From a virus: DNA of 33,450 bases. Positions 1-33,450 of the stretch are shown in pieces (the stretch's first letter is position 1; the number at the start of each line of letters is the position of its first letter). The notes beneath the pieces are model-generated. The model had not been told where the DNA came from, searched no databases, and saw only the letters and a list, made by a program, of their open reading frames with translations. Both the position numbers and the translations under genes were made by a program. The DNA lies in IMG/VR virus record IMGVR_UViG_3300029826_000010, positions 1 through 33,450 of that record, one strand, 5' to 3'.

Positions 1-204
1 GCTCCTTTTGAAGTCGTATGGATATATTGGAGAAATAGAGAGGTGTTATTAGGCTGTCGAGTTTATGAAGATGACCCTAATGGAAAAAAATATGGATCAT
101 CCGAAGGCTGGTATTCATTTGAAGACGAAAAGTGCCGTTGGACTCATTATTGGATGTCTGTTAAAGATAGCAGATTAGATAAACCAGAACCACCAAGAAA
201 TTAA
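1..204 (+). CDS. 3' end of an unrecognised gene
   Basis: Frame 1 is open from the first base to a TAA at 202-204, giving the last 67 residues of a protein whose start lies outside the window. The fragment is rich in Trp, Tyr and charged residues (for example WIYWRN and GWYSFEDEKCRWTHYW). I see no known motif. It reads in the same direction as the next two genes. Confidence 0.6.
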   Translation, partial: APFEVVWIYWRNREVLLGCRVYEDDPNGKKYGSSEGWYSFEDEKCRWTHYWMSVKDSRLDKPEPPRN

Positions 205-238
205 TAATGATTAATTTATTGCGAAAAGATATAAAATT

Positions 239-457
239 ATGAATAAAGATTGCCCATGTTCCTACTGCAAAGCTAATGTAAATGAGTATTTTTGTATTTC
301 ATGTAAATATAACTTTAACGAATGTGAAAGTTTTTACGAATTTAAAGAAAATACTCAGCTAGGTATGCTTGCTCCAGGAATACAATTATGCCCTAAATGT
401 CATCCAAAAAATAGCAAAAAAGATAATGATATTTTTATTGAGAAAAGATGTAAATGA
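239..457 (+). CDS. small Cys-rich protein, possible zinc ribbon
   Basis: A 72-residue protein with nine cysteines arranged as CPCSYC near residues 5-10, CISC at 19-22, a lone Cys at 28, CPKC at 51-54 and one near the C-terminus. Pairs of CxxC knuckles suggest zinc binding. No catalytic motif is visible and no strong ribosome binding site precedes the ATG. Function unknown. Confidence 0.55.
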   Translation: MNKDCPCSYCKANVNEYFCISCKYNFNECESFYEFKENTQLGMLAPGIQLCPKCHPKNSKKDNDIFIEKRCK

Positions 458-539
458 TAAATTTATGCCCTCAGAATGTATCTACAACAGCATGACAAGT
501 TAATTATTATAACATAAGATAGATTATCGGACGTTGGAA

Positions 540-956
540 ATGATCGATCAGGATTTTTTAAATCTAGCTAAAAAAATATGTGAAAAAGAATATCCCGAGA
601 TATACCAAGAGTATTTGAGAAAGAAAAGAATTTTAACAAATAAATGGAATAATAACAACAGAAAAAAGCTTAGAGAATCTATAAAAAAATACAGTCAAAC
701 TGAGAATGGTTTATATGCATGCAGCAAAAGAAATGCAAATAGAAAAGGTAAATATAGAGAGGCATGCATTGATTTAAGCTGGGAAGAACGTAAATTAATT
801 GGAATGTTTTATAAGAATTGTCCTAATGGATATGAAGTCGATCATATTCATCCAATTTCTAAAGGAGGAAGTCATTGCCTTTCTAACCTTCAATATCTTA
901 CAAAAGAAGAAAACAGAAGAAAGTCCGCAAAATTAAATTGGAAAAATAATTCTTAA
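540..956 (+). CDS. HNH endonuclease, free-standing homing type
   Basis: A basic N-terminal region (about residues 1-85) is followed by an HNH nuclease motif: EVDHIHPISKGG, then SNLQYLTKEENRRKS. The DH, HP and N-L spacing fits the beta-beta-alpha metal fold that nicks or cuts DNA. At 138 residues it matches small phage homing endonucleases. The ATG at 540 is preferred over a TTG two codons upstream. No intron or split gene is visible immediately around it. Because two group I introns lie in the capsid gene 8 kb away, it could be a mobile gene or an endonuclease that acts on another locus; that link is inference. Confidence 0.85.
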   Translation: MIDQDFLNLAKKICEKEYPEIYQEYLRKKRILTNKWNNNNRKKLRESIKKYSQTENGLYACSKRNANRKGKYREACIDLSWEERKLIGMFYKNCPNGYEVDHIHPISKGGSHCLSNLQYLTKEENRRKSAKLNWKNNS

Positions 957-965
957 TTATCAGAC

Positions 966-999
966 GTAGATGACCATATTTTAAACAATGATCATCTAC
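966..999. terminator. inverted repeat between convergent genes, possible bidirectional terminator
   Basis: GTAGATGA at 966-973 pairs perfectly with TCATCTAC at 992-999. After a 1x1 mismatch, CAT (975-977) pairs with ATG (988-990), leaving a 10-nt loop. It fills the gap between the HNH gene (+) and the ParB-like gene (-). There is no good T-run on either side, so intrinsic termination is plausible but not certain. Confidence 0.4.
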
Positions 1000-1006
1000 A
1001 TTAAAC

Positions 1007-1756
1007 TTAATCTGAAGATTCTTTCTTTTCTTGATGAATTACAAGTTTTCCTACAGCAACTCTAGCATTCTCATAAGATTTGCAAAAAGGAAATGGATAA
1101 CTAGAAATTGCCATTTTTGAGATAGCTTTATCAAACATTTTTTTATTTGTTAAATAGTAATGACAAAATCCTATCACGACTGGATCAGTGAAATAAGGCC
1201 TTGAAATTTCATAGCCTTTTACACTTCTAACATATTTAATAGCTGATACATATTCGTTTATAAACCCAATAAACTTATCTTTGTTCTTACCTAAGCTTAA
1301 AAGACCTTTTTTAAATCCGTAATGAAATTCGATGTTTCCATATCCACATATTTTTTTTATAGCTGATCCTAAAATTGTCATGTTAATGTGATATTTTTCT
1401 TTTAAATCCTTTATGATCTTATAGTCAGAATTAGAGCAAGCGTAGAAATCCAGAAAATTCGAGCCTTTCCAGTTGTTTTGCTGCATATTTCTTATCTTGA
1501 TGTCTTCTTCGTTAGCTGTATCGTCGATTATGTAAGCAATAGGCAATCCTATTATTCGACAAGCTTTAAATCTATGCTGTCCATCAATAATCGATAGGTT
1601 TTTTGATACAACTATAGGAGATAGAGTATACTTTCTAATAAAAGTTGGATCATCAACTAATTTTTGAATGAACTCATTCGAAGTTTTACGATTGCTTTCA
1701 TAAAACTTGAAATTATCATAATCTTTGCTATATTGGATTTTAGAAATATGTGACAT
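1007..1756 (-). CDS. ParB-like protein
   Basis: A 249-residue protein. Residues about 45-75 read SPIVVSKNLSIIDGQHRF followed by KACRIIGLPIAYII, which matches the ParB/sulfiredoxin-fold N-terminal domain; the DGQHRF box is the hallmark that binds nucleotide in this family. The C-terminal two thirds are not recognised, and no clear helix-turn-helix is seen. Phage proteins of this type have been linked to DNA binding, nuclease activity or regulation, so partitioning should not be assumed. A ribosome binding site (AGAGGTG) precedes the ATG and lies in the arm of an inverted repeat (1762-1815). It is the last gene of the leftward block. Confidence 0.7.
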   Translation of the reverse strand: MSHISKIQYSKDYDNFKFYESNRKTSNEFIQKLVDDPTFIRKYTLSPIVVSKNLSIIDGQHRFKACRIIGLPIAYIIDDTANEEDIKIRNMQQNNWKGSNFLDFYACSNSDYKIIKDLKEKYHINMTILGSAIKKICGYGNIEFHYGFKKGLLSLGKNKDKFIGFINEYVSAIKYVRSVKGYEISRPYFTDPVVIGFCHYYLTNKKMFDKAISKMAISSYPFPFCKSYENARVAVGKLVIHQEKKESSD

Positions 1757-1761
1757 TTTTC

Positions 1762-1815
1762 ACCTCTAGTGTTGATTGGTTTTGATTGGTCTCAAAACGG
1801 TTTTATACTAGAGGT
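1762..1815 (-). promoter_or_regulatory. inverted repeat that can hide the ribosome binding site, with a direct repeat inside
   Basis: ACCTCTAGT (1762-1770) and ACTAGAGGT (1807-1815) form a perfect 9-bp inverted repeat with a 36-nt loop. On the minus strand the 3' arm contains the AGAGGTG ribosome binding site of the ParB-like gene. The loop holds two copies of TTGATTGGT (1772-1780 and 1782-1790), spaced by one helical turn. This could be a translational switch, an operator, or both. Confidence 0.5.
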
Positions 1816-1842
1816 ATTTTTTTAATTCAATTTAATTTTAAT

Positions 1843-2064
1843 TTAATTATAGAAAACCCACAGATTTGACAGCAGGTTTTTACGAAAAACAACCTCTCTC
1901 ATTGTGCAACACACATCAAAATATCCGTCTTCGAATTCTATTTCTCCAAGATAACAATGACCATAATCATCGTCATAATGGCACGAATCGCAGCATTTTC
2001 TTTTAATATTAAATCTTTTTGCTAAATCTGGACACCAACCTAGATATTCTTTTTCTTCATCCAT
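1843..2064 (-). CDS. small Cys-rich acidic protein, unknown
   Basis: A 73-residue protein with seven cysteines, including KCCDSCH near residues 23-29 and DVCCT near 49-53, consistent with metal binding. The ATG at 2064 overlaps the stop of the upstream gene (ATGGATGA), which suggests translational coupling. Not recognised. Confidence 0.6.
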   Translation of the reverse strand: MDEEKEYLGWCPDLAKRFNIKRKCCDSCHYDDDYGHCYLGEIEFEDGYFDVCCTMREVVFRKNLLSNLWVFYN

Positions 2065-2494
2065 TTTTACCAAACATTTTTATAAAATCAGGTGCAGGTG
2101 TTAATAATAAATTTGGATTAAATTTTACATCTATATCAGGACAGTTTTTAATTTTAGATGGATCGTATGGAGGATGTATACATTCACCATTAACAATGGG
2201 ATCACTACTATCTAAATCCCATCTGTCAACCCATTTTGAGACTATTTCACCATCTACATTAATTCCATAAATTAAATAAGTATCTCGCCATAGTTGCAAT
2301 CGTTGCTGAACCTCTCTGGGAATTACTGAAAAATCATAATAATAGGCATCGACCATGCAATATTTGTCTATTTTAGGATCATTTAAAAATAGCATGATTC
2401 GGTTTGATAATTCTTTATCAATTTCATCGGCAAATTCTTTAACGTCATCAAAACGATGTTGAATAAACCTCTGTAATCTTTCTGATTCATCCAT
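2057..2494 (-). CDS. unknown 145-residue protein
   Basis: The N-terminal half is charged and probably helical; the C-terminal half is rich in Pro, Asp and Asn (for example IHPPYDPSKIKNCPDIDVKF). No motif is recognised. It sits in the leftward block, overlaps the start of the next gene by 8 bases and has a weak ribosome binding site. Confidence 0.6.
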   Translation of the reverse strand: MDESERLQRFIQHRFDDVKEFADEIDKELSNRIMLFLNDPKIDKYCMVDAYYYDFSVIPREVQQRLQLWRDTYLIYGINVDGEIVSKWVDRWDLDSSDPIVNGECIHPPYDPSKIKNCPDIDVKFNPNLLLTPAPDFIKMFGKNG

Positions 2495-2511
2495 TTTTTT
2501 TTAATGCGTTT

Positions 2512-2772
2512 TTATTCATAATATGGTCTTCTTTTTAACTTATAAATAAATTGTTCAACTTCTTTGCAATCTAAATAATCTCCCCTAAAAAATACTACTG
2601 CACATCCTAAGTGCGCAGCGTCTCCTGTAATGGAAAATCTTTTCATTTCATTGAATTGCTCTAAAGCTAATTTCATAGGATTGTCTTTCATTTTATCTGA
2701 ATCTATCCACACACCGCAATCACATATATTATTTTCAATTTTAGACCCACACATATCACAATTTGTCTTCAT
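2512..2772 (-). CDS. small zinc-ribbon-like protein
   Basis: An 86-residue protein. The N-terminus has CDMCG at residues 5-9 and CDCG at 18-21, a compact CxxC...CxC knuckle typical of small zinc ribbons. The remainder is a short alpha/beta region of unknown role. Its start overlaps the end of the upstream gene by 17 bases. The stretch GATTAAAGAAAAATG spans its start and is shared with the neighbouring gene at 2756-2947. Confidence 0.6.
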   Translation of the reverse strand: MKTNCDMCGSKIENNICDCGVWIDSDKMKDNPMKLALEQFNEMKRFSITGDAAHLGCAVVFFRGDYLDCKEVEQFIYKLKRRPYYE

Positions 2773-2947
2773 TTTTCTTTAATCCTAATTTCCATTTTTT
2801 AGCCTCTTCAAACCATTCATAAATTTTGAAAAGTTCTCCTGTAGGTGAATAATTCCAAATCTCTTTCCATGTTTTATTTATACCCAAAGATGCCCAATGT
2901 TCTGAAATTAATTCACATGCTTCTTTTCCAGTAATTAATTGACTCAT
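2756..2947 (-). CDS. unknown 63-residue protein
   Basis: A Trp-rich helical protein (HWASLG, WKEIWNY, EWFEEAKKWKLG). It is the first gene of the leftward block and lies divergent to the portal gene, so the 59 bases at 2948-3006 should hold promoters for both directions. AAGGG lies about 10 bases before the ATG. Not recognised. Confidence 0.6.
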   Translation of the reverse strand: MSQLITGKEACELISEHWASLGINKTWKEIWNYSPTGELFKIYEWFEEAKKWKLGLKKNEDKL

Positions 2948-3006
2948 TTTTCTTTAATCCCTTTTCTCTGTATGGTATATATTAAAATTTATAAGAGGTG
3001 TTTTTC

Positions 3007-5037
3007 ATGACTAGCGGAATGTTAGAGCGCTCACAGGTTGTTCCGAATGTATATACAGGCCATTACCAGGAAGGCAAACGCAGTATTGTAGCAGAAGCAG
3101 ATTCGAGATACCAACAAAATTTAGCTGCATGGCAACTTTTCTTTTGGGAACAAATGATTGATAGAAAAGTATATCTCGGCGATCAACGATATCTTAATCT
3201 ATATTCTGGAACTAATTACGAACAACAAAAATATATATTTAATGTTGCTATGCCAGTCACAAATATGGTGGTAGGGCGTCAAAGACAGCATCGAAAAGGC
3301 ACTAAACTCCTACCCACACAAGGAAGTTCGTCTCAAACAGCTTCTCAAGGAACAAAAGTTCTTCAAGGAGCCTATGGAATAGACAATACATATAATACAA
3401 TTTCAAATTGCTTTAAAGAATCCTGTATTACAGGTTTATCATTAATGCACTCTTGGATAGATTATAGACGAGATCCAATTTGCGGAGATTTGAAAACTGA
3501 GTGTTTTAGTGCTGATATGATTATGATGGATGCATTCTGGCGTGATATAGAATTGACTAATGATTGTCAATTTATTCGTACACGTAAATATCTTCATAAA
3601 GAACAAGTTAAACAAATGCTACCTGGCAGAGAATATGATATTGATATGCTCAATGACCAGGCATATTTTGATACTAAATTTACTTTTATGCCTCAACAAT
3701 ATAACATCAGACGGAAAGGATTTCTTGCCTATGATGAATATTGGTATCTTACTGAGCGAATGGGCACATTTATTGTTGATCCTGACACCTATGAAAGCAC
3801 AGAAGTAGACTTTGACAAAGAAGATCTAAATAATCTTAAGCTTAATTTTCCAAATATTGTGGTAGTTCGTGAAAAAGTGCCTACGGTTCATCTTGCTATC
3901 ATTGTTAACAATACTTGTTTCTATGACGGGCCTAATCCCCTCGGAGTGGATTATTACCCATTTACTCCGTTTGTGGGCTATCATGATCTTGCTAATAATA
4001 ACTACTCTTACCGTTATCAAGGAATAATTAGAAATATTCGGGATTCACAATATCTTTATAATTACCGCAAGCAATTGGAAATGGATCTATTAGCTGCTCA
4101 ATTTTCAGGTGTAGACGTTGAAGAAGATGCGCTTATTAATGATGAAGACGCCTTTAAAGTAGGGCCAGGAAAGGTTAGATTTTTTAAAAAAGGTAGATTG
4201 CAGAGTTTAAATGATAAGCCAGGCGCAAATATAAATCCTGCTAATTTTAATGTTACTGAACAACTTAAAATGGATATACAATCAAATGCAGGAGTTACAC
4301 CAGAGTTATTAGGACAAGCGGAAGATAGTGATGTTGGAATTACGGAACAATTACGTCAAGGAGCTGCTCTAACTACTCTCCAAGAACTATTTGACAATCT
4401 CGATCTTTCGCAAACAAATGCTGGTCGTTTACATTGGGCACTAATTCAGAAAAACTATACATTGGGAAAGGTAAAACGATTCTTAGATGGAGAAGAACCC
4501 ACAAATGAATTCAGAGATAAATCCTTTCAAAAATATGATTCAGTTGTGGGAAGAGCGCCTCTCACAGATACCACAAGGCAGCTTGCGTTTAGAGAGCGTT
4601 ATTTCTTATGGAAAGATGGATTCCCGATCCCTCCAGATCAAGTACTTATCGATCTTGATATACAAGATAAAGATAAGCTTATGGAGTCAATACAGCAGGC
4701 ACAACAGCAGAAGCAAGAGCAAGAGCAGCAAATGTCGCAATTGCAAATGCAGAATCAACAAATCGTTAATGAATCACTACAATCGAAAGCACAGAGTGAC
4801 CGCAGTCTTGCAGCCGAGCGTGAAATGCGTGGGCGATTAGAACAATATGAAATAGTTACAAAGAACAATGAATCTGAGCATATGAAATCTCTTGCTGTTC
4901 TTGATAAAGTAAAAGCAGCTAAAGAGGTAGAATCAATGCAAGTTGATAATTTTGTAAAAATATTTTCTTTGATAGAAAATATACAAAATAGGCAAGATCA
5001 AAATCAAATAAAACAAGAACAAAATATAGGGGTTTAA
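3007..5037 (+). CDS. portal protein, P22-like
   Basis: A 676-residue protein forming the dodecameric ring through which DNA enters and leaves the capsid. Features seen: a long N-terminal alpha/beta region with VVGRQRQHRKGTKLLP near residues 88-103, a central region with DYYPFTPFVGYHD, and a long Gln/Glu-rich coiled coil over the last 130 residues (SIQQAQQQKQEQEQ onward). This matches long P22-type portals with a C-terminal helical barrel. The ATG at 3007 follows AAGAGGTG at 7-base spacing; the GTG at 2998 overlaps that site and is unlikely. It stands at the head of the virion genes, where terminase normally lies just upstream; none is visible here. Confidence 0.85.
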   Translation: MTSGMLERSQVVPNVYTGHYQEGKRSIVAEADSRYQQNLAAWQLFFWEQMIDRKVYLGDQRYLNLYSGTNYEQQKYIFNVAMPVTNMVVGRQRQHRKGTKLLPTQGSSSQTASQGTKVLQGAYGIDNTYNTISNCFKESCITGLSLMHSWIDYRRDPICGDLKTECFSADMIMMDAFWRDIELTNDCQFIRTRKYLHKEQVKQMLPGREYDIDMLNDQAYFDTKFTFMPQQYNIRRKGFLAYDEYWYLTERMGTFIVDPDTYESTEVDFDKEDLNNLKLNFPNIVVVREKVPTVHLAIIVNNTCFYDGPNPLGVDYYPFTPFVGYHDLANNNYSYRYQGIIRNIRDSQYLYNYRKQLEMDLLAAQFSGVDVEEDALINDEDAFKVGPGKVRFFKKGRLQSLNDKPGANINPANFNVTEQLKMDIQSNAGVTPELLGQAEDSDVGITEQLRQGAALTTLQELFDNLDLSQTNAGRLHWALIQKNYTLGKVKRFLDGEEPTNEFRDKSFQKYDSVVGRAPLTDTTRQLAFRERYFLWKDGFPIPPDQVLIDLDIQDKDKLMESIQQAQQQKQEQEQQMSQLQMQNQQIVNESLQSKAQSDRSLAAEREMRGRLEQYEIVTKNNESEHMKSLAVLDKVKAAKEVESMQVDNFVKIFSLIENIQNRQDQNQIKQEQNIGV

Positions 5038-5038
5038 A

Positions 5039-5248
5039 ATGGGACATTCACATAAAAATACTTCAATGGGTGGTTCAGGAAAAGGTGATGCAGGTTCAAG
5101 ATATTTACCAATTGGGGAAAATCGTGAACACACACCACCAGCAGGGGCATCAAATTCATATGAAAAAGTAAGACGTGAAATTGATCGAAAAGATGATCGA
5201 GCTTTAGGTCACAAGCATTACACACGCGAGAAAATGGAAAATAAATAA
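5039..5248 (+). CDS. small hydrophilic protein, unknown
   Basis: A 69-residue protein rich in Gly, Ser, His and charged residues, with probable disorder at the N-terminus and a basic C-terminal helix (KVRREIDRKDDRALGHKHY). It begins two bases after the portal stop, so it is probably co-transcribed. No family is recognised. Confidence 0.65.
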   Translation: MGHSHKNTSMGGSGKGDAGSRYLPIGENREHTPPAGASNSYEKVRREIDRKDDRALGHKHYTREKMENK

Positions 5249-5253
5249 TAAAG

Positions 5254-5362
5254 GTGTTCTAAGTGGCAAATGGATTTCTCCTTTCTTTGGTACTCTTTTC
5301 TTTAACTAGTATTAAATTGGAGCCAATAAGTTCACGAATCTAACGTGATCCACTTAGAACGC
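5254..5362 (+). ncRNA. folded intergenic element with a four-way-junction-like structure
   Basis: An outer helix pairs 5254-5266 with 5350-5362: 13 bp, with only one G.U. Inside it lie three hairpins: GGA/TCC (5272-5281); a long arm with TTGG and CTC (5287-5295) pairing GAG and CCAA (5320-5326), capped by TTTAA/TTAAA (5301-5316); and TCACG/CGTGA (5332-5348) with a 7-nt loop. No ORF fills the region. The shape recalls a tRNA cloverleaf, but the outer stem is too long and the conserved T-loop is absent. It may be a structured RNA, an operon attenuator or a processing site. Strand is assumed from the flanking genes. Confidence 0.45.
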
Positions 5363-5388
5363 TAATATAATATCACAAAGGAAATAAA

Positions 5389-5547
5389 ATGGCAAGAATA
5401 CCGATAATTGAAAGACAAACTAAGCCTTCTGTACCTAATAACAGAGAGCTTTGCACAGAACAGCCAAGGTATAGAAATACCGGTAAACCTCCGTTGGCAA
5501 TAGATAAATCATACAGCCCAACAGCTAAGAAACAAAAGGAAAATTAA
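5389..5547 (+). CDS. tiny basic protein, unknown
   Basis: A 52-residue ORF beginning MARIPIIERQTKPSVPNNRE, with an AAAGGA ribosome binding site 7 bases before the ATG. It is Pro- and Lys-rich and probably disordered. It ends one base before the next start, so it belongs to the run of tiny genes that follows. Confidence 0.55.
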   Translation: MARIPIIERQTKPSVPNNRELCTEQPRYRNTGKPPLAIDKSYSPTAKKQKEN

Positions 5548-5548
5548 G

Positions 5549-5698
5549 ATGCCATTGGTAAAAGGAAAGAGTCAATCCGCAATTAGACAGAATATAATTA
5601 CAGAAGAAAAGTTAGGTAAAAAACCTAAAAAACAAGCAGTTGCAATTGCTTTAAATGAAGCAAAAAAATCAGGCTATAAGCCAAAAGGTAAAAAATAA
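5549..5698 (+). CDS. tiny conserved phage protein, DUF6496-like
   Basis: A 49-residue ORF. The pattern MPLVKGKSQSAIRQNI, then KKPKKQAVAIALNEAKKSG, is a small family that I recognise as common in podovirus-like genomes next to structural genes; the QAVAIALNEA helix is the core. Its function is unknown. The stop overlaps the next start (TAATG). A second, more distant member is at 27615-27785. Confidence 0.7.
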   Translation: MPLVKGKSQSAIRQNIITEEKLGKKPKKQAVAIALNEAKKSGYKPKGKK

Positions 5699-5814
5699 TG
5701 AAACCAAAGAAGAAACTAAAGACAGCCCATAAAGACGAGAAGCAGGACAAAGCCCTATTCTCTAAAATGATGAAAAAAGAAATGCCTAAGATGATGAAAA
5801 AAGGGTGTAAATAA
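5698..5814 (+). CDS. tiny Lys/Met-rich protein
   Basis: A 38-residue ORF joined to its neighbours by TAATG overlaps on both sides. It has ten or more lysines and repeated KMMKK motifs (MMKKEMPKMMKKG). The overlaps argue that it is translated. Function unknown; it may bind nucleic acid. Confidence 0.5.
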   Translation: MKPKKKLKTAHKDEKQDKALFSKMMKKEMPKMMKKGCK

Positions 5815-6026
5815 TGGCTAGAGATTGGCGTAAATTTGATTTTGATGAGCTATGTTTTATTTGGAGTGGTCATAAAATGAGAAATCCAAATATTGATCCC
5901 TTGCGTCAAAATTTTAGAGCAGAACATAAGAAAATTGAATTAACAAAAGAAGATATTGATGACCTTGTTGATTGCTTGTTAGAAAAAGTAATTAGAGCAA
6001 GAGATTGTTTGGAAGGTAAACAATGA
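5814..6026 (+). CDS. unknown 70-residue protein
   Basis: An acidic to neutral helical protein (RDWRKFDFDELCFIWSGHKM at the start, ELTKEDIDDLVDCLLEKVIRARDCL at the end). It is coupled by TAATG to the preceding gene and by ATGA to the following one. No motif is recognised. Confidence 0.65.
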   Translation: MARDWRKFDFDELCFIWSGHKMRNPNIDPLRQNFRAEHKKIELTKEDIDDLVDCLLEKVIRARDCLEGKQ

Positions 6027-6163
6027 CAATGATACCCCCAAAAATAAAGAAACTCCCAAAACTTCATAAACCACTAGGTGGTTATGTGAATAATCCATCT
6101 CAAGGATCTACACATAGCAATAGATCACTATATTTAGGTGGTGCTAAGATGAGAAATGCATAA
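6023..6163 (+). CDS. tiny basic protein, unknown
   Basis: A 46-residue ORF with a Pro/Lys-rich N-terminus (IPPKIKKLPKLHKPLGG) and a Ser/Gly-rich C-terminus. It overlaps the preceding stop (ATGA) and the next start (TAATG), which supports its being a gene. Confidence 0.55.
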   Translation: MTMIPPKIKKLPKLHKPLGGYVNNPSQGSTHSNRSLYLGGAKMRNA

Positions 6164-6603
6164 TGGTTGAAATATTAAGAAGTAATGATATGCCAGAAGT
6201 AGGGGAAATACTACAAGCAGCTATGCCTAAATTTAAGGCTCTTATTGAAAGTATAGTACAACAGCAATATGACAAATGTATGGAAAAAGGCTTTGATCTT
6301 CCTAAATATTATATTTGGATTCTCTATTACAAAAGTAATAAATCAGGAAAATTAGTATTTCGTACAGCTATTTGCAGAGTAACTCGTCCAAGCCCATATC
6401 AAGATGAAGATATGTTTTTATGGTCTGTTACAAATTACAATGAAATAAAATTTGAATACGCTATTCCTAAAGCTTCTACATTGAAATATTTTCTAGCAAA
6501 TCCTGATAAATGCGAAAAAAATCATCTGGAAATGCTTAAGAAGTATGTACATGATAATCTTGAAAAAGCTGAAGATTATCTAGTCGATGGAAAGATTACC
6601 TAA
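6163..6603 (+). CDS. unknown 146-residue protein
   Basis: A mixed alpha/beta protein with a central beta-rich section (YYIWILYYKSNKSGKLVFRT) and a helical C-terminus. It is the last gene of the tiny-gene run and ends tail-to-tail with a leftward zinc-ribbon gene, overlapping it by 4 bases. No family is recognised. Confidence 0.65.
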   Translation: MVEILRSNDMPEVGEILQAAMPKFKALIESIVQQQYDKCMEKGFDLPKYYIWILYYKSNKSGKLVFRTAICRVTRPSPYQDEDMFLWSVTNYNEIKFEYAIPKASTLKYFLANPDKCEKNHLEMLKKYVHDNLEKAEDYLVDGKIT

Positions 6604-6737
6604 ACTTCATCTTTAAATACATAAGTTGATTCACATTCAACACATATCCAGAATTGCTCATTCCAAGGATAATTCGCAGGACAAAGAATTAATTCCCCAT
6701 CACATCTTTCACATTTATTGATAATTAAATTTTCCAT
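6600..6737 (-). CDS. small zinc-ribbon protein
   Basis: A 45-residue ORF on the minus strand with CERC at residues 9-12 and CVEC at 32-35, a classic rubredoxin-like zinc ribbon; the intervening segment is aromatic (YPWNEQFW). It is convergent with, and overlaps by 4 bases, the gene on its left. The well-formed motif argues against chance. Confidence 0.6.
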   Translation of the reverse strand: MENLIINKCERCDGELILCPANYPWNEQFWICVECESTYVFKDEV

Positions 6738-6766
6738 TTGATTAAAATTCAATTTTCGTTTATCTA

Positions 6767-7006
6767 TCAAGCACGAAGTTCTTTTTTTAAATCTCTTTTA
6801 AGTTTAAGGATTAATTTATTTTTTTCTCTATATTTTTTTGCGTATTGAATATTATATTCTCTAGATTTTTGTCTTTGAAGTTTATTTCTTTCTCTAACAC
6901 ATAATTTACATTCAATTTGTAATCCATTTTTTCTAGATCTATTAAACCCAAATTCACTTGCAAGTTTTTTATTTTTGCAAGAACAACAACGTAAAAAATT
7001 ATTCAT
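6767..7006 (-). CDS. zinc-finger protein resembling the N-terminus of HNH homing endonucleases
   Basis: A 79-residue protein with RCCSCKNKKLASEFGFNRS followed by QIECKLCVRERN: a treble-clef-like CxxC...CxxC module of the kind that precedes HNH domains in phage endonucleases. The rest is a Lys/Arg-rich helix with no HNH residues, so it is either a DNA-binding remnant of an endonuclease or a stand-alone small zinc protein. Its ATG overlaps the stop of the upstream ORF (ATGAATAA), indicating coupling. Confidence 0.65.
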   Translation of the reverse strand: MNNFLRCCSCKNKKLASEFGFNRSRKNGLQIECKLCVRERNKLQRQKSREYNIQYAKKYREKNKLILKLKRDLKKELRA

Positions 7007-7204
7007 TTTCAATTTTTTTAAGATCTTTATCTCTTCCAAGCATATCAACAAGGTAGCTTGTTCCTTGTTCATCAAAAAGTTTAGCACCTTTATAATCCAA
7101 AGGTTTGGCCACTTTCCCTGCTATATTTTGAATTTCCCAACCAATATCACCAAGATCTTTATCTTTTAATTTTTCATAAAGAGATAATTTTCTTTTTTTT
7201 TCAT
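6999..7204 (-). pseudogene. small gene split by a frame change at a run of nine A
   Basis: An open frame of about 64 codons encodes a convincing protein (RKLSLYEKLKDKDLGDIGW near the start, GAKLFDEQGTSYLVDMLGR later) and ends in a TAA that overlaps the next start. It has no ATG. The only upstream ATG (7202-7204) is in another frame and leads through nine consecutive A bases, where a -1 shift would enter the good frame. It could be slippage-based expression, a real mutation or a homopolymer error; a rare ATT start is also possible. Confidence 0.5.
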
Positions 7205-7242
7205 GTGAAATTCAATTTTTATTTGATTTATATTTAATATTT

Positions 7243-7271
7243 TTGTATTTACTCTTAGCAAGAAGTATATC
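7243..7271 (+). promoter_or_regulatory. candidate sigma70-type promoter for the capsid operon
   Basis: TTGTAT (7243-7248), a 17-base spacer and TATATC (7266-7271), about 50 bases before the scaffold start. It lies between the leftward island and the rightward capsid genes, where a promoter is needed. The match to consensus is only moderate. Confidence 0.35.
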
Positions 7272-7323
7272 ACATATTTCCCATCGGCGCAACAAGAGAT
7301 CTCGCCATTCTCAAAGGAAAAAC

Positions 7324-8043
7324 ATGAGTTTAACAGAACAGACGCAAGCACCTGACATCGTCGAGCAGGCTGTAGAAACACATGAGAAGACTCCGCAAGA
7401 AAGTTTTGCAGAGCTTCGAAAAGCTAAAGAAGATCTCGAACGTCAGCTATGGCAGGCTAATAAAGAGAGGGAAATGTATGAAAAACAAATGCAAATGCAA
7501 CAGCAAATGCAATTGTCCACAGCATCTCCTCCTGAAGAAGAATACGATTACCGTGAGCTTGAAAACGAAGAATTCCCCGATGGGAAAAAACTAGTTAAAG
7601 CCTTTAACCAGATGAATAAAAAACTTGGTGAAAAGGATAAAAAGCTTGCGGAGACTAATCAACAGCTTCTTTATTTACAAACCTGTCAAGAATTACCTGA
7701 TTTTAAAGAGATCGTCACGGCTGAAAATATTGAAAAATATATCAAAAGTGACGAAGACAACCGCGAGGCTGTCGAGAAAGCAAGCAATCCTTTGAGAAAG
7801 GTTTATAATCTCTTAAAAAAAGATGCACGATTTATCGCTGATTTAGCTGCTAAACAGGCTAAAGATAAGCCAATTTCTCAGGAACAACAAAGAGTTAATG
7901 AAAAGGAAAGTAAACCTAAGTTAGGAAGTCTAGGAGTCCGCTCCGAAGCTGTATCAACTGCGGCAGCCGTTTCTAATTCTAAAATGACTAAAGAGCAACG
8001 CGCAGCACTTTGGAAAGAAACTCTTGCAGCTTCTCGAAAGTAA
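7324..8043 (+). CDS. capsid scaffold-like protein
   Basis: A 239-residue, highly charged, mostly helical protein lying between portal and major capsid genes, the usual place for a scaffold that guides procapsid assembly and then leaves. A Gln/Met-rich coiled coil (about residues 30-65, KEREMYEKQMQMQQQMQ) is followed by an acidic segment (EEEYDYRELENEEF), a second coiled coil and a basic C-terminal end (MTKEQRAALWKETLAASRK), which in P22-type scaffolds contacts the coat. The ATG at 7324 follows AAAGGA. The identification rests on position and composition rather than a specific motif. Confidence 0.7.
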   Translation: MSLTEQTQAPDIVEQAVETHEKTPQESFAELRKAKEDLERQLWQANKEREMYEKQMQMQQQMQLSTASPPEEEYDYRELENEEFPDGKKLVKAFNQMNKKLGEKDKKLAETNQQLLYLQTCQELPDFKEIVTAENIEKYIKSDEDNREAVEKASNPLRKVYNLLKKDARFIADLAAKQAKDKPISQEQQRVNEKESKPKLGSLGVRSEAVSTAAAVSNSKMTKEQRAALWKETLAASRK

Positions 8044-8067
8044 AGCAGCTTTACATAGGTTTTCTTC

Positions 8068-8083
8068 GTCTCCAACAGGAGAC
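8068..8083 (+). promoter_or_regulatory. hairpin over the ribosome binding site of the capsid gene
   Basis: GTCTCC (8068-8073), loop AACA and GGAGAC (8078-8083) make a perfect 6-bp hairpin whose 3' arm is the Shine-Dalgarno GGAG, six bases before the capsid ATG. It could limit or regulate capsid translation. Confidence 0.45.
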
Positions 8084-8089
8084 TAAAAA

Positions 8090-9909
8090 ATGTCAGGGCC
8101 TACAACAACTAGCATTTTACCGCCTGCTGTTCAACAACAGCTTTCGATGAAATTGCTTGCTCGTCCTATGCCTGATTTGATTCATACTACAATGGGATTT
8201 CCTATTACAATGGATCAACAAGCAGGTGATATTCTACGTAGACGTAGATACAAAAACCTATTAACAGCACCAGTACCTCTTGGTAATGGTATTGTAAACC
8301 CAGCTGCACAGCAGTTGACTGCATTAGACATCGACGCAAGGATCGATTGGTATGGCACGTATCTTATATTACAAGAGCAAGTCATGCTAATTAATGAAGA
8401 CCCTGTCCTGAACAGTGCCGTAAGCACATTAGGCCAGTCTCTTCGAGAAACAGAAGATCAATTGGCTCGTAGTATGATGGAAGGATCAGCCCCTCCGATC
8501 AATTGTACCTCTGGTACCAACGGTAGACAAAATTGGGTTATTGCCGTTGTAAAATCTTCTCTGATAGACTTTGAACCCTTCGCTATGGCAGCATAGAAAG
8601 GCAAAAAGGGGCAAGATATGGATTGTAAAAATTTAAATCATAATGTTGGAATTTGTGAATGTTGCTCGCAATATGTAGCTTATCCAGAAAAATTTGATTG
8701 TGCACCTATTGGAAAATATTGGTTTTCAATAGATACTCAATGTGATTTTCAAAAAACATTAGATAATCTTATTGATTTTGTCATTGATGATGCTTTTGAA
8801 GGATTAAGTGACACTGATCCTTCAAGTATTGAAAGATCTATAAGAAAATGGTTTAAATCATATCAGCCTGAACGTAGTAAGCGAGAAGACTATAATAATA
8901 AATGTTGATCCTGTGGGTTTAAAATAGGAAAGCAACAAAGTTGTTATAGATGCGGTACTCTGAACTCTAAGGAAACTTAGAGACATAGGCTGAGAAGACC
9001 TATGCGCCATAGAAATATGGTCAACAAGTAACAGAAAGGACAACCCGACCAATATTAGCCCTCTAGACTGCTCTAAAGCAGTTAGATTGCTAAGAACAGC
9101 CAACGCTCAATTCATTATGGATTTGATCGAAGGTGAGGATAAATTCGGTACAGCACCAGTAAGAACCTGCTTCTTTGGTTTAACTCACACTAATCTTAGT
9201 GCTGATTTAGATCAAATGACAGGTTTCCAGAACGTTGCACAATACGCTAAACATATTGGTGTATTAAAATCTTCTCTGATTGACTTGGAACTCCTCGCTG
9301 CTTAATGTGGAAGGACAACAAGGGGCAAGAAAATGTTTAATTTTGAAGATTGGTTAAATAAATCAGATCAAAGAAAATCAGAAAAAAAAAACGAATCTGA
9401 AATAATAAAAAATCAAATGAATGAATATTTTCAGCCTGAACGACTAAGTGAGAAGACCATCAAAGATAATGATGGAAGCGATAGTCTGAACTCTATGGAG
9501 ACATAGAGAGAGAAATCCGAAGAGGTTTTTCCGCCTATATGACAAAGGGACAAGTCCTTCCTTTGCCTTAGGTCACAAAAGTAACAGAGTGAATACAGCA
9601 AATCTATTGCAAGCCGAATGGGGTACAATTAGAAATATTAGATTCCTGCTTTCATCAGTTGGATCTATTAGTCCTAATGCCTCAGCGAATGGTCAGGATA
9701 TATATAATATATTCCTGCCAGGTCAAGAAAGTTATGACATGGTTGATTTGGACGGATATTCTGCCCAGTTTATCTATGCACCGCCTGAGATTGCGTCTCC
9801 ACAATTGAGACTATATCAAACAGCAGGCTGGAAAATGGCACAGGTATTTAACGTGACTAATACAAGCTGGATCATAAACCTACGCTGCACTCTTGCAGTG
9901 GCAATTTAA
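8090..9909 (+). CDS. major capsid protein, split by two group I introns (exons 8090-8524, 9039-9248, 9592-9909)
   Basis: Spliced, this encodes 320 residues (145 + 70 + 105) in phase 0 at both junctions. The product resembles the N4-gp56/P22-type HK97-fold major capsid family, with RRRRYKNL, LTALDIDARIDWYGTYL, INCTSGTNGDNPTN, EGEDKFGTAPVR and a C-terminal SWIINLRCT. The junctions read TSGTNG|DNPTN and VAQYA|NTANLLQAEWG and restore motifs expected in the family. Unspliced, each exon runs into the intron and stops: at 8594-8596 for exon 1 and at 9303-9305 for exon 2. The capsid protein is therefore made only if both introns are removed. The gene follows the scaffold and precedes a strong ribosome binding site for the next virion gene. 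Confidence 0.9.
8525..9038 (+). ncRNA. group I intron 1 in the major capsid gene
   Basis: 514 nt. P1: exon CAACGGT (8518-8524) pairs with the internal guide GCCGTTG (8543-8549), 7 bp with U.G at the splice site. P7: G8874 and AGTA (8876-8879), with T8875 bulged, pair with TACTC (8956-8960). P8: CTATAA (8890-8895)/TTATAG (8944-8949). P9: CTCTAAG (8965-8971), GAAA loop, CTTAGAG (8976-8982). Two further hairpins follow: CATAGG/CCTATG and CCATA-GAAA-TATGG. The last base is G9038, as required. These P7 and P9 arrangements are those of self-splicing group I introns. An ORF lies inside. Confidence 0.88.
8618..8908 (+). CDS. intron 1-encoded small protein, unknown
   Basis: A 96-residue ORF inside intron 1, starting after AAGGGG. 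It has a Cys-rich N-terminus (CKNLNHNVGICECCSQY) and an acidic helical middle. Its 3' end overlaps the catalytic core, so its last residues (QPERSKREDYNNKC) are read from P7. No GIY-YIG, LAGLIDADG or HNH motif is seen. It may be a remnant endonuclease, a maturase-like protein or unrelated. Confidence 0.5.
   Translation: MDCKNLNHNVGICECCSQYVAYPEKFDCAPIGKYWFSIDTQCDFQKTLDNLIDFVIDDAFEGLSDTDPSSIERSIRKWFKSYQPERSKREDYNNKC
9249..9591 (+). ncRNA. group I intron 2 in the major capsid gene
   Basis: 343 nt. P1: exon AATACGCT (9241-9248) pairs with the guide GGTGTATT (9258-9265), 8 bp with U.G at the splice site. P10: TATT (9254-9257) can pair with exon 3 AATA (9592-9595). P7: GACTA (9442-9446)/TAGTC (9482-9486). 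P8: CCATC (9457-9461)/GATGG (9471-9475). P9: CTCTATG (9491-9497), GAGA loop, CATAGAG (9502-9508). It ends with G9591. P7 and P9 differ from intron 1 by compensatory base pairs, and the segment after the guide is 31/35 identical to intron 1 (9265-9299 versus 8550-8584). Confidence 0.88.
9333..9506 (+). CDS. intron 2-encoded small ORF
   Basis: A 57-residue ORF following AGGGGCAAG, in the same place as the intron 1 ORF. It is Lys/Glu/Asn-rich and reads through the intron core in the same frame (FQPERLSEKT), ending in the P9 stem. No nuclease motif. It could be a decayed version of the intron 1 ORF, or merely an open frame through the core. Confidence 0.3.
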   Translation: MFNFEDWLNKSDQRKSEKKNESEIIKNQMNEYFQPERLSEKTIKDNDGSDSLNSMET

Positions 9910-9924
9910 TAAGGAGGTTAAAAA

Positions 9925-11079
9925 ATGGCTGAAACTCAAATCACTCATGGCAGTTTTACAAATGTTGCCTCTACTCCTTTTTATCTTCCAATCCCAAATC
10001 TAATCCAAAGTTTTGAACTCTGGAATATGACACAGATGGATGCCACTGTAGGTGGAACTGCTGGTTCAACAGCAGGAGCTAGAATTATTAGAGCATATTT
10101 CAATGAGTATTTGACTCAAGGAACTGCTTTAGTAGATCAAGTAGGTACATATGACGGATCAGTGGCTCCAGTATATTCAGGTAATTTAGCACAGAATGGT
10201 TTTACATTATTCAATAGCTATTCTCCTGCTTATTATGCTCCTGTGGCGATTGCTTCGTTTACACCTGGTACAACAACAGTTTGGACAACTAGTGCAGATC
10301 ATGGATTGCAAGCAGGAGATAATGTCAGAGTATACAGCTTAACAAGTGCGCCACAATTTGGCGGTTTAACTATGACTGTTAAAACTGTTGGAACTTCTAC
10401 CACATTTACAACATTGCTAGATTCTACTAATGCTACAACATCAGTAGGATTTATGCAAAAAGTTGGAAATGCCTATGTAGCTTCCGTAACAGGTGTTTAT
10501 CCTGAAAATAGAGTGATTGCAAAAATCACGAATGCAAATCCAATGGTAGTAACAACATTAGTACAGCAAAATTATTATGTTGGTGATGTCGTAACATTTG
10601 ATATTCCTAGTGTATTTGGAATACCTCAATTATCTGCGGGTAATAATGGTTTGCCATTTCAGGCAACTGTTATAGCTGCAAATAATGCTGTTGGTACGCA
10701 AACAGTTACGTTGGCGGTAGACAGTACAAGTTTTGGGGTATTTGCGACTAATAGCGATGCTACGATAACAAATCCAGGTCATTGGCCATTATCACCAGGT
10801 TATCCTTTTGGATTCCCTGTAATGGTTCCACAAGGCGAAGGAAATATTAATAATTTCCAAAGCTTTGGAGTTGTCCCAGCTCCATTACCTTATGCTAACC
10901 AAGATGTCTTAAGTTTTGCAAAACAAAACATAGGCTCTAAAGGCATTCTGATTGGAGCAGGTACAGGAAAAGTTACTTTAACTACTCCTGTAGCAGGTGA
11001 TGGAATAATTGGATCAACCGTAGATAAATGGTATTGGAAAGCTTCAACAATGCAAGAAGCATATCCTCCCGTTATCTAA
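9925..11079 (+). CDS. virion structural protein with FCCH-like domains
   Basis: A 384-residue protein following a near-perfect ribosome binding site (AAGGAGG). Two segments (about residues 110-165 and 190-270) have the pattern of the E1-FCCH-like beta domain found in phage virion proteins: VWTTSADHGLQAGDNVRVY ending in FTTLLDSTN, and YYVGDVVTFDIPSVFGIPQL ending in TLAVDSTSF. The position right after the capsid gene, before a terminator, suggests an abundant capsid- or tail-associated protein. A related shorter protein is at 11982-12428. Confidence 0.65.
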   Translation: MAETQITHGSFTNVASTPFYLPIPNLIQSFELWNMTQMDATVGGTAGSTAGARIIRAYFNEYLTQGTALVDQVGTYDGSVAPVYSGNLAQNGFTLFNSYSPAYYAPVAIASFTPGTTTVWTTSADHGLQAGDNVRVYSLTSAPQFGGLTMTVKTVGTSTTFTTLLDSTNATTSVGFMQKVGNAYVASVTGVYPENRVIAKITNANPMVVTTLVQQNYYVGDVVTFDIPSVFGIPQLSAGNNGLPFQATVIAANNAVGTQTVTLAVDSTSFGVFATNSDATITNPGHWPLSPGYPFGFPVMVPQGEGNINNFQSFGVVPAPLPYANQDVLSFAKQNIGSKGILIGAGTGKVTLTTPVAGDGIIGSTVDKWYWKASTMQEAYPPVI

Positions 11080-11108
11080 GAACAAATAATTATTAATTAT
11101 TGGCACTT

Positions 11109-11140
11109 GGGCGGTCATTGCGGTGACCGTCCATTTTATT
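11109..11140 (+). terminator. intrinsic terminator after the capsid operon
   Basis: GGGCGGTCA (11109-11117) pairs with TGACCGTCC (11124-11132), 9 bp with one G.U, 6-nt loop, followed by ATTTTATT. It is the clearest rightward terminator in the window and separates the high-copy capsid genes from the downstream assembly genes. Confidence 0.8.
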
Positions 11141-11151
11141 AAAAGGTAAAT

Positions 11152-11763
11152 ATGGGACGTAAAAAAGGATCTTTGAATAAAAAGATACAGCCTATACAGT
11201 TAGAATTTGAAAATAAAAAAGAATTTGATGAAAAAACAGAGGTTTGTATGACAGATTCAAATATTGATGAATTGGCTAAAGGTAATGCAGAATTAGAGCT
11301 AATTCATCAAGAATTAGACTTAGCTCGTATCGAATTAGAGAAAACTAGACTTGAAATTGAAACGAAAAAGCAAGAATTAAAAACAATGCCTGTAGAGGTA
11401 AAACCTATTGCTGCCCCCTCCATTACATTAAAAAATAATTCTTTATCTGAAAAGATTGCAGAACAAAAAGTTAAAGATAATGAAATGGTTACAGGTAAAT
11501 TTTATAATTTGAGAGCAAAAGGTCAGCAAGCAAAATTAACATATATGCACCATGCTGATGATCCTGTTAAATGGTATACTTTTCAACATGGAGAAATTTA
11601 TACAATTCCTAGAGGCTTTGCAGACGAAATTAACAATCATTATCATACACCACATTTTATTAAGAATGAAAGTGCAATTATTGATCCTAGCAATCCTGAG
11701 AGCGGTATTCATGCAGTGGATACAAGTGATAAAATGTATAGTTTTGTGCCCCTTAATTTTTAG
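11152..11763 (+). CDS. virion-associated protein with coiled coil, unknown
   Basis: A 203-residue protein. The N-terminus is strongly basic (MGRKKGSLNKKIQ, a pattern also seen in DNA-associated phage proteins), followed by a long Glu/Leu coiled coil (about residues 40-85) and a C-terminal globular part with KWYTFQHGEIYTIPRGFADEI. It lies just after the terminator. The C-terminal part resembles small virion proteins of podovirus-like genomes, but no name is certain. Confidence 0.6.
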   Translation: MGRKKGSLNKKIQPIQLEFENKKEFDEKTEVCMTDSNIDELAKGNAELELIHQELDLARIELEKTRLEIETKKQELKTMPVEVKPIAAPSITLKNNSLSEKIAEQKVKDNEMVTGKFYNLRAKGQQAKLTYMHHADDPVKWYTFQHGEIYTIPRGFADEINNHYHTPHFIKNESAIIDPSNPESGIHAVDTSDKMYSFVPLNF

Positions 11764-11772
11764 GTTTTTCAT

Positions 11773-11970
11773 ATGATGACTTATATTGAAGATCCTGAAG
11801 TTTTTAAAGCAGTATCCTTTGCATCTTCTATGATTAAAAAAGGAAAACCTAAAGGTTTAGCAATATATAAAGCAGCTTCTTATTACTCGGTGGCTACCAG
11901 TGAAGTGGCTAAATTTTTAGGTAAAAGAGGTGCGGACAAAGCTAAAATGAATAAATTAAATAAAATGTAA
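11773..11970 (+). CDS. small basic protein, unknown
   Basis: A 65-residue protein with many Lys and Ala residues, including IKKGKPKGLAIYKAASYYSV followed by a predicted helix. The text recalls a short DNA-binding helix-turn-helix (YYSVATSEVAKFLGKRG), but that is weak. It lies between two structural genes. ATGs at 11773 and 11776 are both possible. Confidence 0.6.
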   Translation: MMTYIEDPEVFKAVSFASSMIKKGKPKGLAIYKAASYYSVATSEVAKFLGKRGADKAKMNKLNKM

Positions 11971-11981
11971 AGCGGTTTTAC

Positions 11982-12428
11982 ATGGCGACGCCTTCAACAT
12001 CATCCGTTCAATATTACCCTGGCTATTCACAAGCAACGGTAAAAGAAAACCTTGTTTGGAAAACTATAGATTCGATTTCTCAATCTTTTCCTGCTGTAAT
12101 AACTACTACTACAAATCATGGTTATACAGCAGGAATTAGAGTTAGATTTAATATTCCTGGCATATTTGGCATGGTTCAATTAAATGATGTGGAAAGTCAT
12201 GTTTTATCTGTGACAAATAATTCTTTAACGGTTAATGTAGATTCAAGTAATTTTACACCTTTTGCATACCCTTCACCATTACCAGAGGCTTATACACCTC
12301 CTGTAGTAGTTCCAGATGCAAGCGGTTTTTATTTGGCTCCATTGCCATTATTGTACGGAAATCAAACAAGTTTTGAAGGCACAGAATTTAACAATGGAGC
12401 GATTAATAATCCCATTAATGGAATATAA
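11982..12428 (+). CDS. virion structural protein with one FCCH-like domain
   Basis: A 148-residue protein. Residues 25-90 (SFPAVITTTTNHGYTAGIRV, then IPGIFGMVQLNDVESHVLSV, then LTVNVDSSNFTPF) repeat the FCCH-like pattern seen twice in the 384-residue protein at 9925-11079; the C-terminus is Pro-rich. It is therefore probably a paralogue or relative. It starts 11 bases after the preceding stop and ends 3 bases before the adaptor gene. Confidence 0.65.
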   Translation: MATPSTSSVQYYPGYSQATVKENLVWKTIDSISQSFPAVITTTTNHGYTAGIRVRFNIPGIFGMVQLNDVESHVLSVTNNSLTVNVDSSNFTPFAYPSPLPEAYTPPVVVPDASGFYLAPLPLLYGNQTSFEGTEFNNGAINNPINGI

Positions 12429-12431
12429 TCT

Positions 12432-13538
12432 ATGACTACGCCAACATTCAGTCAACTTGTCAGCTTAGATCAGATGAGAAACACATTGAGACGAATGGTA
12501 GCGCGGTATGATGAAGCTCAAATGAGCACTTCGCAAATTGATTCCTACCTAAATTTAGCTTATACACTTCGTTTTCCTGAGCAATTCAAAAATATTAAAT
12601 TAACAAAACCTTATGTCTTTCTTACTACTCCTAATGTTGATACCTATGATTTTCCTTATGAAGAAAATCCAGTAAATCCAAATCCTACGCAAAATGCTAC
12701 TGTATTTCCTGGAAATATTCAAATAACACCTCCAGTATTTTGTCAGGGTTATCAATTAAGATATTTCCAAGACAAAGCCATGTTTTATCATAGATGGCCG
12801 AATTTATCGGTTAATCAAATTATAAATAGCGGAGGTAAACTTGTTAATACTGCCTATACAGGAACAATTCCTAATTTCCCATTTTATAGAGGTCAATTAG
12901 ATATTTTTGGAAATGTTACCGAAGCTGGTGTTATCATATCGGCTATTGTGAATAATAATCAGAGTGTCAACAGTGGATTTGTATACACTCTTACAGATGT
13001 GCCACAACCAAATTCTGCTACGCCGAATATTGGAAATCTAGTTGAAGACGATGGTTATATAGCTGGAACAGTTAATTATTTAACTGGATATTATACATTT
13101 ACTCCTGAAGATCCCCAAGTTATCCCATCCGATGCCACTATTTATGCTGCTGTAGTGCCATATCAACCATCAAGGCCAACTGATGTCTTATTTTATAATC
13201 AACAATTAGTTTTTAGACCATGCCCTATGCAGGTATATCAAGTTGAATTTCAAGTAAGCCAGCAACCAACACAATTAATTGCCGCTGGTGATGCACCTGA
13301 GCTTAATGAATGGTATTTATTTATATGTGCAATGGCAGCGGAATTAATCTATATTGATTTTCCAGATCCAGAAGGCATGGCATATTTACAGCCTACATTA
13401 GATCAACAGCGATGTGAAGCCCAACGTAGAACATTAAAACAAATAAGCACACAAAGATCTGCTACAATATTTAGCCAGCCACGAAATAGAAATGGAATTG
13501 GTTTGTATGATGGGAGTATGTATGGGGGCGGGATCTAA
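12432..13538 (+). CDS. head-tail adaptor-like protein
   Basis: A 368-residue protein. The N-terminus (LVSLDQMRNTLRRMVARYDE, then STSQIDSYLNLAYTLRFPEQ) is helical and resembles head-to-tail connection proteins of P22-like phages that dock below the portal; the following KLTKPYVFLTTPNVDTYDFP and later beta-rich part are typical of such proteins. The C-terminal helix contains ELNEWYLFICAMAAELIYID. The assignment rests on this pattern and on gene order; the P22 equivalent is much shorter. Confidence 0.6.
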   Translation: MTTPTFSQLVSLDQMRNTLRRMVARYDEAQMSTSQIDSYLNLAYTLRFPEQFKNIKLTKPYVFLTTPNVDTYDFPYEENPVNPNPTQNATVFPGNIQITPPVFCQGYQLRYFQDKAMFYHRWPNLSVNQIINSGGKLVNTAYTGTIPNFPFYRGQLDIFGNVTEAGVIISAIVNNNQSVNSGFVYTLTDVPQPNSATPNIGNLVEDDGYIAGTVNYLTGYYTFTPEDPQVIPSDATIYAAVVPYQPSRPTDVLFYNQQLVFRPCPMQVYQVEFQVSQQPTQLIAAGDAPELNEWYLFICAMAAELIYIDFPDPEGMAYLQPTLDQQRCEAQRRTLKQISTQRSATIFSQPRNRNGIGLYDGSMYGGGI

Positions 13539-14125
13539 TGGGATTCAATCCTAATATACCAATAAATACAGATTTTTTATCGGTTTCTCAAAGACAAATT
13601 TTATCTAATTTTCAATCCATTGCAAATGCTTATTTTGAAAATCATGTTCCTTTAACATCTGTAGAAAATGTTGGTAAACATGAAGTTTTAGTATTTAGAC
13701 CACAATCTGGCGATCCTACAACAGCAAGCGACCAATGTGCTATCTATAATAAATTGGATATAAATAATATACCTCAACTATTTTTCAGACCAGATTCAGA
13801 TCAAACACCTATACAATTGACAAATGAAAATCTAAATACGATTCAGACAGGTGCTTCCGGCGATGAACAATCAAGTTTTATTGCAGGCCCTTTTACGATT
13901 TATTTAGGAATTGTCAGAAATTATATCAATCCAACTGTGATAACAGTTACTCCCAGCAGTACATTGATTTATGTAGGATTATCAACTATTAATCAAGAGG
14001 GAAATATAATACAACCTAATATTGCCATTGCAACTACAATAGCTGCTGATCAATTTACAATTGAATATAATTATACTTTTATAACTAACTTACCAACTAT
14101 ATATTACATGGCGATAGGAAAATGA
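13538..14125 (+). CDS. tandem virion paralogue 1
   Basis: A 195-residue protein. It shares an N-terminal motif with the next two genes: NF..I...F..NHV.L....N.GKH..V, here NFQSIANAYFENHVPLTSVENVGKHEVL. The remainder is beta-rich with a central F.AG...IYLG segment. Start and stop overlap the neighbouring genes. Probably a virion component of the neck or tail; function unknown. Confidence 0.65.
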   Translation: MGFNPNIPINTDFLSVSQRQILSNFQSIANAYFENHVPLTSVENVGKHEVLVFRPQSGDPTTASDQCAIYNKLDINNIPQLFFRPDSDQTPIQLTNENLNTIQTGASGDEQSSFIAGPFTIYLGIVRNYINPTVITVTPSSTLIYVGLSTINQEGNIIQPNIAIATTIAADQFTIEYNYTFITNLPTIYYMAIGK

Positions 14126-14742
14126 CAATACCACCAACATATAATACACAAATTCCTGTCAAGGACACTACGATAGCAGATGCTCAAAAATTATTCCAAA
14201 ATAACTTTGAAACACTTTTCAATGCTTTTAGAACAGATCATGTAGCATTGGATGATGCTACAAATGCTGGTAATCATAATGTAATTCAATTGGTAGAATT
14301 ATCCAAATCTGAAACAACTCAATCCCAAGAACTAGCAATTTATAGCAAAAAAGTAACAGATCAAACAGATCAACTTTTTATGCGATATCAAGGAAATGGT
14401 AAGGAATTTCAAATAACTCAATATCAAATCTATTCCATACCCGCTACAGCTACTCAGACATCTTATTTTACGTTTTTACCAGGTGGAATTATTGTCTATT
14501 TTGGCAGGGTTAATCCCACGAAAAGTGATTTTCCTATAAATTTAGAGCCAGCCATTTGCACTAATATTACAGGAGTTAATTTATGTCCGATTGGTACAAG
14601 CACTCAAGCTAAACCTTTTTTTCAATCGACAGTGGCTCCAGTTGCTAATACAACAGGAATATTTACCAAGTTAAATATTTATAGCTCTTATTTAATTCAA
14701 ACACCGCCTAATCAATATTATTTAATTTTTGGGAATGTATGA
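14122..14742 (+). CDS. tandem virion paralogue 2
   Basis: A 206-residue protein with the same layout as its neighbours: NNFETLFNAFRTDHVALDDA then NAGNHNVIQLVEL at the N-terminus and SYFTFLPGGIIVYFGRVNP in the middle. It overlaps the preceding gene by an ATGA junction and the next by another. The shared HV.L...N.G.H motif and beta-rich body show that the three genes arose by duplication. Confidence 0.65.
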   Translation: MTIPPTYNTQIPVKDTTIADAQKLFQNNFETLFNAFRTDHVALDDATNAGNHNVIQLVELSKSETTQSQELAIYSKKVTDQTDQLFMRYQGNGKEFQITQYQIYSIPATATQTSYFTFLPGGIIVYFGRVNPTKSDFPINLEPAICTNITGVNLCPIGTSTQAKPFFQSTVAPVANTTGIFTKLNIYSSYLIQTPPNQYYLIFGNV

Positions 14743-15335
14743 CTTACGATCCAAATCAACCTGAAAACCTACCTCCTCCAAAAACAGGAATTTCATCAGT
14801 TAAGGATAACTTTAATATTTATGATTCAGTATTTGATAACAATCATGAAGTTTTAAATTCCAGTAACCAAGGTAAACATACAAATGTTATTATACAACAG
14901 CAGGGGAGTGACCCAACAGTTGAAGGTAGTTTTGATACACTTTATAGTAAATCTGTTACTTCAAATTCAAGCACTAGCCAAGAATTATTTGCTAGAATAC
15001 CACAATTTCTTACAGTAGACAAACCAAATATTCCTACTCAAATGACATTTAATAGTGTGAATACTGCAGGCCCTGTTTATCAAAGTTTTATGGCAGGAGA
15101 ATATATCGTTTATTTTGGTCAAACAACAAATATAGCAGTACCAATTACTCTTTCACCAGCTCCAAGTGAAATTCTATGTGTTATTGCAAATTCCAATTCA
15201 TTTACAAATATTGGAACACCTATTCCGAATGACGTGGGTGTAGTAGTAAATGCAAATAATTTTCAATTTACAATTACTTCATTTGCTATCACTAATCCTT
15301 ATTTATTTACTTTTTATGTGATAGCCAAGCAGTAG
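14739..15335 (+). CDS. tandem virion paralogue 3
   Basis: A 198-residue protein with KDNFNIYDSVFDNNHEVLNS then NQGKHTNVIIQQQG at the N-terminus and YQSFMAGEYIVYFGQT in the middle, matching the two genes before it. The C-terminal strands end in FTFYVIAKQ, parallel to TIYYMAIGK and QYYLIFGNV in the paralogues. Six bases separate its stop from the next gene. Confidence 0.65.
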   Translation: MTYDPNQPENLPPPKTGISSVKDNFNIYDSVFDNNHEVLNSSNQGKHTNVIIQQQGSDPTVEGSFDTLYSKSVTSNSSTSQELFARIPQFLTVDKPNIPTQMTFNSVNTAGPVYQSFMAGEYIVYFGQTTNIAVPITLSPAPSEILCVIANSNSFTNIGTPIPNDVGVVVNANNFQFTITSFAITNPYLFTFYVIAKQ

Positions 15336-15341
15336 GATACA

Positions 15342-18227
15342 ATGAATAATCAAAACAACCAATTTCTGATCGGTACAGTCGAAGAGGGTATTACGACAAA
15401 TACTAAACCTTGGGCGACACCAAAAGATTCATGGGAAGAATTAGTCAATATTTTTCAGTTTCGTGGAAGATTGGTAAAAAAAAGACCTTATAGCCAATTA
15501 GGTCAACTTTCGTTTGTAGAATCTAATCAGGACTTGGGAGCCTCTGCTAATCCATTTACAGCTAATATTTTTACTTCCCATACTCCAGTTTTAACAGGAG
15601 TTAGAATTATTCCAGGGTTTACAACGATAAATGTAAATACTGGTGAATACATTCTTACGGAAGATCCAGATAATCCAGGACAATTGATTTTAGATGCTGC
15701 CAGTACAGGAATTTTATTTGATAATGGATCGATCAATTATTTGACAGGTGATTTAACAATAAATTTTATGCTTGCTTATGTCCCTGCAGGAAATGTTTTG
15801 ATTACATATTCATATGCCTATGCATTACCAGTCATGGGATTAAGAACTAGGGAATTATTCGATTTAAATCAGCAAGATACTATCGGATTTGATACCCAAT
15901 TTGCCTATCGTTTTAGCAATTCATTAGAGCAATTTATTGAATTACCATCGATTATGCCGACTGTTTGGAGCGGAACAAATAGCCAGTTCTTTTTTACAAC
16001 TAATTATGCTGGTGCTTTTTGGGCAACTAATTCTAAATATGGACTTCACGGTTGGAATGTCACATTATTTGCAAATAGGGCAGGAATGGGAATTACTGCT
16101 ACTGTAGATGTAACGTCGGCAGGAAATAATGTTCAAGTAGGCGATTACATTCATTTTATAAATCTGAATACTGCAGTAGAAAATAATTCTGGAATTTTAG
16201 CTAAAGTTACGGTAGCAGGTGATCCATATACTGTTATTGCAGTAGGTTTTCCTGAAATTCCTACAACTCTTTCAACAACTTTTCAATGGACTAATGGAGC
16301 TACTACAACAGGAATAGGTTTAGACTCTACACAATCAATTACAAGCAATGACGGAATAAGATACTATGGATCACTCACCAATGGGACTGGCTGGGCTAAT
16401 TATAACCCTCCTGTCGATCTTGATAATGCTCTCGCTGGCAGCTTACTTATTTTTTCGTATCGTGGGTATTTAGTATTTTTAAATACTTGGGAAGGAAACG
16501 AGCAAGCAGGAAGTATTTATAATTATGGAAATAGGGCCAGATGGACACAACAAGGTACGCCATACTATTCTAATCCGGTTCCAACAACACCAAATCCTCA
16601 AGAATTTCAAATTGATTCCGCTCGCGATGATATCTTTGGAAAAGGCGGATTTGAAGATGCTCCCACTCAAGAAGTAATTATTGGAGCATGTTTCATTAGA
16701 GATATATTGATTGTCTTTTTTGAAAGATCTTGCTGGCGTTTGCGTTATTTAAATAGCGCACAAACACCATTTGCATGGGAAAGAATCAATGTTGAATTAG
16801 GTGCTTCTTCTACATTCTCAGTTATACCTTTTGATAAAGGCGGTTTTTCTATAGGTGAAAGAGGGATAATCATTGCTGATGCTAATGATGTAGCAAGAAT
16901 TGATAATAAAATACCAGATAGAATTTTTGATATTCGTATTAAAAATGAAGGGATGCAAAGAGTATATGGAATAAGAACTTTTAGAAATCGATTAAATTAT
17001 TGGACATTTCCAAGTTCGGCAAATTCTCAAGGGACATATCCTGATTTAGTTTTAGTTCAAAATTACGATACACAAACATGGGCAACATTTGACGATAGTT
17101 TTACTTGTTTTGGTTATTTTTATGAATTTGATGATCCTACTTGGGCGGATTTAACTTCAGCTTGGAGTACATACGATACTCTTACATTTGGAGGGGGAGA
17201 AGTTGAGGATGGCGCAGAAAATATCATAGCAGGAAATCAGCAAGGATTTGTATTAAATCTCGACGGCATAAAAAATGCTCAACAAAATAGTAATTTTGTC
17301 AATGGTGCTTCGCTTATGATTGATTCAATCACTAATGGCGGAGCTGGAGTTGCTGCAATATTTAGTAGTAAAGACAATAATCTATCAAATGGATCATGGA
17401 TTGTTATTACCGGAGTTGCTGGAACAACTTCATCAGATGGAGTTTCACTTAACGGAAGAAGTTTTAAAGTAATTAATCCAGGTCAAGCAAATACTGATAC
17501 TTTTACTTTAGAAGAATTTGAACCTTATCCAGCAGGACAAGCTTCTGGTGGTTCATTTAATTTTACTCTTGCTATTCCATTTATCCCAATTTATCCAACA
17601 AGTGTAAATATTAATGTCGGTTCTTTGAATTTTACAGATCCTGGCGGAGATGGTATATTGATAACATCAGGTGCAAGTACAGGCACTATCGATTATCAAA
17701 CAGGAGCAATATCATTAACATTTGATCCCGCAATCGTAGCAACTAATGTGATTATTCGAATTGTATCACAAAATCCTGCTCAAGAAATGTCAAATATAGA
17801 AACCATCGGTACGTATGCCGGTGGAGGCTATATTTCTAAAACCTCAAATTTTCAAATAAAAAGCAAAATATTTAACTTTCTTGGACAAGATAAACGTTCA
17901 AGATTAAGCAGAATAGATTTTTATACAAATAGAACTGATAATGGTGAATTCAAGACTGATATTTATGGAGATTCTAGCAATCAAATTATAAATAGTCCAT
18001 TGAGTGATAACCCTCGAAGCAATATTGTAAAGACTACATTAAATCCTTATCAATATGGAACCGGCAATCAAACGATGTATAGATTGTTTAGTAATGCAAT
18101 TGCTCAAACTATACAATTTAACATGTCTATGACAGATCAACAGATGGCAGTCCCAACAATAGCAGGAAATCATTTAGAAATTTTAGCATTAAATGTCAGT
18201 TTAAGGACAGGTGGTCGATTAGTATGA
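15342..18227 (+). CDS. large virion protein, tail hub/nozzle-like
   Basis: A 961-residue, beta-rich protein. The N-terminus (TTNTKPWATPKDSWEELVNI then FQFRGRLVKKRPYSQLG) follows a pattern that I associate with large tail or stabilisation proteins of podovirus-like phages. The protein contains one further FCCH-like segment near residues 660-745 and repeated GDLTINF-like strands. No enzyme motif is seen. It overlaps the next gene by ATGA. Assignment to a specific structure (hub, nozzle, gp10-like) is inference. Confidence 0.6.
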   Translation: MNNQNNQFLIGTVEEGITTNTKPWATPKDSWEELVNIFQFRGRLVKKRPYSQLGQLSFVESNQDLGASANPFTANIFTSHTPVLTGVRIIPGFTTINVNTGEYILTEDPDNPGQLILDAASTGILFDNGSINYLTGDLTINFMLAYVPAGNVLITYSYAYALPVMGLRTRELFDLNQQDTIGFDTQFAYRFSNSLEQFIELPSIMPTVWSGTNSQFFFTTNYAGAFWATNSKYGLHGWNVTLFANRAGMGITATVDVTSAGNNVQVGDYIHFINLNTAVENNSGILAKVTVAGDPYTVIAVGFPEIPTTLSTTFQWTNGATTTGIGLDSTQSITSNDGIRYYGSLTNGTGWANYNPPVDLDNALAGSLLIFSYRGYLVFLNTWEGNEQAGSIYNYGNRARWTQQGTPYYSNPVPTTPNPQEFQIDSARDDIFGKGGFEDAPTQEVIIGACFIRDILIVFFERSCWRLRYLNSAQTPFAWERINVELGASSTFSVIPFDKGGFSIGERGIIIADANDVARIDNKIPDRIFDIRIKNEGMQRVYGIRTFRNRLNYWTFPSSANSQGTYPDLVLVQNYDTQTWATFDDSFTCFGYFYEFDDPTWADLTSAWSTYDTLTFGGGEVEDGAENIIAGNQQGFVLNLDGIKNAQQNSNFVNGASLMIDSITNGGAGVAAIFSSKDNNLSNGSWIVITGVAGTTSSDGVSLNGRSFKVINPGQANTDTFTLEEFEPYPAGQASGGSFNFTLAIPFIPIYPTSVNINVGSLNFTDPGGDGILITSGASTGTIDYQTGAISLTFDPAIVATNVIIRIVSQNPAQEMSNIETIGTYAGGGYISKTSNFQIKSKIFNFLGQDKRSRLSRIDFYTNRTDNGEFKTDIYGDSSNQIINSPLSDNPRSNIVKTTLNPYQYGTGNQTMYRLFSNAIAQTIQFNMSMTDQQMAVPTIAGNHLEILALNVSLRTGGRLV

Positions 18228-18721
18228 CAGTTTCTAATCCTTCAAATTCACCCTTTTTACCTTCCACTTACAATGTTCCTGATGAAGAAACAAGCCGTAT
18301 AGAATGGTTTGGATTGACGTTAAGTGAAATTACAGATGTTCTTAACGATAAAGTCATAGGAATTTATGTAGATAATGTAGAAAATTTTAATGGAAATAAA
18401 TTTTATTATGATTCAGTTAGAAAAGCTCGTGATGGTTATCGTTTTATATTAAGAATTAAAAGTTATCCCAATACTGGAGTTTTGGTCATTCCTTTGCCAA
18501 TAGAAGTAAATGAACAATTTATAGTTTCTCAGGTTTGGGGAAGTGCTTCAAAGGCTCCTACTTCTGTTCCAAATTCCGGAGAATATTTTTCTTTCTTTAG
18601 TGAAGGTAATTCGCGAATAAGTTTTGTGATGACAGAAAAACAAATAACCATTACCACTACTGCCGATATGACGGCATATAGTGGATTTATTGTGGTCGAT
18701 AATATAAAAGATGGGCAATGA
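18224..18721 (+). CDS. virion protein, unknown
   Basis: A 165-residue beta-rich protein coupled by ATGA to the large virion gene, with a helical N-terminal part (RIEWFGLTLSEITDVLNDKV) and C-terminal strands (SRISFVMTEKQITITTTADM). It is immediately followed by the leftward genes at 18722-19220. Likely a virion component by position. Confidence 0.55.
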   Translation: MTVSNPSNSPFLPSTYNVPDEETSRIEWFGLTLSEITDVLNDKVIGIYVDNVENFNGNKFYYDSVRKARDGYRFILRIKSYPNTGVLVIPLPIEVNEQFIVSQVWGSASKAPTSVPNSGEYFSFFSEGNSRISFVMTEKQITITTTADMTAYSGFIVVDNIKDGQ

Positions 18722-19000
18722 TTATTCAATATTAATTGTAAACTTCTTTTTTGTGAAATTTTGAGCAAAAGAATCTGCGAATAATTTAAGTGTTAATTCT
18801 TCATATTCGTTGAAATATTCTTTTACACCATCTGATACAGCGTCAAAAATCCAATCTTTAATCTCAATTCTATAGTTTTCTTTTTCTTCTTCATCTTTGG
18901 AAAATAACTCTTCGCGTAAAGCTTGTACTAGAGATTTAAAAAAATGTTCATTCCAATTTTCATTTATATATTCATTAAATTGTTCTTTTGTAATTTTCAT
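18722..19000 (-). CDS. small acidic protein of a leftward island
   Basis: A 92-residue charged, helical protein beginning MKITKEQFNEYINENWNEHF. The ATG at 19000 has AAAGG upstream and fits better than a TTG/ATG further up. It follows the membrane protein at 19002-19220 with one base between. Function unknown. It reads against the surrounding structural operon, like a moron. Confidence 0.6.
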   Translation of the reverse strand: MKITKEQFNEYINENWNEHFFKSLVQALREELFSKDEEEKENYRIEIKDWIFDAVSDGVKEYFNEYEELTLKLFADSFAQNFTKKKFTINIE

Positions 19001-19001
19001 A

Positions 19002-19220
19002 TTATTCAACCTTTCTCGAATGTTTATCATCTTTAATCATACAGCAATCTTTGGAAGCAAAAGCACCTTCAAGCCTGCAAAGTCTACGGTCAACATCTGT
19101 TAATTTTTCGTCAAGTTTGTCTATTTTAAATGAAAGACCATTCCACATGAATTGCATTAGTCCAAAATTTATTGCAAATCCTGCACCAATAATCCATAAA
19201 ATTATATCGACTTTTTCCAT
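19002..19220 (-). CDS. small membrane protein with coiled coil
   Basis: A 72-residue protein with one transmembrane helix near residues 4-24 (DIILWIIGAGFAINFGLMQF) and a following amphipathic heptad region (FKIDKLDEKLTDVDRRLCRL). This layout is common among small phage membrane proteins of the XhlA/holin-associated type, but no family can be confirmed. GGGAG precedes the ATG. It is first of the two-gene leftward island. Confidence 0.65.
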   Translation of the reverse strand: MEKVDIILWIIGAGFAINFGLMQFMWNGLSFKIDKLDEKLTDVDRRLCRLEGAFASKDCCMIKDDKHSRKVE

Positions 19221-19303
19221 TGTTTCTCCCAAATTAAGCAAAAATCATACACTCAAAACACATTAAATGATACGATAAAGAAAAATTTAAATGGTGGTGA
19301 ATT

Positions 19304-19948
19304 ATGGATCCTGGTACAGCAATGGCAGCAGCAAGTGCGCTTTTCAATATGATTGGAGGATTGACAGGAGAAAAAGGAGGTCATGGATCTACCTATAATA
19401 AAAATCAATTGAAAGGTCTAGATAAAGTTCTAAATGATGTTATGGGTATGAGAGGACAAGGGCAGCAAGATATCACCCAAAACCAAAATTATCAACAAGG
19501 GCAAAACTGGCTTTCAGATCTATTTGGAAATGATCAGAATTTTTACAATAAATTTGAAGCACCCATGCAAAGACAGTTTTCAGAACAGACAGCACCTGCT
19601 TTAGCTAACAGATTTGGCGGCATGGGAACTGGTGGATCATTTGGATCTAGTTTTAGAAATCAGGCAAACAGAGAAGGCGAACACCTTCAAGAAGCGATTG
19701 CAGCTATGCGTGGAGGAATGCAACAGGCTGGCGTAGGACAAGCTTTACAATATGCTCAACAACCATTTCAAAATTATATGCAAATGCTACAACAAGCTTT
19801 ACAACCTACTCAAAATACATATCAAGCACCAAGCATGGGAATTGGTGGAGCATTAGCGGCACCATTTGCACAAGGTGCAGCATCTTATTGGGGTGGTCAA
19901 GGCGGTAATAACATGAATAACCAAAATTATGCAAATGGCGGTGTATAA
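19304..19948 (+). CDS. Gln/Gly-rich virion protein, ejection-type
   Basis: A 214-residue protein with a hydrophobic N-terminus (GTAMAAASALFNMIGGLTGE) and a long low-complexity Gln/Gly/Asn-rich body. Similar small proteins precede the large internal (ejection) proteins in podovirus-like genomes, where they are injected with the DNA. GGTGGTG precedes the ATG. It is joined by TAATG to the next gene. Confidence 0.55.
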   Translation: MDPGTAMAAASALFNMIGGLTGEKGGHGSTYNKNQLKGLDKVLNDVMGMRGQGQQDITQNQNYQQGQNWLSDLFGNDQNFYNKFEAPMQRQFSEQTAPALANRFGGMGTGGSFGSSFRNQANREGEHLQEAIAAMRGGMQQAGVGQALQYAQQPFQNYMQMLQQALQPTQNTYQAPSMGIGGALAAPFAQGAASYWGGQGGNNMNNQNYANGGV

Positions 19949-21336
19949 TGGTAAGCATACTACCAACCAATAGATCACCTTGGGAGGCAATTAGCGAAAG
20001 TATAGGTCAAGGTCTATCTCAAACTCTTCCGCAGGCAGCTCAACAAAGATCACAGCGTGAGACTGGTTTAAATGCTATTGACCAACTTCAAAGAGATTTA
20101 CAAGCATCTGGTGGAGATATAACCAAAATGCTTCCTGCTGTAATGAAGGCATATACTTTAAATCCAGCTTTGGAAAGATCAGGAATAGCAGAAAAATTAA
20201 TTCCTTTAGCTCAAAGAAATGCAGCCACTAATAAATTTCCAGTTGGCGGAAAAGGAACAGGAACAGGATTACCAACACAAGAAGATCAAGAACAACAAAA
20301 ACCACTTTCTATTAATGATTTAGTACAGCCTAGATCAAGTGTTGTACAAACTCCTCAAGGTACTACCGATTTTCAATTGCCTTATGGGCCAGAAGATATT
20401 GCTAATATTAGACAAAAATCAAGACAGATGGGATTGCTTCCAGAAGTTGAAGAAAGATTAGTTAATGATGCAAATGAATATAATAAAATAGCACAGACAA
20501 AAAGAGATGTTGAGCTTCAAAACTACCAGCAACAACAGCAAGAAAGACGTGATACAATAGAAAATCAACGTCTTTTTGCTGATTATATGAAAAACAATGC
20601 AAAAGAACTTTGGGATAATCCAGATGACAGGGAAATAGCTCTAAAAGCAGCAGAAAAAGCATTAGCAGGTAAAGACTCAACTTCTTTTGCTGATGCTTTA
20701 AGTAAAGTTAAGAATGAAATTAGACCGTATCAAGCATCTAAAAAAGCTTTAGAAAAGACACTGAAACGGCCTTTTGTATCAAAAACAAAGAGTCAAAGAG
20801 AATTAGATCGTAGACGTGCTCAAAAGATGATAGATATGGGCCAAAAGCATCAACTCCAATTAATGATAGCAAATGGAGGAAATGGAGAAGTTGAAGAAGC
20901 AGATCTTATAAATCCTTTGCCTGAAAATATAGAATATAGACTTTCAACTTTACCAAAATTTGTAAATGCTCTTGAGAATGTTAATGTCGATCCTACATCA
21001 CCACTATATGAAAAACAGATCGAAAGTGGAATGAAAGCTAGGGATAAGCAAATAAATAATGTTATAGATTATCTATCTCAAGAAATTAGGCCAGGAGCTG
21101 ATTATAATCATCCAGGAACAAATCTTTTGCTGACTCGTTATCATTTAATGCAAAAGAAAATGGGTTACAATGAAGCTGCGAGAGTAATTGACCAAGCTAT
21201 TGAAAAAGGAAAAATTAAATTAGACCCACATCAAGAAATAGATTATCAAAAGCTTGCTTATCCTCCCCTCACTGGAGAAACATACTTTGACACCATTATG
21301 AATAATATTATGTTCGGTATTACAGGGAAAAAATAA
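19948..21336 (+). CDS. ejection-type virion protein
   Basis: A 462-residue, Gln-rich, mainly helical protein lacking signal peptide or enzymatic motif. Coiled-coil segments occur around residues 170-230 (RDVELQNYQQQQQERRDTIE) and 255-300. The C-terminal third is more globular. It is coupled by TAATG on both sides. Position and helical composition resemble internal DNA-ejection proteins; the specific role is inference. Confidence 0.55.
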   Translation: MVSILPTNRSPWEAISESIGQGLSQTLPQAAQQRSQRETGLNAIDQLQRDLQASGGDITKMLPAVMKAYTLNPALERSGIAEKLIPLAQRNAATNKFPVGGKGTGTGLPTQEDQEQQKPLSINDLVQPRSSVVQTPQGTTDFQLPYGPEDIANIRQKSRQMGLLPEVEERLVNDANEYNKIAQTKRDVELQNYQQQQQERRDTIENQRLFADYMKNNAKELWDNPDDREIALKAAEKALAGKDSTSFADALSKVKNEIRPYQASKKALEKTLKRPFVSKTKSQRELDRRRAQKMIDMGQKHQLQLMIANGGNGEVEEADLINPLPENIEYRLSTLPKFVNALENVNVDPTSPLYEKQIESGMKARDKQINNVIDYLSQEIRPGADYNHPGTNLLLTRYHLMQKKMGYNEAARVIDQAIEKGKIKLDPHQEIDYQKLAYPPLTGETYFDTIMNNIMFGITGKK

Positions 21337-22682
21337 TGACATCTTTTCTATCAACAGCAGCTAGAACTGTGGGAGCAAAAAAGATTCTAGATTATTTGAT
21401 GAGAAATTCACCTGAACTTAAAGAGAAAATTCCTCAAGCATTAGCTTCTGGAATTACTGCCGATAAAATAATTAAATTTTTCTCAAAAGATAAAAATTTT
21501 GATAAATTAAAAAAGACAATGGAAAAAGATTATCCATTAGAAAATAATGCTAATCCACTTGTTCAAGCACAAAATGTAAGAGATAAAAATTTAGGTACAG
21601 ATATAGGTTCTTCAATTAAAAGAAATGCTGCACCAATGATAGGAAATGCGGCAGGAATCGGAGTTGGATTAGCTTTGAATCATGCTTTACCTAATCTCTT
21701 GAAAGGCCCAGTAGAAGAAAAAATAGCGAAAGAAATAACCACACAACAACCTCCAATTAATAAAAATGTTCCTATTAATCCTCAGGGTGAACAACAACCC
21801 CCTTTAGATTTAGGTAATGCTAATATACAACAACCTGCTAATATTCAGCAACCTAAAACATTTGATACTAATATAATAAAAAATGGATTGGCATATAAAA
21901 GACAAATAGATGCTTTAATTCAATCTGGTAATGGGCCTGAAGAAATAGAAGCTTACCTTAAGAAATTCAATCCTGGATTTATTAAAACTATCGAAAAAGA
22001 AGGTAAGGGGCCGTTTAAGGATGTAGTAGCTCAATATATGCAAGAGAAGATGCGCGATGATGCTATGCAACCAGAAGGATCAATTCCAAATTTCCAAATA
22101 AATCAAATGCAACCTCAAGAAGGGAAGCCATTACAAGAGCCGATTGAGCAACCTCAAGCAGAAGCGGAAGAAGTAAATGAAGTATTAACTCCAAACGGTT
22201 TCGGCGAAGTAAAAATTTCTCGAAATGGAGAATCCATAGTTGAAGTTGATGGCAAAAAGCACAAAGTAGAAGATGCTAAAATTCTAAAACCTCCAAAAGA
22301 GGCTGCCATCGAAGCAATGGAACTTATCAAGAGCTTTACACCAGAAGAGATGCGATCAACCCATCACATGCTTAATTCGTATGATGAAGCTGAAAAGAAA
22401 GCATTCTTTGTTTTCCATAATGGGGATGCCTATGTCGTAGATGATATTTCACCAGAAGAATATGAAGAACTTTCTAAAGAAGTTGCAGATGCTAAAACTT
22501 CTGGCGAAACTATTATCGGTAAATGGGCAAAAGGTTACGGATCAAGGGGAGCTGGATATAACAAAGTCGTCAAAGGTCATAGAGAAAGAAAAGTTGTACC
22601 CGAACTTGTAAAAACTTATCGAAAATTAAAAGTGGGATACAACCTATTAAGTGAATGGCAAAGGCTTTTAAATGAAAAATAA
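21336..22682 (+). CDS. ejection-type virion protein with KTSC-like C-terminal domain
   Basis: A 448-residue protein. A hydrophobic stretch near residues 105-122 (MIGNAAGIGVGLALNHALP) could be membrane-active. The middle is Pro/Gln-rich and disordered. The C-terminal part contains a small beta domain (EVLTPNGFGEVKISRNGESI) and then MLNSYDEAEKKAFFVFHNGD leading into ISPEEYEELSKEVADAKTSG, which resembles a KTSC domain (an SH3-like domain found in phage proteins). The last gene of the ejection-type group, followed by an overlapping tiny gene. Confidence 0.6.
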   Translation: MTSFLSTAARTVGAKKILDYLMRNSPELKEKIPQALASGITADKIIKFFSKDKNFDKLKKTMEKDYPLENNANPLVQAQNVRDKNLGTDIGSSIKRNAAPMIGNAAGIGVGLALNHALPNLLKGPVEEKIAKEITTQQPPINKNVPINPQGEQQPPLDLGNANIQQPANIQQPKTFDTNIIKNGLAYKRQIDALIQSGNGPEEIEAYLKKFNPGFIKTIEKEGKGPFKDVVAQYMQEKMRDDAMQPEGSIPNFQINQMQPQEGKPLQEPIEQPQAEAEEVNEVLTPNGFGEVKISRNGESIVEVDGKKHKVEDAKILKPPKEAAIEAMELIKSFTPEEMRSTHHMLNSYDEAEKKAFFVFHNGDAYVVDDISPEEYEELSKEVADAKTSGETIIGKWAKGYGSRGAGYNKVVKGHRERKVVPELVKTYRKLKVGYNLLSEWQRLLNEK

Positions 22683-22776
22683 TCTCTCAAAGACAGACAT
22701 CAAGCATTTGAATAAGCTTACTTGGATGATGGAAATCATCAAAAACCATAAGAAAAAGTCTAAGAAAAAGAAGTGA
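22672..22776 (+). CDS. tiny Lys-rich protein
   Basis: A 34-residue ORF overlapping the end of the previous gene by 11 bases. It ends in a run of lysines (KNHKKKSKKKK). It resembles other tiny basic genes in the window in size and composition. There is no strong independent ribosome binding site, so it may depend on translational coupling. Confidence 0.4.
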   Translation: MKNNLSKTDIKHLNKLTWMMEIIKNHKKKSKKKK

Positions 22777-22789
22777 TTAACCTATCGGC

Positions 22790-22828
22790 TATTTCACTTT
22801 CAGATTTGCTTAATTTTCTTGTGAAATA
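22790..22828. terminator. inverted repeat between convergent genes
   Basis: TATTTCAC (22790-22797) and GTGAAATA (22821-22828) form a perfect 8-bp inverted repeat with a 23-nt loop. It exactly fills the tail-to-tail gap before the leftward gene at 22830. Without a T-run it is a weak terminator candidate. Confidence 0.35.
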
Positions 22829-22829
22829 C

Positions 22830-23240
22830 TCATTCGTAACCCCTTCCATGTGTAAAATCAATTTTATTTTTAAATAAATTGTCGATAACTCCTTTATATT
22901 TTTTTTTATTTTTTGCATTTCCTGGGTAAGAACAATCATTAAATGTATATAAATTGTCGTTTAAAACAGATAAATCTAAATATTCTTTAGGTATTTTTAA
23001 GAATCCAAAATCTTCATATTTTACATAGTCCATATATCTTGAAATACCAAGAGGTTTATATTCTCTATTTAAAGGCAAATACCCATCCTCAAAAGATTCT
23101 AGTGTATATAACACCATAGATCTAGACGCATCATAAGGATAATATCCTCCTATAGCTCTGATGGACATAATATCCAAAAAAAGAATTCCAGTTCTTATTA
23201 ATTCTATAGGGTAAATTTCTCTTTTGTAATCTCGTGACAT
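22830..23240 (-). CDS. leftward moron-like gene, unknown
   Basis: A 136-residue protein that starts MSRDYKREIYPIELIRTGIL, with AAAGGA 8 bases upstream. It has a short hydrophobic N-terminal stretch (IRTGILFLDIMSI), many Tyr residues and no recognised motif. It is a single leftward gene between ejection-type and tail-fibre genes, with its own upstream gap of 160 bases (23241-23400), which should hold promoters for it and for the fibre gene on the other side. Confidence 0.6.
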   Translation of the reverse strand: MSRDYKREIYPIELIRTGILFLDIMSIRAIGGYYPYDASRSMVLYTLESFEDGYLPLNREYKPLGISRYMDYVKYEDFGFLKIPKEYLDLSVLNDNLYTFNDCSYPGNAKNKKKYKGVIDNLFKNKIDFTHGRGYE

Positions 23241-23400
23241 TTTTACATCCTTTTTTTTCAAATATCATATAACAACACTTATTTCCATTCTTTCTCAATG
23301 AATTTCTACGTGGAACATAAAATTTTGAATTTGTTTTTAACTTTAAATTTGAATATGTTACCCTGAATCTTAAATTAATCGTCAACCCCTTGAGGTATAT

Positions 23401-25077
23401 ATGACAAGCCCTTTTGTAGTTTCACCGATTTCATATGGAGACGCTCCGAACGGAGGCGTCGTAATGCCCACAGTAATAGCAACCCGCGATCCCACAGCTA
23501 ATGATAAATATGAAATTGGTTACCAGTGGATAAATAAATCTAATGATTCTTATTGGGTTTTAACTGGATTTACAGCAGGTGTACCAAACTGGGCATCTGG
23601 AGGTAATAATCCTGCTACTACGACAGATTACGGAACGGTAATTCTTACTGATAATAGCGAACCAGTAGCTACAAAAGTTTATGTTGATGGAATCGCTATC
23701 GCTGGCGCACCAGTTGCTACAGTTGCCGTTCAGGGTATTGTAGAATTGGCAACAAATGCAGAAGCTGTTTCTCCATATACTACAACAGTTCCTAATACTG
23801 CGCTTATTCCTTCTAATATTACACCAATGTTTGCCGCTCCTCCTCCAATTGGAGCAACTACACCTGCAGCCGGATCATTTACTACATTAGCAGCGTCTAG
23901 TACTTTAAGTGTTACAGGTGCATCTACAATTGCTGCTTTGAGTGCTACTAGCGGTACATTTAGTACTACACTCGGAGTAACAGGAACATCGACCCTTGGC
24001 GTAGTAAATTCTGGAAATCTTGGAGTGACTGGAACACTAGCCGTTTCTGGTACATCAACAATTGCAGCACTAAGTGCGACAAATGGAACATTTTCAGGAA
24101 CATTAGGAGTGACTGGAACTTCAACTTTAGGTGTAGTAGCAAGTGGAAATACTACAATTACAGGAACATTAGGTGTAAGTGGGCTATCGTCATTAGCTTC
24201 TGCAACATTTAGTTCGACAATTGGAGTAACAGGATTAACTACTTTAGCCGCTTTAACACAAGTTGGCACTGCAAATATTAATGCAAGTGGTGCAGGTGTT
24301 ACAACTATTGGAACTGGTGGAACTGGTGCAGTAAATATCGGGAATGCGACTGGTAATACAGCCGTAACAGGAGCTTTAAGCACGACAACTACTTTAACAG
24401 GTGGCACAGGTATTACAGCTACTACCGGTAATATTACGGCAAGTGCTGGAGATTTTGTCGCTACACTTGGTGATGTAACTGTTAGTGCAGGTAATATAAC
24501 TGTGACATTAGGATTTGTTTCTGCAGGAACTACAGTTACAGCAGGTACAGGAATTTCGGCAACAACTGGCAATATTACTGCGGATGCTGGTGATTTTATT
24601 GCAACACTTGGAGCTGTATCAGCAGCAACTACGGTAACGGCTGGTACTGGATTGATAGCAACAACAGGCGGAGTTACAGCTTCAGCCGGTAATATTGTAG
24701 CTACACTTGGAGATATTTCAACTGGTGCAGGATCTATTACTTCTGCTACCACTTTGACAGCTACATTAGGAAATATTACTGCCACTAATGGAGATTTAAT
24801 TTTAGGAACAACAGGAAATAAACTTCAAATTCACGCTGCAACTGCTGCTAGTGACTCCATTGGTACATCGGCTGTTTTAGATGGTGCTTCTCCATCTCAA
24901 TTAGTTGTTGCAACAACCGCGGTCACAGCCTCATCTAAAATATTCTTATCATATGCTACGGCTGGCGGAACACAAGGTTCACTTTCTGTCGGTACAATTG
25001 TAGCAGGAACAAGTTTCCAAATTAAATCTTCTGCAAATGGTGATACATCGACAGTTAATTATTTAATTATTAATTAA
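23401..25077 (+). CDS. tail fibre or spike with Gly/Thr/Ala repeats
   Basis: A 558-residue low-complexity protein. Residues 1-75 form a distinct N-terminal domain that probably anchors it to the virion (SNDSYWVLTGFTAGVPNWAS). Residues about 160-290 carry repeats of the type LGVTGTSTLGVV, and about 330-470 carry degenerate repeats of TAGTGISATTGNITA, AGDFIATLG. Such repeats form beta-solenoid shafts of receptor-binding fibres. The last 60 residues are a compact beta tip (GTSFQIKSSANGDTSTVN). No tail-spike enzyme motif is seen. Confidence 0.75.
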   Translation: MTSPFVVSPISYGDAPNGGVVMPTVIATRDPTANDKYEIGYQWINKSNDSYWVLTGFTAGVPNWASGGNNPATTTDYGTVILTDNSEPVATKVYVDGIAIAGAPVATVAVQGIVELATNAEAVSPYTTTVPNTALIPSNITPMFAAPPPIGATTPAAGSFTTLAASSTLSVTGASTIAALSATSGTFSTTLGVTGTSTLGVVNSGNLGVTGTLAVSGTSTIAALSATNGTFSGTLGVTGTSTLGVVASGNTTITGTLGVSGLSSLASATFSSTIGVTGLTTLAALTQVGTANINASGAGVTTIGTGGTGAVNIGNATGNTAVTGALSTTTTLTGGTGITATTGNITASAGDFVATLGDVTVSAGNITVTLGFVSAGTTVTAGTGISATTGNITADAGDFIATLGAVSAATTVTAGTGLIATTGGVTASAGNIVATLGDISTGAGSITSATTLTATLGNITATNGDLILGTTGNKLQIHAATAASDSIGTSAVLDGASPSQLVVATTAVTASSKIFLSYATAGGTQGSLSVGTIVAGTSFQIKSSANGDTSTVNYLIIN

Positions 25078-25101
25078 TATAAAACAAATAAGGAAATTTA
25101 A

Positions 25102-25326
25102 ATGTTAAAAATTAAATCAATTATAAATATCAAAATTAAAGATAAAGATTATGATTTTTATTGCGATCCAGACGCTCCTTTAGCTGATGTTTTAGAAGCA
25201 AATAATCAAATTAATGCTTTTATTTTGGGCAGAGTAGAACAAGCAAAAAATGCCCAAGCTGCTCAAAATATGCCTCCAGTCCCTGAAATGCCAAACTTTG
25301 ACCCTGTAGATTCAGAAAAAAAATAG
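25102..25326 (+). CDS. small protein in the fibre operon, unknown
   Basis: A 74-residue protein with a beta-rich start (INIKIKDKDYDFYCDPDAPL) and a helical, Pro/Met-rich tail. It has AAGGAA upstream of the ATG. It lies between the fibre gene and two small structural genes and may be a fibre accessory or chaperone; this is unproven. Confidence 0.6.
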   Translation: MLKIKSIINIKIKDKDYDFYCDPDAPLADVLEANNQINAFILGRVEQAKNAQAAQNMPPVPEMPNFDPVDSEKK

Positions 25327-25333
25327 GTTTAAT

Positions 25334-25648
25334 ATGTCTATGATTGGAATTCCTCAATTAATGTTACCTGCCGAAGAGCTTAAAGCTACGATGACAGGAG
25401 CTAGTGTGTTAATCGGTACACTTATAAGAACGCCTTTAAAAATTATTATGAATAACTTATCAACTGTTGAAGTTGTTTTGTCAATTTCATTTGACGGCGG
25501 AACTACTAAAATTGAATGGATGACATTCGGAGCAGGGCAGGCACTTGTTTTAGATGATGACTTATGGACATTTCCATTGGGTGCTAGTTTTTATGGTGTA
25601 GGGGCTTCTGGTGATTTTTCTGTTGCTTATACATATGTGAAACAATAG
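25334..25648 (+). CDS. small beta-rich virion protein
   Basis: A 104-residue protein of alternating hydrophobic strands (VEVVLSISFDGGTTKIEWMT). It is similar in size and texture to small fibre-associated virion proteins. It has no known motif. It sits between the 74-residue protein and the 184-residue protein with short spacers. Confidence 0.6.
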   Translation: MSMIGIPQLMLPAEELKATMTGASVLIGTLIRTPLKIIMNNLSTVEVVLSISFDGGTTKIEWMTFGAGQALVLDDDLWTFPLGASFYGVGASGDFSVAYTYVKQ

Positions 25649-25656
25649 GAGATAAA

Positions 25657-26211
25657 ATGAGTCAAATTTCTAGAATCATTAATGCTGGTGTAATGCCTCC
25701 TGTAGTTCCGCTGCAATTTACAGCAGATGATGCTACAATCGGTGTGCCAGCAGCAAATAATTTCAATCTTTTTTCTAATGATACTTCCGATAATAATTCC
25801 AATGGTATTCAGACTACAACTGTAGCTAATGGATCAGACAACCATTATACACAGCTTACAAATAGAATTACTGGTACTGCTACAACAACAGATAATTCTA
25901 CTCCACAAACACTTACTTCTTTCAATCTAGGTGCAACACCTTCTACATATATTCTAGAAATTAGAATTATAGCTTTTAATGTTACGGATGGTTTGTCAGC
26001 AGGTTATACATCTACTAGCACAATCCGTACCGACGGAGCAGCAGGAACGGAAATAAGTGCCAATCCCGGCATTATTTCAGAAGAAACTACTATGGTTGAC
26101 GTCATTGTACAAAATCAAATTACTGGAAATAACGTTGAAACTATAGTCACAGGACTTAATCTTAAAACAATAAATTGGGCTGCTCTAACAACATATATAA
26201 AAGTGAGTTAA
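25657..26211 (+). CDS. virion/fibre-associated protein
   Basis: A 184-residue Thr/Asn-rich protein preceded by AGGAG. The N-terminal segment (VPLQFTADDATIGVPAANNF) and the strands TYILEIRIIAFN, then TTMVDVIVQNQITGNNVETI, look like a beta-sandwich. The pattern TADD...A...N.NLFSND occurs at the start of other phage surface proteins, but I cannot name a family. Confidence 0.6.
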   Translation: MSQISRIINAGVMPPVVPLQFTADDATIGVPAANNFNLFSNDTSDNNSNGIQTTTVANGSDNHYTQLTNRITGTATTTDNSTPQTLTSFNLGATPSTYILEIRIIAFNVTDGLSAGYTSTSTIRTDGAAGTEISANPGIISEETTMVDVIVQNQITGNNVETIVTGLNLKTINWAALTTYIKVS

Positions 26212-26215
26212 AAAA

Positions 26216-27607
26216 ATGCCAGGATTTGTTTCATCAATATCAAATAGTAATGAAGCAGTATTTGCAAATAATGCAGATTTTAGTGGGTCTACAGATCCGT
26301 CAGAATTAAATGGTTTACAAACTGATGGTCAATTATGGATCGGTTCAACAGCATTAAATGCTGGCAATACTCATATTAATGTTGGTGCAATCACTTCCAC
26401 AGGAGGAAGTGTCATCGTTACTTATGATACTCCAAATATTAATATTGAAACTCTGAATAATGGTACAATCACAAGTGTTTTAACAGCAAATGCCACACCT
26501 CAATTTGCACTTGTTGGCACAACTGAAACAGTGGATTTCTCTATCAATAATTTATTGTTGGGGTCAGCAGGATCGGCAATAACTACAGGTTTAAATAGTG
26601 TAGGATTTGGAAAACTTGCCCTTAATTCTCTTACAGAAGGGAATCAAAATACTGCAATAGGTTATTTATCATTACGAAGTTTGACTACCGGTAGTTATAA
26701 TAATTGCATTGGTTCAACGAGTGGATTTAATTTAACAACTGGCAATAATAATACAATTTTAGGATCGTTGGGGGGTGGAACACTTAGCACAGGACAAAAT
26801 AATGTTTATGTGGGACATCAAACGGGTAATGGTGATGGGTCTTATAATTTAGAAATTGGATATATTTCAGGTATTAATTATTTAACTACTGAAAGCTCAA
26901 ATATTCTTATTCAAAATTCTGGTGTAGTTGGAGAATCAAATACGTTGAGAATTGGTACAAATGGATCTGGAAATGCTCAAATAAATCAATCTTTCATAGC
27001 AGGCATTACAGGAGTTACAGCAGCAGGTGCGCCAGTTGCAGTATCGAGTACAGGACAACTATCAGATTTAGGCTTTGGAACGGCTGCACAGGTTTTAACA
27101 AGTAATGGCGCTGCTGTTAGTCCAACTTGGCAATCACCTGCTTTTGTTGGCTCTCCAGTATATTTTCAAGCATATTTAACTTCCAATCAAAATACAACTG
27201 CTGGAAGTACAACAGAAACAATTATATTTAATTCAGCTATTACTAATATAGGTTCAGCGTATAATACAGGAACTGGTATTTTTACAGCTCCCTCAACTGG
27301 ATATTATTCTTTTTCTGCTACTGTTCTATTTGATAATTTAAGTAGCGCTTCTGGTGCTACTGAAATTATTTTAGCTTATACGGGTAGTGTGCAATCTTTA
27401 AGATTAGCAGATTTCGGCATTTCTTCAGCAAAAGGTTCTAATTCAATTATATTTTCTGTGTCATGGTCAATGCCGATGACAAGTGGAGATACAGTAAAAA
27501 TGCAGCCTTATGTTGATGGATCAGGTACATACAGAATTGATGGAGCGAGTTTAAGTTCTACTGCTTTCAATACTGCTTCAACATTTTCAGGATTTAGAAT
27601 AGCATAA
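26216..27607 (+). CDS. tail fibre with beta-roll repeats and C1q/TNF-like tip
   Basis: A 463-residue protein. Residues about 125-225 carry the trimeric beta-roll repeat found in phage and bacterial adhesin stalks: FGKLALNSLTEGNQNTAIGY, then LSLRSLTTGSYNNCIGS, then LTTGNNNTILGS. The last 130 residues (VYFQAYLTSNQNTTAGSTTE, then GIFTAPSTGYYSFSATVLF) look like a C1q/TNF-like jelly roll, a common receptor-binding tip. It is probably the distal host-binding fibre. The first 15 residues (MPGFVSSISNSNEAVF) may mark the anchor. Confidence 0.75.
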   Translation: MPGFVSSISNSNEAVFANNADFSGSTDPSELNGLQTDGQLWIGSTALNAGNTHINVGAITSTGGSVIVTYDTPNINIETLNNGTITSVLTANATPQFALVGTTETVDFSINNLLLGSAGSAITTGLNSVGFGKLALNSLTEGNQNTAIGYLSLRSLTTGSYNNCIGSTSGFNLTTGNNNTILGSLGGGTLSTGQNNVYVGHQTGNGDGSYNLEIGYISGINYLTTESSNILIQNSGVVGESNTLRIGTNGSGNAQINQSFIAGITGVTAAGAPVAVSSTGQLSDLGFGTAAQVLTSNGAAVSPTWQSPAFVGSPVYFQAYLTSNQNTTAGSTTETIIFNSAITNIGSAYNTGTGIFTAPSTGYYSFSATVLFDNLSSASGATEIILAYTGSVQSLRLADFGISSAKGSNSIIFSVSWSMPMTSGDTVKMQPYVDGSGTYRIDGASLSSTAFNTASTFSGFRIA

Positions 27608-27614
27608 GGAAATT

Positions 27615-27785
27615 ATGGTAAAAGAAACAACAAAGCAAAAACAAAAAATCAAAAAAGTAATGAGAGAAGCCAAAGAAGGTAAGTTACACAGTGGGTCAAA
27701 GAAGGGACCCATAGTAACTAATCCAAAACAAAAAATTGTTATTGCATTATCAGAGGCTGGAGTATCAAGAAAAAAGAAAAAATAA
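27615..27785 (+). CDS. tiny DUF6496-like protein
   Basis: A 56-residue ORF: IKKVMREAKEGKLHSGSKKG, then NPKQKIVIALSEAGVSRKKK. It is the second member of the family seen at 5549-5698, sharing the KQ...IALSEA core. AAGGAAATT precedes the ATG. Function unknown. Confidence 0.65.
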   Translation: MVKETTKQKQKIKKVMREAKEGKLHSGSKKGPIVTNPKQKIVIALSEAGVSRKKKK

Positions 27786-27799
27786 CAATTTAGGGGTAC

Positions 27800-28003
27800 A
27801 TGTGGAGGCGAATTCTACTTTGGTTCTTTGGAATTCTTTCTACTATTTGCTTTCTAACTGAATGTTATGAAATTGCTTTTCACATTGAAATTTATTGGTC
27901 CGATCATCTGCATAATTTGATAGATCATATTATGTATATAGTCGTAAATTATATCGGTTTTCAATTTGTTAAAGTTAATAAACCAAAATGGTATTTAAAA
28001 TAA
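27800..28003 (+). CDS. small membrane protein
   Basis: A 67-residue protein with a hydrophobic helix at residues 6-21 (LLWFFGILSTICFLTE) and a second, weaker one near 40-58 (IDHIMYIVVNYIGFQF). AGGGG precedes the ATG. Small two-helix proteins next to lysis or fibre genes can be holins, but no lysin was found nearby. It overlaps the lipoprotein gene on the other strand by 43 bases. Confidence 0.6.
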   Translation: MWRRILLWFFGILSTICFLTECYEIAFHIEIYWSDHLHNLIDHIMYIVVNYIGFQFVKVNKPKWYLK

Positions 28004-28215
28004 TCTTCATTGATTGGTCTTTCCGATTCTTCCATAATTTGGATTTGCCATTCATTTAATGTCATAGCCATATTATGATGTGCTTCTCTAAGCTCTATCT
28101 CATGATCGATTGCATCTATTTCAAATTCGACGGCCTCTTCAATTTCTTCAACTACAAATGGCATCATATTGCAGCTTGTCATTACAGCTAAAACAAATAC
28201 TAAAAGATATTTCAT
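27961..28215 (-). CDS. small lipoprotein
   Basis: An 84-residue protein with an N-terminal signal sequence and lipobox-like end: MKYLLVFVLAVMTSC, so lipid attachment at Cys15 is likely. The rest is acidic and helical. It could be a surface lipoprotein, a superinfection-exclusion factor or an outer-membrane spanin subunit; none can be chosen. Its gene runs against the surrounding genes and shares its 5' region with the inverted repeat at 28220-28286. Confidence 0.65.
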   Translation of the reverse strand: MKYLLVFVLAVMTSCNMMPFVVEEIEEAVEFEIDAIDHEIELREAHHNMAMTLNEWQIQIMEESERPINEDYFKYHFGLLTLTN

Positions 28216-28219
28216 AAAA

Positions 28220-28286
28220 CCTTAAATTTTATTTGTGTCAAATATTTACATTTCTTTAGAGTGATATCATATTATAAAATTTAAGG
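28220..28286. promoter_or_regulatory. 13-bp inverted repeat carrying both divergent ribosome binding sites
   Basis: CCTTAAATTTTAT (28220-28232) and ATAAAATTTAAGG (28274-28286) are perfect inverted copies. Each arm ends in the AAGG ribosome binding site of a flanking gene: leftward lipoprotein (ATG at 28215) and rightward tiny gene (ATG at 28290). The intervening 41 bases are AT-rich and probably hold the two promoters. Confidence 0.55.
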
Positions 28287-28289
28287 AAA

Positions 28290-28415
28290 ATGAATATGGG
28301 CGACAAATCAAAAAAATTGAAAAAGAAAGTTGAAAAGCATCTGGAACATGATGTTAAAGAATCTAAAAAATCCATCAAAGAAGACAAACAATTGATGAAA
28401 AAGGTTAGGAAATAA
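28290..28415 (+). CDS. tiny Lys-rich protein
   Basis: A 41-residue ORF with about 17 lysines and a helical pattern (KKLKKKVEKHLEHDVKESKK). AAGG precedes the ATG; a second in-frame ATG lies at 28296. It starts a group of four adjoining small genes. Confidence 0.55.
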   Translation: MNMGDKSKKLKKKVEKHLEHDVKESKKSIKEDKQLMKKVRK

Positions 28416-28416
28416 A

Positions 28417-28605
28417 ATGGCAAAAGAAAAATGGATACAAAAAGCATTAGGACCATCATCAAAAGGCAAACTTCATAAAAAACTTGGAGTAAAACAAGGT
28501 GAAAAAATTCCTGCATCAAAATTAAAAGCACATGAACATGCTAAAGGAAAATTAGGAAAAGAAGTGCGTTTGGCCGAAACTCTTAAAGGATTAAAGAAAA
28601 AATAA
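28417..28605 (+). CDS. small conserved phage protein, basic
   Basis: A 62-residue protein: AKEKWIQKALGPSSKGKLHK, then KLGVKQGEKIPASKLKAHEH, then GKLGKEVRLAETLKGLKKK. I recognise this as a small family found in many podovirus-like genomes; its function is unknown. It starts one base after the previous stop and overlaps the next start (TAATG). Confidence 0.7.
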   Translation: MAKEKWIQKALGPSSKGKLHKKLGVKQGEKIPASKLKAHEHAKGKLGKEVRLAETLKGLKKK

Positions 28606-28730
28606 TGGATAAATTAATCAAAAAAGATAAATCCAAAATTGATAAAATGATGAATACTCTTATAAAAAAAGATATTCCACGCGATAAAAGATTAAAAAAA
28701 TGTACATCTGTTATGAAAAAGAAAAAGTAA
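28605..28730 (+). CDS. tiny Lys-rich protein
   Basis: A 41-residue ORF coupled by TAATG to the gene before it (LIKKDKSKIDKMMNTLIKKD). Basic and helical. Function unknown. Confidence 0.5.
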   Translation: MDKLIKKDKSKIDKMMNTLIKKDIPRDKRLKKCTSVMKKKK

Positions 28731-28741
28731 TTTCTTCATAT

Positions 28742-28954
28742 ATGAAAAATTGCTTTGATTTTAATGAAGTAGAAAATGCTTTTGCTTGTGGAGATATATC
28801 TCTGAAATCTTTTGCTGAAATTTTAGCGGATAATTTCGGAAAGAAAAAAGCTAGAAAAATACTTCGCAATAATCTTGAGATTAAATTAAAAGAAGAAAAT
28901 ATGCCCTTGAACGAACGTCAAGAGCATCTTTTACTTATTTCTCTTTTGATTTAA
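28742..28954 (+). CDS. unknown 70-residue protein
   Basis: A helical protein (MKNCFDFNEVENAFACGDIS, then FAEILADNFGKKKARKILRN). An ATG at 28700 in the same frame overlaps the previous gene, so 28742 is preferred, although no clear ribosome binding site supports either. Its end overlaps the convergent exonuclease gene by 20 bases. It ends the rightward late region. Confidence 0.5.
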   Translation: MKNCFDFNEVENAFACGDISLKSFAEILADNFGKKKARKILRNNLEIKLKEENMPLNERQEHLLLISLLI

Positions 28955-29543
28955 ATTTCCATTCAACTGGCTGTTCAAAGTTGCACATCTGCATATAAAA
29001 TTCATAAGATTTTATGATAATTTCATTTTGTTTTTCTAAATTTGGTAAAATGTCAATGACAACAATCTCTTTTTCGTGATCTGGAAAATAACTGCAATAG
29101 AAACACTTTTCGCAACCAGTCACTAACAGGCAATGATTTATTTGATCTATATAGTAAGGAGCAATGATACCATTGATAGCTGCTTCATGGCCTTTGATTC
29201 CAGGACACTTTATCTCACACATAAAATGGCCACAAGGAGATAAACCATCAAGAGAGGCCATCATATAAGGACGAACTTCTGAAATCACCACAGCAGGCTT
29301 AAAATCAATTCCAAGAGCTTCATTTAAAAGCAATCTAGCTGGCTCCTCAAGTTCTGACCCCCGCTTCATTTTCTCATTACATTCATCCGGTGGCAATAAC
29401 CCTAATTTTTGTTTCCATAGTGTTAATTTTGTTTTCCAAATATTAGAACCAGTTAAAATTGCTGCATCTGTTCCAGTAATTTTATTCGACCTGAAAGACA
29501 GCCACTCTGGACTGCCCTGCTCTAAACAATCTACAATTTTCAT
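28935..29543 (-). CDS. YqaJ-like viral recombinase exonuclease
   Basis: A 202-residue member of the YqaJ/lambda-exonuclease fold. Motifs: GSPEWLSFRSNKITGTDAA at residues 10-28, RGSELEEPAR at 61-70, the catalytic Asp99 in MMASLDGL and the Glu110-x-Lys112 pair in CEIKCPG, then YIDQINHCLLVTG. These carry the metal-binding residues of this nuclease family. It digests one strand of a duplex end so that the neighbouring RecT annealase can pair single strands. Its start overlaps the RecT stop by 4 bases, showing one operon. Confidence 0.85.
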   Translation of the reverse strand: MKIVDCLEQGSPEWLSFRSNKITGTDAAILTGSNIWKTKLTLWKQKLGLLPPDECNEKMKRGSELEEPARLLLNEALGIDFKPAVVISEVRPYMMASLDGLSPCGHFMCEIKCPGIKGHEAAINGIIAPYYIDQINHCLLVTGCEKCFYCSYFPDHEKEIVVIDILPNLEKQNEIIIKSYEFYMQMCNFEQPVEWKFKSKEK

Positions 29544-30379
29544 TGTTGCCCCTGCCTTGATTCAATATTTCTAGACATAGACCTCATACACGCAGCAAAA
29601 TGTTTGGCAGGGATATTTTCTAACTGAGTCACACCCCATTCTTCCTTAATAAATTTATCAAAGTTTTCTTTGAATATATCATTTGTTAATGCGTAGAACT
29701 TCATAAACTCTGTCATGTCCTCAAATGAAATTTTTGGTTCATTAATTTCTTGAGTTTCTTCAGGGTCTTGGGGTTTATCTAATGTAAAAGTCTGCAAAGT
29801 TTCACTATTATGTTTAATTTCCTCACATTCTGCCTGCTCCAACTGTTTTTCTTGCTTTTCTATCTCTTTTGCTTCTTTTATTTCGCCCTCAATATAGCAT
29901 TGACCAATAACATCTGAAAACAACCTTCTTCCTAACCTGCTCATACAGCGATTATATAACATATCACTTGGATATTTTTTCCAAACATTAGCGCCTGCAA
30001 GTCCTGCTTTTATTGCATCATCAATAGTAAACGTACATTCGAAACTATCGCCATCGCTACGTGTTCCTAATAGCCTGCACTCTGTATCCGTTGAAGTAAC
30101 CACTTTAATACTATGCCCTGCACGTCTGATTAAGCCATTCATTAACCTTGCAGATATCTCCACTTTTCCCTGAATCGACCAGATCCCACCATTTAAAGCT
30201 TGGCATGGCCCAACTCCCAATTCTTTTGCAGTAAGCAGAATCATCATTATTTTAGCTTCTCCACCAATTCCGCTATATAAATTTGAAAGATGAGCAGTTT
30301 TAGCAATAAGAGCAACTGATTGAAGCTCTATTTGAGAAGGAAAATTATTAATAATTTGTGGCGTATTTTCTGTGTTCAT
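29540..30379 (-). CDS. RecT-family single-strand annealing protein
   Basis: A 279-residue protein. Characteristic pattern: ILLTAKELGVGPCQALNGGI, then SIQGKVEISARLMNGLIRRA, then a C-terminal acidic, Glu/Gln-rich tail. It promotes annealing of single strands during recombination and replication together with the YqaJ exonuclease that follows. The ATG at 30379 (AAAGGA upstream) is preferred; an ATG at 30439 would add 20 residues without a good ribosome binding site. Confidence 0.8.
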   Translation of the reverse strand: MNTENTPQIINNFPSQIELQSVALIAKTAHLSNLYSGIGGEAKIMMILLTAKELGVGPCQALNGGIWSIQGKVEISARLMNGLIRRAGHSIKVVTSTDTECRLLGTRSDGDSFECTFTIDDAIKAGLAGANVWKKYPSDMLYNRCMSRLGRRLFSDVIGQCYIEGEIKEAKEIEKQEKQLEQAECEEIKHNSETLQTFTLDKPQDPEETQEINEPKISFEDMTEFMKFYALTNDIFKENFDKFIKEEWGVTQLENIPAKHFAACMRSMSRNIESRQGQQ

Positions 30380-30452
30380 TTGTTTTTCCTTTACCATTAT
30401 TTTTAAATTTGTATTATGATAGACAAGCATTTTCGACATTCTTTGTTATTGA

Positions 30453-30490
30453 GATAGGGGAGAGGCTTTCCACTCTCCCCTATCTTTTTT
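30453..30490 (+). terminator. strong intrinsic terminator pointing rightward inside a leftward operon
   Basis: GATAGGGGAGAG (30453-30464) pairs perfectly with CTCTCCCCTATC (30473-30484), with an 8-nt loop and a run of T following. The T-run is on the plus strand, so it would stop rightward transcripts. The genes on both sides are leftward, so for them this is a hairpin in the leader of the RecT gene, not a terminator. Confidence 0.75.
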
Positions 30491-30680
30491 AAAAGAAAAA
30501 ATCACCATTAGATAGACCCAAACATTGCATACAATTACCGCAACTGTGCGGTTCTTCTTCTTCATCTTCATCTTCCCAGTCATCTTCTGAGATTTCGTAA
30601 TCATCTAGAATATCATCAAAATCTGACATATCATTTCTATCAAATTCATTATCATGGGGATCTAAATTATCTAGAATCAT
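30489..30680 (-). CDS. small very acidic protein with CxxC motif
   Basis: A 63-residue protein with a long run of Asp/Glu (DDILDDYEISEDDWEDEDEE) and a C-terminal CGNCMQC motif. It could mimic DNA charge or bind a metal. GGAGGTG precedes the ATG at 30680, which overlaps the preceding stop (TAATG). Function unknown. Confidence 0.65.
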   Translation of the reverse strand: MILDNLDPHDNEFDRNDMSDFDDILDDYEISEDDWEDEDEEEEPHSCGNCMQCLGLSNGDFFF

Positions 30681-30862
30681 TATACACCTCCGAACGAGTA
30701 ACCGATCTGGATCAATTCTTTGCTCATTTTGAATAATTCCCATGAATATTGCTCTAAATATTCAGCATAATATGTATTGTAATTTTCAGGCTTGTTTGCC
30801 ATTTCTTCAAGTGTTTTGCTCATAATCTCTAGATTATTTACTGCTTCATTAATTTGATTCAT
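30680..30862 (-). CDS. first gene of the leftward recombination operon, unknown
   Basis: A 60-residue helical protein (INEAVNNLEIMSKTLEEMAN). AAGGGG precedes the ATG. It is the first gene downstream of the leftward promoter candidate at 30906-30934, and therefore likely to be expressed early. Confidence 0.65.
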   Translation of the reverse strand: MNQINEAVNNLEIMSKTLEEMANKPENYNTYYAEYLEQYSWELFKMSKELIQIGYSFGGV

Positions 30863-30905
30863 TTTATACCCCTTGCTTTATTTGTGGCGTTTCGTTTATG
30901 ATAGA

Positions 30906-30934
30906 ATTATTGCACACATGAAAGAATAATGCAA
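30906..30934 (-). promoter_or_regulatory. leftward sigma70-type promoter candidate in the divergent control region
   Basis: On the minus strand: -35 TTGCAT (30929-30934), 17-base spacer, -10 AATAAT (30906-30911). It lies between the leftward recombination operon and the rightward regulator. TTTCGTT (30890-30896) and AACGAAA (30933-30939) flank it as an inverted repeat and could be an operator pair. Confidence 0.5.
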
Positions 30935-30960
30935 CGAAAATAATAAAAAAAGAGGGTTTT

Positions 30961-31230
30961 ATGAAAAAAAATGAAAATATTACATTGCTGGAATATCTAA
31001 ATAAAAATGGAATGAAACATCAATTTTTTGCTAAAGAAATAGGTACTACTCCTGCAACTATTAGCCGAATTGTTAATCATGGATTTTTACCGACTTTGAA
31101 AATAGCTATCGAGATTGAAAAATACACGAAGGGTGCCGTTTCTGTATATTCATGGGATCTGTCACAGCAGGCACACTGTATAAATCCCAAATCCCAAAAT
31201 CAAAAAGAAAAGAAAAGTTGTGATACATAA
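30961..31230 (+). CDS. Cro/CI-type helix-turn-helix regulator
   Basis: An 89-residue protein with a helix-turn-helix at about residues 22-43 (FFAKEIGTTPATISRIVNHG). It resembles the short XRE/Cro family that binds operators as dimers. It is transcribed divergently from the recombination operon, the classic location for an early regulator. The ATG follows AGAGGGTTTT. It has no repressor-type C-terminal cleavage domain, so a Cro-like role is more likely than a CI repressor. Confidence 0.75.
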   Translation: MKKNENITLLEYLNKNGMKHQFFAKEIGTTPATISRIVNHGFLPTLKIAIEIEKYTKGAVSVYSWDLSQQAHCINPKSQNQKEKKSCDT

Positions 31231-31290
31231 TAATCTAAAATCAGGATCATATTTAAATGCATCGCATAATTCATCAAATACTGCTCTCAT
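31162..31290 (-). CDS. tiny membrane protein candidate
   Basis: A 42-residue ORF with GGGGAGC 2 bases before the ATG at 31290 and a C-terminal hydrophobic segment (LLCITTFLFFLILGFGIYTV). It overlaps the tail of the regulator gene by 69 bases on the other strand. The strong ribosome binding site and clean membrane helix support it; size and overlap argue for caution. Confidence 0.4.
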   Translation of the reverse strand: MRAVFDELCDAFKYDPDFRLLCITTFLFFLILGFGIYTVCLL

Positions 31291-31463
31291 ATGCTCCCCA
31301 ATTGTTTGACAAAGGAATAACACACAAAAAGATTTTTTAAAATGTAAATATGAATATTGAATTTTATTTTTGATTAATATAGAAAATCGGGGAGTCAGAC
31401 GCCACATCAAACACCCCCGATACAGGACATACAAATGAATTTCGCCGGTACAATACAGACATT

Positions 31464-31492
31464 ATCAATTAAATACAATAGGTTTAATTGAT
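31464..31492 (+). promoter_or_regulatory. 10-bp inverted repeat before the gene at 31496
   Basis: ATCAATTAAA (31464-31473) and TTTAATTGAT (31483-31492) are perfect inverted copies with a 9-nt spacer containing the only purine-rich ribosome-binding-like sequence (ATAGG). It ends three bases before the ATG. Candidate operator or translational hairpin. A second hairpin, ATCGGGG (31386-31392) with CCCCGAT (31415-31421), lies 70 bases upstream in the same gap. Confidence 0.5.
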
Positions 31493-31495
31493 TTC

Positions 31496-31789
31496 ATGAA
31501 AATACGCACATTCGCACATATTTGCCCTATATGCTCTTATAAAGTCTCGACCTATGGTTACCCCTGCAGTGTTCTGATAGAGCTTGCTATCGCCCATTAT
31601 TTGAAAAAATCACCCCTTACATTTAACGATAGAGATTATAATGATCGGCTATTCAAAATACCGCTTCAATATCTGGAAACAAAAGGTTTTCTTATTTCCA
31701 CCGAATGCGATGACATACATATACAAATTTTACCTAACATGCGAAAAGGTTTCTACAACGAGCAAGAGAAGCGTTTCTGCTGGTGTTAA
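31496..31789 (+). CDS. small protein, unknown
   Basis: A 97-residue protein with an N-terminal CPIC motif (FAHICPICSYKVSTYGYPCS) and a C-terminal CWC. The zinc-ribbon-like start suggests nucleic-acid or protein contacts. It lies between the regulator and the replication gene. A weak ribosome binding site sits in the loop of the hairpin just upstream. Confidence 0.5.
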   Translation: MKIRTFAHICPICSYKVSTYGYPCSVLIELAIAHYLKKSPLTFNDRDYNDRLFKIPLQYLETKGFLISTECDDIHIQILPNMRKGFYNEQEKRFCWC

Positions 31790-31938
31790 AGGATCTAGGT
31801 GTGGTATAACAGGGGGATTAAATGGAAATACCCCGATTTGGCTTTCGAGGTATTTCCTAGCTGTAAGCTATACGGTTGATTTGGTTATCTCCACTGTAGC
31901 ACGCAGCATAATTAACTTCAACAGTTATGCGGGGTCCT
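31790..31938 (+). promoter_or_regulatory. structured leader of the replication gene
   Basis: 149 bases with three hairpins: GGAAATACC/GGTATTTCC (31824-31857), TAGCT/AGCTA (31858-31870) and GCATAA/TTATGC (31906-31930), the last ending next to the GGGG ribosome binding site at 31931-31934. The first hairpin coincides with a 12-codon ORF (31822-31860). This looks like a regulatory 5' leader. Confidence 0.45.
31822..31860 (+). CDS. candidate leader peptide MEIPRFGFRGIS
   Basis: AGGGGG lies five bases before an ATG that opens a 12-codon ORF ending in TAG. The coding bases themselves form the 9-bp stem of a hairpin, so ribosome movement would open and close it. This is the layout of a translational attenuator. 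Not long enough to be convincing alone. Confidence 0.35.
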   Translation: MEIPRFGFRGIS

Positions 31939-32817
31939 ATGTCTAATATTCCTTATTTTTTCCATGCTATACCCGAAGAATTCATGACAGATGCCTTCAT
32001 CGAAGATATTCCTATGATGAAATTAGTTCGTTATATGATGAAAAGAATTCGTTATGATGAACATGAAGAGATATTCCAAAATAATAGGCATATGCATAAA
32101 ATTATTTTAAAACCGTTTGAATGGGTTTTTGGAAGGGATATGGCCGCTAAAGAATGCAAAACAACCCCTGACATCATTCGTGCGCGAATTACCCAGCAGA
32201 TCCACATGGGTTACATTGTAAAACGCCCCAGCAGTTCAACCAGCACTTATTCGGTTTATGCTATAGTACCAACAGCTTTTAGACAAACCAAGCCCCAGCA
32301 GTTCCCCCAGCAGTTCCCCCAGCAGTTCCCCCAGCAGTTCCCCCACAATACAGATAACAAGAAACCAGATGTTAAGAAAGAACAACAACCCCCAACCCCT
32401 AAAGGGGCTTGTGTTGTTTTTTCTTGTTTGGAAAAAATCAACGATCCTTACATTGGAAAAAAAGAAAAAGAACGCCTGACTAGAAAAAATGAAGGTAATG
32501 AGCAAGTTGTGATTGATGCCGTGGATGCCGTGCTGCAATCCTCGTTTACCCCCGAAACAACACTTTTAAGATCCTTGAATGCAGCCATAAAAGGCCAATG
32601 GAAACCGCTCCCTGAAAAAGAAGATTCAATAAAATTAAACAAGAAAAAAGCTTTAGAATTACAGATGAAAGGACACCAGTATTACAAAATAGAGGCTTGC
32701 GGCACGTATTTAGAGATTATCGCAGGTCCTATTTCCCACGTGGTGCAATACGATTTACAATCGGATAAATTTGATAAACAGGTTATTGAACATTTAAAAA
32801 TAGGTAAACAGGCATGA
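31939..32817 (+). CDS. replication initiator-like protein, O/DnaD type
   Basis: A 292-residue protein. Residues about 45-110 form a winged-helix-like DNA-binding region (GRDMAAKECKTTPDIIRARI, then TQQIHMGYIVKRPSSST). A Pro/Gln linker of four PQQF repeats follows, then a C-terminal domain of unknown fold. This N-domain/linker/C-domain plan matches lambda O-type initiators. The repeats at DNA level are probably origin iterons. The ATG at 31939 (GGGG upstream) is preferred over 31927. The next gene overlaps by ATGA. Confidence 0.65.
   Translation: MSNIPYFFHAIPEEFMTDAFIEDIPMMKLVRYMMKRIRYDEHEEIFQNNRHMHKIILKPFEWVFGRDMAAKECKTTPDIIRARITQQIHMGYIVKRPSSSTSTYSVYAIVPTAFRQTKPQQFPQQFPQQFPQQFPHNTDNKKPDVKKEQQPPTPKGACVVFSCLEKINDPYIGKKEKERLTRKNEGNEQVVIDAVDAVLQSSFTPETTLLRSLNAAIKGQWKPLPEKEDSIKLNKKKALELQMKGHQYYKIEACGTYLEIIAGPISHVVQYDLQSDKFDKQVIEHLKIGKQA
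32293..32340 (+). repeat. four tandem 12-bp repeats, candidate origin iterons
   Basis: Four perfect copies of CCCCAGCAGTTC at 32293-32304, 32305-32316, 32317-32328 and 32329-32340, with a single extra copy at 32226-32237 and a partial copy after 32340. They encode PQQF repeats in the linker of the replication gene. Lambda ori similarly lies inside its initiator gene. Confidence 0.6.
32374..32425. repeat. inverted repeat beside the iterons
   Basis: The arms 32374-32386 and 32413-32425 pair over 13 positions with one G.T. An inner CCCC (32396-32399) pairs with GGGG (32404-32407) around TAAA. It lies 34 bases after the last 12-bp repeat, within the coding sequence. A palindrome next to iterons is also a feature of lambda ori. 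Confidence 0.5.
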
Positions 32818-33230
32818 AAAAACAAAAAAATGAAGATAAAAATGTAAAAAACGAAAAAGAATTTCTTGAAAACATTCATAAGATTTTACCGTTTTTATTG
32901 CCTGGTTTAGAAAGTAACCAGCTATATGAAAAAGGTATTCTAAATTTGCCCATAGAACACATAAGATTAATTTCAGAAAATGATATGTTGCTTATTTATT
33001 TATCTATCTGCATTCAAGCTTATCCAACAAACGAATGGAAATATAAGGACGGAGAAGAGATTGAAGCGGCTAGGATTTTCAAAACGCTTCTTGCGGTTGC
33101 AGCTTTACAAAAAAATAATCTTTTAACAGCAAAAACTACAGGAGGGAAACTTCTTGATGACAATAATATTTTATTTGAAATCATTGATCCTAGCGCAAGA
33201 AATTTAATAGAGAAATTAAATAACACTTAA
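32814..33230 (+). CDS. unknown protein coupled to the initiator
   Basis: A 138-residue, mostly helical protein with a very basic first 20 residues (KKQKNEDKNVKNEKEF), overlapping the initiator gene by ATGA. By position it could be a partner of the initiator, such as a helicase loader, but no P-loop is present. It is not recognised. Confidence 0.6.
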   Translation: MKKQKNEDKNVKNEKEFLENIHKILPFLLPGLESNQLYEKGILNLPIEHIRLISENDMLLIYLSICIQAYPTNEWKYKDGEEIEAARIFKTLLAVAALQKNNLLTAKTTGGKLLDDNNILFEIIDPSARNLIEKLNNT

Positions 33231-33234
33231 ACCC

Positions 33235-33263
33235 TTGCGGTTAAATGACTTAAATGGTATAAT
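33235..33263 (+). promoter_or_regulatory. sigma70-type promoter candidate
   Basis: TTGCGG (33235-33240), exactly 17 bases, TATAAT (33258-33263). The -10 is a perfect consensus and the spacing is ideal. It lies just after the initiator partner gene and drives the last, truncated gene. Confidence 0.65.
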
Positions 33264-33266
33264 GAT

Positions 33267-33450
33267 ATGACAAAATTAGATAAATTAAACCAACTCGGAT
33301 TGCTTGGGGGCGTAAAAAAAATGATAATGAAGGTAGAAATATTTCAACATGTATTATCAGAGAATTTACAAGAAATGATAAATAAATTTATTGAAGTTAT
33401 TCCAGAAACTCAAATTGTAGATATCCAGTATAACCACAGCACAGAATGTT
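33267..33450 (+). CDS. 5' part of an unrecognised gene
   Basis: An open frame runs from an ATG at 33267 to the window end (61 codons plus one base, TKLDKLNQLGLLGGVKKM at the start). The promoter at 33235-33263 would start transcription at about 33270, after this ATG. A second in-frame ATG at 33321, with GGGGG nine bases before it, is therefore a plausible true start; otherwise the gene would be expressed leaderless or from further upstream. Confidence 0.5.
   Translation, partial: MTKLDKLNQLGLLGGVKKMIMKVEIFQHVLSENLQEMINKFIEVIPETQIVDIQYNHSTEC

Follow-up and report, generated by a model that had tools for sequence, protein, structure and literature searches.

Positions 32226-32425 of the window, by which we mean the whole stretch of DNA analysed here (33,450 bases, from the start of a virus record of 40,414 bases), very probably form a phage replication origin that lies inside the gene for its own initiator. 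The original prediction had placed a possible origin here, and it is supported by iterons that occur in two reading frames with fixed codons and by a layout like the one annotated for the P22 and lambda origins. We infer that the gene product binds the iterons and that melting, helicase loading, and the start of replication take place at this site. The gene and the parts of the proposed origin are, in order along the window:

31939-32817, plus strand: initiator gene, O-like or replisome-organizer-like (open reading frame from 31927, 296 aa; likely start ATG at 31939)
31975-32265, plus strand: predicted winged-helix N-terminal domain (AlphaFold model m5170b3dcc0f0, pLDDT 77)
About 32167-32208, plus strand: recognition helix in the AlphaFold model
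32191-32202, plus strand: possible outlying iteron copy ACCCAGCAGATC, matching CCAGCAG; doubtful, its distance not being conserved
32226-32237, plus strand: iteron W1, CCCCAGCAGTTC, in the wing, read in the frame P-S-S-S
32227-32250, plus strand: wing loop, residues 96-103, encoded by the wing iterons
32238-32249, plus strand: iteron W2, degraded, AACCAGCACTTA, in the wing
32251-32265, plus strand: last strand of the winged helix in the AlphaFold model
32293-32340, plus strand: iterons L1-L4, four perfect tandem copies of CCCCAGCAGTTC, in the linker, read in the frame P-Q-Q-F
32341-32348, plus strand: half copy (CC)CCACAA on the next 12-bp step, with CCACAA at 32343
32355-32388, plus strand: A-rich tract, 59% A and 12% T, candidate unwinding region
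32374-32425, unstranded: hairpin with arms 32374-32387 (AAGAAAGAACAACA) and 32412-32425 (TGTTGTTTTTTCTT), 13 of 14 positions paired
32389-32407, unstranded: C-run/G-run core of the hairpin, CCCCCAACCCCTAAAGGGG, enclosed by the arms; the same core as in the annotated P22 origin
32408-32814, plus strand: C-terminal half of the initiator, dissimilar to the C-terminal halves of the relatives L001 and L130

The start codon was picked from an alignment with the relatives described below. The window protein has no family match in Pfam, PHROG, or NCBIfam, and a sequence search of the PDB returned nothing. Foldseek comparison of the N-terminal domain with the PDB gave MarR winged helices as the top matches (probability 0.99-1.0, E about 0.03), and comparison of the full-length model (mean pLDDT 47) with viral proteins gave a DnaD-domain protein, replisome organizers, and lambda GpO-N-like proteins, with a best E-value of 6e-8. 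Two of the relatives show weak family matches, L001 to the DnaD-like loaders of phrog_186 (E 6e-5) and L196 to the O-like proteins of phrog_391 (E 0.0015). The N-terminal winged helix that characterizes O-like proteins and replisome organizers is predicted for the window protein. The C-terminal half is presumed to be the part that recruits the helicase or its loader. The C-terminal halves of the window protein, L001, and L130 share no similarity with one another, whereas the N-terminal half and the DNA sites remain associated; such a pattern would be expected if the DNA-binding domain were exchanged together with the origin as a module, and the helicase-recruiting half as a separate one.

The gene lies in an early region, preceded by genes for a RecT-like annealing protein, a YqaJ/RecE-like exonuclease, and an HTH regulator, and it is followed by a RusA-like gene, for which a family match was obtained in L196 only. 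The gene immediately after the initiator (32814-33230) has no significant family match, and neither a DnaB-like helicase nor a known loader was recognised directly downstream. The same virus record encodes a P22-like portal. GC skew gave no separate origin signal and was uninformative. Just 5' of the initiator, a cysteine-containing protein of 97-99 aa is encoded both in the window (31496-31789) and in L196 (3574-3873); it ends in CWC in the former and in CWCSKR in the latter and has no Pfam or PHROG match.

The four perfect 12-bp repeats and the separate copy on which the original prediction was built are present, at 32293-32345 and 32226-32237, respectively. The tandem array amounts to 4.4 units of CCCCAGCAGTTC (32293-32345), and L1 begins 55 bp after W2. 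The 8-mer CCCCAGCA has five copies in the initiator gene and none elsewhere in the window. The repeats had also been said to encode the linker of the initiator, which holds for the four tandem copies in the PQQF frame but not for the separate copy, which is read in the PSSS frame and encodes the wing. The CAGCACTT variant seen in the degraded copy W2 also stands at the final wing position of L001 and of L196.

Searches by protein and by iteron turned up four related genes, all from uncultured viruses: L001, represented by three near-identical contigs, and L079, L130, and L196. L079 first came to light through the iteron DNA pattern only; its protein was afterwards confirmed to be related. Protein identity among the relatives is 32-59%. 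All five genes, including that of the window, have their 5-7 iterons distributed over two reading frames and arranged in the same order: a wing cluster, exactly 55 bp, a linker cluster, and a half copy YCACAA located 12 or 24 bp past the last iteron. Each cluster holds 2-4 iterons, in codon phase 1 (frame P/A/T/V-S-S) in the wing and in codon phase 2 (QQ frame) in the linker. Iterons of a cluster follow one another at steps of 12 or 24 bp, the exceptions being a 66-bp outlying step in L001 and the doubtful window copy at 32193. The constant 55-bp gap could reflect protein structure, namely the last wing strand and the start of the linker, or DNA architecture, or both. No relatives were found in GTDB genomes, searched by protein pattern, or in phage or plasmid records.

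Collection scans for CCAGCAGTT arrays also returned many unrelated stretches, in which the copies are mostly in one reading frame. Noncoding CCAGCAGTTTCA arrays in L071 and L084 were likewise rejected as relatives of the initiator gene; these repeats are common to two otherwise unrelated viral contigs (L071 5398-5442 and L084 13225-13271) and may be an origin or operator in some other group of phages. The sole genome match to the two-cluster pattern, L190, proved to be an unrelated tandem array in a Melainabacteria MAG, with about 11 copies of the 11-bp unit CCAGCAGTTCG lying between two genes of the contig (4517-4635).

Several comparisons of the five genes indicate that the repeats are maintained as DNA. 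The 9-mer CCAGCAGTT is present in five copies in the window gene, compared with a maximum of one in 5000 synonymous recodings, and in each of the five genes none of 5000 recodings reached the observed copy number. When codons were compared at aligned positions with identical amino acids and counted as same or changed, those of the iterons were frozen while other codons had drifted: 21/0 versus 89/56 elsewhere for L079 and L130 (p=8.6e-5), 13/1 versus 44/43 for the window and L001 (p=0.002), and 13/0 versus 48/31 for the window and L196 (p=0.003); for L001 and L196 the counts were 13/5 versus 40/37 (p=0.1). The three bases that open the site differ between genomes, being CCC in the window, GGC in L001, GGT in L196, and GAC in L079 and L130. 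Within each of the five genomes, however, the opening triplet matches between both frames, an agreement equalled by 2 of 120 permutations, with the window wing cluster entering as one CCC and one degraded copy and with one L130 linker copy reading GTC. In L196, all six copies in both frames are GGTCAGCA.

The encoded peptides vary, with PQQF, GQQF, GQQK, DQQN, and DQQF in the linker and PSSS, ASSS, TSSS, and TVSK in the wing. Since the two clusters are read in unequal frames, equal DNA forces different residue changes on each (P/G/G/D in the linker, P/A/V/T in the wing), and a concerted change of the site across two frames is not explained by a protein repeat. On this comparative sequence evidence, the repeats are DNA sites under selection at the DNA level and not a protein repeat. 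Of the earlier proposal that protein and DNA selection may jointly keep the repeats, the DNA part is supported by the fixed codons, the two frames, and the recodings. The pattern is indeed the opposite of a PQQF peptide kept with freely changing codons: the peptide changes and the DNA site stays.

The iterons are followed by the A-rich tract and, as had been predicted, by an inverted repeat, whose arms measure 14 nt with 13 positions paired. Same-strand tracts in lambda and P22 have 63% and 66% A, respectively; the tract of L196 is weaker, with 36% A and 30% T. Measured against synonymous recodings, the hairpin fold has z-scores of -3.36 in the window and -2.3 in L001, whereas in L079 and L130 it is weakly stable (z -0.7 and -0.9), with no clear excess over the recodings. 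L196 has a hairpin of different sequence, with a z-score of -2.2 by shuffles. The hairpin encodes peptides of the TPxPPKGG type, namely TPQPPKGG in L079 (CCCCCCAACCCCCTAAAGGGGG), TPLPPEGG in L130, and TPTPSKGE in L001. In 1.99 Mb of loci, the hairpin motif was confined to the window, L001, L079, and L130 (it is absent from L196), gene 18 of P22, and an O-type gene in L161, and blastn with the P22 element gave matches in the O genes of HK97, Pmp10, Aaphi23, and Midgardsormr38. The succession of A-rich tract and hairpin recurs in the O genes of HK97 and Midgardsormr38 and in L161. Across O-type genes of several phages, the annotated P22 origin among them, C-run/G-run hairpins that follow an A-rich tract and encode TPLxPxG(G) stand at the end of the intragenic origin (L220 1464-1485, L226, L224, L222, and L161, minus strand, 971).

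Comparison with known systems shows where the proposed origin conforms to type and where it departs from it. The original prediction had likened the arrangement to that of lambda; the order of winged helix, iterons, A-rich tract, and hairpin inside the initiator gene indeed matches the origins of both P22 and lambda. In P22, the origin in gene 18 (NC_002371, rep_origin 32840-32984) comprises iterons, an A-rich tract, and a CCCCCTTACCCCCTAAAGGGGG hairpin encoding TPLPPKGG, with the iterons in more than one codon phase and all parts inside the initiator gene. The P22 iterons ATCGGTAAAA, however, are 20 and 24 bp apart and confined to the linker, whereas here CCAGCAGTT recurs at 12 or 24 bp and forms an additional wing cluster; moreover, the next gene in P22 encodes a DnaB-like helicase, and none was recognised here. 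In lambda, the iterons lie within O beyond the winged-helix part, occupy three codon phases, and are followed by the 63% A tract (PMC5043065). They are inverted repeats of 18-19 bp bound by O dimers, in contrast to the short direct repeats without dyad found here, and they begin at residue 117, past the wing, and continue at steps of 20, 24, and 23 bp in the linker only, whereas the step here is 12 bp and a cluster lies in the wing; nor was a P-like loader recognised here. The O-type genes of HK97, Midgardsormr38, and Pmp10 likewise have a winged-helix-like N-terminal part, four iterons, an A-rich tract, and a TPLxPxG(G) stretch, but their steps are 19-24 bp and the first iteron lies close to where the last wing strand ends, with none found inside the wing. 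The wing positions in these three phages, lambda, and P22 were judged from sequence, and no iterons were detected in Aaphi23 by a simple scan.

SPP1, compared by description, has in oriL within gene 38 direct repeats and an AT-rich unwinding element inside an initiator gene (PMC6316719). It differs in having a second origin and its own helicase and loader. Plasmid iterons are generally located outside the initiator coding sequence. In iteron plasmids of the P1 and RK2 type, direct-repeat iterons stand beside an A+T-rich region, as they do here, but are generally in helical phase (PMC5043065), whereas those of the window are intragenic and 12 bp apart.

The window and its relatives thus share with intragenic origins a site array in the initiator gene (five genes), DNA-level selection, and an adjoining A-rich tract, and the window shares with P22 the C-run/G-run hairpin that closes the origin (CCCCCAACCCCTAAAGGGG compared with CCCCCTTACCCCCTAAAGGGGG in P22). 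They lack the iterons about 20-24 bp apart in the linker only that are typical of lambda and P22. Short direct repeats at a 12-bp step and a second cluster in the wing place the array outside the lambda/P22 iteron type, though it would work alike. The segment is best read as an intragenic origin of the lambda/P22-like kind, carried by an initiator family that has diverged. Wing-coded iterons may already be described somewhere; our literature search covered open papers.

Other explanations of the repeats were weighed against this reading. The winged-helix protein might autoregulate its transcription by binding the repeats as an operator, with replication beginning elsewhere; its fold resembles MarR regulators, and autoregulatory iterons are common in plasmid initiators. 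This is unlikely, however, as the sites are about 290-410 bp into the coding sequence, which is no promoter position, and adjoin an A-rich tract and a hairpin of the P22 origin type, and among phage proteins it is replisome organizers that match the protein in structure. We give almost no credence to a low-complexity PQQF linker grown by slippage, in which DNA identity would reflect recent duplication only: four copies are perfect and in tandem, but the same 9-mer occurs in two frames of divergent genes whose iteron codons are frozen and whose clusters are always 55 bp apart, and the synonymous recodings, which never reached the observed copy number, contradict it.

It is also very improbable that the winged-helix protein binds the repeats as a partition (centromere) or DNA-packaging site. 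The centromere-binding winged helices TubR, AspA, and pNOB8 are among the weaker fold matches, and a ParB-like domain protein is encoded at 1007-1756, but neither a ParA nor a TubZ partner turned up among the genes searched, the initiator gene sits in the early replication and recombination block far from the terminase, and the hairpin matches replication origins. The hairpin alone could be an RNA element, such as a terminator or attenuator, independent of the iterons, and its right arm in the window is indeed T-rich (GTTGTTTTTTC). There is little chance of this, given that a scan of the window gave no plus-strand terminator match, the GC stem is not followed by a T-run in L079, L130, and P22, no Rfam family scored above its gathering threshold, and the hairpin follows an A-rich tract in initiator genes.

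For a replication origin in its own initiator gene, the arrangement suggests the following mechanism. The winged-helix N-terminal domain would bind the CCAGCAGTT direct repeats, of which the cluster encoding the wing has two and the cluster encoding the linker four and a half copy, and the resulting nucleoprotein complex would strain and melt the adjoining A-rich tract, with the C-run/G-run hairpin as the putative far boundary of the origin. The C-terminal half would then bring in the host replicative helicase or its loader. Transcription of the initiator gene would traverse the origin, as in lambda, where transcription through the origin activates it (PMC5043065).

A change of site hits all copies at once (CCC-, GGC-, GGT-, or GAC-CAGCA), including those that rewrite the wing. 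With a likelihood that we put a little short of even, the binding sites in part encode the wing that reads them, so that site and reader co-evolve through one stretch of DNA and the wing cluster is a functional part of the origin and not a by-product.

The proposed origin would widen the lambda/P22 plan, with its origin embedded in the gene of the initiator, to include a protein family that hardly resembles O proteins in sequence, and would add a variant in which sites encode the wing of the predicted binding domain itself. It also provides comparative evidence that such intragenic repeats are selected as DNA, and suggests that origins in uncultured phages could be sought by three marks together: iterons in two codon phases, a strand rich in A, and a C-run/G-run hairpin that encodes TPxPxGG.

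Three further observations concern the virus record as a whole. The ParB-like domain protein mentioned above is encoded on the minus strand and matches phrog_12305 (E 3e-21). A repeat-rich, tail-like protein of 558 aa (23401-25077) is overlapped on the opposite strand by a frame of 351 aa (23730-24785, minus), which is probably a by-product of the codon composition of the repeats. Finally, both ends of the 40.4-kb record (window 1-204 and L005 7173-7409) encode one protein, with at least one difference, which suggests terminal redundancy or a circular map.
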